A stretch of 64,000 nucleotides of DNA from Agapetus fuscipes (Eukaryota > Arthropoda > Insecta > Trichoptera > Glossosomatidae). Position numbers and translations under genes: made by a program. Position 1 is the first letter of the stretch. Each line of letters begins with the position of its first letter. Below are positions 1-64,000 of the stretch, in pieces. The notes under the pieces are model-generated. The model made no database searches, was not told the origin of the DNA, and saw only the letters and a program-made list of their open reading frames with translations. Location: NCBI GenBank assembly GCA_951799405.1, contig OX637339.1:62001-126000 (forward strand), read 5' to 3'.

Positions 1-215
1 AGAATAATAGAATAAATATTATTAAAAAAACTAGAGAAACTAGTAGAGAGCTTAAATGGCGAAAAAAGAGAAAGCATAGCAATAGATAACACAAGCAAAA
101 AAAGAAAATAGATAAGTAACAGAAAAATGAACAGAGTCATGAAGTAATGGTGTAAAATAACGTAAAAGTAAACAAGCAAGCATAAATAACAATGATAATT
201 TTCACATACTAAAAG
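1..215. other. AT-rich sequence downstream of LINE ORF1
   Basis: A-rich sequence with no long frame. On the minus strand it follows ORF1 and may be the ORF1-ORF2 spacer or the start of ORF2; too little is visible to decide. Confidence 0.3.
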
Positions 216-1226
216 TCATATTCTGTTCAAGTCTTCCTGGCATTTAATGTATATTATAGATGATGCATCATCCTTTCGCATCATAATATTATTATTTCTG
301 ATCCAAGTGTATTTAAACCCCTTGGTTTTAGCCATCTCCCTTGTGTTTGAATACAGTATTTTTGTGGAAAGGATTAAATGTTCATTAATGTAAAAGGGTT
401 TATTTTCAGTTGGAAGCCCTAGGCCAGCCAACTGATTAATCTTTAGTAACCGGCGCCTTCTTGCAGCCGCCACTATGTCCTCCTTCAATTTTCGTGTGGT
501 CAGTTGCAGAATTATGTTCTTTGGCCTCGTGGTGGGCCTTCCAGGAGCCACTCTGTGGACTGCCCTTATGTCTCCTTCATCTATTTTAACGCCTATAAGT
601 TTCCCCAGCTCCATGCTCAAATTGACAAGATTTTCGGTCTTAGACTGGGGAATATTTTGAATCTCGATATTGCAACTACGTGACTGCAGTTCCTGCCTCT
701 GCAAGTCAAGTCGGAGGTTTTCCAGTTTTCCCTGGTACAGTTCCTCCTTCGAATTCCCATCCTTTTCCAATTCTACCACTCTGCTCACCAATCCTGCCAC
801 TTCACTCTTAAGTGAGTCAATGGTCTCAAGTTTAGTTTCAATCTTCTTTATCCTTCCAGAAAATTCATCCAGTTTATCATTCTGGGAACTCATTGACATC
901 CTCAGCGCAGCCATCTCCTCACTAATTGTTTTGACTTCGCTGTGAAGCGAAGAAAGGAGTTTGAGTGCCTCATGAATTCCTTTCAATTCTGATAAAAAAT
1001 CCATATTTTGCACCTGGGCACCATCTAAAGAAACTGCGGTTGAAGAAGAAGAAGAAGCGATATTAATTTTGCAGTCCGCACATTTCCAATTCTTTTTCTT
1101 CTCTGTGCTCAATTTTCGAAAATTTATTTCAGTAGTACCTGCACACATGTAGTGTAAAAATGAATCACATTTTCCACAATTCACGCCATCAGCAACGACA
1201 TCTGTGCAGACTTTGCAGGATTTCAT
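216..1226 (-). CDS. LINE ORF1 protein (PHD finger, coiled coil, FP25K/RRM-like domain)
   Basis: An open frame of about 336 residues; I start it at the ATG at 1226 because the zinc finger begins two residues later, although the frame stays open upstream. The N-terminus (about residues 3-50) has a Cys4-His-Cys3 PHD-type pattern. A long Glu/Lys/Leu-rich coiled coil follows (about 80-185). The C-terminal half (IEIQNIP, DIRAVHRV, NEHLI) looks like the RNA-binding domain shared by CR1/Jockey-type LINE ORF1 proteins and the baculovirus FP25K family. Known role: an RNA-binding chaperone that packages LINE RNA. No frame break is visible. ORF2 would lie to the left, beyond base 1, so the element is only partly in view. 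A domesticated host gene is less likely but not excluded. Confidence 0.75.
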   Translation of the reverse strand: MKSCKVCTDVVADGVNCGKCDSFLHYMCAGTTEINFRKLSTEKKKNWKCADCKINIASSSSSTAVSLDGAQVQNMDFLSELKGIHEALKLLSSLHSEVKTISEEMAALRMSMSSQNDKLDEFSGRIKKIETKLETIDSLKSEVAGLVSRVVELEKDGNSKEELYQGKLENLRLDLQRQELQSRSCNIEIQNIPQSKTENLVNLSMELGKLIGVKIDEGDIRAVHRVAPGRPTTRPKNIILQLTTRKLKEDIVAAARRRRLLKINQLAGLGLPTENKPFYINEHLILSTKILYSNTREMAKTKGFKYTWIRNNNIMMRKDDASSIIYIKCQEDLNRI

Positions 1227-1377
1227 ATTTATGTTTCTTGATTCAATCAATAGATTATATAATATATACTTGCAGCAAATTGCACAAATTTGTATGCAAA
1301 CAAATTTGTACACACATCTTTCATCCGATATCATCACTATAATCTATAATCTAAGTAGAAAAGATATATCTAATCTA

Positions 1378-1622
1378 ATCTAATCTAAGTTGCAAAGATA
1401 TGTAACATTGGGGATTCAAATTACATGCATTCTCACAAGCAGACACGTATAAATTCGCGCTTGAGCATGCCGCATGTGAATTTACAACATAAAACCAAAT
1501 CTCAAATGGACATACACCCTGCAACTCCTGCCGTCCTTCCCTGAAACAGGGGTGGCATTGGCAAAGTGAACCACTTTTACAGAATGGGTGGTCAACCGCA
1601 TACCAACCATAGGTGGTCATCC
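1378..1622 (-). repeat. LINE 3'-tail repeat (family T), copy 1
   Basis: One of about 20 copies of a 240-260 bp repeat. On its sense strand it opens near GACTTATAGGTTGGTATGAG, carries GGTTCACTTTGCCAATGTC and a CCCTGTTTCAGGGAA mini-palindrome, and ends in a TTAGAT/ATTATAG microsatellite. The copy at 56918-57592 shows this is the 3' UTR of a LINE whose ORF2 C-terminus lies directly upstream, so most copies are 5'-truncated LINE insertions or SINEs sharing that tail. Confidence 0.8.
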
Positions 1623-1795
1623 GATATCATTACAAAAACTACAAATAGTCTAAAATGTAAAAACAATCATGAGTCACATTATATCATATTTTGTGTCTGT
1701 AACAATTATAATCCTGTGTCTTATTTGCTTACCCAATATATCTATAACCTAAGTTGCGAATATATATTAATATTAAATGCATTTACACACTCATA

Positions 1796-1925
1796 CATGA
1801 TGAATGTTGAAGAGATGAAAGAGATATGCAAGGACCAATGGCAAGGACAGAAAAAAGTAGAGACGCATGAGGTACCGGCCAGCCCTAGTGGAACGGCGGC
1901 CTCATTTACGCATGCTGCATGAGTA
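1796..1925 (+). pseudogene. LINE ORF2 C-terminal remnant
   Basis: The stretch around ATGAATGTTGAAGAGATGAA followed by a sequence resembling KEICKDR..W matches the last residues of the LINE ORF2 fragments at 46815-47112 and 57263-57568. Decayed and non-coding now. The rest of 1623-2225 is AT-rich intron in which I see nothing else. Confidence 0.5.
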
Positions 1926-2225
1926 CCTACTTCTCAAATAAAAACCTTATAAGTATAATAATTTTAACTGAAGATGATAGTCAGCTATCGAAAACGTTAT
2001 TGCAATGTACTCATGTAAAGTGGTTTAAAACACCGTTTAACTTTTGTTTGTTTTTCTGAAAATAATTGTATATTTCTTAAATATATAATTCAATTATTTT
2101 TTAATAATAAATAAACATCTATTTGTGTAAAATAAATTCCCTTAAAATAAATAATTGCAGTTCAATTAAAAGAGAACCCAGTAAAAATATAACAAGTGAT
2201 TGAAGAAATATGTTAGTGCAGTGAC

Positions 2226-2434
2226 CTGTATGCGTCCCTGTCCGTGCATGCAGCTGTCCCCCTCGGCCATGAGCACGTTGTTGAGCTTGAGCAGGAGCGT
2301 GTAGCCCGGAGAGGCAAGCAGCCTCAGGGATAGGTCGGCAGATGCGGGGGGAGGCAGCGGGAAGTTCAGGTGGCGCAGGTCGCCCGTGGTGGTGTTGCTC
2401 AGCTCCACCACCAGCTCCTCGCCGAGGTGGCTCA
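2226..2434 (-). CDS. Host gene exon: N-terminal half of a fourth CUB-like domain
   Basis: The acceptor is TGTTCCAG just above 2434 and the donor is CAG/GTCACT just below 2226. The first two bases complete the Val codon left open by the exon at 2949-3161, and the exon ends on a codon boundary. The residues run from SHLGEELVVELSN through PGYTLLLKLNNVLM to GDSCMHGQGRIQ, which follows a CUB pattern: strand, PPxxY-like turn, PGY, hydrophobic strand, acidic loop, Cys. Only one cysteine is visible, so this may be a degenerate CUB. The exon is far more GC-rich than the surrounding intron. The gene continues left, with no stop here. Confidence 0.8.
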
Positions 2435-2948
2435 CTGGAACATGGACGAAACGTCAGGAAACTGAGCTGGTTGTGGCATACAGATTGAGAAGTTGTGATT
2501 TAACGTTGGATGGCTGTTCTAGGGCACGCAGGAAATCTTTGACAACGACAGAAGGACCTGATATGGTACAGGAAGAAGAAGCTCCCTCATGGCTGGCAAA
2601 ACTTCAATGCTGTTTAGATGATTTCAGTTATGACTCCTAAAAGCGCTACATCAAGCGTCTGTTAAGGGCTGTAAGTCTGCCTGGTGGCACTTTGTTGATT
2701 CTCTTCTAGGCCTACTTTGCTGTTTACCAGGTCATAGAAACCAAAAGGGTGAACACCTCCAATCTGCAAACATGAACTTTGGGGTAGCTGAGCCGATTGC
2801 CTGCAACAAGCTTCCCATTGATTTGCGAATGAATCAACCCATTGGCATCTTCAGAAGAGGATTAAAGAAAATACTGCACGCAAAGAGCAATGACGATGGT
2901 AAAAAATCGTTAAATGCACCACAGGAAAGGAGTCATCCATCATCTCAC
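2435..2948 (-). other. Short host intron
   Basis: 514-bp intron between two GC-rich exons. I see no gene or recognisable repeat in it. Confidence 0.6.
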
Positions 2949-3161
2949 CTATCTTGTAGTCTGCAGAGAAGCCGCCACCCTGAGGCTGGTCCCCCGTGAG
3001 CAGGCGCAGCGTGAGGGACTCCGCGGAGGACAGATAGGCGCCATCAGCCAGTCTGCCTGGTGAGGAGAAGGGGCGCAGAGGAGGACCTGCATCCAGCTGC
3101 ACCTCTAGGGACGCACTGCCTTCCACGGAGAAGGACGTGATCTCCAGCCACACGCGCTTGC
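2949..3161 (-). CDS. Host gene exon: C-terminal part of the third CUB domain
   Basis: Acceptor ATTTCCCAG above 3161; donor ATAG/GTGAG below 2949. It joins the exon at 3716-4010 in frame through a split Gly codon, giving APPG-KRVWLEITSFSVEG across the junction, a standard CUB core strand. It continues through LEVQLDAG, GRLADGAYLSSAESLTLRLLTGD and GGGFSADYKI, the last being the closing GFxxxY-type strand of a CUB domain. The Cys pair and the YD motif of classical calcium-binding CUB domains are missing from this copy, so calcium binding is doubtful. Confidence 0.85.
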
Positions 3162-3715
3162 CTGGGAAATAATACACAACATTAGTAAGCTGAACCGATC
3201 CAGCTTCCTTCTTCGAACATCTGAGATGAAAGAACCGTAGACTATAGCAGAGTAGTTTCTCAAGAACAGGGTCAGAAAGGTTAGAATTCTTCGTCTTTTT
3301 CTTGTCGTCAATTGTCTCCAACTGTCAATTCTATCCACGTGGTCTTTAAAGGAACAAAGTGGATAGGAGAAGTACCATCGCCTCTTCCTGCCCCATCTCA
3401 CGATGTCCTATGCCTGACAGGTCTCTATTGCTTAAGAGTTGGTATGTCGATGTTATGGTCTATTACCAGATAAAGCGTTGGCACTCGAATTAGCGTTTTT
3501 GAAAGAAGTGCAAGTTCCTGTTCCACCGTATCCCATTGAAGATAACTTGAATCCTGATTCTGAATTAGGTAGTTATGAATTCATATTCATTCAATAATGA
3601 ATTATGAATAGATGATGTTCATACCTGTTACTGGCCAGGCAAAAATGAGTAGGTGAATTATAATCCTTTTCACAAAATTATTTTTACAATAATATATTCA
3701 TGATTGAGGTGTTAC
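3162..3715 (-). other. Short host intron
   Basis: 554-bp AT-rich intron. No repeat or gene recognised. Confidence 0.6.
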
Positions 3716-4010
3716 CTGGTGGCGCTACTATGGTGTACTCGCAGCTGAGGTGCGGCAGCAGGAAGTGCGGCCAGTTGGGGCTCCTGAGCGCGCCGCTGCT
3801 GGCCGTGAGCACGTGGCGCGGGCACGCCGCCACGTCCACAGCACGCCAGCGCGCGCTGAAGCCCGCGCCCGCGTGCGAGGCGTCCGCGTGCACCTGCACC
3901 AGGGCCCCGCTGCCCGCGGACACGAAGTCGAAGCGCCGCATGGCCGTATCGTGCGTGCCGCATGCGCGCTTACCGTCAGCCTGCCGCACGCCGTCCACCA
4001 CGCTGACCAC
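3716..4010 (-). CDS. Host gene exon: end of CUB 2 and start of CUB 3
   Basis: Acceptor GCTCACCAG above 4010; donor CCAG/GTAACA below 3716. It joins the exon at 21964-22622 on a codon boundary, giving YDYVE-VVSVVDG, a textbook CUB strand. The first half completes CUB 2 (KRACGTHDTAMRRFDF, then HAGAGFSARW). The second half opens CUB 3 (CPRHVLTASSGALRSPNWP, then LSCEYTIVAPPG). The exon is very GC-rich, about 70% by eye, against AT-rich introns; the long open frames on the other strand here are by-products of that composition. The preceding intron was enlarged by the nested retrotransposons. Confidence 0.9.
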
Positions 4011-4299
4011 CTGGTGAGCGTGAACAGTCAATACCAAATGTGTACAACAGGGACTATCGAATACAGAATATTGTTGATACTCTTAGAACTAATCATCATG
4101 GATGTATGAATTATGTAAGCTTTCTGTGATTGTCAGAGTAGTACTGATGGACTGGAGAAAGGCAGTCATTGCCCCCATAAAGGTAGAGTCGAAAAAGACC
4201 TATTCATAGAATGTGCAGTGATTTTAATAAATATTTTAATGATTTAGATTTGTTTAATAAGGGGAAATACTCCTTTAGGGGGGACTTGATGAAAACTAT

Positions 4300-4668
4300 A
4301 TATAAAATGTCTTTTACACCCAGTTTATAGGTGCTGATTGGGCTTTTTGTTCTTCTTTTTTATTCTTCTCTTTTTTCTTCTTTAACTTTTACATTCTTAT
4401 GTTTTTCTTTGTTTACTCTTCTTGTTTCTCCTTGTTATTTTTGTTATTTTTGTTTCTTTTACTAATTTTATTACTTTTGAATTTTGACTTCCTCTACTTC
4501 TTTTATATTTTTATGTCAGCTACATTAAATTTAAAATATATATGTGGGAAATTTTTAAGGATGTAGGCATTTTAAATTATATGTATCCACTTTTTTGTTT
4601 ATTGCAACTGTGTCTGTATCTGTTTTTTCTCCTAATAAAGTAAAATAAAAATAAAAATAAAAGACTTC
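4300..4668 (+). repeat. T-rich LINE-like 3' end with A-rich tail
   Basis: A pyrimidine-rich run (TTCTTCTTTT type) is followed by CTGTGTCTGTATC, a T-run, CCTAATAAAG and an AAATAAAAATAAAAATAAAA tail. This resembles the 3' end of a LINE on the plus strand, similar in layout to 24260-24623. No coding part was seen. 4011-4299 shows nothing recognisable. Confidence 0.4.
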
Positions 4669-4762
4669 AGACTGAGTATAACTGGGAAAGTTTTTGTAAC
4701 GGGATTAATAAGAACGTGAATTTTGTGTAAATCTTACCTCAATTGCGTAAATCTAAACGCAA

Positions 4763-5086
4763 CGCAACTAAGCTACACATATAGTGTAACTTCTTGCCGC
4801 GTTATCCCCGAAGGGGTCGCATGTGGCGAGTTGAACCTATTTATTTTTACAGGTAAGGGGGCCGGCCTTACGCCAACCACTTCAGTTGAAGTGGGGGTTT
4901 CCCAGCTCCCGAGGGGGCTGGTACTCATTTCTTGTGAAGGCTGAGTAAACCTTGCCGGTATTTTTGTTAAGGGTTTTGAAATAAACACTGAAAATAGGAA
5001 ATCATTTCTGACACCCTCCTCGGTGGGACTCGAACCCGAGCTCACGGGGTAAAATGCAAGCACTCCAACTGAGCTATCGACCGGAC
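4763..5086 (-). repeat. SINE-A (tRNA-derived), nearly complete copy
   Basis: The sense strand starts at 5086 with a tRNA-like head: an A-box-like TAGCTCAGTTGG and a B-box-like GGTTCGA(A/G)TCC 25-30 bases later. A body of about 230 bp follows with the recurrent words AAATAAACAC, TTACTCAGCC(T/C)TCAC, GAACCAGCC, AACTGAAGTGG, GTAAAAATAAATAGGTT and ACACTATATGTGTAGCTT. The spacing fits an internal RNA polymerase III promoter. More than 12 copies or fragments occur in this window. Confidence 0.8.
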
Positions 5087-6509
5087 TAAAATGTATTAAA
5101 TTTAAGACTGTACTTTTAGAAATGTGATTTAATTTCATTAGTGTTCACGATTTACGCAACGCAGTAAGTTTACGCATTATCTTTAACTCGTGATACTGAA
5201 TAGTAACCGTAACCAGCCAATTAAAAACATGTTACACTTAGCCACCTGATGTTCGTAATACATAAATGTAAGGCTTTTACGAAGAGTATGTGTACCTACT
5301 AACTTAATAAGTTAAAAATTAAGACAGCGTTACTCAGATATTAAGCGTTGATGACAACAGACTTTTTAAGTCTTTTTTACGATTGTTTCCGATCAAAAAC
5401 TTTTTTTTGTTTTCCTTCACTACTCAAATAATGAAGAAAAATATTTGTCCTTTATTTGAAAATAAATGCACGGCTAACGAGTATACTTCACAACTATAAA
5501 TCTCTGTAAGTCACGTAGCTTACAGTAGAGAGTTGCAATGTTGCACAAAGCAATATCAAGTAATTATCGTTCTAGTGGAACCTTCTACAGGAGCATACAG
5601 CATCGCATACTTTGTATCGTGATTAACAACAGCTGTAGGGAACTCTCAGCCACTCCTCGTTCCAGCCTTGTGCTACTTGCATACAACAAAGATAACGAAA
5701 GACAGGACCAGGAGTGAGAGATGCTTTGAACGTTTAGTTGGATCATAAAGTGCACAGCAGAAATTACTGGTACAAGAGAGAACAGGGCGAGAGTGGGTCG
5801 AATCTGACTGTAGGTATGTATTGGAAGCGAGACTAAAAAGTGATTGGAGTTGAAAGTGTAGTGCAAAAAATAAATAAAACGATTATAGCAGAACTTTTGA
5901 GCGACAAAAATGAGAATCTCATGAGAAAATATGAAAATTATCATGGAGTTCATACATCATGGGGAGTTGCTTCAGGAAACTAGGTACAAGAGCTTAGGTT
6001 GCATTATAATTATAGCTTAGTTGAGCTTTTTATTTGGCTGCTTGAGACTGTAAATTTTACATTTTTTATAAATATTTGGAAATCTACTAGAAGTGAATTG
6101 GTAGTAGATACTATACTATTTCCGAAACAATAAGGAAAACTTTTCTCTAATTCAAATTCATATAATTGTAATACTGTCACAATGTGTTTATTTTGTTGAT
6201 GTTAAGCACCGCACACAACACGCTGTTTGCCCGTTATGCTTAAGTTTAGTTTAAAAGCTCGTCGCGTGTGTTAATCATGTGTGCTCGGCGCATTATTTAC
6301 TTTGCGACTTGGGGCTTAGTTTAGACTTTAGACCAACACGCAAGTGTGTGCGTATGTCGGCCGGAAACTTGGGAAGCGACGCGAGACACTTCACAACTTC
6401 TCACAAAACTTTCAGACATCTCAAACCGCGTAATTAAATGCCACATACGATTAGGGAGATTTCATACACTTATAATGCACCCTTTCATAAAGGTGATCAT
6501 TATTATCAT
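5087..6509. other. Intronic sequence without recognised features
   Basis: AT-rich DNA with only short chance frames. I found no domain-bearing ORF, SINE or terminal repeat here. Confidence 0.4.
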
Positions 6510-6680
6510 CAATAACAGGAAAAACTCTAAGAGATAGAGTTAAGAATGGATGGGTGAAAGACAAATGCATGCTGAAAGAGGATGTGAAAGTAAAGGTGCA
6601 ATCGAATGTGATGAGATGGTTTGGGCATGTGGAAAGAATGGATGATACAATACTTACAAAGTGTGTATACTCGTATTTGT
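6510..6680 (+). pseudogene. LINE ORF2 C-terminal fragment
   Basis: Translates in pieces as RDRVKNGW and NVMRWFGHVERMDD, the hallmark C-terminal end of RTE/Jockey-like LINE ORF2 proteins found at the end of lepidopteran copies. Short and 5'-truncated. Homologous to 58623-58877 and 57263-57568 on the other strand. Confidence 0.7.
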
Positions 6681-6722
6681 TGCTACAAATCATCTAAACT
6701 ACCTGACACTCTTCGCTGCCTT

Positions 6723-6959
6723 AGTTCTTGTTTACCGTATACGCCATTGAGGAAATTTTACATGAGCAATGTTTGCATGTGTACTGAACCACTGTGTCTT
6801 ATAAAAACAAGAAATTTATTTAAAAAATATATAAAAGAACTCTCACATTATCGTGTTTTACGGTTTTTCTTAGCTCAGATTGTGTAGAATTTGATTCATA
6901 AGACAACTGCAAGAAAAAGTCATATTTGACAAGATTGACGTATACGGTAAACAAGAACT
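6723..6959. mobile_element. MITE (family M1) with 21-bp terminal inverted repeats
   Basis: AGTTCTTGTTTACCGTATAC at the left end is repeated in inverted form at the right end. The interior has no coding frame. The interior words ACATGAGCAATGTTT and TGTGTCTTATAAAA recur at 61476-61663, which has related ends (AGTGCTTGTTT). I could not fix the target-site duplication. Confidence 0.7.
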
Positions 6960-7281
6960 GGGTGAGAAAGACTGGATGAGAAGAACTTGTGTAGATTGTT
7001 TTGTACAGTTAAAATTTCTGATTGACAAGAAGAAAAACACTCGAAATTTAATTAAAATAACAATGAAAAAAGCAAAGCACAAACATTAGTTGTTTAGAAG
7101 ATTTAAATTGGCCAACGTTCAGTTTTTGATCGAGAGAGGCTGAGAAAAAGAGAATTTCTAAAAAAATGTATTAATTTTTTAACCTTTGCTACATATCCTA
7201 CAGTTGTAATCTTTGTCTGTGTAGAATTTATATTTGCCCTTGCTTAGAAATAACCCTACAATGGTGGTTAATACAAGAAAA
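6960..7281. other. Intronic sequence without recognised features
   Basis: AT-rich; nothing recognised up to the BEL target-site duplication. Confidence 0.4.
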
Positions 7282-7286
7282 TAACA

Positions 7287-7309
7287 TGGTGACGCGGGGT
7301 GACGGGGGG
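7287..7309 (+). other. Extra 23 bp between the BEL TSD and its 5' LTR
   Basis: The sequence between TAACA and the TG that starts the LTR is a garbled copy of the PPT/LTR-start boundary: it contains TGGTGACGC, GGGGTGAC and the GGGGGG run that precedes the 3' LTR. The 3' end has no such extra DNA. Confidence 0.7.
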
Positions 7310-7905
7310 TGTATGGTGACGCACAATTGAGCGTCATCTGTTTTATTTTTAATTAATTAGTCTAAGAAGCGAATTTCATGTTGGTCTTTCACAATCTGAA
7401 AAAAGTGCGGATAAAAATCGCAAGATGTCGGTATCAACTTTTTTGACATCTGAGCAACGTGAGATTAGCAAGAATTGAAGACTTCCATTTCCGTCGTGTT
7501 CGCAAGTAGACACGTTTTTATATGTCTCTCGACCGATTTGAAATTTATCCGTAACAACCTGTGAGTGAGTGTGATTGTTTTACATATAACTTGCAAGTGT
7601 GGCAGTTTGTGAACAGAGCTCAGCACCACAGGATCCTGAGAAAACGAGCATCATCTTGGACCAGCAGAGCACAATTTGAGGTGAGTGGCGGTCCTTTTGA
7701 TTTTCGCTTCTTTGGTACGGGAAAGTCGTCCAAAATTGAAAGCCACCTATTGAAGGTTGGCTTTTGTTTGAGAGAGAAAATACCATAGGCATTAGATCTG
7801 TGTATTTTATATCTCGCATTGGAGAATACGTTGCAGTTTCTCCATTTGTTGTTTTTTTGTATTTATATACCCCCTGAGGGGCAAAACTTACACCTTGCCC
7901 CTTCA
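7310..7905 (+). repeat. BEL 5' LTR
   Basis: Starts TGTATGGTGACGC and ends CCCCTTCA, so it has TG...CA ends. The same sequence recurs at 21240-21836. The short open frames inside it on both strands are not genes. Confidence 0.95.
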
Positions 7906-8470
7906 AATGGTCCTTCGAACCCCATTTGGTCCTTCGTAACCTTATCGAAACCAGAATGGTTGACATGAAACGGATATTCAAGGATACTGTGTCGATAGTT
8001 AATTGTTAAGAACATAATATGATATGCCTTTGTATTAGAATCTATATTCTAGCATTATTTATATTGTGTACAAAAATTAACGAGTGTCATATATATTTTT
8101 GCTGTATGTAGGTAGTTATTTTTTTTAATAAGTGTTGAATACACAGTAGGTACATATATTTGTTAGTTGCGGAATTAAAACACTGATGATACCTATCCAT
8201 TAGAGATTAGGTATTCATACAGCTGAGCGTTGTCTACAGGTACCTACCTACCTTTGTTTATATTTTTATATAAATGTCATTACAAGTTTGTTATTGTTTT
8301 TTTTTCCATTAGTAAATAAACTATCTGGAGAAAGTAAATTTTGTGATACATACTGACATAAAATAAATTCAACTTTGAGGCAAATCGATTTCTTCTTTCA
8401 GAACTGAAAGTAGGTTTTTTCGATTTTGTTACCGTTTCTTCATTGCTATTGTTTATTTTAAATAGTAAAC
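7906..8470 (+). other. BEL leader with candidate primer-binding site
   Basis: TGGTCCTTCGAACC begins two bases after the LTR, where a tRNA primer-binding site is expected (TGG complements the tRNA CCA end); I cannot name the tRNA. The remaining leader is AT-rich up to the Gag ATG. Confidence 0.5.
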
Positions 8471-8547
8471 ATGGCGGATGCTTTAACAAGAACTTTGGTT
8501 ATATTGAAAGAGAAACAAAAGGTTTATTTTGAAAGAATAAATAATTT
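8471..8547 (+). pseudogene. BEL Gag, first 25 codons (cut by the gypsy insertion)
   Basis: An ATG in a good context (AAACATGGCG) opens a frame that runs into the gypsy LTR. The same frame resumes after the second copy of the ATTT target site at 15825, so this is the 5' piece of the Gag reading frame. The interruption removes any chance of a normal Gag from this copy. Confidence 0.85.
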
Positions 8548-9021
8548 TGTTACGAAATTAGGGTTCAATTGTCTTCAAATTAAAAATACATAGGTCTTCT
8601 TCAATAGTTATTTATTTTACACAGTTACAAAATTTATTTTCACACTACTTTCTCGATTATTCCACTTGGTTTTGGTTCACTGATCAGATGACTTCGATGT
8701 GTTTGTAAGTCTCTATGATACTGGCCCGCTCTGCAGGCCATTCGCACCTTTATACTCTTCAGAGCAGTATGATCCAGAACTAAAGTCGCCAGACGGTTCC
8801 AGAGTAATTATTACTTCTCGACGCTTCACGTACTACCTAGAGATACAACCAAAATCCTACCTACAAATGTAACACAGTATTCCTATAATTATAACAAATA
8901 CCTACTTAGCCTAGAGAATTCTACACTTATACATAATTATCGATCTTACCTACCAATACTTTTGAGGATTCTTATAACTATAACTACCCATACTTATTTC
9001 AATATTTATATTTACATAACA
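8548..9021 (-). repeat. Gypsy 3' LTR
   Basis: On the minus strand it starts TGTTATGTAAATA and ends TTTCGTAACA. Same length and, as far as I can read, same sequence as 15347-15820. Related solo LTRs lie at 51059-51547, 37189-37618 and 47932-48347. Confidence 0.95.
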
Positions 9022-9033
9022 CTACCCCCCACC
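9022..9033 (-). promoter_or_regulatory. Gypsy polypurine tract overlapping the Pol stop
   Basis: GGTGGGGGGTAG on the minus strand directly touches the 3' LTR. It is the expected plus-strand primer. The same bases encode the last Gly residues and the TAG stop of Pol, so the coding region runs right up to the LTR. Confidence 0.85.
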
Positions 9034-12000
9034 TAGACTGTTTCGTCCCGGAACAGTCTTGACTCTGTGTAGGTAGGGGCATGCTGATCCACGTCGACAC
9101 CCTGTGGTCAGGAAGAAGTGGCAGTCCACGGATTTCTCCCCACTGGCTCTCGGCTGCGCTTGCTCGCAGCACACCTTGACGCTGATGCCGACTCCCGAGA
9201 ACACTGCTTCAATCATACTCCGGATTATCCGCCAGTCTCGATTAGCGCGGCCGCCACCCATCTTCGGTATTGCCAGACGCGCCTGCTGATCCTCCAACAT
9301 GTAGTCACGCAGCTCAACAAGGCCGTCCCACAATGCCTTGTAGTCCTCTTCCAGGTTGCTGGAATCCGGGACAACCAGGCAGTATGCTTGTTGACGCCCC
9401 TTCGGTAGTCTCAGAGCTCTTCCTTGCGGGCTGCTCGAGGGTTGCGGTTCTCCGAATTTGTATCGGAAGACCCGTGCAATTCCTCTAGACATATCTAGAT
9501 CTTCCGGTACACTGCATGCCAGTGTGTGGTCCCTAGTGACCTCAAATAAGTCCTTGTGGACTTCTGTGGTCACTCCATGGCGAAACTTCTGCCCTGCCTT
9601 CGCGTTCTCCCAAAACGTCTCAAAGGCTGGTGATCTTTCGGATGCGACGCACTGTCGTACTTTTTGGGCTGGTTGGTCATCATTATCGCCTAGGTATGGT
9701 GAGAGGCGATTGTAGTGCACGACCCTTGGTTTTCCGTTTGGTCTTTTTTTTATGCGGTAGACCACATCGTTGATGCGCTCCAAGATCTCGTACGGCCCGT
9801 CCCAGGAACGCTGAAGTTTCGGACAGTATCCTTGGCGCCTCTTGGGGTCAAAAAGCCACACCCAGTCACCAGCTTTGTACCCCATGCTGTCAGCTCTGGT
9901 GTCATAGCGCTCCTTCATTTGATCGCTGGCTTCCCCGATGTTCATGCGGACCTGATCATGGATGTCATCCAGCCTCCTGCGAAGGTCTGTCACATAGTCT
10001 TCTCCGGCTAGGTCTTCACCTGGTTTGCAGCCAAATTTGAGATCACAAGGAAGTCGCATTTCTCGCCCAAACAGTATGCTGCTGGGAGTCTTCTTCGTCG
10101 TTTCCTGAACAGCCGACCGGTAAGCCAATAAGAACAAAGGCAGATGTTGGTCCCAGTCCCGCTGATGGCTGGACACTACTTTGGCTAAGTACCTCCCCAC
10201 GGTACGGTTCATCCTTTCCACCATTCCATCAGACTGTGGATGTAGCGCAGTGGTCCTGGTCTTGTAGATCCCTAGCCGCTCACACATTTGCTGGAAGATA
10301 GCAGCTTCAAAGTTCCTTCCCTGATCAGAATGTAATTCCAGGGGTACGCCAAACCTGCTGATAAATTCGGTAACTAGAACTTCAGTCACGGTTACGGCCT
10401 CTTGGTTAGGGATTGAGTAAGCTTCCACCCACTTGCTGAAGTAATCCATCACCACCATGATGTACTTGTTACCCTTCTCAGTTGTAGGAAATGGGCCAGC
10501 TATGTCGATGGCAATTCTTTCAAAGGGGCTGCCAACATTGTACTGACGCATTGGTGCTCGCCTTTTCCTTTGCGGTCCATTGGCCGTTGCACAGGTTACA
10601 CATTTTCGACACCAATCTTTGACGTCTTCGCTGCAGTTGATCCAGTAAAATCGCTCTTTCACTTTCTCCAGCGTCTTCTTAACGCCTAGATGTCCTCCAG
10701 AAGTTCCTCCATGCAGCAGTCCAAGGATTTCCGGTACTCGGCTCCTCGGAACGAGGGTTTGCTTTCTTCTAAGTGTGCCGTCTTCCTTCTCGATCTTTCG
10801 TTTCAGAAACCCTCCTTCTATCACTATGGATCCCCATTGAGCCCAATAAGCCTTGACAGTTGGTGATAAGGGGGCGAGTTTTTCCCAGGTTGGCCTTTCT
10901 CCTTCTCGCGCCCATTCCATCACATACTTCAAGTCCGGATCATTCAGTTGGTCTTGCGCCAATTTTTCATCTTGCCAGTCCTCATCTTCGGTGGTCGTCC
11001 TTTGGACAATTGCTACCTTGTCCTCCATCTTGCTGCAATGTTTGCAGTCACTGGCGCATGGTCGTCTGGATAATGCATCCGCATTTCGATGAAGCGTGCC
11101 AGGTCTATGTTCGGAGTCATAATCATACTCCTGGAGCCTTTCAATCCATCTAGCCACTTCTGGGTTTTTGAATTTCAGAAGCCAAACCAGTGCAGCATGA
11201 TCAGTCCGTAGTGTGAATTTTCTCCCGTACAAGTATTTGCGGAAGTGTTCCACTGATTTTATCACGGCAAGAAGCTCTCGTCTGGTCACGCAATAATTTC
11301 GTTCTGGCTTGGAAAGCACTTTACTGAAGTAACCCAGAACAGTCTCATGCCCATCCTGTATTTGGGAAAGGACGCCTCCTATCCCCACATTACTAGCGTC
11401 GGTATCCAGGATGAACTTTCCATCTTTTCGTGGGTAGCTCAAGATGGGGGCACTTGTTAATCTTCCCTTAAGCTCTTCAAATGCTTGTGCGCAGGAATCA
11501 CTCCAATGGAAGCGAGTGTTTTCTTCCGTAAGCTTGGTTAGCGGTTTTGCAATGTCCGCAAATCTTGGCACAAACCTCCTGTAATAAGTGCACAGCCCCA
11601 GGAAACTCCTAGTTTCATGTTTGTCCTTCAGCACGGGCCAGTCTCTTACTGCCTTGATTTTGGCAGGGTCAACTTCAACTCCACGTTGAGAAACTATGTG
11701 TCCCAGGTAATTTACTTGTTTCTTGAACAGGTTACACTTTTTCGGGTTGAGCTTCAGTCCAGCGTCTTGTAGTCGCCCGAAAACTTGCTCCAGATTTCTC
11801 AACTGATGGTTGAAGTCCTTTCCCAGGATGATTATGTCATCCAAGTATACCAGGCAGGTTTCCCATGATAGTCCTCGCAGCACATTCTCCATCAGCCTTT
11901 CAAACGTGGCGGGGGCATTGCATAAGCCAAATGGCATCACGGTGAACTGCCAAAGTCCAGATCCAGTCGAGAATGCAGTTTTCTCCTTATCTTTGGCATC

Positions 12001-13158
12001 CAATTCAACTTGCCAGTAGCCACTTTTCAGGTCCAATGTGGAAAAAATGGTGCATCCTGCCAATGTGTCCAAGGTGTCGTCAATCCTTGGCAGAGGGTAA
12101 CTATCCTTTTTCGTAACATCTTTGAGCAGTCTGTAGTCCACACAAAATCTCGTAGTACCATCCTTCTTTTTCACCAGTACCACCGGGGATGTCCAAGGGC
12201 TACTTGATGGTTCTATGATGCCATCCTTGCTCATGTCTTTGATGATCTTGTCAGCTTCTTCCCGCTTTGCAAAGGGTAGTCTTCTTGGAGCCTGTTTTAT
12301 TGGTCTCGCTTCTCCGGTGTCTATGCTATGTCGCACTACCTTGGTTCTTCCCAGACGGCCATTAGAGTCCTCGAAAATGTTCTGGTAGCGGCAGATCAAA
12401 CTCCTCACTCTCCGCTTGTTTTCCTCGGTTAGACCTTGGGAAGCGTCGTGGACCAGGGCTTCCAATTGTGTTGACAATTTGTTTCCTTCGCATGACATGT
12501 TTGTCATCTGTTGCACAATGGAAGTTATCCTCTCACATCTGCCCAAAACAAAACCTTCATTCATTTTAACTGGGTAGCTGTTCACATTCATGATCTTGAC
12601 AGGAATGGTCTCCTTTGCGCGAATCACTGTTCTTGCCACCATGACTCCTTTGTTAACATTGTCCATGTTCTCCGGTTCTATCATACAGATTTGGTCATTT
12701 GTACTACTGGAATCCAGGCGGGCACTCACTATCATCTCGGATCGCCCCTTCACTTCGGTATTCTTGGCTAGGATAACACGTGCAGCCAGTTCTTTCCGTC
12801 TTTGCAGGATGACTTCTTCATTTCCAATTTTAATGGACCCTTTCTTTAAATTTAAACTGCACCCAAATCTGTCCAGTATGTCCATTCCCAATATAACGTC
12901 TTCTTCAATGTTGGCCACCAACGTCCGATGATCAAAAGTGGTGCTGCCAATTTGGAAGGTGGCAATCGTCTCCCCATACACCTGTGCTGACTCTCCCGTG
13001 GCGGTGTGCAGAGACCACTTTGTTGGTGCAATCTGCTTACCTCGTGCCACTATGTCGCGTCTCAGAATTGTCCTGGTTGCTCCCGTGTCCACCAGTAGTT
13101 CACGAGTTACTCCATCTATTATGCCATTGATAAAAATGCTGCTGGCTTTTCCTCTCAC
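9022..13158 (-). CDS. Gypsy Pol: protease-RT-RNase H-integrase with macro domain and CCCH finger
   Basis: 1,378 residues without a break. Protease DTGA at Asp24; RT with FCVDYR (338-343) and YLDD (438-441); RNase H Asp587, Glu628 and Asp653; integrase zinc site (His816, His823, Cys853, Cys856) and D,D35E triad at Asp885, Asp945 and Glu981; a GPY/F-like module around 1115-1156. Residues 1195-1331 then read as a macro domain and 1346-1364 as a CCCH zinc finger, an addition not part of standard Ty3/gypsy Pol. The first listed codon is GTG; the frame is open for 16 more codons upstream, to a stop near 13200. Gag ends at 13233 in another frame and the two frames do not overlap, so how Pol is translated (internal start, splicing, reinitiation) is unclear. 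Confidence 0.95.
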   Translation of the reverse strand: MRGKASSIFINGIIDGVTRELLVDTGATRTILRRDIVARGKQIAPTKWSLHTATGESAQVYGETIATFQIGSTTFDHRTLVANIEEDVILGMDILDRFGCSLNLKKGSIKIGNEEVILQRRKELAARVILAKNTEVKGRSEMIVSARLDSSSTNDQICMIEPENMDNVNKGVMVARTVIRAKETIPVKIMNVNSYPVKMNEGFVLGRCERITSIVQQMTNMSCEGNKLSTQLEALVHDASQGLTEENKRRVRSLICRYQNIFEDSNGRLGRTKVVRHSIDTGEARPIKQAPRRLPFAKREEADKIIKDMSKDGIIEPSSSPWTSPVVLVKKKDGTTRFCVDYRLLKDVTKKDSYPLPRIDDTLDTLAGCTIFSTLDLKSGYWQVELDAKDKEKTAFSTGSGLWQFTVMPFGLCNAPATFERLMENVLRGLSWETCLVYLDDIIILGKDFNHQLRNLEQVFGRLQDAGLKLNPKKCNLFKKQVNYLGHIVSQRGVEVDPAKIKAVRDWPVLKDKHETRSFLGLCTYYRRFVPRFADIAKPLTKLTEENTRFHWSDSCAQAFEELKGRLTSAPILSYPRKDGKFILDTDASNVGIGGVLSQIQDGHETVLGYFSKVLSKPERNYCVTRRELLAVIKSVEHFRKYLYGRKFTLRTDHAALVWLLKFKNPEVARWIERLQEYDYDSEHRPGTLHRNADALSRRPCASDCKHCSKMEDKVAIVQRTTTEDEDWQDEKLAQDQLNDPDLKYVMEWAREGERPTWEKLAPLSPTVKAYWAQWGSIVIEGGFLKRKIEKEDGTLRRKQTLVPRSRVPEILGLLHGGTSGGHLGVKKTLEKVKERFYWINCSEDVKDWCRKCVTCATANGPQRKRRAPMRQYNVGSPFERIAIDIAGPFPTTEKGNKYIMVVMDYFSKWVEAYSIPNQEAVTVTEVLVTEFISRFGVPLELHSDQGRNFEAAIFQQMCERLGIYKTRTTALHPQSDGMVERMNRTVGRYLAKVVSSHQRDWDQHLPLFLLAYRSAVQETTKKTPSSILFGREMRLPCDLKFGCKPGEDLAGEDYVTDLRRRLDDIHDQVRMNIGEASDQMKERYDTRADSMGYKAGDWVWLFDPKRRQGYCPKLQRSWDGPYEILERINDVVYRIKKRPNGKPRVVHYNRLSPYLGDNDDQPAQKVRQCVASERSPAFETFWENAKAGQKFRHGVTTEVHKDLFEVTRDHTLACSVPEDLDMSRGIARVFRYKFGEPQPSSSPQGRALRLPKGRQQAYCLVVPDSSNLEEDYKALWDGLVELRDYMLEDQQARLAIPKMGGGRANRDWRIIRSMIEAVFSGVGISVKVCCEQAQPRASGEKSVDCHFFLTTGCRRGSACPYLHRVKTVPGRNSLGGG
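9067..9123 (-). other. CCCH zinc finger at the Pol C-terminus
   Basis: Cys1346-x7-Cys1354-x5-Cys1360-x3-His1364, reading CHFFLTTGCRRGSACPYLH. This is the CCCH class, usually RNA-binding, with one residue less than the commonest C-x8-C spacing. It lies just after the macro-like domain and 14 residues before the end. Confidence 0.8.
9166..9576 (-). other. Macro (ADP-ribose-binding) domain in gypsy Pol
   Basis: Pol residues about 1195-1331. Landmarks in macro-domain order: KDLFEVTRDHTLACSVPEDL (the GDLF...LAHCVS-type first strand and loop), DMSRGIARVFRYKFG (the phosphate-loop region before the KFG helix), QQAYCLVVP strand, DYKALWDGLVELRDYM helix, LAIPKMGGG (the A-x-P-x-I-G-x-G second binding loop), WRIIRSMIEAVF helix, ISVKV final strand. 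The order fits the OARD1/Poa1 branch best. The Lys and Asp that do catalysis in OARD1 do not seem to be kept (the Asp site after GGG reads R-A-N), so binding without hydrolysis is the likelier activity. Fold assignment is from motif reading only. Confidence 0.8.
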
Positions 13159-13232
13159 GGTTGCGACAGTAGCAGCAGATTTCAGGGCCTCTCCAGCGTG
13201 GGTCTACGGTTGCCCCTTCCCATTAACCCTTT

Positions 13233-14678
13233 CTAGTTTTCCGCAGCCTGTTTTCTGGGTTTCTGAGGCTTGGGACACTTGGTGCTAAGGTGGCCCAGCT
13301 GTCCGCAGTTCCAGCAGCGTGGGTCTCGTCTTCGAGGTCTCAGACGTTCCAGCACTTTTTCAATTAGCTCCTCGGTTGTAGGTAGCTTGACCTCCTCTGC
13401 CTCGACTGCACGAACCCTGGCGTGGCCCCTGATGGACTGTTTGACAGCCTCAAACTCGAGAGCTTGGCTGAGCGCCTCGTTCAAAGCCTTGGGATGGGCC
13501 AGTTTTACGGCTTGTTGCGTCTCCCATTCCCGCAATCCATTTAGGAACTTGTCCACTGCCAAGCTCTCACAGATGTCGTCGGAGGCTGTCGGGTAAGCGT
13601 CTCGTACCAGGCGGGCGATGTCCATTTCAAACTCCTGGAGGCTCTCGTTGGGCTTCTGCACCCTTGTGTTCAGCTGCGACTTGTACAGCTGCTCCAGGCA
13701 CTTGTGGCCATAGCGCATATCCAAGCGCTGCTTCAGCTGCCCAAAGTCACCACGGTTGTCCAGGGGTATGGCCTGCAGAACCCTGAGAGCGTCTCCTCGG
13801 AGCGACAGGCTGAGAACCGAAGCCTTCTTCTGCTGGCTCCAGGCTCCCATCATGGCAGCCGTTTCAAAGAGGGTCAAATACTCCTCCCACGACGTCTTCC
13901 CGTCGAAGGTCGGGAGGTTGTGCTTCGCCAGCGAAGGGTCATCATCCCCTCTAGTGACCCTGGTTGGAGTTGAGCATCCCTGGTCGGTCTCGTCGTGAAG
14001 GCCTTTGGGGGATATTCTGGTGGACTCCATCTGGCCCTTGTCGGCCAGCTCGGCACGCAGATGTACCTCCAGATTTGACATCCGAGTCTCCATTTCCCCC
14101 TTCAGGGCTGTCATCTTCTCCTCCATTTCTCCCTTCAGGGTTGTGAGATTCTCGTTCATCTTCTCTTTCATGTTGGCGAGGTCTTCCTGCAGGGCCTTGG
14201 CGTTTTCAGCCATCTCCACTTTCAGGTCGGTCACCACTTCCTTCAGGTTGGTGGTCATCTTCTCCTCCAGCCCGGTCAGGTCCTCCTTCAGGGTCTTGGC
14301 GTTGTCAGCCATCTTCTCCTCCAGCCCGGTCAGGTCCTCCTTCACGGTCTTGGCGTTGTCAGCCATCTTCTCCTCCAGGGTCTTGGCGTTGTCAGCCATC
14401 TCCACTTTCAGGGTCTTGGCGTTGTCAGCCATCTCCCCTTTCAGCTTTTCCTCCATGGAAGTGAAGTTTCCGGTGATGCTGAGGTTTAGCTCGTCCAAGG
14501 CGCGGTCCCCTCCAGACGCCATGACAAAATATGCCGGGTCTTCGCCTGACTGTTCTAAGGCCTCCATGAGGCGTGCCTGTAAGGCCGCCTTCCCTCCTGA
14601 GGTCTCCAGGTCCCTCTCCAGAAGCTCATTTTTAAGCTCAGTGACTTTGAGGTCCTTGATGTTCACTTTGGTTGCCAT
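13233..14678 (-). CDS. Gypsy Gag: SAP domain, coiled-coil repeats, capsid, CCHC knuckle
   Basis: 481 residues from an ATG at 14678. Residues about 5-40 (LKVTELKNELLERDLETSGG) form a SAP-type DNA-binding helix pair, unusual at a Gag N-terminus. Residues about 73-205 are imperfect 18-36 residue repeats built on EEKMADNAKTLKEDLTGL, predicted to be one long coiled coil. A retrotransposon capsid-type region follows (about 250-410, DGKTSWEEYLTLFE then ESLQEFEMDIARLV). Cys455-x2-Cys458-x4-His463-x4-Cys468 is a single zinc knuckle for RNA packaging. The stop TAG is 75 bp before the first listed Pol codon. Confidence 0.93.
   Translation of the reverse strand: MATKVNIKDLKVTELKNELLERDLETSGGKAALQARLMEALEQSGEDPAYFVMASGGDRALDELNLSITGNFTSMEEKLKGEMADNAKTLKVEMADNAKTLEEKMADNAKTVKEDLTGLEEKMADNAKTLKEDLTGLEEKMTTNLKEVVTDLKVEMAENAKALQEDLANMKEKMNENLTTLKGEMEEKMTALKGEMETRMSNLEVHLRAELADKGQMESTRISPKGLHDETDQGCSTPTRVTRGDDDPSLAKHNLPTFDGKTSWEEYLTLFETAAMMGAWSQQKKASVLSLSLRGDALRVLQAIPLDNRGDFGQLKQRLDMRYGHKCLEQLYKSQLNTRVQKPNESLQEFEMDIARLVRDAYPTASDDICESLAVDKFLNGLREWETQQAVKLAHPKALNEALSQALEFEAVKQSIRGHARVRAVEAEEVKLPTTEELIEKVLERLRPRRRDPRCWNCGQLGHLSTKCPKPQKPRKQAAEN
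14260..14440 (-). repeat. In-frame tandem repeats in gypsy gag
   Basis: Near-exact 36-60 bp units containing GGTCTTGGCGTTGTCAGCCA recur at least four times and encode the MADNAKTLK repeats of the Gag coiled coil. High unit identity means recent expansion or homogenisation, and copies may differ in repeat number. Confidence 0.8.
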
Positions 14679-15326
14679 TTTTTTTCAAAATTTACTTCAA
14701 AACAAAAAATATTTTTAAATTTATTTAATACAAGTTTTGAGTTTTATATATATAGCTGTTTTGAATACGTACTTTAGCAAAATAATAATTTATCTGATTA
14801 CACTGATTGGTAGGTACTGTCTTTTAATATTTATTTTTAATTCACCAATATTTTTAACATAATAATGTCTGATAGTACATAATTATTTATTTCGTCTCAA
14901 GTCTTTCAAACACACAGGTAGGTACTTAATGTACATTCACACACTTGTAAACAAAGGATAGTTATTCAAAAACTTTTTCTCGATGAATCTGGAACGTTCT
15001 TTTGTAATATTTTTCAAGATTTTTTATTTATTTATTTTATTTTTTTTAATCACACACAATAATAAAAAAAAAACTATGGTCCAATTTGATGACTTTCTCA
15101 ATGCGGTAAAATAGTCATTATGTTATGTCCAGAATTATGTTCCATATGATGTTCCAGAATTTATAAGCAACTTGCTTTTGCGTCTTTTCTTTTAACAAAA
15201 ATTTATTTAAACACTTGTTTTCACAAAAGTCAGTTCACACAAAGTTCAATTTGAATAAAGTTCATTTTAACACTATTTAATTTATTTTATTTATTTTTAG
15301 ACAGAAGATCTTAATTTTTCTTGACA
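14679..15326 (-). other. Gypsy 5' leader
   Basis: AT-rich untranslated leader between the primer-binding site and the Gag ATG. No ORF of note. Confidence 0.7.
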
Positions 15327-15344
15327 ATTCCGCACCTGACGCCA
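15327..15344 (-). promoter_or_regulatory. Gypsy primer-binding site
   Basis: TGGCGTCAGGTGCGGAAT on the minus strand, two bases after the 5' LTR; it starts with TGG as required to pair with a tRNA CCA end. The core TGGCGTCAGGTG is also kept beside the LTR remnant at 47932. I cannot name the tRNA without a search. Confidence 0.8.
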
Positions 15345-15346
15345 AT

Positions 15347-15820
15347 TGTTACGAAATTAGGGTTCAATTGTCTTCAAATTAAAAATACATAGGTCTTCTT
15401 CAATAGTTATTTATTTTACACAGTTACAAAATTTATTTTCACACTACTTTCTCGATTATTCCACTTGGTTTTGGTTCACTGATCAGATGACTTCGATGTG
15501 TTTGTAAGTCTCTATGATACTGGCCCGCTCTGCAGGCCATTCGCACCTTTATACTCTTCAGAGCAGTATGATCCAGAACTAAAGTCGCCAGACGGTTCCA
15601 GAGTAATTATTACTTCTCGACGCTTCACGTACTACCTAGAGATACAACCAAAATCCTACCTACAAATGTAACACAGTATTCCTATAATTATAACAAATAC
15701 CTACTTAGCCTAGAGAATTCTACACTTATACATAATTATCGATCTTACCTACCAATACTTTTGAGGATTCTTATAACTATAACTACCCATACTTATTTCA
15801 ATATTTATATTTACATAACA
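15347..15820 (-). repeat. Gypsy 5' LTR
   Basis: Reads the same as 8548-9021 throughout. Should hold the element's own promoter, on the minus strand and so in the same direction as the host gene. Confidence 0.95.
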
Positions 15821-15824
15821 ATTT

Positions 15825-17541
15825 ATATAAACTAGGAAAAAATGTTTCTAATTTTGCATCCAGAGAGAATAGTAATTTTTTATCGGTTTCCAAGGAAGCA
15901 GGAAGCTGGGTTAAAAAGTACGAAGATTTGATAGATCAAATAAATGCACTTTCTTTAGAGATAGACCCAGAGGCAAAGGTAAATTATCAATCACTTATGG
16001 CCTTTGAAGAACTTTATAGTAAAATAATGGATGTTAGGGAAAGAATTTTAAAAACCGAAACACCACATGTATCGACTCAAAGTGGGCCTAGATATGAGGT
16101 GAAATTACCACCCATACAAATTCCTTTGTTTGATGGGAATCCAAAAAATTGGTCACGATTTTTTGAATCCTTTAAGGCAAACGTCCATCTAAATACAGGG
16201 TTGTCAGACGCCCAAAGAGTGCAATATTTAACAGGCAACTTGACGGGAAAGGCAGCGAACATATTTTCGGGAATTGTACCGTCAGCGGAAACCTATAACG
16301 TGGTCTGGGACAGTCTTGTTAAAAAATATCAGGATGAACGTGCGCTAGGAACATATTACATAAATAATATCCTTGATTTAAAGAAGGCCGATCACACGGC
16401 TGCCGGTCTTGATGCCTTTATTGAGAAGTATGCCGCTTCCATTGCAGCATTAAAACAATTAGGTATTGCAGATGTGGGAGATTTTCTTTTATTTAATTGC
16501 GCTTTGCGTAAATTGAATTCGTCTACAGTTATGGCCTTCGAGCTTTCGCTGAAAGACATTGAAATACCTTCTTGTCAGAATCTTATCAGTTTTGTTCAAC
16601 AACAGGTCAAAATTTTGGAAAGATCGCACGTAAATGAATCGAAGTCGGTTTCCGAAGCTTGCCATTCGAATACACGCGTGAGGAATAATACGACAAAATC
16701 TGTGAGTGGTCGTGCGTTTCTCGCAAGTGGTAGAGTGTATACTGGGGACACTCTCTTTTGCGTTTTGTGTAAACGAAACGACCATAATAAATTACATAAA
16801 TGTGTGAAATTTAAGAGCTATTCTCCTAAGGAAAGGTATGAATTTATTAAATCAAAACGGGGTTGCGTTCGTTGTTTGAGTGTTGCCCACTGGTCTCATT
16901 GTACTGAGACAGGAACTTGTCAAATTTGTAATAAGGGACATCATACCCTTCTGCATTTTGACGACAATGAGAATAAGGCCAGACGAGTAGTCAAGAATGC
17001 TGAGCAGGGACATCAGCTGTCGCATTCAGGTGATGATATGCAAGGGTTGGGTGTGCCCTCGGTTTCTTTAAGTGCAAATGCTCGGGTGAATGCGAGCACG
17101 GTGCTGTTGGCATGGTCAAATTGCAAGAAAAATAAGATGATAGTGAGATGTCTTGTTGATAATGGTTCTCAAAACCATTTGATAACATTAGAATGTTGTA
17201 GAAATATGAATTTACATATTGTTCCTCTAAATAATTCAGTAATTAGAGGAATCGGTCTTTCTGCACGACCGATACATGGATGTGTCAATTTTGAAATACA
17301 ATCGAGGTACAATCCTCAAAATACTTACAAGGTTAACGCGTTAGTGGTGGATCAGATCACGGATCAGTTACCTTCTAGGTACATTGATAACAGTGATATG
17401 ACTTATTTAAAGGACATTTCAATGGCCGATTTATCCTGGAATGTCCCTGGAGTTGTGGACATTGTGTTGGGTGCACAATTATTCCCTTTTATTTATTTGG
17501 GAAAAATGAGTCAAAGTCGAAAGCGCCACCTGCAGTATTGA
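15825..17541 (+). pseudogene. BEL Gag and protease, main part
   Basis: The frame continues from the 5' Gag piece across the gypsy site. In order: a Gag capsid-like DUF1759-type region (PIQIPLFDGNPKNWSRFFE, about 15,930-16,400 at DNA level), Cys/His knuckles (CVRCLSVAHWSHC and CQICNKGHHTLLHF near 16,865-16,965), then a DUF1758-type aspartic protease with LVDNGSQ at about 17,155. The frame ends at a TGA at 17539, inside the protease/linker region, while the next frame (-1) carries on with family-typical sequence. Known role: virus-like particle shell and its processing enzyme. Broken by the gypsy insertion and by the frame change. Confidence 0.9.
17499..17505 (+). other. GGGAAAA: slippery heptamer or one-base deletion point
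   Basis: In the Gag frame the codons read TTG GGA AAA, so G GGA AAA fits the X XXY YYZ rule for -1 frameshifting. A -1 slip here moves directly into the frame of the RT. A single lost A from the A-run would give the same picture. Confidence 0.5.
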
Positions 17542-19412
17542 CGTCCTTTGGCTATGTATTGATGGGAGATTGTCCAAAGAGTGTTTCAGCTGCAGACAGT
17601 TGTCACGAATCTTTTTCTGCATTGGCTGTAAAAGATGCGGATTTATTATTACACAAGTTCTGGGAGTTGGAAGAAATCCCAGTGAAAAAGTTCTTAAGTC
17701 CAGATGAGACAGCGTGCGAAAACTCATTTGTATCTTCTGTGACTAAAGACGAGGTAGGTCGTTACTCTGTTGCTCTACCCTTTTGTGCTGATCCTGAAAA
17801 TTTGGGCAACTCACGAAATACTGCATATCGGCGTTTCTTGTTATTAGAAAGAAAGTTTAAGCAGTTACCGAGTCTGCAGGAGAATTATAATTCGGTAATA
17901 AATGACTACATTCAAAAAGGATATCTCTCTAAAGTGGCAGAGTCAGATATTGGTGAACATGGATATTATATTCCTCACCACGCTGTAGTGCGTCAAGACA
18001 AACCTATGCCTCGCATTGTTTTAGATGCTAGTGCGAAAACGCATACTGGGTTGTCACTCAATGACGTACTACATTCTGGGCCAAATTTACAGGCTGATTT
18101 GTTTCTCCTTTTATTAGATTTTAGGCTGTTTCCTGTCGCAATGACAGCAGATGTACAGCAGATGTATTTGCAGGTTGGTGTATTTGTTGACCACCGTAGA
18201 TATTTGAGAATATTATTTCGTTTTTCTGAAAAGGAGAAAGTTCGAACCTTTCAATTTAATAGGGTTCCATTTGGATTAAAGTGTAGTCCTTTCTTGGCCA
18301 TGCGATCTGTGCGTCAGTTGGCATCGGACATGGCTGAACGTTTTCCGGAAGCCGCCAAAGTAGCTGGAGCTAGGTTTTATATGGATGACCTGGTTCAGTC
18401 TGTGGCAGATGAGGCGTCGGCTGTTTCTCTGGCAAAAGATCTCGTAGCTTTGTTCAAGTATGGTGGCATGGATCTGGTAAAATGGTCAAGCAATTCATCT
18501 TATCTATTAGATAGTCTTCCTAACTCACATAGAGGTTCCATAAAATTTGATGATGATAAAGGCGTAACTTTAAAAGTATTAGGGTTGTCTTGGGATCCAG
18601 TTAAGGATAATTTCTTCTTTACTTCGAATGACTCTCAGCAAAAATGCACGAAGCGATCTATTTTGTCAGTTGTAGCTCGTTTGTTCGATGTTTTGGGCTT
18701 AGTCGCACCAGTTATACTGGCTGCAAAGCTTCTCATCAAAGAGCTATGGCGTGCCAATATCGGTTGGGATGACTCTCCGCCTAATGCTATAATTCGACGT
18801 TTTTCGAGTATAACACAAGAACTTCCGTTGCTCGCTACTTTAAAAATTCCTAGGCACATCGGTGTGACTAGCTCAACCAAAGTATTATTAGTAGGTTTTT
18901 GTGATGCTAGTCTGAATGGTTACGGTTGTGTTATATATGTACATACAACTGACATGGATGGAAATATTTCTGTCAGGTTGTTGTGCTCAAAATCTAAGGT
19001 ATCTCCCACCAAGATTACGACATTAGCACGTTTAGAGTTGTGCGCTGCTGTTTTATTGTCAAAGATGTTAAAACTTGTGATCGAGATGTATCGTGATCAG
19101 ATTCATATAACTGATGTATATGCTTTTTCTGATTCAACGATTGCGCTGGCTTGGATTTGCTCTTCTCCACATCGTTGGTCAATTTTTGTAGGAAATAGAG
19201 TCGCTCAGTGTCAGGAGAATTTACCCCCTCAGAACTTTTACCACATCTCAGGGGACGAGAACCCAAGTGACTGTGTTTCACGTGGTATGTTACCATCTCA
19301 ATTAATTTCTCATAGTTTATGGTGGAATGGTCCACTGTGGCTTCAACGCCCTTCGGATGAATGGCCGATTCAAAGATTCTCCTCGTCCGATGCGTTAGAA
19401 ATTCCTGAATAG
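17538..19412 (+). pseudogene. BEL reverse transcriptase and RNase H
   Basis: 624 residues in the -1 frame relative to Gag. Contains the end of the protease-linker (FGYVLMGDCP), the Pao-type RT with MTADVQQMYLQV and FYMDDLV as catalytic blocks, the Pao-specific A17-like region (KVLGLSWDP, DVLGLVAPV, AKLLIKELW) and an RNase H start (FCDASLNGYG, LARLELCAA). The first ATG is not expected to be the natural start because BEL Pol is normally made as part of a long polyprotein. The TAG at 19410-19412 is premature: the same frame stays open and family-like for about 50 codons after it. Confidence 0.9.
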
Positions 19413-19546
19413 GCAACTGTACTGACAGCCATGGTAGTACATGTCGACTCTATGATTTTATATGACTTAGCACAACGAACTTCTTCGTGGAATAAATTAA
19501 TTCGAATTACAGTTTACATTCTTCGCTTTATAAATAAATTGAATGC
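19413..19546 (+). pseudogene. BEL linker between RNase H and integrase, broken
   Basis: After the TAG the RT frame stays open to a TAA near 19569, but the integrase frame starts at 19547 in another register. A small deletion or indel here is likely. Confidence 0.6.
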
Positions 19547-20896
19547 ATGTCCCATGCTGAAGTTAAGTTAATACAGACAATACAAACTGTTCATTTCTCG
19601 GACGACATTAAGTTGATAAAAGATAACAAGTTACCATCGAAAAAACTGCGTAATTTATCGGTTTTTCTGGATCAGGAAGGTACGTTACGAGTTGGAGGTC
19701 GGCTTTCACGGTCTGATTTACCCTTTGAAGCTAGACATCCAGCTTTACTTCCGAAACATGACTCAGTGGTGAACTTAATAATTAAACATTTTCACGAATC
19801 CAACTGTCATACCGGTCCAGGACTTTTGATGTCTATCATACGACAAAGGTTTTGGATATTGGATGCCAGAACCGTTATACGAGCACAAACTCGTAAATGC
19901 AATATTTGCTTCCGAGTGAACCCGTCGCACCCTACGCCAAAGATGGCGGACTTGCCTGCCTGTCGCATAACAGAAGCTAAAGCATTTGTGCATACGGGGG
20001 TAGATTATGCTGGGCCTTTAAAAATACTTCTTACGCGACGACGCGGACAACATGCTCAAAAGGCATATATCTGCCTGTTTGTTTGTCTAGTGACCAAGGC
20101 TGTGCATATTGAGCTCGCAACTGATCTGTCGAGTGCCTGTTTTATAGCTGGATTTAAGCGTTTTATCTCTCGTCGTGGGCCAGTTTCCTTTATGTATTCG
20201 GACAATGGCACAAATTTTGTTGGGGCTCGTGCCCAATTAGATGAGATATATAATCTTTTACAAAATTCACAGCATAATGTCCGAATGAAGCGAGAACTTG
20301 AGGCGTATAAAATAGAGTGGAAAATGATTCCCCCTCGAGCTCCTCACTTTGGAGCTTTATGGGAATCAAATATTAAGAGTTTGAAAACTCATCTGTATCG
20401 AGTGATAGGGAATCAGTTGCTCACATATGAGGAGATGCAAACGGTGTTGACTCAAATCGAGAGTATCATGAATTCTAGACCACTAAGTGTCATCAGTTCT
20501 GATCCTCACCCTGACGTTATAACTCCTGCGCATTTCTTGATGTCCACTCCCTTAAAACATCTGCCTGCTTCTGAGCTACCTGACACACCAGTTAATCTCA
20601 CTCAGCGTAAAAATCTCCTGGATCAAATAGTGTCATCTTACTGGAAGCGATGGAGGGTAGAATACCTGCACACTTTGCAGGTCAGACAAAAATGGCAAAC
20701 CGATGTTAATGCAATTCAGGTAGGGACTGTTGTACTGATTGGGCAAGAGGACGCTCCTCCTTTGTCCTGGCCTCTGGGAATCATCACCAAAGTTTTCCCT
20801 GGGGATGATGGCGTGATTCGAGTAGCCACAGTAAAGACTGAGCAAGGTTTTTACAAACGTCCGGTCGTCAAACTCTACCCATTGCCGACACAATAG
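19547..20896 (+). pseudogene. BEL integrase with DUF5641-like C-terminus
   Basis: 449 residues open from 19547. Begins with the typical HFSDDIK and FLDQEGTLRVGGRLS block, then a zinc-binding H-H-C-C region (FHESNCHTGPG, RKCNIC), the catalytic core (HTGVDYAGPL, YSDNGTNFVGA, FGALWESNIK supplying the D, D, E residues) and a C-terminal domain (YWKRWRVEYLHTLQVRQKW to KRPVVKLYPLP). Intact within itself, but cut off from the RT by the lesions upstream, so it would not be made as part of Pol from this copy. Confidence 0.9.
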
Positions 20897-21239
20897 ATTA
20901 CTATTTAATTTCGTCTTCTGAGTTAGTAGATCTCTACCATTGTACATATTTACCATGTTTAGAATTAATCTTATGCTTTACTACTAAGCTTATCTGTTAG
21001 AACATGTTAAATCTAGCTTATTATATTGGCTTAAGTATTTTTGTGTCTAACCTGCTTACTTGTAGGCATACTTATTATATTAATTATATTAAGTTTCTCT
21101 AGTTTAAGATTTTCAAACATTGATTGTAATTATACCTATATATCATTTCTCGAATATTGTTTGTAAAAATCGACATGGTTTCTTTGAATATCTGGTTTGT
21201 GTTGCAAAGCTTTTAACTTTAAGTCTTTGCAAAGGGGGG
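20897..21239 (+). other. BEL 3' untranslated region with polypurine tract
   Basis: AT-rich, non-coding; ends in AAAGGGGGG (21231-21239) immediately before the 3' LTR, the expected PPT. Confidence 0.8.
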
Positions 21240-21836
21240 TGTATGGTGACGCACAATTGAGCGTCATCTGTTTTATTTTTTAATTAATTAGTCTAAGAAG
21301 CGAATTTCATGTTGGTCTTTCACAATCTGAAAAAAGTGCGGATAAAAATCGCAAGATGTCGGTATCAACTTTTTTGACATCTGAGCAACGTGAGATTAGC
21401 AAGAATTGAAGACTTCCATTTCCGTCGTGTTCGCAAGTAGACACGTTTTTATATGTCTCTCGACCGATTTGAAATTTATCCGTAACAACCTGTGAGTGAG
21501 TGTGATTGTTTTACATATAACTTGCAAGTGTGGCAGTTTGTGAACAGAGCTCAGCACCACAGGATCCTGAGAAAACGAGCATCATCTTGGACCAGCAGAG
21601 CACAATTTGAGGTGAGTGGCGGTCCTTTTGATTTTCGCTTCTTTGGTACGGGAAAGTCGTCCAAAATTGAAAGCCACCTATTGAAGGTTGGCTTTTGTTT
21701 GAGAGAGAAAATACCATAGGCATTAGATCTGTGTATTTTATATCTCGCATTGGAGAATACGTTGCAGTTTCTCCATTTGTTGTTTTTTTGTATTTATATA
21801 CCCCCTGAGGGGCAAAACTTACACCTTGCCCCTTCA
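21240..21836 (+). repeat. BEL 3' LTR
   Basis: Matches 7310-7905 except one extra T in the T-run near the start. Followed by TAACA, the target-site duplication. Its end is only 127 bp from the donor-side end of a host exon. Confidence 0.95.
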
Positions 21837-21963
21837 TAACACATGAAAATATGTTGCTGCTGACATTAAAATATCTGTGAAGAAAATGTCTACTCCATTT
21901 GAGGACGGAAAGCGTGTTAACTTCCATTATCAAAAAGTGTGTAAAAGTAAAGCTACTACATAC

Positions 21964-22622
21964 CTCGACATAGTCATACAGGCAGTCCTTCTGGTACTCC
22001 ATATCTATCTTGGAGAACTGCACCACCAGCCTGGAGTTCTCCGGCCCCACCAGCTTCACCACGTAGTCCAGATTGTTGGGATAGTTCGCCGGATAGTTAG
22101 GAGACGTGATCCATCCTTCTGTATCGTTCACAGTCCTGTTGAGCTTGACATTGGGATCAGTGAAGAGACTTTTCCTCTTGCAAACGTAGCCTCCAACATG
22201 CGAGCATTTCTGAGAAGTCCAATATAGTCCACTAGGTAGAGTTCTATCATCTGGCGTCATCCATTGGATTCCTAAGCAGGTCGGGTTCAGAGGATCTGGC
22301 AGTTCGAGGATGTCCATTTCTTCAGGGCGTTGTCCATTTAACCAGCCGGAGAAGGTGACTCTGGTGCCGTCCGTCCAGTCATATCTCCCCAGGCCAGAGA
22401 TCTTGGCTCCCAGCCAGTAGATGGCGCTGTTGGAATACTCGCTGCTGGTGCGGATGGAGTGCGAGATGAAGAGCTCCTCTTGCTGGGAGAGCACGGAGGC
22501 CAGCTGCGCGCGCGCGCCCTGGCAGATCTGCTGCGCCGTGTGCCAGGTCACCTCCGGGTAGCTGACAATGAGGTAGCAGGACTCGTTGAAGAGCTTCTGG
22601 CGATCGTCGGAGCATTCCATGG
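21964..22622 (-). CDS. Host gene exon: C-type lectin-like domain and start of CUB 2
   Basis: Acceptor TTGTTCCAG above 22622; donor GAG/GTATGT below 21964. It joins the upstream exon through a split Ala codon, giving LTMEN-AMECSDDRQ. About 150 residues form a C-type lectin fold with the expected cysteines (ECS, SCY, QIC, TCLG, KCSH, YVC) and a WLGA core. Neither the EPN/QPD nor the WND sugar-binding motif is clear (GQRPEEM and LYWTSQKC in their places), so calcium-dependent sugar binding is doubtful. A CUB half follows: GWITSPNYPANYPNNLDY, then DMEYQKDCLYDYVE. The frame stays open through the donor into the intron and the BEL LTR, which is chance. Confidence 0.95.
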
Positions 22623-23119
22623 CTGGAACAAAATGAAACAAAATATTTTTAAATTGTCTTTCAAATGAATTTAAAATGAACAGACGTGATACTTATCTCT
22701 TCAAAGGTTTTCAGACATTTGTTGTGAATAACGGAGCATTACTGCCTTCGTGAATTTATGATATTGTGAAATGTCTAGTAACTGTGTAGTTTAATTCAAT
22801 ATTTCAAGCCTAAGGACCAGTTACTAAAAATATAAGAGTTACAAAGAAATACCTCGTTGAATCCTAACTCACACCATCAACGTTTCAAAGTTCTAAAAAG
22901 CTCAACAAATTGGTTTCTTTATCTGACTACAAGTTGTTAGTTGAGTTTTTCATTTTATCTGGAAGATATCTGTCAAAAAGTTATGTGGTTTTTGTTTCTT
23001 TTACACCACTTATTTATTTTAAAATAAGAGAAAGTATTTGTAAGATTATTTCTTCCATTAATCATATAATGACTGTTACATTTCCAAAACTGAAAGAAAC
23101 AAAGCTTTATGTGATGAAA
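22623..23119. other. Intronic sequence without recognised features
   Basis: AT-rich; I see nothing in it. Confidence 0.4.
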
Positions 23120-23427
23120 GGGTAGAAAGACTGGTAGACTGGTCGCGTCGCAACCAATTAGTGGAGCAATGCGTTGTAGTGCCGCGTGTGGCAGTAATAT
23201 GTTACACTTACATGCTGGGACGTGAAGGCAGGTCTGCTGGTTGTCAGGGCGCGCTGTCGCAGCCATTAATCTCTATCCTGTATTATGGGAGGATTAGCTG
23301 TGATGTGGCTTATAGACTTTCTGATGTAATGTGTTTGTTGCCTCACAGAGAATGTAATAGCAAAGAGAACGCACAATGTAACCCTGTAACGTTAATGACA
23401 ATTAGCAATGTGATGTGAAATAATATG
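23120..23427. repeat. Diverged extra unit of the 23.1-24.2 kb tandem repeat
   Basis: Shares AATTAGTGGAGCAATGCG, TAATATGTTACACT and GATGTGGCTTATAGACTTTC with 23580-23740, but more diverged. It sits directly upstream of the 740-bp repeat and is absent before the second copy. Confidence 0.65.
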
Positions 23428-24167
23428 TACGCTATAATTATAATATAGACATTTAATAGAAGTGGGCCAAGATGAGAGCCCTGAAGTACACAACAAGATG
23501 ATGGGACTTACACATGTAATATTCGTTGTTTATAATGAAGTAATAGTGAAAATCAGATAATAAAAGAGTAAAAGGAATGGTAGAGTGGACGTGTCGGAAG
23601 CAATTAGTAGAGCGATGCTTTGCAGTGTTGTGTGTGGCAATAATATGTTACACTGGCATACAAGGGTCTCTATCCTTTATGGAGAGATTAGATGTGATGT
23701 GGCTTATAGACTTTCAAATGATGTATACTTTGTGACCTAATAGAGAAATATGATAGAGAAGAGAGCGCATAATAAAAGTGGAGAGGTAATGGAATATGAG
23801 TCAATTAGTAGAATAATGCGATTTAGCATAGCTAGTCAGCAGAAAGCGTAGATTTTACATTTTTGTAAGAACGTTCTAAATAAAATAAAGGCGTTAAATG
23901 GTGATTGGCCAAGATGAGAGCCTTGAGGTACACCAGACAGTGATTTGGGTTTTAAGCCATAAAATAAAAGTGATAAAATAAAATACGTAATGAAACGCTA
24001 GAAAGAAATGATGGTTTGTTAGTGTAGCATCTATTAGTAGAATGTTCCTTTGTAGACCTCACGTTAAGAATTTTTATCTCCACTTTATCTTCCAAACCAA
24101 TACCTTTGCAGGTTCGAGAAATCCAACCTATAGAATGTGTGATGTTTATAATAAGAGCTTTTCGCAG
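23428..24167. repeat. 740-bp direct repeat, copy 1
   Basis: Appears identical over 740 bp to 32619-33358. Inside are two related sub-units, each with GGCCAAGATGAGAGCC. The reverse strand of the second reads GGTGTACCTCAAGGCTCTCA, a good match to the GVPQGS motif of LINE reverse transcriptases, so the unit may be built from a LINE fragment. No open frame survives. Confidence 0.85.
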
Positions 24168-24259
24168 TGTGAACTATTTGAGACCACTAAATATAAATTC
24201 AAAAAACAAATACGTTTACTTATTTTTGGATCTGATATTGTTTCTGGGGTGGGTTGAGT

Positions 24260-24623
24260 ATCGGGCTATTTTTCTATTTTCTATTTTTTATTTTTCATTT
24301 TCACTTTCTATTTTTTTTTTTTTTTTTTTTTTTGTTCCTTTTTTTAATTGTTTGGGGGCAAGTGACAAATTTATGTGTGTATTAGATTTATTTTAAAGAA
24401 ATATTGTAATGGTGTGAATGCTGTGTATGCTTCTAGTGTTGTATAGCTGTGATTGCCTGCGTGATGTTTGTGTGAAGATGTATGCTTGTGTCTATTGATG
24501 TAGTGTGCATAGTTTGGATGATTGGTTATTTGTGTTACTGTTGCTTATTACTTTTTTTTTATTGTTTATATGTACCAATTGTCTGTATTGCACCTCTTAA
24601 TAAATAAATAAATAAATAAATTT
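24260..24623 (+). repeat. LINE-like 3' end with AATA tail
   Basis: A T-rich stretch (including a run of over 20 T) leads into a TG-rich region and ends TGCACCTCTTAATAAATAAA with more AATA units, as at the 3' ends of CR1/L2-like LINEs. Confidence 0.5.
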
Positions 24624-24989
24624 ATATGCTTTATTCTGTTAACTATCATTTCCCATTAATATTTATTCAATATTGCAAATAATTGATTTGTTACCTCACT
24701 AAAGGGCGAGCACATCTTGTATTTAGTCCTTCACGCCTTCTCTATGTTACAGTACGCTGGCACAGCTTGTGTAAAGCAGTGACCCGGTCAGAGCTAGTCG
24801 GGGCGGACGCGACACGACCTCACTCAATATCCAACGACAGCGCTACACGGACCCGCACATATAGTATACGAGTGTGACGTCACTGAAGCTAAGCGAATAC
24901 ACTATAGTAACAGGGATGAGCATGCCAATTCTTAACTTAAATAAACGCCAAAGTTCTGGCACGGCAAATGCAAAATGCAGCCAAGCTTT

Positions 24990-25176
24990 GTACCTACCCG
25001 AAGGGGCCACATGTGAAGTTTGGAACTTTTTTTATTTTCACAGATAAGAGGGAAAGCATTGCACAAACCACTTTATTTGAAATGGTGGTTCCACAGTTTT
25101 TTAAGAAGGTTGTTTTCACTTATTTTGAAGTCTGCATAAACCTTGCCAGTACTTTGATTATGGATTTGAAAGAAAC
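24990..25176 (-). repeat. SINE-A fragment, diverged
   Basis: Contains CCCGAAGGGGCCACATGTG, ATTTTCACAGATAAG and AAACCTTGCCAGTACTTTG, the body of SINE-A on the minus strand. Confidence 0.6.
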
Positions 25177-25210
25177 AAAGTGAATTACATGTAACTGTCA
25201 AATGTTGATG

Positions 25211-25652
25211 CATCTTTGTAACTTTCGGACTCGTAAATGAAATGTTGTGGGCTCGAATCACGCCGGAGCACATCCGCGTCTTGCTCGAGAATTGGCAATT
25301 TGTAGCGACGACCAAGTACGTAAAAAGTCCGGTCGATGGCTCAGTTGGCATAATGCTTGCATTCCTTGCCGAGAGCAAGGGTTCGATCTCCACCGAGCAG
25401 AAGTGACAGAAATGATTTCTCTTTTTGGTGTTTATTTCAAACCCAAAAAAAAAATACCGGCAAGGTTTACTCAGCCTTTACAATTAATGAGAACCAGCCC
25501 TCTCGGGAGCTGGGAATCCTCCACTTCAAATGAAGTGGTAAGCGTAAGGCCGGCTCCTTTACCCGTAAGAATAAATACGTTCCGAATCTCATATGTGACT
25601 CCATCGGGGATAACGTAGGCAAAAAGCTACACCATATGTCTAGCTCAGTTGC
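25211..25652 (+). repeat. Composite SINE B-A
   Basis: Starts with the SINE-B tRNA-like head (CTTTCGGACTCGTAAATG, GGGCTCGAATC), continues TTGCTCGAGAATTGGC and GTAGCGACGACCAAG, then passes straight into SINE-A at GTCCGGTCGATGGCTCAG (25327) and its whole body. The B body is internally shortened here. Confidence 0.75.
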
Positions 25653-25659
25653 AAAATTG

Positions 25660-26079
25660 CTTATGGATACATCAGATGGTTTCTTAATTCTTATAAGGGA
25701 CGAGCGTGTATTTGATACGTATTATATTGGTCCATGTCGGACTCGGTAGAGCACACACACTAATCCGCTTGACTCTGTCTTGTCTTGTTTTGTCTTCCTG
25801 TGTCTTGTCTTGTTGTGTCTTGTCTCATGTCCTAGCTCTGTTTATTGTTAACCATTGTAACGGAACAATCTATTACACTATGCAGAGCTTGTGTCTGGTC
25901 CAATCTACAATAACATAAACCAGAACTGCGTGAATATCAGAACCGTCTATCTGTATTATTGTTCACGTGAATTCACACGAAATAATTATTTAGATTAGAT
26001 TATGGAAGTTGAAGCTTTCCAAAATTACTGATGTCAAAGGTCTATGAAATTAGGGTCATTAGCATCAAAAATTGAAATA
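25660..26079. other. Intronic sequence with a TGTCTTG-rich stretch
   Basis: 25770-25840 has repeated TGTCTTGTCTTG-type words. Otherwise nothing recognised. Confidence 0.4.
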
Positions 26080-26165
26080 GCTTATGCTGTTTGTTTAGCG
26101 TGAACACTCACAATTTTGCGTTTGAAATAAACACCGAAAAGAAAAACCATTTCTGACACCGTTGA
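26080..26165 (-). repeat. SINE-A fragment
   Basis: GTTTGAAATAAACACCGAAA followed by CATTTCTGACACC, a short piece of the SINE-A body on the minus strand. Confidence 0.55.
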
Positions 26166-26447
26166 TGGGGGGATCTACGACAAATAGGTCAAAGACAACT
26201 CGTTCACGGACAGCTCAGCCATGGACAAATCGGTCCTACGACTTTTCGTCCACACGACTTTTTGGTCTCATACGATATATGGTTCACGGATAGCTTCATC
26301 ACAGAAAACAAAAAATAATTACAACTGAGGGCCTTAGAATCAAAAAGGCAAGTGTCCCATAAATAGTCTATAGGACACGAGTCCATAGAACACTAGTCTA
26401 TAGGACACTATTCCATAGGATACTTGTCTATAGGACACTAGTCTATA

Positions 26448-27490
26448 AGACCATCTTTCTTTGGACTGCGCCAAATTAAGGCAATTCGCAGATGTCTACC
26501 CCCTGATGCATAAAAAACCTTGGTCAATGCCTTTGTCCTGTCACGGGTAGACTATTGTAGTGCGATTTACGCAGGACAAACAAAAAAGCAAAACAATAGG
26601 CTTCAATCGGTCCTTAATTCGGCAGCAAGACTGATTTTCGGAACTGGAAAGTTCTGTCATATCACGCCAATACTAAGGAACCTGCATTGGTTGAAGTTTC
26701 CAGAGAGAGTAGCTTACAAAATATGCTACACTGTGTACAAGGCACTCAACGGGAAGCGTGTTCCCATTCCACGACCTAAAAGGAATGTTCACTCAGAAAT
26801 GCACACGGAAGTATCATACCCTAAATCTGCCGTTATTGTTTCTTACACTTTATGGTCTTAGAAAAAAAGTGACAGTAATGAAAAAAATCAAGCATGTTTA
26901 TTAATTTTTTATCTTAATTATAAAGTTTAAACAAAATATATAACTTAAAAATTGCGACCACAAAAAAATATTTAAAAAAATACGTTTTTTTCACTTCTGT
27001 AGCTACTTTCTCGTGTGTGCTATGTTTTGGAAATATTTTTTTTCATTCTATTTATAGAACTATACATTGTCTAGTGTAGTATCGAAACCGTTTTTTTATA
27101 ATGTCAATAGTTTTTGAGTAAATATGGAAAAACTGAAACTACTTGATGAATTAAATTTTTTCCGTGTGCTTGTCTGAGTAAACATTCCTTTTAGGTCGTG
27201 GAATGGGAACACGCCAACGGGAAGGCTCCAACATACTTGGCTGAACTGCTATCCCAGCAGTCCAACAGGAGTGATCTGGTGCTAAGATCCTCTGTATCAG
27301 GAGGGATAAGACTAAATGAGCCTCATCGTCCATACCGAACATGCTTCGGCGACCGAGCCTTCCACAATGGTGCACCTGCAGTGTGGAATGGACTTCCTCT
27401 GGATGTCAAAACCGCAAGCCCAGAGTCGACGTTCCGGAAAAAACTCAAGACCTACCTGTTCAGTGTATCATATCCCAATTAATCCTACAC
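26448..27490 (+). pseudogene. CR1-like LINE ORF2 C-terminal fragment, split by a MITE
   Basis: The plus strand reads LRQIKAIRRCLPPDA, a stop, then VNAFVLSRVDYCSAIYAG, RLQSVLNSAARLIFG and LHWLKFPERVAYKI up to KALNG; after the MITE it resumes KAPTYLAELL, GDRAFHNGAPAVWNGLPLD and FRKKLKTYLF. This is the RT thumb and C-terminus of CR1/L2-type LINEs. 5'-truncated at about 26448, with one in-frame stop (near 26511) and the MITE; not functional. AT-rich 3' sequence follows to about 27757. Confidence 0.85.
26756..27214. mobile_element. 459-bp MITE with 56-bp TIRs and 9-bp TSD (MULE-like)
   Basis: The ends start GCGTGTTCCCATTCCACGAC and match in inverted orientation over about 56 bp with three mismatches. 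The 9-bp TSD CAACGGGAA lies at 26747-26755 and 27215-27223. Removing the MITE and one TSD restores the LINE reading frame exactly, which proves the borders. TSD length points to a Mutator-like superfamily. No coding capacity. Confidence 0.93.
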
Positions 27491-27757
27491 TTTATTTAAC
27501 TACTTTTATGTTTATGTATTACTGTACGAATATATTATTTACCTATAATGTAAGATTATTATGTAATTATTAATTATGTAATTATTATGTAATTATTATG
27601 TTATTATCTAATCTGCAATGCTGATTTTTAATGTTGGTTTATTGGCTTGCTACATTTTTTGCATAAGACATTTCTTTTTTTTTTACTTTTTTTGTATAGA
27701 TTTATTTTTAAGGTTTTGTTGTTTTCTTATACTTAAATGTTATTTTTTACTCGTATT

Positions 27758-27998
27758 CCTTGACTTATAGGTTGGTATGAGGCTGACCACCCATACTGTA
27801 AAAAATGGTTCACTTTGCCAATGTCACCCCTGTTTCAGGGAATGTCGGCAAGAGTTGCAGGGCTTATGTTCATTTGAGGTTTGGATTTTATTTGTAAGTA
27901 CATAATCAGCATTTGTAAGCGCGAACTACACGTGTTTGTTTGTGGGCATACATCTGAGAGCTTTGAATGAATATATCCTTGCAACTTAGATTATAGAT
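27758..27998 (+). repeat. LINE 3'-tail repeat (T), copy 2
   Basis: Starts CCTTGACTTATAGGTTGG and ends in ATTATAG units. Lies inside the long-TIR element. Confidence 0.85.
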
Positions 27999-28333
27999 TA
28001 TAGATTATGTATGTGCAGCTACATGTATACGAGTATGGACATACCCCATTATTTATATTATTCCCTTCATATCGTCTCATTCCTCATATATTTTATACCA
28101 AGGGCCCTTGAGGTGTGCTACACACAAAAACGGCGCTTCAAATAAATTATCCAATTATATATATATAAGACACAGTGTCTCAAAGATTTTTTGCAGAGAA
28201 AGTTTTCCGTGATGGAGCTGTCTGTGGATCTATATTGTATGTGCTCGAAAAGTCGTGTGTACGAACTGTCTTGTGACCGATTTGTCAATGACCGAGCTGT
28301 CTGTGGGCGAGTTAACTTTGACCTATTTGTCGA

Positions 28334-28906
28334 AACCTAGCCTCAGGCTAAAAAACAAAAGGTTACTAACAACTAAGTTATCGACCGGACTAAAATGAGA
28401 GACCAAAATAAAAACGAAAATTGCCGGAGAATTCTGTTTATTAAAAAACAGCTAGAAATTCGAAGTTGTACAAATTTTCAATATAAAAGTGTGAAACTTA
28501 AATGTTTATTTCCAAAAAAAAGAAACATGATGAAATAAAGTTTTCAGCTTGTGAAAGTTTCTCGTTAGGTACCTACTGACAGAAATCATTTTGTTTTCGA
28601 TGAGTCCGTAATTACAGTTCGCCCTGGTTGGCGGCAGTTCTGCCGCCACAGGAAGGAAATTTATTCAGATTCTTTTTTGTTTCGACTCTTCCGACCCGCG
28701 CAAGAGCAACTTTTAACATGTTTCTGCGAATTTAAATTGAATTGAAACAAAGACAATGTTTTTATTTTATCTGAGTATCTGCGACCTAGATAACTAGGAC
28801 AATAGTTTTTAGTTGAAATTGCGGCCAAAAATTTATATTTTTCTGTTTTTACTTTATATGTTGGACAGTGATTGTTTTTTTTTACATCAACATTCTAGTC
28901 GATACA
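28334..28906. other. Intronic sequence without recognised features
   Basis: A SINE-A head remnant (AGTTATCGACCGGACTAAAA) is visible near 28376; otherwise nothing recognised. Confidence 0.4.
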
Positions 28907-29204
28907 GTCAGGTCGACAGCTCAGTTGGTAGAGCGCTTGCATTCCATACCGAGAGCAAGCGTTCGAATACTATCAAGGGTGACACAAATAATTAATCCTA
29001 AATAAAATACCGGCAAAATTTACTCAGCCCTCACAATAAATGAGAACCAGCCCCCTCTGGAGCTGTAAAAACCCCACTCCGATTGAAGTGGTTGGCGTAA
29101 GGCCAGCCCCCTTACCTGTAAAATAAGTAGGTTCCACTCACCACATGCGTTTCCTTCGGTGATAACGTAGCAAGAAGTTACTGTATATGTGTAGCTTTGT
29201 AACG
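28907..29204 (+). repeat. SINE-A, nearly complete
   Basis: A box GACAGCTCAGTTGGTAGAGC, weak B box, full body to GTATATGTGTAGCTTTG. Confidence 0.8.
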
Positions 29205-29844
29205 TTAGTAGCATAAAACATCAATAAAAGCGTCCTCCTTTGTGGTAAGAATCAGAGAGAAAACATTAGAAAATTTTGTACTTTTAACAAACTTGTATAA
29301 ATTAGAACACCTAGAGTTACATCATCATCATCATCAATGGCATGCGTAGGTCTTGGCCTCCACGATCGACCCAAACTGGTAGAACGCAAAGACCGTCGCG
29401 CCGCATTGATAACCATCCTCGAGAATGCTTTCTGCTCGTGAATGCGAAACGTCGTAAGTTATAAAAACATACTTTGAACCAAAAAAACTCAAAAATATTT
29501 TTTAATCAAATTGAATTCATTCAACAAAATATTTTATATCACAATATGTTTTTACAACGATGTACCCGTATCTTAATTTACATAGCGCCAAGTGTTTTGA
29601 ATATATTGATGGCTCCTCAGGGAGCTTCAGATATTTTTCTATTGCTCCTTGAGTGCTCTCATCTCTTTGTGATGTTGCCCCATTAAATATTCAACATTCT
29701 CTACTTTCTATATAAAAAAAACGGGGAATATTTTGTTGTATTGTTTTTACTTTGAAGTCGGGAAATCGAAGATTGGAGCAGCTTTTGGAAAGTGGATCTC
29801 CTGAGGTACATTAGAAACACACTGTACCTTTAGGTTTCTAATCT
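29205..29844. other. Intronic sequence without recognised features
   Basis: 29315-29340 is a short CAT microsatellite. No gene or repeat family otherwise recognised. Confidence 0.4.
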
Positions 29845-30088
29845 TATCTAATCTAAGTTGCAAAGATATGTTACATTGGAGATTCACATTACATGCATTG
29901 TCACAACCAGACACGTACAAGTTCGCGCTTGCACATGCCACATGTAAACCTACAACATAAAAACCAAATCTCAAATGGACATACACCCTGCAACTCTTGC
30001 CGTCCTTCCCTGAGACAGGGGTGACTTTGGCAAAGTGAACCATTTTTACAGCATGGGTGGTCAGCCGCATACCAACCTTACTTAATGT
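29845..30088 (-). repeat. LINE 3'-tail repeat (T), copy 3
   Basis: Complete tail including the TTAGAT end at 29845. Confidence 0.85.
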
Positions 30089-30297
30089 TAAGGTTCTTGT
30101 TTTCCTAAAGGTTCTTGTTTTATCGTGCCGTGGCTTCTACTTAATGAAAAGACCTTCCGCCACTTGGGAAAACATGTAGGTTTGAATGAGCGTCCATGTG
30201 CTGTGGTTGCTTCTGACTCGTACATACAGGACGTGTATGGGGAGAGCTTGAGCATACTTATTTTATTATTTTCTCTATCTAAGCAGATAAAAATAAC

Positions 30298-30623
30298 GCA
30301 ACTAAGCTAAATATATAGTGCAATTTCTTGCCTTTGTTATCTCCGTAAAGGTCGCATGTGGCAGTTCGGGACCTAGTTATTTTTACGGGTAATGGGGCCA
30401 GCCTTACACCAACCACTTTCAGTTGATGTAGGGGTTTCTCAGCTCTCGGAGAGCTGGTTCTCATTTCTCATGAAGGCTGAGTACATCCTTGCCGGTATTA
30501 TATTTTTGGTTTTGAATTAAACACTGAAACGGAAAATCGTTTCTGAAACTCTCGACGGGATTCGAACCCGATCTCTCGGCATGGAATGCAAGCACTCTAC
30601 CAACTGAGCTATCGATCGGACCG
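30298..30623 (-). repeat. SINE-A, nearly complete
   Basis: tRNA-like head at the right (GAGCTATCGATCGG on the plus strand, GGATTCGAACC inside), body to GCAACTAAGCTAAAT. Confidence 0.8.
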
Positions 30624-30989
30624 GAACGAACTTGATTTTTAGAAAATGTATTATGAGAACAGATTGTTGTTTTGTATATGTGTCAGTTGCTATAAAACTG
30701 TCTAGCAAGCTGGTATTATTTCAAAATGAAAATGGACGTCACAATAAGGACAAAGCCATAAAGCATGCAGAACCCCAGTATAAAATTCAACCATGACTTT
30801 ACCAAAAAATATCTGGAAAATCAAAACGTTCACCAGAGATGCTGCTCTAGATTCCATACACTATTGGTAGACGCTATGATGGAGCATAAAGTTTGGAGTG
30901 ACAGGATAGACCGGCACAGTGACAAAACGACACATGATAGAACATCACAAACTATACATATGTACATTTATTTTGCTTTCACACGCCGT

Positions 30990-31235
30990 GACTTATAGGT
31001 TGGTATGAAGCTGACCACCCATACTGTAAAAAATGGTTCACTTTGCCAATGTCACCCCTGTTTCAGGGAAAGTCGGCATGAGTTGCAGGGCTTATGTTCA
31101 TTTGAGATTGGGTTTTTTATATTGTAGGTCCACATGCGGCATGTGTGAGCGCGAAATTATGATTGCCTGCTTGTGGGAATGCATTTAATATAAATCTCAA
31201 ATGATACATATCTTTGCAGCTTAGATTTAGATTTA
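30990..31235 (+). repeat. LINE 3'-tail repeat (T), copy 4
   Basis: GTGACTTATAGGTTGGTATG to the TTAGATTTAGA end. Confidence 0.85.
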
Positions 31236-31514
31236 GACATGCCATATGCTACTCCTTCGGGGATAACGCGGTTTGTTCTTTATGTGCTGCTTGTTTAGGT
31301 TTTTTTAAATCTAATATTGATAATTGGTAGCGTTTATTTTTTTTATAAGCTTTACCAAAGAGTAATATATATGCATGAGTTCCATTATCTCATGTCTCAC
31401 TTTATTGCCATGCCGTATGGTGTTTTCTGCTTTGTGATGTTTTGTTATGTGATGTTTTTTCATGTGCCATTTATGGTATGTTATGTTTCAGGTAAATCAT
31501 GTTTTATCATGATA

Positions 31515-31690
31515 GTCCGGTCGATAGGTCAGTTGGTAGAGTGCTTGGATTCCATGCCGAGAGCTCGGATTCAAATTCCACCGGGAGTGTCAGAAACGAT
31601 TGTTTATTTCAAAACTTAAATTAAAAAAAAAACCGACAAGGCTTACTCAACCTTCACAATAAATAAATACCAGCCCCCTCGGGAACTTAC
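31515..31690 (+). repeat. SINE-A, 3'-truncated
   Basis: GTCCGGTCGATAGGTCAGTT head and the first part of the body (ACTCAACCTTCACAATAA); stops near CGGGAACTTAC. Confidence 0.75.
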
Positions 31691-32071
31691 ATTACAGATC
31701 AGCCACCATTTTTTTCGGTCCTTGAATATTTCTTTCATTTCATCCACTGTTTACTGTAATTGTGTTGTTCTTTTATGTTTTGTTCTTTCATATGCCATTC
31801 TGTCACGTGTCGTAATGTGTCGTTTTGTCCCTGTGTCGTTCTTAATGGAACCAGAGTGTGTGTATACTTGTGTTGTGAAGGTACAGGTAGAGACTCTGAC
31901 ATTCGGACTGGGGGTATTATGTTGTGAACGATGCTGGCAGTAAGGCTGAAGGTTTCCGGGAATTCCTAGGAAAATGGGTCACGAAAGCGAGACAAAAATA
32001 CCAAATAATATATTTTAGATAAATTGTTGCTACTAAAAACATTTTATTTAGGAGGGCGATCTTTGCCTTTA

Positions 32072-32590
32072 ATCTATCCATAATCTAAGTTGCAAAGAAA
32101 TATTCCAATTTGTATTAAATGCATGCCCACAAAGAGACACGTGTAAGTTCGCGGTCATACATTTTTTTTAAGAAATCCTGTGCGGGAGACTCCCTAGATT
32201 CTAGAGACTCTAGGGGTCTATGACACTTGTTGTAGTTCTGGAAAGGTGTACGAGCTTGGTCGTCGCTACAAAGCGCCAATACTCAAGCAAGACCCATTTG
32301 CTGTAAGGCTCGATGGACCTTTGGTGACCGGTCATTGGTTTATGAATTTTTCAACTCAGCGAAGAACAAATTTGAAAATATAAATGGTATATTTTTTGTG
32401 CTCCGCCGGGATTCGAACCCGCAACCTTTCCATTCAGTGTCCGCAGTGTTACCACTGAGCTACGGACCGGTCATATATACATGGTGCATGTGGACTTAAT
32501 AACCCAGTCTGTAATGACCATAAACGCTGAAACTCTTGCCGACTATTCCTGAAACAGTGGTGACATTGGCAAAGTGAACCATTCGTCTGA
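32072..32590 (-). repeat. LINE 3' tail (T) split by a SINE-B insertion
   Basis: Tail sequence at 32072-32161 (ATCTAAGTTGCAAAG, AAATGCATGCCCACA) resumes at 32505-32590 (CTGAAACAGTGGTGACATTG). Between them is a SINE-B copy and short filler. Confidence 0.7.
32240..32475 (-). repeat. SINE-B (second tRNA-like family)
   Basis: The sense strand begins at 32475 with ACCGGTCCGTAGCTCAGTGG, has GGGTTCGAATCCCGGCGGAG as B box, then CAAAAAATATACCATTTATA, AGGTCCATCGAGCC and AGCGACGACCAAG. This family differs from SINE-A in its head and body. Here it stands alone. Confidence 0.8.
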
Positions 32591-32618
32591 TCTGATATAT
32601 ATTCTGATCTGATATATA

Positions 32619-33358
32619 TACGCTATAATTATAATATAGACATTTAATAGAAGTGGGCCAAGATGAGAGCCCTGAAGTACACAACAAGATGATGGGACTT
32701 ACACATGTAATATTCGTTGTTTATAATGAAGTAATAGTGAAAATCAGATAATAAAAGAGTAAAAGGAATGGTAGAGTGGACGTGTCGGAAGCAATTAGTA
32801 GAGCGATGCTTTGCAGTGTTGTGTGTGGCAATAATATGTTACACTGGCATACAAGGGTCTCTATCCTTTATGGAGAGATTAGATGTGATGTGGCTTATAG
32901 ACTTTCAAATGATGTATACTTTGTGACCTAATAGAGAAATATGATAGAGAAGAGAGCGCATAATAAAAGTGGAGAGGTAATGGAATATGAGTCAATTAGT
33001 AGAATAATGCGATTTAGCATAGCTAGTCAGCAGAAAGCGTAGATTTTACATTTTTGTAAGAACGTTCTAAATAAAATAAAGGCGTTAAATGGTGATTGGC
33101 CAAGATGAGAGCCTTGAGGTACACCAGACAGTGATTTGGGTTTTAAGCCATAAAATAAAAGTGATAAAATAAAATACGTAATGAAACGCTAGAAAGAAAT
33201 GATGGTTTGTTAGTGTAGCATCTATTAGTAGAATGTTCCTTTGTAGACCTCACGTTAAGAATTTTTATCTCCACTTTATCTTCCAAACCAATACCTTTGC
33301 AGGTTCGAGAAATCCAACCTATAGAATGTGTGATGTTTATAATAAGAGCTTTTCGCAG
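32619..33358. repeat. 740-bp direct repeat, copy 2
   Basis: Appears identical to 23428-24167; the flanks differ on both sides (ATATA before, GGGTTTCGTGG after). Confidence 0.85.
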
Positions 33359-33359
33359 G

Positions 33360-33690
33360 GGTTTCGTGGGGTTCTTTTAATTAAATTGCGATTTAAATTT
33401 ATTTCACAAGATTCATTTTTTACAATATAGGTTACAATGTACTGTTCACTCTTCACTCCCTGCCTGTAGTCTTCGCGTTACAATGGTCAAAGCGACTCTG
33501 TTCGTCGCACATAATCTTTACTCGTATTTATATGTGCGGCAGAGACGAGTCCTGCATGTTCGAGAACAGGGTAGATACTTCCATAATGGATTATATTAGA
33601 GCATTGTTCCACACTATACCAGAGACATCACACACACCAACCAGCGTGCCTAGGCTCACATCCACACGAGCTCATACGTTCGTAACAATA
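33360..33690. repeat. Possible LTR-like remnant
   Basis: GGGTTCTTTTAATTAAA and ACAATGTACTG recur in similar order at 47285-47360 and the right edge reads GTTCGTAACAATA, as in gypsy LTR ends. Weak; no TSD found. Confidence 0.3.
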
Positions 33691-33947
33691 TGAATGGTAT
33701 ATTTTTTGTGACCTCCTCGTATCTGACTCATACTTGTGTAAATGCTGAAGTGTAACATTATCCAGGACTCGCGTCTAATATTATGATTTACTTCCATTAC
33801 GCTAGTTGCATGCGGGACAATACAAGCAATAACGATTGTGCAAGAGCGCAATTGAGATATAATATTGAGTGGAGACGAAACTAGCTTACGGCATTGTAAC
33901 ATGCTATGAGACAAACCTGTCGACCACAGCGCTGTCAAACACCATGT

Positions 33948-34150
33948 CTATAATCTATAATCTAAGTGGCAAAGATAAATTAACATTTAAAATTCATATT
34001 CAATGCATGTCAAGAAACAGACTATTGTAAGCTCGCGCTTACAAATGCTGCATGGGTACTTAAAAATTAAAATCTAACATGAACATTAACCCTGAAACTT
34101 TTACCGACCATGTCTGAAAAAGGGGAGACGTGACTGGTATAAGTTAAGGA
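33948..34150 (-). repeat. LINE 3'-tail repeat (T), diverged copy
   Basis: TATAATCTAAGTGGCAAAGA then AAATGCTGCATG and GTCTGAAAAAGGGGAGACGT. Confidence 0.7.
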
Positions 34151-34171
34151 TTAATTAATAATCATGTCAAT

Positions 34172-34471
34172 TTCGATCGATAGATCAGTTGGTAGAATGC
34201 TTGAATTCCATGCCGAGATCTCGGGTTCGAATCCCACCGAGGGTGTCAGAAATGATTTCCCGTTTCGGTGTTTATTTCAAACTCAAATTAAAGTACCGGC
34301 AAGGTTTACTCAGCCTTCACTATGAATTAGAACCAGCCCCTTCGGGAGCTGAGAAACACCCTCTTCAACTGAAGTGTCGGCTCCTTTACCTTTAAAAATA
34401 AATAGGTTGAACTTCGCACATGCGACACCTTCTGAGAAAACACGATAAGAAGTTACACTATACGCGTGGAT
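34172..34471 (+). repeat. SINE-A, nearly complete
   Basis: GATCGATAGATCAGTTGGTA head, GGGTTCGAATCCC B box, body through TTACACTATACGCG. Confidence 0.8.
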
Positions 34472-35401
34472 TAGAAGCGTATTACTAGCTCCATATTGTG
34501 TTTTGCCACCCAATAATTTCACATTCCGTTATATTTCATTAGGACATATTGTTTCCTTCAAAACAATAAAAAAACACCTGCGCACAACGTTCGTACAGAC
34601 ATGAATTTCAAAACTGCCAAATTTCTGGAAACATTTCTCAGCAAAAGCCATTTTTTTTGTTTGGAATTAAATCAGACTGCAAACATCTTTGTTCTCCTTG
34701 TAACTAAGGACGATTTGTGGTTAAATACGTTGAAATGGATATTTAAGCGTCTATTTTCGTTAAATTTAGTTTCTAGTCCACAGATATTTAAGTCAATATG
34801 CAGCGCAGAGTTATTGCTACTGGACTCTTATTGTATGGTATTCTCTAGGGATGGGCGATATATCAAAAACATATTTTAAAAAATATCAATACTTTCGTCA
34901 ATATTAAAAATATCGATATTTTTACTTGAAATGCGTTTCTACTCCCCCTCTCTGTGGACTACTCTTTATGGAGGCCATTTATTTTACTTTGCAAATCGCG
35001 TGCCTATTCCCCTCTACCTCTCCGCCCACGGTGTTCTTGAGACGAAATTTTCAGATGCTCCCCGCCAGCGACCGATATTTGTTTTCAAAAGTTTGTATTA
35101 TTTTTGAAATTTGCTTTTCCACCTCACTCCCCATCGATGAAATTTTGAGACGTTCCCCTATATAAATATAGCTATATCAATAGAGTAGTCCAATTGCAAA
35201 TTATACGTAACGTAGTGAGTTTTTGAATAGTATAATAAAATACACAATAGCATTTTTTAAATCCAATTTAATGACATCAAAGACAAAAACAAAATATTTT
35301 TTAACATAGCGCTGTTTGCAATTGGACTACTCAATAGATCAATAGTTTTTTCTTCGATATATCGCCACGCTATAGGTACAACTGAATAAGTGCTAATTCA
35401 C

Positions 35402-35890
35402 TAATCTAATCTAATCTAAGTTGCAAAGATATGTTACATTGGAGATTCACATTACATGCATTCTCACAACCAGACACGTTCAAGTTCGCGCTTGCACATG
35501 CCTCATGTGAACCTACGGCATAAAAACCAAATCTCCAATGGACATACACCCTGCAACTCTTGCCGTCCTTCTCTGAGACAGGGGTTACATTGGCAAAGTG
35601 AACCATTTGTACAGCATGGGTGGTCAGCCTCATACCAACCTATAAGTCAAGGAACATACACGACATATTACATTTTATACATCACTAAATAATAATATCT
35701 ATGGACAAAAAAAAACAGAAAACAAATTCCAATTTAATAAACCCTAGCCGCCAACATTACAGATCAACCACCATTTCTTTCTGTCCTTACATACTTCTTT
35801 CATTTCCTCCAGAGTCATAACCTTCTTCATACAGGCTCTTCTTTTATTATGACTCTGGATATTCTATTCATTCGCAATTTCGGATATTAA
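35402..35890 (-). repeat. LINE 3' end with part of ORF2 tail, inside the hAT-like element
   Basis: The tail (T) plus the upstream 3' UTR (AACATTACAGATCAACCACC) and the start of the ORF2 C-terminus (TTTCATTTCCTCCAGAGTCA on the plus strand). 5' break close to 35890, then the CACTGATTTGAGAAATCG flank. Confidence 0.8.
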
Positions 35891-35982
35891 TTGATTCGAA
35901 CACTGATTTGAGAAATCGTAGATATAACATTTTATTGTGTATAACTCGTCACAGTAAGTGAACTAATTATAAGGAGGTCTAT

Positions 35983-36233
35983 AATATAATCTATAATCTA
36001 AGTTGCAAAGATATATTTACATTTAAAGCTCATATCAAATGCATGCTCACAAACAAACACGTGTAGTTCGCGTTTACAAATGCTGAATGTGTACGTACAA
36101 ATTAAATCCAAATCTCAAATGAACATAAGCCCTACAACTTTTGCCGACCTTCCCTGACACAGGGGGGACATTGGCAAAGTGAACCATTTTTTACAGGTCA
36201 GCCTCATACCAACCTATAAGTCAAGGAATCATG
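35983..36233 (-). repeat. LINE 3'-tail repeat (T), second copy in the hAT-like element
   Basis: TATAATCTAAGTTGCAAAGA to TACCAACCTATAAGTCAAGG. Confidence 0.8.
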
Positions 36234-36429
36234 AAAAAATTCTAAGCAACAGGACTTTTTGATAGTCATATCTTGTAGAAAATAGGAAAAGACGTGCATT
36301 TTTCTGAGAAACTTATGTTGGCTTTATTTGTAACTTATTCAGTTTAACCATTAAGGTATCCATAATTCGATAGTGTTTCGAAATATCGATATTTTTATTC
36401 TCATTTTCCCATCTCTAGTACTCTCCAGA

Positions 36430-36780
36430 CCCTGCAGGAATTCCGTATACAATAATAAACATGGACCAATAACAAACATTTATACATCACTACTGGCTTT
36501 CTTTATAGGATTTCTATGAAATAAACCTTTACTTTTGTATTATTGTGTTGAACGAGACAAATGAAAAGAACTATTGCAGAAATTTAATAAAAATATTAAC
36601 AGGGTTAAAGAACTAGTAGTGCAAAAATAATCAAAATACAAAACTCAATTTGAATATCCAAACAATTATTGTTTTATTATTAAAAGTTCATTCCGAAAAT
36701 TAAGATAATATTTTTTTTGTCTTAGCAATATTTTCTAAATAAGAGAACTCCGTTAAAAGCTGTTTGTGGTCTCACCTGAC
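36430..36780. other. Intronic sequence without recognised features
   Basis: AT-rich; nothing recognised. Confidence 0.4.
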
Positions 36781-36782
36781 TA

Positions 36783-37079
36783 AACTACACTTGTAGTGTA
36801 ACTTGTTGCAGCTTAATCCCTGAAGGAGTCGCATGTGGCGAGTCAAACCTATTTTTTTTACAGGTTAGTTGGCCGGCCTCACGCTAACCGCTTCAGTTAA
36901 AGCGGGGGTTTCCCAACTTTCGTGGGGGCTGGCACTCATTTCTGGTGAAGGATGAGCAAACCTTGCTGGTATTATAATTTCGGGTTTGAAATAAACACCG
37001 AAACGGCAAATAATTTCTAAACAAACCCGAGCACTCGGCATGGAATGCAAGCACGCTTACACAATGAAATATCAGTTTG
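36783..37079 (-). repeat. SINE-A, diverged full-length copy
   Basis: Body words CTACACTTGTAGTGTAACTT, GAAGGAGTCGCATGTGGCG and GAAATAAACACCGAAACGG are kept; the tRNA-like head is degraded. Confidence 0.75.
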
Positions 37080-37188
37080 CCTTTCCGTACTAACCCGGCC
37101 GTATGATGTCATTTTTTTTTGTACCTATTTGGAATTTTATGGAGTATATTATTTAATATTTCCTAATACAACAAAGAGCGGTAAGTAT

Positions 37189-37618
37189 TGTTATGTAAAT
37201 AACAAATACATATAAATGTTAGATAGGTAGGTGTATTAGTTATAGCCGATGAGAGTTGGAGTAATTATTATAGGTACCTAGGGTACAGAGACATTCAATT
37301 TTACAAATTTATTAAGTATTCAAGTTCTGGAAGGTTTCAGAAAAATTGGCTTCTAGTAACTACTATCTTTGGGAGTATAAAGGGCTGCAAGCGGCTTGCA
37401 GCAGTCAGTTTATATACGACGCTCTGCTTTTGAACAAGAAAGACATTGTAAGTGAAAGTGAACCAACTGTGAAATAAATGTAAATAGCTTAACCATAAAT
37501 GTGAATTGTTAAAACTAAATATAAATTGTTAAAGAAATCTAAGTGTAAAATAAATATCCTGTAAAGAAGACCAGTTTTATTTTTATTTGAAGACTTTTTG
37601 AACCCTAAAAACACAACA
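37189..37618 (+). repeat. Solo gypsy-type LTR with TSD GTAT
   Basis: Starts TGTTATGTAAATAAC and ends GAACCCTAAAAACACAACA, with TSD GTAT at 37185-37188 and 37619-37622. It shares its ends and the AGAAGACC...GAACCCTA 3' part with the gypsy LTRs but is clearly diverged in the middle. It arose by LTR-LTR recombination. Confidence 0.9.
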
Positions 37619-37622
37619 GTAT

Positions 37623-38117
37623 TCGCACAATTCTTGCTGTCACTGAAAATTTCATGGAAAAAGTAATGAATATAAAAATATGATATCTCAAATGAAAAAA
37701 AAAAAAAAAACAAAATAATTACTAATTATAATTTCGATTATGGTTCAACGACGATATATTTTTTTTGGAAAGCTGTTGTATTTTTCAAAAGCTTTGAAAT
37801 GAAAAATACCTGAACGCGTAATGAGAAATTTTTCATTTACAAAGGTGTATAATATAATAAATCCAATTGTGTAACAGATATTTTACATAACGACGCGACT
37901 GGGCGCCCAATTCTTTAATATTCAAAGTGAAAATTTTCAGTATTGATTTTTCGTTAATTAAATCTCCTCATAGAGAAAAAAAACTTAATTAATACAGAGT
38001 CCAATTAGGCTGAGAGAGCAGAACGTAGTTAGTATGAGAGATATACACGCGTTTAAAACGTAAAACTACAAAATATTGCGTTAACTCCCCTCGATAGAGT
38101 AAATATAAAAATGTAAG
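37623..38117. other. Intronic sequence without recognised features
   Basis: AT-rich; a 17-base A run near 37694. Nothing else recognised. Confidence 0.4.
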
Positions 38118-38605
38118 ACCGGACCGTAGTCCAGTGGTAACACTTCGGACTCGTGAATGGAACGTTGTGGGTTCGAATCCCGGCGGAGCACAAAATATAT
38201 AATATTTATATTTTCAAATTTGCTCTTCGCTGGGTTGAAAAATTCATAAATCTTTACCAATGATCGGTCACCAAAGGTCCATCCAGCCTTACAGCTACTG
38301 GGTCTTGCCTAAGAATTGGCGCTTTGTAGCGAAGACGACCAAGCTCGTAAAAAGGTCGATAGCTCAATTGTTAGAATGCTTGTATTCCATGCCGAGAGCA
38401 AGGGTTCGATCCCAAGGTGTACTCAGCCTTCACAAGAAATGAGAACCAGCCCCCAGGGAGCTGGGAAACCTCCATTTCAACTGAAAGTGGTTGGTGTGAG
38501 GCTGACCCCCTTACCCGTAAAAATAAGTAGGTCCCGAATCACCACATGCGACCCTTTTAGGGAAACGCAGTTAAGAAGTTATATTATATGTGTAGCTTAG
38601 TTGCG
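38118..38605 (+). repeat. Composite SINE B-A, best complete example
   Basis: SINE-B: CCGTAGTCCAGTGGTAAC (A box), GGGTTCGAATCCCGGCGGAG (B box), body to GCGAAGACGACCAAGCTCGT. At 38346 it passes into SINE-A: AAGGTCGATAGCTCAATTG (A box), GGGTTCGATCCCAAG, body to ATATGTGTAGCTTAGTTGCG. Two tRNA-like heads therefore sit in one unit about 490 bp long. The same order is seen at 25211, 44829 and, on the minus strand, 43798, 56157 and 62640. Confidence 0.85.
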
Positions 38606-38914
38606 ATGGAAGACACAACAGCACTCCGAGGAAGTGATTTAATTTTAGTAAATTTACGCCCGTAGTGTAAAAAACATCACCTTGATTGCGTAAATCGAAA
38701 AATGTATGAAAGTTAAGTCTCTCTGTAGGGGTGCCGTCGTATATTCTATATAAATTTTCGATTTGCGCAATCGAGGTGAGATTTACGCTTTGTTTTATAC
38801 TCGGGGTGCTTTTAAATTAGCACGATCGAGGGGTAGGTATTTAACGTAACGCAATTTCTTATACTAATGATTCTAGGCTCCGAGCTTAAGCTTTTAAAAC
38901 TTATACTCAAATAT

Positions 38915-39290
38915 AGCGTTGACCAAAAATATACGGAAACTGAAACATCGCTTACTTTGAGCGTTTTAGTTATCATACAAATTTTGTTGAGATGCTACGT
39001 TTACGTTTTATACTTGGTTTACTGAAATTCAAGTATAAAACATAAGCTTAAACTAAACGTTAACCATAAATGTAAGAAAACTAAAGCAACGCTTTTATTG
39101 AGCGATTAAGTTATCATACAGGTTTTGGAGAAATGCCACAGTTGGGTTTTACACTTAGCCCGTAATACCGTTAACCAAATTTGTACAGAAACAAGATAAG
39201 CGGCTCTATTGAGCGTGTTAGTTATCATGTACAGATTTTGGTGTAATGCCCCTGTTGGGTTCTATACTTGGTGCAGTAACAGAGCGTCTC
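38915..39290. repeat. Degenerate tandem repeat, about three units of 110-140 bp
   Basis: Each unit has GTTAACCA(T/A)AAATGT-like, GAGCG..TTAGTTATCAT and TGGGTT(T/C)TA(T/C)AC(T/A)TGG-like words. The units are diverged, so the array is old. Confidence 0.55.
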
Positions 39291-39644
39291 AGCGAATGAA
39301 GGAGATAACGCTGTAAATATTGTATTGGGTGTTGCGTTCGTTACGGAGCTAGAGGGGAAATTGAATAAAAACTTTGTAACGCTGTTGATTTATAGTCGGA
39401 GCCTTCCACTCTGGTTGCCCGCACAAGAGGAGACTCACAGGCGACTTGAGTTGAATGCCAGTATAAAGTGCAACGCGAAAATGATCGACTTTAGATGGGA
39501 GTACGTCTCTCTCGAAAATAGTAGTGCATAAATGAAGAAACTTGACAAAGGATAAAATACAAAGGACTAACACCACAAAGGAGCTTCTGCCACCCATTAA
39601 GCAGAGAAAGCTGGTAATAATAAAAATATTAGGCTGATTTATTT
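39291..39644. other. Intronic sequence without recognised features
   Basis: Nothing recognised. Confidence 0.4.
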
Positions 39645-39954
39645 GGTCTAATCTAATCTAATCTTATCTAAGCTGCAAATATATATATCATTTAAGATTT
39701 ATATTAAATGCATTCCCACAAGCAGATAATTTCGCGCTAACACATGCCGCATGTGGACCTACAATATAAAAATCCAATCTCAAATGAACATAAGTCTTGC
39801 AACTCTTGCCGTCCTTCCCTGAAACAGGGGTGACATTGGCAAAGTGAACCAATTTTTTACAGTATGGGTGGTCAGCCGCATAACATAATATAAGTCAAGG
39901 AACATACAATATGACAAATTACATTTTTTTTAAATCAATAAATAACAATATATA

Positions 39955-40872
39955 GGGTCAGAGTGGCAACAGTGGATCATTTTTTTTCAAACGCACAGAA
40001 TTATTGTTGTATAAATGCAATCAATGTACAACTTTTATCAAACGGGTAATAAATTAAGTACCTACCACTTGTTCTAAGAGCTCCATCTTTTTTATCCAAT
40101 AAATACAGAGATATTTTGCATTTAGTGAAAAATGGGAAATGATCCACTGTGTACCCTATGGTGTACACAGTGGATCAAACAATAAAAACCAAATTATTTG
40201 TATTTCAAAAAAACGTATTTATAAGACAAAAATATTTTTTCTGTTTATTCACCAATTTTAATCAAACAGAACAAAATAACACTAAATAAGTGGATGATAA
40301 TACAGGAAAAATCCACATTGAAGAAGTTACAAGAATATTGACAGTCATTGCTGCGCCTTCCGAGGTAAACGCAACTATGCTACACCTATAGTGTAACTTC
40401 TTTCTGCGTTCTTCCCAAAGGGTCTCATGTGGCGAGTAGAATCTATTTATTTTTACAGGTAAGATGATCCACTATGTATCCTATGATGTTGATCCACTGT
40501 GTACCCTTTCGACAAATTTCTTTTGGGACAGCAATTTATGTATTTCATTTTGAACAAAGTAATGAGGTAATGTTAAAATGGAAGCAGGATTATTGTTAAT
40601 GAGGATAAATTAATCACTTCTAGCCGAACTTCAATACTTTAAATACAAGAATACAACAAAGCGAAGCTTAATTTTTTACTTTTGACTGTCAGAAACACAT
40701 TTTGTTACTCAGCACAACCAAGCTGCATTGAAGTAGGACTCTGATTAGTCCAGACATGTTCAGACATGAGCACCATGCCAGGGTGTAAGCAATAGCCCTG
40801 TATATCTACTCGTCTGGAAGAAACTGCCCTGATCCACTGTACCCACATGATCCACTGATGCCACATTGACCC
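39955..40872. mobile_element. 918-bp Tc1/mariner-like non-autonomous element
   Basis: The ends GGGTCAGAGTGGCAACAGTG and its inverted counterpart (TGATGCCACATTGACCC at the right) form TIRs of about 25 bp with three mismatches, flanked by TA on both sides (39953-39954, 40873-40874). The empty site AACAATATATACATGGACA is preserved in the related LINE copy at 41578, which confirms the borders. The word GATCCACTG(T) or its complement recurs about seven times, as subterminal repeats would. A piece of SINE-A (40370-40463) is nested inside. No transposase. Confidence 0.88.
40370..40463 (-). repeat. SINE-A 3' fragment inside the TA element
   Basis: CTATAGTGTAACTTCTTTCT, CTCATGTGGCGAG and TTATTTTTACAGGTAAG. 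Confidence 0.7.
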
Positions 40873-40900
40873 TACATGGACATAAAAAACTAAAAAACTA

Positions 40901-41178
40901 AATGAGCGCTGTTTTTGTGTGTATCACACCTCAAGAGTCGTCTGCGAGCTTAGTCATCGCTGTAGAATGTGCCAATTCTCAAGCTAGACCCAGTTGTTGT
41001 ATGGTTGGATGGACCTTCGAGTGACCGGTCTTTGGTAAAGGTTTATGAATTTTTCAACCCAGCGAAGAGCACATTTGGAAATATAAATGGTATATTTTTT
41101 GTGCTCCGCCGGGATTCGAATCCACAACCTTCCATTTAAGAGTCCGAAATGTTGCCACTGGACTACGGACCGGTCCAA
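40901..41178 (-). repeat. SINE-B, complete single copy
   Basis: Head at the right (ACTGGACTACGGACCGGTCC on the plus strand), B box in CCGCCGGGATTCGAATCC, body to GAGCGCTGTTTTTGTGTG. Extends further 3' than the B part of the composites. Confidence 0.8.
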
Positions 41179-41424
41179 GAGATGCTAATGTACTGCGATT
41201 GCATTTTGAATAATGAGAAATACCGCCTTCTCCATCTTATCATACAGGGTGAGATTATGGGGAGAAGATCTCAGGGACGCCGAAGGACATCGCGGCTGCA
41301 AAACCTGCGACAATGGTTTAACAAAAGCACGAAGTCCCTATTTCGAGCCGCAGCATTTATGGTCAAAATACTCACGATGATCGCCAAGCTTCGATAGAAG
41401 TGGCATTAAAGACATTGCCGTGAA
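41179..41424. other. Short intronic stretch without recognised repeat
   Basis: A short open frame (41149-41397) overlaps the SINE-B end and has no recognisable domain; I do not call it a gene. Confidence 0.4.
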
Positions 41425-41657
41425 CATAAGCCTTGCAACTCTTGCCGTCCTTCCCTGAAACAGGGGTGACATTGGCAAAGTGAACCAATTTTTATATTAT
41501 GGGTGGTCAGCCGCATAACAACCTATAAGTCAAGGAACATACATGCCAAATTACATTTTTTAAAATCAAAGAATAAAAATAACAATATATACATGGACAT
41601 AAAAAACTAAATCATAAAACCAAATTCACTTTAACAAACCCTAGCCGCCAACAAAGC
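41425..41657 (-). repeat. LINE 3'-tail and 3' UTR fragment (T)
   Basis: CTTGCCGTCCTTCCCTGAAA to AACAAACCCTAGCCGCCAAC on the plus strand. Lacks the TTAGAT end. Confidence 0.75.
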
Positions 41658-42224
41658 CGTGACGTCAGTATTTGATAACTTGTTGGGTTGGCGCGACTGA
41701 GGGAGAAGCCGAAGGACTGCGGAAGTAGTCGTGTTTTCTCAATACAACCCGAAATCCCCCGAAGCTGCATTCGACCTGAATTCAGACACACGAATGACGG
41801 CACCCCATTGCGTCTACGACAGACATTTGTAGACTAAAGTGAAAAAGCTTATAACATTTATTTAAGTTATTTAAGTCAGTCGTACTAACTGACGTTGAAT
41901 AATGAACTGACCTTATAATTGAGTGCAACACAGATCAAAGACAAGTCTCATGGTGAGGGTAGAAAGGCAGTCGCATACAACATGAGTCTCTCCATGAGCG
42001 AGGGCCTCAGCTTTCCTCTGACCTAATTCTGAATTCAGCTCGCCCCGCATTACAGCCACAAAATATCGCCTGTCTTTGTCTCGGCACAACTATTACTACA
42101 ACTGTGCGCTTATACTGCCGATGGCTTTATATAAGTTACTCCAATCATTCACTTCCACAACAGCTCTATCGGCAAAATTACCTTCAATACAGTTCATTAC
42201 AAGACCTGATCAAGGGCGCTATAT
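41658..42224. other. Intronic sequence without recognised features
   Basis: Nothing recognised. Confidence 0.4.
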
Positions 42225-42600
42225 AATCTATAATCTAACTTGCAAAGATACATTAACGTTCATAACATATATCATATATCAAATGCATGTCTACAAAAAG
42301 AAACTGAATACTGAATGTGCACCTATAAATTAAAACAAAACCTCAAATGAACATAAACCCTGCAACTTTAGCCTACATTCCCTGCAACAGGGGTGACACT
42401 GGCAAAGTGGTTCACTTTGCCAACGTCACTCCTGTTTTAGGGAAGGACGGCAAGAATTGCAGGGTGTATGTCCATTTGAGATTTGGTTTTTATGTTGTAG
42501 GCATGTGCAAGCGCAAACTTTTACGTGTCTGCTTGTGAGAATGCATTTAGCATGAGCCTGAAATGTAAACATATCTTTGCAGCTTAGATTATAGATTATA
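42225..42600. repeat. Two LINE 3' tails (T) head to head
   Basis: A minus-strand tail (42225-42412) meets a plus-strand tail (about 42408-42600) at GGCAAAGTGGTTCACTTTGC, making an inverted repeat of about 180-bp arms. The arms are not identical (different subfamily bases). Confidence 0.75.
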
Positions 42601-42639
42601 GATATTTGCATACATCTTATGCACGTGCCTCCTGTGAAC

Positions 42640-42745
42640 CTTGCCGGTCTTACAATTTTCGGTTGAAATAAACGCCGATCATTTCTGACGACCTCAATGG
42701 GCATCGAACCTTAGCCCTCTGCCTTTGAACGCAAGCGTTAAACCC
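42640..42745 (-). repeat. SINE-A fragment
   Basis: GAACCTTGCCGGTC, GAAATAAACGCCGATC and ATCGAACCTTAGCCC. Confidence 0.6.
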
Positions 42746-43207
42746 CGCAATGGAGTGTGACACATACAAAATTCGTCAAGACGTTTGACCAATTGACGTC
42801 AAGTGGATTAATCTTCATTTCCGAAATAAAATTTGTTAACAAGAAATCAGAAATATTATTAAAAGCCGATTTCCTTAAAATATCATGAATAAATACAAAT
42901 ATTAACATAATTTTTGAGATAAATTTATACCATGGAAATTTCTCGATCCAAAAATAGGTTGTGTAATTTGTATGTTTCCGTTCTCTGTGAGATTGAGTTA
43001 CTCTTGCCCATTATTTTTGTGAGATATTTTTTACTGAAATTAGGCCGACGAGCAGAATAATTCCGCTCGACTCTCCTGTGATATTTATTTATGTATTTTT
43101 CCGTCCCATAAAAAATACCTACACCGGGCAACAACCTCAGGTGTCCATTTTTCATTCGCAAAGCGGCACTGAAGTATTTTTTTTTTTGCATTTGATTAAA
43201 ATTGACT
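42746..43207. other. Intronic sequence without recognised features
   Basis: Nothing recognised. Confidence 0.4.
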
Positions 43208-43480
43208 GATTTTCCTTGACTTGACTGATAGGTTGGTATGCGGCTGACCACCCATACTGTAAATAATGGTTCACTTTGCCAATGTCACCCCTGCTTCAGG
43301 GAAGGTCGGCAAGAGTTGAAGGGCTTATGTTCATTTGAGATTGTTTTTTTTTTATATTGTACATAGGTCCACATGCGGCATGTGTAAGCGCGAAATTATG
43401 CATGTCTGCTTGTGGGAATGCATTTAATATGAATTTCAAATGATACATACCTTTGCTGCTACGATTTAGATTTAGATTTA
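43208..43480 (+). repeat. LINE 3'-tail repeat (T)
   Basis: CTTGACTTGACTGATAGGTT to the ATTTAGATTTAGATTTAG end. Confidence 0.85.
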
Positions 43481-43489
43481 GATTAAAAA

Positions 43490-43605
43490 GCAAAGCTGAA
43501 ATATTTCTTTGCCGCGTTGTCCCCTATGTTTGCTCAAAGCGTGTGAAGCCTATTTATTTTCACAGATAAGGGGCCTTACACTAATGACTTCAGTAGAAGT
43601 GCTGG
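43490..43605 (-). repeat. SINE-A 3' fragment
   Basis: TTGCCGCGTTGTCCCC, GAAGCCTATTTATTTTCACA and ACTTCAGTAGAAGTG. Confidence 0.6.
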
Positions 43606-43797
43606 CTGAAATCAGCCTCTTATTAGCATTTTAATTCGGCGGATGAAGCTCGATAACCACAATATCACTCTGATATGCGTCTTCAACGGAGTCCAACATC
43701 CTTGTTTTGATCCGTGCAATATTTGCAGAGTTTATGTTCATTTGGGGTTTGGATTTTACTTGAGTGCGTGCACAGGAGAGTTGAATGCTAAAAAAAT

Positions 43798-44330
43798 GCA
43801 AATAAGCTACACATATAAAGTGTAACTTTTTAACTGCGTTATCCTCGATGGGGTCACCTGTGTCGATTCGGGACCTATTAAATTTTACGGGTAACGAGGC
43901 CGGCCTCACGTCAACCACTACAGTTAAAGTGGGGATTTCCCAGCTCCTAGAGGGGCTGATTTTCATTTGTTTCGAAGGCTCAGTACACCTACCTATTTTG
44001 GTTTTGAAATAAACACCGAAACGGGAAGTCATTTCTGACACTCTCGATTGGGATCGAACCTTTGCTCTTGGCATGGAATGCAAGCATTCTACTAACTGAG
44101 CCATTGCCCAGAATTTTCTTTGAGCTTAGTCGTCGCTACAAAGTGCCAATTCTCAAGCAAGACCCAATTGCTGTAAGGCTTGAGGGACCTTTTTTGACCG
44201 GTCTTGAGTAAAGGCAATGAATTTTCTAACCCAGCGAAGAGGACTTTGGAAAACATAAATGGTGTATTTTTTTTTCTCCGCCGGGACTCATGCCCTTCCA
44301 TTTACGAGTCCAAAGCGTTACCACTAGACT
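43798..44330 (-). repeat. Composite SINE B-A
   Basis: SINE-A occupies 43798-44105, and SINE-B continues from 44106 to about 44330, same order as the plus-strand composites when read on the minus strand. Confidence 0.8.
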
Positions 44331-44828
44331 TAGATATTGTATTACGGAAAGACAGAATAATGTGAGTTTGCTCCAAGACAATATCTAAAGATTTTTTTTA
44401 AAAGAAGATAGTCCTATGAAAAACGAGACGTGTGGTCACACCAGTGTTACCCTTGATTTTTTTCCTTCATTACTTCTTTTTGTCGTTCCACTTTCTTCTA
44501 ATAATGCTCATTATATTTACTCTACAAATCTCGTCTTACATTTGTTTGTTTGCCGACATTACAGTCAGGGCGATGCTAATGTTGGACCTATTTCTGTTCG
44601 TCAATGGCAAATTAAGGAAATTAAAATCCAACACAAATATACATTAGAACGAGTGTGCCTATTCTAGAACAGGGAACACTTTGATAATCTTCTTTCGACC
44701 TAGGAGCACTTTTAAGGTTTTGTTATTTATTTATTATTATTATTTTTATTTAAGGGTTTATCAACGGGTATTGAAGATTATGACTGGATGACATGAAAAA
44801 AGTATGCAAGGATCCTAAAAAGCAGTTG
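44331..44828. other. Intronic sequence without recognised features
   Basis: Nothing recognised. Confidence 0.4.
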
Positions 44829-45286
44829 ATCTGTCTGTAGTTCAGTGGTAACACTTCAGACTCTGAATGGAAGGTTGTGTGTTTGAATCCCGGAGGAGCA
44901 CAACAAGTATACCATTTATATTTTCAAATTTGCTCTTCGCTGGTTTGAAAAATCATAAACCTGTACCAATAACCGGTCACCAAAGGTCCATCCAGTCTTA
45001 CGTCAACTGGGTCTTGCTCGAGAATGGGCGCTTTGTAGCGACGACGACCATGCTCGTAAAAAGGTCGATAGCTCGGTTGGTAGAATGCTTGCATTCCATG
45101 CTGAGAGAAAGGGTTCGATCTCAAGGTTTACTCAGCCTTCACAAGAAATGAGAACACCCACTTCAACTGAAGTGATTTGCGTAAGCCCCGGCCCCTTGAC
45201 CTGTAAAAATAAATAGGTTCGACTCGCTACATGTGACCTCTTTGGGGAGAACGCGGCAAGAAGTTACACTATATGTGTAGCTTAGA
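44829..45286 (+). repeat. Composite SINE B-A
   Basis: TCTGTAGTTCAGTGGTAACA (B family head), AAAAAGGTCGATAGCTCGGT (A family head, 45058), body to ACACTATATGTGTAGCTTAG. The A body is internally shortened. Confidence 0.85.
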
Positions 45287-46814
45287 AACGTTTGTATCAC
45301 CGATATGATTTGTACCTTGAGTTCGGTGACAAGGAAAATAAATCTGGTATTTTGGCCAAACAGCTGACATTGGTTCTTTAGTGGGACAATATCAGCTGTT
45401 GATTTCTTTGAACAGCTTGAAATAAGCAAGCGAGCCCTCTGTCGTCTAGGAATGACAAATAACAACTCTTCCACCATGTGGGATATCTCCCGTGCTCGTT
45501 AAGCCACGCCCCCAACCAATCACAGTAAGAGAAAGTCGCTGAGCAAGAGAACAAGTAATTAAATGGAAGTCTGTGGCCGTAAGGCAAGCAATGCGTGGTG
45601 TTTTCGCGTTCGATTTCATAAATTTAAAGTTCGCTGGTGAATGTTTTTTTTTCAACGGGTGTTTTGAAATGATGACAAGTGATATAAAATTAAAAAGTGT
45701 GAACAATAAATCAAATACGACCAATATAGTCGTCTTCAGGTAGTCTACCTGAAGATGACTACATTGGTCGAAAACGCTGGTACTATTTAAAAATTAATAA
45801 TTTTAAATATATTATATATTTGTGGAAATAAAACAGTGTTTTAAAATTTAAAAAGTGTTGTTTAATTAAATAACAATAAAAAAACATGAATTTTCACAGT
45901 GTTAATACACAAACCATAAATTTTTTATTTACTTTTAATTATTTTTGGGGTTTAAATCAAAAGCAGCTTATTACTTATACGAAATTGTACAAAAAAATAT
46001 TTCAATACATTTTTGTAGAAAAAGGATAAGACGAAGCTCGCTCTAACAAGTGTCGTAGACCTCTTGAAGAGGTTTCCGAAAAACAGACTCAAAGAGCCGT
46101 CGGTAATCGTTTTGGTTCGCAAAAGAGTATACATTTTTTGGTTGGCGCGGGGAGGTGTTGGTAGGAGGGGGTAGAGGGTTGGGGCCCCCTGACTTTCTCC
46201 GCACCAGGCCCCTAGTGGTCTTAATCCGAGCCTGTATAGAGTTGTAGTATTTTATTATCTACTTACTTTATATCTACTTTCCTGCTTCACTGGGCTATAA
46301 CATAGCATGGCATATATTCTTCTAACTCAGCTTTACGAAACGGCGCTTGCGATGAATTGTTAAAGCCGCGTTATTGTGCGATCTGTGTGATGGACTTACA
46401 GATGATGTGTGAATAATTCACAACCGAACAACAACAGTCCACAAAGTATAGTTTAACTCACTCATTAGGATACGTAAACTAAGATAGCAACTCTAGAGTG
46501 CGTTTCACTTTCTGTACATTTTTTGTGAAACGCTACGGTTCAGTTGGAAGGTAATTCTTTATTTTTGGGTTACAGGAAGAAAAGCGAGCTTGCGTTTTCA
46601 TGAAAAAAGGGAGTCACAAATCTTGGGGCAGTAAAAATACTTTATGGACTCATAAAAGCGAAAAAATGTTAAGGTCCAGATCTAGTCTAGAAGTTATATG
46701 TACTTTTTCTTCTTCTTGTCCCTTTTCAGTGAACATCGGAGATCATCAAGTAATAAGAATCAAGTAATTTGAAACTTCAATACTTCTGCAAGAAGGAGGG
46801 ATCTTGTAACTGTA
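45287..46814. other. Intronic sequence with one small palindrome
   Basis: 45722-45768 folds perfectly at its core (GTCTTCAGGTAG / CTACCTGAAGAT) and imperfectly at CCAATATAGTC / GACTACATTGG. The rest of the stretch shows nothing recognised. Confidence 0.5.
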
Positions 46815-47112
46815 TCCTCCCACTATTCCACTAGGGGTAGCCGGTACATCCGCAAATGCGTCTCCACTTTTTTTCTATCCTTGCAGATCTCTTTCATATC
46901 TTCAACATTCATCACTTTCCTCATTCATACTCTTCTCTAATTCTCACTCTGCAGGTTCCATTCATTCGCAATCTCACCTATTTGGTGTATCCATTCTTTC
47001 CTCGGCCTTCCACTTGCACGCTTTCCTCTGACATTTCCTCTGGAGACTTTCTTCGTTAGTCGATCCATTCTTTCAAGATGTCCAAACCATCTCATCATTC
47101 TTCTGCTATACC
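46815..47112 (-). pseudogene. LINE ORF2 C-terminal fragment
   Basis: The minus strand reads MMRWFGHLERMDRLTKK, GRPRKEW, then EICKDRKKVETHLRMY, the typical end of this LINE's ORF2. Frameshifted and 5'-truncated. Confidence 0.75.
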
Positions 47113-47254
47113 ACTATCTCGGATTCTTCAGGAGCGAATACTGGTCATTTCTTGTGAACCAAGATAATAATTAGGATTTCTGCTCTGGTATTTATACGGG
47201 AAGAACCTCAACATTTGTGACTCGATCCACGGGAAAGATTTTTAGCATCCGACA

Positions 47255-47600
47255 GGAATATCTTTGCAACTGCTATGATTTTAGTTGGGTTCTTTTAATC
47301 AAACGGCAATTTATTTTCCAAGACTTAATACACAATGTCGGTTTACAATGTACTGATCTTCAGCTCTTACTTATCGACTTTACGGCTCAATATTTAAATC
47401 GACCGCTCTCTCGCACAATTGCGGTTCAAATATATAGCGTCTAAACAGACGCCTCTCGCATATTCCGAGCCCTTTTCTAGTAAACCACACACTTCTATAT
47501 TGTTCCATATTATTCTAGTTACGCATACAAACTACTACGTGCCTGGGCACATGTACACATTCAAACTCACGGTAGACTATGCTAGAAGCGGACAATTACA
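47255..47600. repeat. Possible LTR-like remnant
   Basis: TATGATTTTAGTTGGGTTCT, GTTTACAATGTACTG and a GC-rich middle resemble 33360-33690 and loosely the U5 end of the gypsy LTRs. No TSD; weak. Confidence 0.3.
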
Positions 47601-47666
47601 CATAAGCAAGTCACGCAATTGGGCTACAGAAGTTCGTAACACAACAGTAGATAGACAACTTGTTAC

Positions 47667-47857
47667 CGTTCTCCATGGTGAGGGACAGCTTGAAGCCCGT
47701 GTAGTGGTGGGAGTAGTCCGACACGAAGCGGATCTTCAGGTTCTGCCCCGAGGAGGTGTACCTCAGCAGCTTCACCCTGTCGCTCCAGTCTCCGCACAGC
47801 TTCCTGGCGCCAGTCTCCTGGCCAGGCTCCCAGATCTCCAGGAAGTCGTAGCTGCAT
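47667..47857 (-). CDS. Host gene exon: C-terminal half of CUB 1
   Basis: Acceptor CTCGGCAG above 47857; donor AACG/GTAACA below 47667. It joins the exon at 62249-62450 through a split Glu codon, giving LEEEPE-CSYDFLEIW, the classic CUB acidic loop and C-x-YD motif. Then KLCGDWSDRVKLLRYTSSG, LKIRFVSD and HHYTGFKLSLTMEN, with the calcium-ligand-like Asp of the FxSD turn kept. 191 nt, ends after the first base of an Ala codon. A truncated gypsy-type LTR ends only 74 bp upstream of the acceptor. Confidence 0.95.
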
Positions 47858-47931
47858 CTGCCGAGGAAACAAAAATAATACTTGGTTAATCAAAAAACAT
47901 TCAAATGCGATGCTTCACACCTGACGCCAAT

Positions 47932-48347
47932 TGTTATGATTTTAGGGTTCTATTAGTCTCCAAATTAAACACTGGTCTTCTTGTAGTATATTCATTTTAC
48001 AGTTAAATTTATTTGTTACACTTTTACATTTATTTAGCAATTAACATTTATTTATTTCACATATGGTTTCTGTTCACTTATGCTGTTAGTCTTCACAGAT
48101 AAAAAGTCGCAAGAGAACTCTCCTCCTGCAAGCTGTTAGCGCCTTATATACCCCAGCAATAGAAGCTTCTAAAGGTTTATTTTGCCAGAAGCTTCTCGAA
48201 GCACATTATTATTGACAATCTAGCGAGTTCTCTACGTACTCAACAATCATTAATCCTACCCACCAATATTATAAAAAAATCCTATCAGCTATAACTAATA
48301 CCTAAACCTATCTAAATATTTATACTGCATATACTATTTACATAACA
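47932..48347 (-). repeat. Gypsy-type LTR with its primer-binding site, rest of element lost
   Basis: On the minus strand it starts TGTTATGTAAATAG and ends CCCTAAAATCATAACA, then AT and TGGCGTCAGGTG, the same PBS core as the intact gypsy. This is therefore a 5' LTR plus a short piece of leader, not a solo LTR. Diverged from the intact element's LTR. The 3' half was deleted towards the exon. Confidence 0.85.
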
Positions 48348-48509
48348 GTAACAAATCAGAATGAAGGAAAGATACTTTGACAGCGAGAGAAAGAGAACGT
48401 TTTTGATAGTTTTAATTTCGAAGAAACTAAATCATTCAATGCAATTTGTTTTGTCCAATTTTCAAAAAAAAAACGTTTGATCTGATATATATTTTTAAAA
48501 TTTGTTTAT

Positions 48510-48585
48510 ATCGACCGGTCTAAAGTCTGGTTGTAACACTTAGGACTCGTGAATGGAAGATCGTGGGTTCGAATTTGTAAGTCGA
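48510..48585 (+). repeat. SINE-B head fragment
   Basis: CGACCGGTCTAAAGTCTGGT, ACTCGTGAATGGAAG and GTGGGTTCGAATT. Confidence 0.65.
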
Positions 48586-48685
48586 AGACGTTGGCTACGT
48601 CACTAACGAAACATCGAGAATAATGTATGCTCTCTTACAAAGATTCGTCTAATAACAAAAAATAATATTAGGATGATTTATTTGG

Positions 48686-48962
48686 TGAGCGCTGTTTTTG
48701 TGTGTATCACACCTCAAGAGCCCTCTGCGAGCTTGGTCATCGCTGTAGAAAGCGCCAATTCTCAAGCAAGACCCAGTTGTTGTAAGGTTGGATGGACCTT
48801 TGAGTGACCGGTCTTTGGTAAAGGCTTATGAATTTTTCAACCCAGCGAAGAGCACATTTCGAAATATAAATGGTATATTCTTTGTGCTCCGTCAGGATCC
48901 GAATCCACAACCTTCCATTGACGAGTCCGAAGTGTTGCCATTGGACTACGGACCGGTCCAAG
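48686..48962 (-). repeat. SINE-B, complete single copy
   Basis: Very like 40901-41178, including GAGCGCTGTTTTTGTGTGTA at its 3' end. Confidence 0.8.
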
Positions 48963-49477
48963 AAATGCCAACAACACGCGGTGTACCTGAGCGGTAGCCC
49001 ATCGAGGTAGCATCCGCGCCCAATGTTGCTAAACTTCGGTGATCTGATGAGAACCGGTGCTTTCAACATGGTATAGTCTTTGACATAAATCCGAATTCTA
49101 ATATCCAAATATTTGATTAAGTGTGTAGTTATTATAATTGTTCATATTTTAATATTATCATTCCTACTCAGAATTCACATTATTTGTTGTAAATCCACTT
49201 ATCGTGTTTGTCATTACCTCCTCGGCGCCATATTTATGGAGCCTGAACCTCACTGAGGGTCCGAGATTGCCCGAAAATGACCTCCGAACACGTGCCTTGA
49301 ATTTGTAGTAACTAAACCTAACGGGACGGAAATTATTTTTCAGGGGGACCAGAACGGTGACATTTTAAAAAGCTAATTTCATCTAAATCTGAATAGAGGC
49401 ATCTATCATATGGGGTGGAAAGTTTTTGCATTTAAAATCCACAATCACATCAAAATGAAAAATATTAAGTCCGGTCA
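48963..49477. other. Intronic sequence without recognised features
   Basis: Nothing recognised. Confidence 0.4.
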
Positions 49478-49785
49478 GTCAAGTCGATAGCTCAGTTGGT
49501 AGAATGCTTTCATTCCATGCCGAGAGCTCGGATTCGAATCCTAACGAGCGTGTCTGATGATTTCTTATTTTGGTATTTATTTCAAACCCAAAATAAATTA
49601 CCTGCAAAATTTACTCAGCCTTCACAAGAAATGAAAATCAGCTCCCTCAGGAGCTGAAAGACCCCATTCAACTGAAGTGGTTAGCGTAAAACCGTCCCTC
49701 TTACTTGTAAAAATAAATAGATTTCGCTCACCCATGCGGCTCCTTCAGGGAAAACGCGGCAGGAGTTACACTATATGTGCAGGTT
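49478..49785 (+). repeat. SINE-A, nearly complete
   Basis: AGTCGATAGCTCAGTTGGTA head, GGATTCGAATCC B box, body to ACACTATATGTGCAGG. Confidence 0.8.
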
Positions 49786-49829
49786 ACTATCGCTTTTATT
49801 TATTTATTTGGTAGGCGTTGATTTTTTTA

Positions 49830-50015
49830 CACCTCAAAAACCCATTGCGAGCTTAATTGCGCTATAAAAAGCGCCAATTCTTAGTCAAGACCTAGTTGCT
49901 GTAAGGCTGGATGGGCCTAAAGCCAAATAAATATTGCATCCCAGCGAAGATAATATTTTAAATATTCAGTTGGACTTTGATTTTTTGTGCTCCTCTGAGA
50001 ATCGAACCCACGATC
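49830..50015 (-). repeat. SINE-B, old diverged copy
   Basis: AAAGCGCCAATTCTTAG, GTTGCTGTAAGGCTGGATGG and GTGCTCCTCTGAGAATCGAA. Confidence 0.65.
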
Positions 50016-50496
50016 TTGCAATTATAAGGCAGTTTTTAGACACAAAAGCTATGTAACGTTGAAACATAACCCTAAAATTGTCCACGTAAGCTTTGTGACT
50101 TTGACCGCCTTTCTGTGAAAGAAAGTCGTACAAAAAGTGTATTGCAACGTAAATATATGAGAGAATAGGGTGGCTCAAGAAATGTGGACCATTTTTCCAA
50201 GTCAAAATTTTTGGCAGCACGTCTTGCTCCATTAGCAGATGATTTATGGCATGTGCTAGCAGTTCTCTGCCGTGAAGTGTATTCCTTATAAATGGAGAGT
50301 TTCCCCTCTCCCCGAATGCACAGATTTGAATCATTTAGTATAAGCGCTGATGTCCCATACACTGCAACTTCAGCTAACAGATATTAATAGGTTTTCAAAT
50401 TGCTTTGGTGATACATTGTAGAAATTATTTATGTTTTGAATAAAATAGTTAGGGATGAATAGGTTTTCATTGGGCGCCATCTCGCCCCCTTAGTGC
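50016..50496. other. Intronic sequence without recognised features
   Basis: Nothing recognised; the two overlapping minus-strand frames here have no domain. Confidence 0.4.
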
Positions 50497-50910
50497 TTGT
50501 TTGTCTTATACCCATCAGAGATAATTTAAAATGAGAAATCTTTATATCGACGGCTAAAAGGAAGTAGGACATAAGCGACGTTTTGGTCAAAAATGAGCTA
50601 TGAATGCTTTCCTACTTAAAAATTTCCGCTCTTTCTAATGCGCTTACTCCCATAGTTCTACGATGATTTTTTGTTGTTTTTTATGCTTAAGCAAACAACT
50701 GCGTTTTCAAAGTATGGTTTTGGTGTAACCGACAAGATTTTGGCCTTTTTGTCCTAAAGGCGCTTGTGACATAAAAAACTCTTAAAACATCGTAAAACCA
50801 CATTGATAGGAATGCCAATAAATGCCTTTATTTTTTTAATTTTAGAGCTGTTTTGATTTGAACAATTTAGTTTTTGTCGCTTGTGCCCTACTTCCTTTTA
50901 ACCGTCGATT
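50497..50910. mobile_element. MITE with 33-bp TIRs next to an M1-family MITE end
   Basis: ATCGACGGCTAAAAGGAAGT (50546) and its inverted match ending at 50909 give TIRs of about 33 bp with three differences around 364 bp of non-coding DNA. Directly left, AGTGCTTGTTTGTCTTATAC (50497) is the end of the M1 MITE family seen at 61476. No clear TSD read. Confidence 0.7.
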
Positions 50911-51058
50911 TGTTTTTAAACAACTTCCTGTAAAGAAATGCAATACCTTTTTTTCTAAGAATCTTCAATAACAATGTTAACTAGTTACCTACGTATATAT
51001 GAGCTATCGTCAAGAGGGCAAACAGATTCAAACCGGTGTGGTTTTATTTCAAACATAC

Positions 51059-51547
51059 TGTTATGTAAATATGAAATATAAATATTTAAATAAGTATGGG
51101 TAGTTATAGTTATAAGAATCCTCATAAGTATTGGTGGGTAGGATCGATAATTGTGTATAAGTGGAGAATTCTCTAGGCATAGTAGGTATTTTTTATAATT
51201 ATAGGAATTCTGTATTGTATTGGTGGGTAGGATTGATGGTTGTGTGTACATGGAGAAGTCTCTAGGTATTTCGAGAAGTATCAAGCAAAAAATATATTCC
51301 GGAGTATTCGATTCCCTTAGTATATAAGACTCTTATTGCTTGCACTGAGTTCAGTTATTATTTCAAGCTCTCACCACTACAGTCTCCTGCCAGCTTTACA
51401 ATACAACTTGATCAGTGAACAGAAACCAAGTGGAATAGTCGAGAAAGCTTTGTGAAAATAAATTATTTAAAAGTGTAAAATAAACAACTGTATAAGAAGA
51501 CCTGTGTATTTTAATTTGAAAGACTTTTGAACCCTAATTTCGTAACA
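51059..51547 (+). repeat. Solo LTR of the gypsy family, TSD ATAC
   Basis: Starts TGTTATGTAAATATGAAAT and ends GAACCCTAATTTCGTAACA; TSD ATAC at 51055-51058 and 51548-51551. Close to the LTR of the intact macro-domain element over long stretches (GGTAGTTATAGTTATAAGAA), with some insertions. Shows that this family has a history in the lineage. Confidence 0.93.
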
Positions 51548-51699
51548 ATACGTCCTCGCTGACAGATTATCTAACATTTTGAGTATTTTCCGAGCTTTGA
51601 TGCGGTATATTCACTAAGTATTAAGCCCTCTCTACTCGCCTCTGAAAGCTCTCGCATTGATTGATAGCTTAATCTGGTTGTGCGGAAAGCTCAGCTGGT

Positions 51700-52497
51700 A
51701 GAATACTAACTGCCTGACTGACTCACAAATTGCTGTGCAGACTGACTACTTGACTAGCTCACGGACTGAATGGCTGACAGATTGACTCTCAAACAGCTTG
51801 CTTCACAAACTGACTCAAAAACTGACTGACTCACGGACTGGCTTACAGACTGACTTCTTGAATGACTGACTCACGGACTGAATGACTGATAGATTGACTC
51901 TCAAACTGCCTGCCTCACAGACTGACTTCATGGCTGACTCACGTACTGAATTACAGACTGACTTCTTGAATGACTGACTCACGGACTGAATGATTAACAT
52001 ATTGACTCTCAAACTGCCTGCATCACAGACTGACTCCGTGACTGACTATGAGACTGACTCATAGATGGACTTGCAGACTGACTTAAAAACTGACTGACTC
52101 ACGGACTGACTTACAGACTGACTTCTTGAATGACTGACTCATGGACAGAATGGCTGACAGATTGACTCTTAAACTGCCTGCCTCACAGGTTGACTCCGTG
52201 ACAGACTCAAAGACCGACTGACTCTCAGACTGACTCCTTGACTGACTCTCAGACTGACTCTCAGACTGACTCCTTGACTGACTCTCAGACTGACTTACAG
52301 ACTGACTTGCAGACTGACTCCTTAACTGTCTCTCAGACTGACTCACAGAGTGACTCACCGACTGACTTACAGACTCACTCCCTGACATATTCACAGACTC
52401 CTTCCTTGATTGACTTACTCACTGACTGACTCGCAGACTGACTCCTTGAATGACTGACCCACGGACTGACTCACATAATGACTCACAGACTAACCTT
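51700..52497. repeat. GACTGACTCACA-type minisatellite
   Basis: About 800 bp of 4-bp-based (GACT) and 12-bp higher-order units: GACTGACTCACGGACTGA, CTTACAGACTGACTTCTTGA. Longer units of about 110 bp recur three times (AACTGCCTGCCTCACAG). The frames rich in Ser-Gln or Thr-Asp in it are artefacts of the repeat. A SINE-A head trace (GCTCAGCTGGTAGAATA) sits just before it. Confidence 0.9.
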
Positions 52498-52554
52498 TCA
52501 GAGCAGAAACGACCTGTGATCAAAGCCTGCAATAAATTACTGAAAAGCTACCTC

Positions 52555-52640
52555 ATGAATATTAATATACTAGCAGTACCCGGCGTGTTTCACTACGCCA
52601 TTTGGGCATGTGGTATCAATTTTTTTCTACAGATAAAAGA
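52555..52640 (+). repeat. Possible start of a CCCGGC-type insect repeat
   Basis: TATACTAGCAGTACCCGGCG and GTTTCACTACGCC resemble the 5' end of a common insect repeat (TAGC..ACCCGGC.....GT). The CATA-rich ends at 54900-55079 would be its other end. Confidence 0.4.
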
Positions 52641-52834
52641 GGAAACAACAGGATCAAAAAAAAAAGTGTGCTAATCGGAATCAAGCTTCACACAATTTAT
52701 CTCTAGGTTAATCTTCACGTTTTCTAAAAAAAAAGGTCTAGGTACAACTGTTAAGCAGCAGAGCCAAGCATAGGAAAAATCGATTGCGGTGCTCCATTTA
52801 TATTTAAGATAAAAAAATCGGCTATGTAACGTCA

Positions 52835-53095
52835 CTCATCTAATCTATTCTAAGTTGCATGGATATAATTGTTACATTTGGAATTCACATTAAGTGCATG
52901 CCCACAAGCAGACACGTATAAGTTCACACTTGCACATTCTGCGTGTGAACCTACAACATAAAAACCCAAATCTCAAATGAACATACACCCTGCAACTCTT
53001 TGCTGACCTTCCCTGAAACAGGGGTGACATTGGCAGAGTGAACCATTTTCTATTTATAGTAAGTTGGTCAGATGCATATTGACCTATACAAGAAA
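52835..53095 (-). repeat. LINE 3'-tail repeat (T)
   Basis: TCTATTCTAAGTTGCATGG to the GACCTATACAAG side. Confidence 0.8.
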
Positions 53096-53844
53096 AGAAT
53101 ATAAACAATAAATTAAATTTTATAATCATACAATTAAAGAACTAATCTATAAAATTCACTATACTCTTTGAGCAAAGTGAAGAAATAAATGTATTCCACA
53201 CAATCAGGAATATTTTTCAATGTAACCGCACTGTGAAACGTATGCAGTTGGGGAAAATGCTTCATACAATATGATGCACTTAAGTGTTTTTTCAACTATC
53301 TCCATAAAAGTGTTTAATTTATGTTGAATTTTTGACTCCCTGTCCTGTCTTTATCCCGGCCAAGTGAATTCACATTTTTTCCCCACATTTAAAATGTGCT
53401 CTATCCATTATTTCAATATGTGAAAGTTTTAGGTAGTGCACACGGAACATTTTCTATTGACAACAAAATTGTAAGTCGCTCGGCCGGGTTAGGTAAAAGG
53501 CAAACATTTTGTTTATCTTGGCTGCTTTGGACCATTGTCACATAGAAGAAAGACGTTTAACCGCCGAGAAAAAAACGATCTTTAAATTTGTGGTGAGTAT
53601 ATAATTTTACAGAAATGCGTTTTTTGAAAAAACAACTATATTATGTATATTTTAATTAAAAGTGTGTTTCAATAAAAGGTTTTAATAATAATAATATATT
53701 TCAATATGGTCTTCTAGTTGTGACCTACGAACTTTCGTTTATCGTATTTTTTATAAGTGCGGGAAATAAAAGCTTTCTTACATTTTTAAAATTCAACTTG
53801 GAATACTTGAATAACATTTTTTAATTTGGAACTTTTGTCTAGGC
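53096..53844. other. Intronic sequence without recognised features
   Basis: Nothing recognised. Confidence 0.4.
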
Positions 53845-54397
53845 CAGGGGTCGGCAACATTTTGAGTCGGAAGAGCCAAAAATTACAATTTACAAATTTC
53901 AAAGTTTTTCCTTGACTTATAGGTTGGTATGAGGCTGACCACCCATACTGTAAAAAATGGTTCACTTTGCCAATGTCGCCCCTGTTTCAGGGAAGGTCGG
54001 CAAGAGTTGCAGGGCTTATGTTCATTTAAGATTGGGTTTTTATATTGTAGTTCCACATGCGGTATGTGTGAGCGCGAAATTATGCAAGTCTGCTTATGGG
54101 AATGCATTTGATGTGAATCTCAAATGATACATATCTTATTTTGGATTTGGATTTGTAAAGAGCCACAAATGTTTTTTTGCCAACAATAAATAGCTTCGAT
54201 GGGGCGGGGGGAGAGTGGAGAGTGAAAAGCGAGTACAAGTAGCGGAGAGATCGTTAATCGATTCACAACGATTTAGTTTTTTTCGATCAGAAGTATAATT
54301 CTGTGTTTTTTTATATTTGCGTATGAAGCTAAAGAGCCGTAACTTCACACCTAAAGAGCCGCATGTGGCTGGTGAGCCGCAGGTTGCTTACCCCTAA
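53845..54397. mobile_element. hAT-type MITE with a LINE tail inside
   Basis: CAGGGGTCGGCAACATTTTG at the left and CAGGTTGCTTACCCCTA at the right are the hAT-type inverted ends; the GAGCCAAAA / AAAGAGCCGCATGTGGCTGG subterminal words are also typical. A T-family LINE tail occupies 53905-54150. A clean 8-bp TSD was not found. Confidence 0.75.
53905..54150 (+). repeat. LINE 3'-tail repeat (T)
   Basis: CCTTGACTTATAGGTTGGTA to ATCTTATTTTGGATTTGGAT. Confidence 0.85.
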
Positions 54398-54431
54398 CCA
54401 AACCGATATCGATCCACCATATTTGTAAAAA

Positions 54432-54645
54432 GTCCGGTCTATAGCTTAGTTGGTAGAGTAACTGCATTCCATGCCGAGATCTCGAGTTAGAATCCCACTG
54501 AAGTTGTCAGAAATTATTTCTCGTTTCAGTGTTTATTTCTAACCCAAAATAAAATACCGGCAAGGCTTACTCAGCCTTCATAAGAAATGAGTGTCAAGCC
54601 ACTCAGGAGCTGAATAACATCCATTTCAAGTTGGCGTAAATTAAA
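54432..54645 (+). repeat. SINE-A, partial
   Basis: GTCCGGTCTATAGCTTAGTT head and body to TTCAAGTTGGCG; its 3' part is replaced by a T-tail remnant. Confidence 0.75.
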
Positions 54646-55703
54646 AGTTACTGGGTTGTTCATTTTAGATTTGGATTTTAAATTATGAGTAGGTACACAT
54701 GCAGCATTTGTAAGCGTGAACTTATATGTGTCTACTTGTGAGCATGCATTTTATATGAATCTTTAATATAAATGTATATTTGCAACTAAGATTATGTATT
54801 GTAGTTGAATATAATGGTCTTCTTCTATTGGGTGGTTTCAAAATTTACCAACCTCGTTGCTGAAATATTGAGAATTGAGAACCATTTTTTATTTGATCAC
54901 CATCAAACTTCACAGGATTCATTTTAAAAATATGTTACATGTTTCCTGAAAATTTCGTCAAAATCGGATGAGCGGTTTATGAGTATAGGGAACATACATA
55001 CATACATACATACATACATACATACATACATACATACATACATACACACATCCTTCTTTATAGATATAGATAGATAGATTGCATTCCATGCCGAGATCTC
55101 GAGTTAGAATCCCACCGAAGTTGTCAGAAATTATTTCCCGTTTCAGTGTTTATTTTAAACCCAAAATAAAATACCGGCAAGGCTTACTCAGCCTTCATAA
55201 GAAATGAGTGTCAAGCCACTCAGGAGCTGAATAACATCCATTTCAAGTTGGCGTAAAGTAAAAGTTACTGGGTTGTTCATTTTAAATTTGGATTTTAAAT
55301 TATGAGTGGGTACACATGCAGCATTTGTAAGCGTGAACTTACATGTGTCTACTTGTGAGCATGCATTTTATATGAATCTTTAATATAAATGTATATTTGC
55401 AACTAAGATTATGTATTGAAGTTGAATATAATGGTCTTCTTCTATTGGGTGGTTTCAAAATTTACCGACCTCGTTGCAGAAATATCGAGAATTGAGAAAC
55501 ACTGTTTATTTGATCACCATCAAACTTCACAGGATTCGTTCTAAGAATATGTTACATGTTTCCTGAAAATTTCGTCAAAATCGGATGAGCGGTTTATGAG
55601 TCTATAGGGGACATACATACATACATACATACATACATACATACATACATACATACATACATACATACACACATCCTTCTTTATAGATATAGATAGATGA
55701 ATG
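54463..55703 (+). repeat. 617-bp tandem duplication (54463-55079 and 55080-55703)
   Basis: Both units run from TGCATTCCATGCCGAGATCT through a SINE-A body, a T-tail remnant, a TTCGTCAAAATCGGATGAGC block and a CATA microsatellite to ATAGATATAGATAGAT. They differ at several per cent of sites and in CATA number. Confidence 0.9.
54989..55047 (+). repeat. (CATA)n microsatellite
   Basis: About 14 units; the second array is at 55612-55672 in the duplicate. Confidence 0.9.
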
Positions 55704-56080
55704 TAACATATACCTACAATGTACGCACGTCTACGCCGCCCTTTTTTCCTCAAAGAAGCTATTTCTTTAAGAGCACACCCTCTCTCATATTCATCGACCC
55801 CTTAAGCACGGGCACCATTTTTAATTTTAATAAATTTGTGAAGAGAAGGCATGTCACATAGCTATTTACAATTTTAATAATTACACTGTTAAATATATAT
55901 ATATACTCGGATATTAGGCGAACCGTTATAAAAGAACTTACATAATTTTTTTTCATAATTTATTAACAGTTCATCTTCAGTCGTCGTGAAGAAAGGGTGT
56001 CTCTTGAAGACTTTAGCTACGTTGCTAACGGAACGTTGAGCATAAAATGTAAAATCTTTTCAAACGGTTCATATAAATCA
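55704..56080. other. Intronic sequence without recognised features
   Basis: Nothing recognised. Confidence 0.4.
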
Positions 56081-56156
56081 GGGGTGCCCATATTTTTTCT
56101 CAAGGAGATCGACTTTGCAAAAATTTATGTATAGGAGATCGACCTAGCAAAAAATA
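56081..56156 (+). mobile_element. hAT-like MITE end, truncated by a SINE
   Basis: CAGGGGTGCCCATATTTTTT followed by two GGAGATCGAC words, the start of a hAT-type MITE. The other end is not visible. Confidence 0.5.
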
Positions 56157-56618
56157 AAACGCAACTAAGCTACACATATGGTGTAACTTTTTGCCTGCGT
56201 TATTCCCGAAAAGGTCGCATGTGGCGATTCGGGACCTATTTATTTTTACAGGTAAGGGAGCCGGCCTCACACCAACCACTTTCATGTGAAGTGGGGGTTT
56301 CCCAGCTCCCGGGGGGCTAGTTCTCATTTCTTGTCAAGGCTGAGTAAGCCTTGAGATCGAACCCTTGCTCTTGGCATGAAATGCAAGCATTCTACCGATT
56401 GAGCTATCGACCTTTTTTATGAGCTTGGTCGTCGTCGCTACAATTCTCTAGCAAGATCCAGTTGCTGTAAGGCTGGATGGACCTTTGGTGACCGGTCATT
56501 GGTAAAGGTTTATGAAATTTTCAACTCAGCGAGGATCAAATTTGAAAATATAAATGGTATATATTTTGTGCTCCGTCGGGATTCGAACACTGCCACCTTC
56601 CATTCAGAGTCCGAAGTG
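56157..56618 (-). repeat. Composite SINE B-A
   Basis: SINE-A at 56157-56415 and SINE-B at 56416-56618 (GAGCTTGGTCGTCGTCGCTA, TCGGGATTCGAACACTG). Confidence 0.8.
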
Positions 56619-56917
56619 AAGCAACAATGAAAATTTAGAAAACATTTCATCGTTTTCAGCTTTTTGCAGTTTACAGCTTAAAAAAGTGTTTACGCAATAA
56701 AGACGATCAGATGAAGGTAATATCATCCACCTTTATAAGAGACAATTCAGCCGAAATTTTAAGACATCATTAATGTGGAGAGCGGAATAAAATGTTCGCT
56801 AATAGACCATTAAAGCCGTGATTAAACAGACTCTGAATACTCTGAGGGGTTAACCCTAAACTGGTACACCAAATATCGCCAACTTTAAGGTAAAACTGAA
56901 TAAGCGCTGATTTACTA

Positions 56918-57592
56918 ATCTAATCTAATCTAATCTAAGCTGCAAGGATATATACCATTTAAGATTTACATCAAATGCATTCCCACAAGCAGACATGTAT
57001 AATTTCGCGCTAACACATGCCGCATGTGGACCTACATTATAAGAACCCATCTCAAATGAACATAAGCCCTGCAACTCTTGCCGTCCTTCCCTGAAACAGG
57101 GGTGACATTGGCAAAGTGAACCAATTTTTTTCACAGTATGGGTGGTCAGCCGCATAACAACCTATAAGTCAAGGAACATACATGACAAATTACATTTTTA
57201 AAATCAATAAAATAACAATATAATTATACATTGACATAAAAAACTAAATCACAAAACCAATTTTACTTTAACAAACCCCAGCCGCCAACATCACAGATCA
57301 ACCGCCATTTCTTTCTATCCTTACATACTTCTTTCATTTCCTCCAGAGTCATAACCTTCTTCATACAAGCTCTTCTTTTATTATGACTCTGGATATTCCA
57401 TTCATTCGCAATTTCGGATATTTGGTCCATCCATACCATTCTCGGTCTTCCTCTACCACGACATCCATCTATTCTACCAACATATACTTTCTTCGTCAGT
57501 CTTTCCTCATTCATTCTCTCCATATGCCCAAACCATCTTAACAAACTTCTTTTAATCTTCACTTTCACACTTTCTCTTGCACCACATTCACT
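56918..57592 (-). pseudogene. LINE: end of ORF2 with complete 3' UTR (defines the T repeat)
   Basis: An open minus-strand frame 57568-57263 reads SLLRWFGHMERMNEERLTKK, GRGRPRMVWMDQISEIANEW and DRKKWRLICDVGGWG, the C-terminus of an RTE/Jockey-like ORF2. Its stop is followed by 340 bp of 3' UTR that contains the whole T repeat and ends in (GATTA)n. This copy ties the 20 or so T repeats to one LINE. 5'-truncated at 57592. Confidence 0.85.
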
Positions 57593-58469
57593 GATTTGAG
57601 AAATCGTGGATTAAACATTTTATTTGGTTAATAGACGAATGGACCGGGGGAAACGCTTGTTATATGAATCATAAATGTAAAATATCTGCGCAACTTAGAT
57701 TATAGACATTTTCGTTGATTCCTTAAACCGAAACGGTCTTTACCAGATTTGAGAACCAGCCCCCTCGGTAGCTGGAAGACCCCTTAAAGCTATCATCAAG
57801 AAATCTGACTAGATTAAAACCAGCGTTGTTTATCTTTAAAACAAACCAGTCAAAGCCAAAGTCTTATCCACTCTCATAGCACCGACGACGTCATAACTTA
57901 AAAGGTAAAATAAATTTCAAAGCGTAGTTAACTTACTTACAAACCATGTTTTTTTTTCAAATACAAAGGCAAAAGAAAACTCACTTTATTCTTGTTTTTT
58001 TTTGCTTTTATAAAGAGCTCGTCTTTCTAGGGTTAAGCAGAAAATCTCGTTGCTTTAGCGGCCGTTACGGTGTTTCGTTATAATAAGCAACGACTCGTTA
58101 TAACGATACCAAGTTAAAAAAATGCGTTTAAACGCAGCAATAACGTTTTCACAATTAAGTTATGTAAACTAAAACGCTCTCTAGAGACTGCTTATTTGCG
58201 TCCATACACTTTTTGTAAGCTTGAAGCACTGTAAGGGAAGGAGTTTTGTTGTTAGCGGATCACAAGAATCAAACGAGAACTTTTCTTTGTGTTCTTTCAG
58301 CCGTTATATTTCCCTTACAAAGGAAATGCAAGCTCTTCTGTTTGCTTAATTTATAACAAGAGGTTTATTTGAAAAGAAATGTAAGGTTTATTTAACGTAA
58401 GGTTACTGTAACTCTAACTCTGTCGTCTATTTCACTGTAACTGTAACTCCGTCGCCATTCCGCTAGGGG
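57593..58469. other. Intronic sequence; hAT-derived flank then nothing recognised
   Basis: 57590-57640 matches the CACTGATTTGAGAAATCG segment of the hAT-like element. The rest is unassigned, with a short SINE-A trace (GAGAACCAGCCCCCTCGG) at 57751. Confidence 0.45.
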
Positions 58470-58877
58470 TGGCCAGAGCCTCTGCAGAGCTGCCTCCATT
58501 TTTTTCTATCCTTACATACCTCTTTCAATTCATTCATATCCATCCACTTTTTTCATGCATTTTCTTCTTTTACGCTCACTTTGTATATCCCATTCTTTCA
58601 CAATTTCCTCAATCTGATCACTTCATACTTTCCTCGGTCGTCCCTTCCCTCTTTTTCCTTTCACACTTTCTTTACATACATACTTTGTCAGTCTATCATC
58701 ATTCATTCTTTCCACATGCCCAAACCATCTCATCACATTCTTTTGTGCCTTAACTTTCACATCCTCTTTCAAATTACGTTCTTTTTTTATCCATTCATTC
58801 CTAACTCTATCCCTCAGAGTTTTTCCTGTCATGCTTTTCAAATGCTTCACTGATTTGAGAAATCGTGGATATAACAT
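58470..58877 (-). pseudogene. LINE ORF2 C-terminal fragment, another subfamily
   Basis: The minus strand reads SMTGKTLRDRVRNEWIKKE, NVMRWFGHVERMNDDRLTK and GKRGKGRPRKV, then loses frame. Ends at the right on the CACTGATTTGAGAAATCG flank. Confidence 0.8.
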
Positions 58878-59060
58878 TTTATTGGGTGTAGCTTATCATA
58901 GTAAGTGAACTAATTATATAGAAGTCCCATAAATAACTTCTAATCTACAGGATTTTATAACTTTTCTAGTGTTTCCTTCGTAGAAAATAGGAAGAAGGTG
59001 CGTTTGTCTGAGAAACCACTTTTGGCTTATTCAATTTTACTTTTAAGGTATCGATATGTA
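58846..59060. repeat. hAT-like element fragment, second copy
   Basis: CACTGATTTGAGAAATCGTG, CATAGTAAGTGAACTAATTA and TCTGAGAAACCAC match 35900-35970 and 36285-36350. Confidence 0.65.
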
Positions 59061-59252
59061 AGCGTGCACTTTCACGTGTCTGCCTGTGTGCGTGCATCAA
59101 ATATCAATATGCCGTTGCAACGTAGATTATAGATTATAGATTATACGGCACAGTTTTAAAATAATGACCCCAGAACCACGTGTTCACGTATTGCAGAGCC
59201 GATAAGAAGAGTTAATACAGTAAGTGTTTGTAGGCTTTCATGGCCGGCTTCA

Positions 59253-59586
59253 GATGATGATAATAAGGATGTAGAATCCATTTTTCCGGGCTTGTAGACC
59301 GTGGTCCAATATTTCTTCTGTAGGCTGTTTTTTTCTTTTTAGAAGGCTGCTACGTTTCGTCAGTGAACATGTGACTGACTTCTTCAAGGTTTTGTACTTG
59401 AAACGTTTTAAAAACGTTAAAACGTACGTAAACAAGTTTTAAGTACGAGCCTTGAAGAAGTCAGTCACATGTTCACTGACGAAACGTAGCAGCCTTCTAA
59501 AAAGATAAAAACAGCCTACAGAAGAAATATTGAACCATGGTCTACAAGCCCGGAAAAATGGATTCTACATCCTTATTATCATCATC
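59253..59586. repeat. Long foldback: about 150-bp inverted arms
   Basis: GATGATGATAATAAGGATGT at the left is matched by the reverse complement at the right end; the arms continue through GGCTTGTAGACC, CTTCTGTAGGCTG and GCTACGTTTCGTCAGTGAAC with only a few mismatches. About 30 bp in the middle is unpaired. No ORF of note. Confidence 0.9.
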
Positions 59587-59734
59587 AGTTAACACAGTGT
59601 TTGGAGAGTGTGCATTTTCAGTTTAGTACTCTGCCTTGGAACCATCTGCCACACCATGCGAGAGAGCTAGAGGACCATGGAAAGTTCCGAAATGCACGGA
59701 AAACAAGCGAATTTCTGGCATTACATGCCAGAAA

Positions 59735-59985
59735 TTCCTTGACTTATAGGTAGGTATGAGGCTGACCACCCATACTGTAAAAAATGGTTCACTTTGCCAA
59801 TGTCACCCCTGTTTCAGGGAATGTCGGCAAGAGTTACAGGGCTTATGTTCATTTGAGGTTTGGATTTTATTTGTAAGTACACAATCAGCATTTGTAAGCG
59901 CGAACTACACGTGTTGGTTTGTGGGCATACATCTGAGAGCTTTAAATGAATATATCCTTGCAACTTAGATTATAGATTATTTATA
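59735..59985 (+). repeat. LINE 3'-tail repeat (T)
   Basis: TTCCTTGACTTATAGGTAGG to the ATTATAGATTAT end; close to the copy at 27758. Confidence 0.85.
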
Positions 59986-60459
59986 GACACGCACAAGCGC
60001 CCTTGGAGTGACTAAATCACGAGTGACAAACTCATCATCAAAATCATGACGTTCTCTGATTACAAGAAGACTCTGTTGCTTACACCACTAGACTAGCAAC
60101 CTCAACTATCACAGATTATTCCAACTCGGTGTGAAATGACAAACTGATGAATTTACTTTCGTTACATTAGTTTGTGTATTCAGTCTCTGCCCTCTAACAC
60201 CACAATGCTGGTGTGGTCGCTGCTGGCGCGGCATGCCAGTGTCTGGAGAAGTCAAATTATTCATGAGATTGCGGTGAAAGTTCACTCGGTGTGTTCACAA
60301 AGCGACTGACAGATCTGATTATTCTAAAGGTAACATAAATCTTTGCACAGCAATCTACAATCTTTTAATATATGACCTTTTGGTATCAACACACCTTTGA
60401 CAGATTTTTTTTGAAGAACGTAATGCAGTTTCATCGATTTATTTCCACCATTCCATATT

Positions 60460-60680
60460 CCTTGACTAACAGGTTGGTATAAAGTTGACTAAACTTGGTT
60501 CATTTTTGGCAATTTTACTCGAAGGGCTATGTTCATGTTTTTTTCTTCTTTTATAAGTAGAATTTGTGCATGTATAAGCGCTAACTTATACGTATCTGCT
60601 TATAGGCGTGCATTTAATAGGCTTTTAAATTTAAATGTTAATACTTCTTTGCAACTAGGATTATGGATGTATGGACTACT
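60460..60680 (+). repeat. LINE 3'-tail repeat (T), old copy
   Basis: TTCCTTGACTAACAGGTTGG, AACTTATACGTATCTGCTTA and TTTGCAACTAGGATTATGG; many substitutions. Confidence 0.65.
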
Positions 60681-61475
60681 TATATCGTTTGTAGGGCAAT
60701 TTTTTCGGGCACGTTGGCCGTGGCAATGATGATAGCCTGAAATGGCTGACTATGATCGGTAACCTGGAGGGAAATAACGGTAGAGGGAGATCTTCCGGAC
60801 AATGAACTGATCAAGTGAAGACAGCAGCAGGCACCTCTGTGATTGGAGCGCTGTATGCAGCCAATTAAACACTAAAGAAAGAGTGATTGCTTCCACAAGG
60901 GCTACAGCCCCCAGCAATCAGAATTGAGACAAATAAGAAGAAAAGGAAGTCTTTTAGTTTGGCTGGTTCATCCTCCTGAAGCAGTCTGTCACTGGAGCTT
61001 AAAACAGAGAGCAGTATTGGCAGTTTCACGAAGTTGCTTGAATTTGTTTAATAGAAGCTTCAACTCACGGAAGCGCCCTTGGGGTGGCCAGTGCCACTAA
61101 ACGGCGTTATTAAAAATGTAAAAGCTTAAATTATATAATACTATCACAGATCTGTCTTGACACGTTGTGGACACACCAGGTATGGCGGTAAAGTTAATAA
61201 CACAAAGCTATCATTGCAGCGTCTCAGAAACAAATTATTTCTGCAATTCCAACTTGGAGAGTTCGCAGAGTATCGAGAGGAAGGGGCGAGCGCTCCACAG
61301 AGGCAAGGGTTGGGGGCGATGCATCTAACTGTGAAATTAACACCTTAAATTGAAAGTAAGACTTCTCCATGAGAAAATGTTGCAAATCAAATGAAAAGTT
61401 TCTTAATTAAAGGCGTTTTAAAAGTACCTACCACAGTGTTCAAACAGATAAAAAATAAACATACATTGGAAGATT
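60681..61475. other. Intronic sequence without recognised features
   Basis: Nothing recognised. Confidence 0.4.
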
Positions 61476-61663
61476 AGTGCTTGTTTTTCTCATACCCATC
61501 AAAGGTAATGCACATGAGCAATGTTTATATGTGTACCTACTGGACCAATGTGTCTTATAAAACCTGGAAATTTATTTGAAAAGTATTTAAAACAACTCTT
61601 ACATTATCGTATTTTTCGAAATGTCTTCATTGAATCAAATAGTAGATAAGCCAAACAAGCACT
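61476..61663. mobile_element. MITE (family M1), second copy
   Basis: AGTGCTTGTTTTTCTCATAC at the left, inverted CAAACAAGCACT at the right, 188 bp. Interior shared with 6723-6959. Confidence 0.65.
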
Positions 61664-61757
61664 CAGGGAACGATTTGTCAGATATGTTTGACTACAATCT
61701 ACTGAGTAACTATTTTTATGCAGCTTACACGGCGCCCTCATATCCGCTATACATTTA

Positions 61758-62010
61758 ATATATCTAAATCTAAGTTGCAAAGATATGCATCATTTGAGAT
61801 TCATATTAATTGCATTCCCACAAGCAGACACGCATAATTTCGCGCTCACACATGCCGCATGTGGACATACAATATTAAAACCCAATCTCAAATGAACATA
61901 AGCCCTGCAACTCTTGCCGACCTTCCCTGAAACAGGGGTGACATTGACAAAATGAACCATTTTTTACAGTATGGGTGGTCAGCTTCATACCAACCTATAA
62001 GTCAAGGGAG
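61758..62010 (-). repeat. LINE 3'-tail repeat (T)
   Basis: AATCTAAGTTGCAAAGATAT to CCAACCTATAAGTCAAGG. Confidence 0.85.
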
Positions 62011-62040
62011 CATAATATCATTGGGTAATAATCAATAACT

Positions 62041-62222
62041 TTGCTTCTTCTTCCTCTGACTTTCTCAGTGGCCTCCTCCAACCTTCTTCATGTTTGTCTA
62101 TCAGCTGTTGTGTCCAGCCATCCTCTGCCTGCAGTTCCCTTGATGTCGTCCAACCACCTTAGTTGGGGTCTTCCTACTCCCCGCTTGGGCGAGGGACGCT
62201 CTCTTATAATGTGTGTTTCCTG
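62041..62222 (-). pseudogene. LINE ORF2 fragment next to a host splice donor
   Basis: The minus strand reads SPKRGVGRPQLRWLDDIKGT and GWLDTTADRQT, the ORF2 C-terminus of a different LINE group. Its edge is only about 25 bp from the donor of the next host exon. Confidence 0.75.
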
Positions 62223-62248
62223 ATTGAAATATTTTTGCATAAACTTAC

Positions 62249-62450
62249 TCTGGCTCCTCCTCCAGCACCAGCTCCTCGAAGTCCAGGATGACGCGGTAGC
62301 CTGGAGGAGCAGAGACGCTGGTGTCGCAGCGGCAGCCGTCAGGGTAGGGCCGCGGGAAGGCGGGGCTGGTGAGGGTCTGTCTCTCAAGGCCGCGCCGCAG
62401 GACGATGCTGGTCTCGCAGGGTCCGGACAGCTCCACGGGGGAAGGCGGCT
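62249..62450 (-). CDS. Host gene exon: N-terminal half of CUB 1
   Basis: Acceptor TCCTTGCAG above 62450; donor CCAGA/GTAAGT below 62249. Translation: EPPSPVELSGPCETSIV, then RQTLTSPAFPRPYPDG (the CUB SPxFPxxYP turn), CRCDTSVSAPPGYRVILDF and EELVLEEEPE. It provides the first two CUB cysteines; the other two are in the next exon at 47667-47857. 202 nt; it starts with the last two bases of a codon and ends with the first two bases of a Glu codon. The gene continues to the right, beyond the window. Confidence 0.95.
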
Positions 62451-62551
62451 CTGCAAGGAGAAAACCAATAGTTGAGAAGATCCGCTCCGGCAAGGTTAAC
62501 TCAGCCTTCACAAGAAATGAAAGCTCGCCAATCTTCATAGAAACAGCACAG

Positions 62552-62634
62552 GAAGAAAAAGAAGCAGAGAGCTCCACGGAGGAATACGGATCTGGAAGGA
62601 GAAAATCATGATTACAACATATATCCTCCCGCAA
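62552..62634 (-). pseudogene. Decayed duplicate of the exon start and its acceptor
   Basis: CTCCTTCCAG plus a frame reading DPYSSVELS repeats the CTCCTTGCAG and EPPSPVELSG of the true exon about 130 bp away. A scrap of SINE-A (GGCAAGGTTAACTCAGCC) lies between the two. Confidence 0.6.
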
Positions 62635-62635
62635 G

Positions 62636-63010
62636 GTCTACTCAGCGTAATAAACCTTGTCGGTATTTATTTTGGGCTTGAAATAAACACCGAAACGGGA
62701 AATAATTTCTGACACCCTCGTTGGGGATCGAACCCTTGCTCTCAGCATGGAATGAAGACATTCTACCTATGGAGGTATCGACTGAACTTTTTATGAGCTT
62801 AGTTGTCACTACAAAGCGCCAATTTTCAAGCAATACCCACTTACTGTAAGGTTGGATAGACCTTTGGTGGTGGCTTTTGGTAAAGATTTATGATTTTTCA
62901 ACCTAGCGAAGAGCATATTTGAAAATACATATAAACGGTATGATATTTGTGCCCCGCCCTGATTCGAACCCACAACCTTCCATTTACGAGTCACCATGGG
63001 ACAAGGGACT
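62636..63010 (-). repeat. Composite SINE B-A, A part shortened
   Basis: SINE-A head and early body at 62636-62790, then SINE-B (CACTACAAAGCGCCAATTTT, CCTGATTCGAACCCACAACC) to about 63010. Confidence 0.75.
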
Positions 63011-63074
63011 GGTCACATTTATTTCAAAAAAAATTATCATGTGTAATAAAATTTAAAAAAAAGAACCACTCAGC

Positions 63075-63248
63075 ACCCGTAGTACGAGTTTTTTCAAAAT
63101 TCTCGAAGTATTGAGTATTCGAGAAAAAAATTTTTGAACTTGTAAAGCACCTCTGGCAAAAAAAGTTTCTAAACTGTTTTTCTTCACATATATTGTTTTC
63201 TCGAATACTCAATACTTCGAGTATTGTGAAAAAACTCGTACTACGGGT
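63075..63248. repeat. Foldback element with about 50-bp arms
   Basis: ACCCGTAGTACGAGTTTTTT and CGAAGTATTGAGTATTCGAG pair with the inverted copy ending at 63248. 174 bp in all; no coding capacity. Confidence 0.85.
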
Positions 63249-64000
63249 AGGGATGCACATATACAATTATAATCGTGGATTTATTAGGACTGCATAGGCT
63301 GAGAGAGCAATCCTTTGTGAATTAAAAATGCGCTACCCCACTCATCATACAAAAATCCGAATTCAGTCTATCGGTAACCACCCAACTATTAACAGGTGTG
63401 TTTCCTAACTGGAAAGAAAAATCGTAAAAATGCCAAGCCACACATTTTCCAAATGCACAAACAATACAAGAAATTGTAATAAAAAATCTGGAGTAACTTT
63501 TCACTCGTAATTACCAGTGAATATTAATATTTAAGTAAATTCAATTGATATTTTATCTGCCGATACCTTTGGCCACAAAACAATATCCCCGCTGTCAAAC
63601 CGTCGGCCATTTTTAGTGATAGAGATGGGATGATGATAAAATATAGTATCTGATACCGTCACGTGAGAACAATTTTTTTTTGTGAAATGTATGTACTTGA
63701 AGTGGTCTGTATTTCAAAATTCAAAATTTCAATTTCTACCCTACACTTTTTGTTTCATTTATCCTTTTATATTTTAAGGAAATTGGATTTAAAAGAATAT
63801 TTTTTTACTTTGTCTTCTATAGATATTACGCCTAACATCATTGAAAAAACTTAAAATTAAAAAAATGTAATTGAAATAATTTTCACAAGTAATTATGTCA
63901 CATTAAGTAAAATATTTACGTTTATGGAACAGAAGCATTAAAAAGTATCAGATATTTTCAAAACCTTTGACAACACTAAATTATGTTGTCAAGGAAAATA
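63249..64000. other. Intronic sequence without recognised features
   Basis: AT-rich; nothing recognised to the end of the window. Confidence 0.4.

Follow-up and report, generated by a model that had tools for sequence, protein, structure and literature searches.

The window, the whole 64-kb stretch of Agapetus fuscipes DNA analyzed here, carries a Ty3/gypsy retrotransposon whose Pol does not stop behind integrase, which raises the question of where the added part came from and what it could do for the element. A domain search identified a complete element on the minus strand with the Pol order protease, reverse transcriptase (RT), RNase H and integrase. Its parts, in window coordinates, are as follows.

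15347..15820, minus strand: 5′ LTR, 474 bp, identical to the 3′ LTR
8548..9021, minus strand: 3′ LTR, 474 bp, identical to the 5′ LTR
8544..8547 and 15821-15824, no strand: target-site duplication ATTT, 4 bp, on both flanks
13233..14678, minus strand: Gag ORF, 481 aa, with SAP domain, Retrotrans_gag, CCHC knuckle and a repetitive stretch
9022..13158, minus strand: Pol ORF, 1378 aa; the TAG stop adjoins the 3′ LTR and the frame is open from 13203
12868..13131, minus strand: aspartic protease, VDTGAT intact
11692..12174, minus strand: reverse transcriptase, YLDD intact
11125..11505, minus strand: RNase H, by domain match
9697..10752, minus strand: integrase, with H2C2 zinc domain, rve core and p58 C-terminal (GPY/F-like) module
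9172..9570, minus strand: TARG1-type macro domain, Pol residues 1197-1329, by sequence and fold
9367..9369, minus strand: codon at the TARG1 Lys84 position, proline, Pol residue 1264 (from the alignment; coordinates derived from the residue number)
9244..9246, minus strand: codon at the TARG1 Asp125 position, alanine, Pol residue 1305 (from the alignment; coordinates derived from the residue number)
9067..9123, minus strand: CCCH zinc finger, Pol residues 1346-1364, by domain match and spacing pattern

On the plus strand the LTR ends read TGTTAC...ATAACA, with TG..CA termini and the 4-bp target duplication present. A candidate primer-binding site, TGGCGTCAGGTGCGG, was read by eye with its start two bases inside the 5′ LTR. 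Because the LTRs are identical and the frames are open, we conclude that the insertion is young. The first-pass annotation had described an unbroken Pol frame continuing past integrase to the LTR, and this was confirmed. In Gag, the SAP domain is N-terminal and a 45-nt repeat occurs eight times at 14095-14445; SAP is also annotated in two Aromia genes of the macro-bearing element family (P0011, P0012).

A TARG1-type macro domain behind integrase

The segment behind integrase had been annotated as a captured macro domain followed by a CCCH finger. Structure prediction gave the window domain a macro fold with good confidence, and human TARG1 was the best match both by sequence and by predicted fold. 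The Pfam Macro model had no match on the window Pol, and it is therefore by its TARG1-specific sequence and fold that the domain is identified; NCBIfam returned DarG alone, with 23.8 bits where the cut-off is 250, and the best fold match in BFVD was a Kadipiro virus protein. Since the domain is of cellular type, it was most simply captured from a host gene, and the word "captured" stands to that extent, with the type now specified. The finger was recovered by domain match and by the spacing C-x7-9-C-x5-C-x3-H with all ligands present, the Pfam score exceeding its cut-off only when the Pol tail was scanned alone, and it shows a weak resemblance to the fingers of CPSF30 (E 0.004).

Searches with the window sequence returned one relative each, P0002 and P0003. 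P0003 is 98% identical to the window and is a near-copy of its tail, a fragment that starts within the 19 C-terminal residues of integrase, and P0002 is labeled Erysiphe pulchra on a small contig and is perhaps insect contamination in the data for that species. With the macro region of P0002 as query, 51 proteins were obtained, itself included, and these were aligned with P0003, the window and TARG1. The 52 database rows comprise 24 element proteins (recognized by Pol domains, P0003 counted in), 27 proteins without Pol domains, most of them named from insects, and one Banna virus VP5. Named sources of the element rows are Aromia, Callosobruchus, the sawfly Athalia and Erysiphe pulchra (twice), on contigs of up to 1 Mb (Aromia) and 17.8 Mb (Athalia).

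In a midpoint-rooted macro tree, 19 element rows including the window are separate from all others (support 95/95), and six outlier element rows fall among the host rows, mostly at unresolved positions. Of the 18 database proteins that group with the window, 17 have the macro domain behind integrase, four of these 17 being near-identical Aromia genes and the 18th being the fragment P0003. Among the outliers, the macro domain lies behind integrase in P0038, before RT or integrase in P0039, P0043 and P0053, and between RNase H and integrase in P0045 and P0046; P0038 and P0039 are sisters by integrase and RT, with the domain at opposite ends. A single capture for all 25 element macro domains is compatible with the data (AU p 0.21). 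Because the domain sits at three positions in Pol, our observations suggest that a TARG1-type domain was repeatedly captured or relocated in gypsy Pols. The finger pattern occurs behind the macro domain in 13 of the 19 group rows, in none of the six outliers and in none of the 28 remaining rows; P0016-P0019 and P0022 lack it, and P0013 ends before the site. Since the RT tree joins the window to the finger-less P0016-P0019 and P0022 (97/98), the history of the finger is not simple. Viral and prokaryotic contigs searched with the alignment of the window, P0002 and P0003 gave no confirmed match, three of the four patterns lying outside the macro domain. From these comparisons, a Ty3/gypsy lineage of insects appears to carry and keep a TARG1-type macro domain fused behind integrase.

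The fusion could in principle be an artefact, by a gene-model error or by read-through into an adjacent cellular gene: several relatives are gene predictions, and in P0002 Gag is located behind the finger. We practically discount this explanation, given that the window ORF runs without a break to the LTR and that the order recurs in 17 proteins drawn from three sources (ncbi, lgn and ena); the same two findings rule out a chance open frame.

Loss of the catalytic dyad and divergence of the window domain

In the TARG1 mechanism, Lys84 attacks C1′′ of the distal ribose and Asp125 resolves the intermediate (excerpts of PMC6397177). In the alignment both residues are conserved across all 51 other matches and are Pro and Ala in the window and P0003, although these relatives were gathered with the dyad-keeping P0002 as query and further dyad-less members may be missed. 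We then counted 48 near-invariant columns, conserved in 16 or more of the 17 other group members, against pocket positions taken from the excerpted PMC6397177, leaving out the listed positions 47, 121 and 122, which are variable in the family. The window keeps 32 of the 48. By sequence only, adenosine/pyrophosphate-side positions are kept 6/6, distal-ribose-side positions 0/6 and columns elsewhere 26/36 (Fisher p 6.5e-4 for the distal-ribose loss, a post hoc test chosen after the dyad loss was seen). The pocket of the window lineage thus appears to have kept its adenosine/pyrophosphate half, whereas its catalytic half, on the distal-ribose side, was replaced. The TARG1 reaction is not expected of the window domain, and loss of distal-ribose contacts may weaken its binding of ADP-ribose. 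Dyad loss is not proof of inactivity, because DarG, without one dyad residue, and SCO6735, without both, are each described as ALC1-like hydrolases (excerpts of PMC7050489).

The window domain has also diverged further than its integrase. On a fixed topology its branch carries 1.25 changes per site in the macro domain versus 0.26 in integrase, a ratio of 4.8; the ratio is 1.9-3.8 where integrase branches are longer than 0.1 (six other members) and 0 to 5.6 in nine shorter-branched members. All of the window's macro distances (n=15, least 0.554) exceed those of every other pair (most 0.546), and its mean integrase distance is similar to that of the others (0.310 vs 0.305). By rough estimate, a neutral macro branch of this length would have produced about 9 nonsense changes, and none was seen (P about 1e-4); with the branch taken as 0.7, about 5 would be expected (P about 5e-3, also rough). 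Constraint on the domain may be partly relaxed. From the pattern of pocket losses together with a long macro branch free of stop codons, we read its function as probably changed rather than simply decayed.

A proposed reader or eraser of ADP-ribose at integration

We propose, with a probability of about 0.5, that the lineage keeps its macro domain for use, that the relatives are mono-ADP-ribose erasers, and that the window copy binds but does not cleave in the TARG1 manner, tethering integrase to chromatin or complexes that carry PARP marks. The proposal builds on homology, fold, architecture, grouping, dyad loss and the pattern of kept and lost positions. A host TARG1-type gene would have been captured behind integrase in an insect Ty3/gypsy lineage, and in most members the domain would still be a working eraser, acting where integrase acts. 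TARG1 substrates include MARylated proteins, O-acyl-ADP-ribose and ADP-ribose at nucleic-acid ends, and whole chains are also releasable (excerpts of PMC7050489). In the relatives, targets might be ADP-ribosylated integrase, histones, cDNA ends, the integration complex or target chromatin. In the window lineage, binding to ADP-ribose or a related nucleotide end is the simplest reading because the adenosine and phosphate side is whole, and tethering is suggested by the placement behind integrase. The earlier suggestion that the element may read or counter ADP-ribosylation, with conjectured effects on its particles or site choice, is kept as a conjecture for reading; removal is less likely here, with both TARG1 catalytic residues lost, and is plausible for the relatives.

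The lost dyad and the elevated branch ratio (4.8 vs 1.9-3.8 in the six comparable members, 0 to 5.6 over all 15 others) would also fit a domain that was useful in an ancestor and is a degenerating passenger now being lost. We consider this unlikely, as the losses cluster in the distal pocket with the adenosine/pyrophosphate positions intact, the frame is open despite the 9 (or 5) nonsense changes expected under neutrality, the finger is complete and a macro fold is confidently predicted. It is quite unlikely that the window domain has remained a hydrolase through a non-dyad route, as in SCO6735, and counters a PARP-type defense, since all six distal-ribose positions, beyond the dyad itself, differ from the family. 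A structural or nucleic-acid-binding spacer, which with the finger would bind element RNA or DNA and to which ADP-ribose would be irrelevant, gains something from a macro domain structure solved with RNA (3gpq) and from the finger in 13 of the 19 group members with its faint CPSF30 similarity; we hold it to be very unlikely, because the adenosine/pyrophosphate positions are kept 6/6 and five members without the finger keep the TARG1 dyad.

The proposal of a binding domain in the window and erasers in its relatives can be carried further, and this we offer only tentatively, as rather less than probable: a captured eraser may have become an integrase-fused ADP-ribose reader that steers integration to PARP-marked sites such as broken DNA or active chromatin, with the erasers of sister elements stripping PARP marks from integration complexes and with more than one entry into gypsy Pols, at three Pol positions. 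Of the eight mobile elements with a significant change in parp-1 mutant flies, five went up and three went down; another ten, nine of which belong to the gypsy superfamily, were up but short of significance, and the authors consider that the cause may be indirect (excerpts of PMC7712786). This weakly suggests that PARP matters to insect mobile elements.

Comparison with known systems and surroundings of the element

Human TARG1 (also OARD1 or C6orf130, the ALC1-like terminal ADP-ribose glycohydrolase) is like the window domain in fold, motif order and adenosine/pyrophosphate-side residues, but the window domain is fused behind a retroelement integrase and has Lys84, Asp125 and other distal-ribose positions replaced, whereas its element relatives keep Lys84 and Asp125. 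Chromoviruses are Ty3/gypsy elements with a chromodomain at the integrase C-terminus; in their Pol, too, the C-terminal module of integrase is followed by a reader fold of chromatin type. The window Pol has a macro domain in that place instead, with no chromodomain found up to E 1 in the domain search, and any site targeting by it would be by analogy. The macro domains of alphavirus nsP3 and rubella virus are also borne by selfish agents; they are MacroD-type, in contrast to the TARG1-type domain of the window. Seadornaviruses are nearer, as the macro domain of Banna virus VP5 (P0052, residues 440-572) is TARG1-type and keeps both catalytic residues. The nearest non-element macro relatives among the aligned rows are the 27 TARG1-like proteins without Pol domains (Tribolium, Acyrthosiphon, Cryptotermes and Schistocerca among them), in which we found no integrase or RT match (all 27; Pfam for six) and in which the macro domain is not followed by a CCCH pattern.

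To our knowledge, few host-derived modules are known on LTR-retrotransposon integrases besides chromodomains, and the LTR retrotransposon of the window has a module of host type linked to its integrase. Among the open-access matches listed there was no account of macro-domain Ty3/gypsy elements, a lineage that may be catalogued in subscription papers, preprints or repeat databases; the excerpted text of PMC12992720 mentions neither a macro domain nor ADP-ribosylation, and the TRADD-N immune genes fused to retrotransposons reported in the excerpted PMC8195603 are a different case. A TARG1-type domain common to insect gypsy elements would directly link ADP-ribosylation and retrotransposition, and the family supplies natural pairs, eraser-like and catalytically emptied, with which to ask if integration is restricted or guided by PARP signals.

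The gypsy element lies between two ~603-bp direct repeats (7304-7905 and 21234-21836, 99.8% identical) that flank BEL/Pao-type ORFs at 15928-20896 on the plus strand, and it therefore seems nested in another young element, of BEL/Pao type; a target duplication was looked for at these repeats and none was found. An ORF at 21511-22641 (minus strand) with C-type lectin and partial CUB matches extends into the repeat at 21234-21836 and is perhaps a gene broken by the BEL/Pao element. Elsewhere in the window there are a 745-bp direct repeat (23423-24167 and 32614-33358, 99.9% identical), diverged LTR fragments at 51070-51549 (minus strand; about 86-90% identical) from a related element, a match to 5S rRNA at 48966-49084 (minus strand; 78 bits), and an ORF at 216-1337 (minus strand) with a Baculo_FP_2nd and a weak RING-like match.
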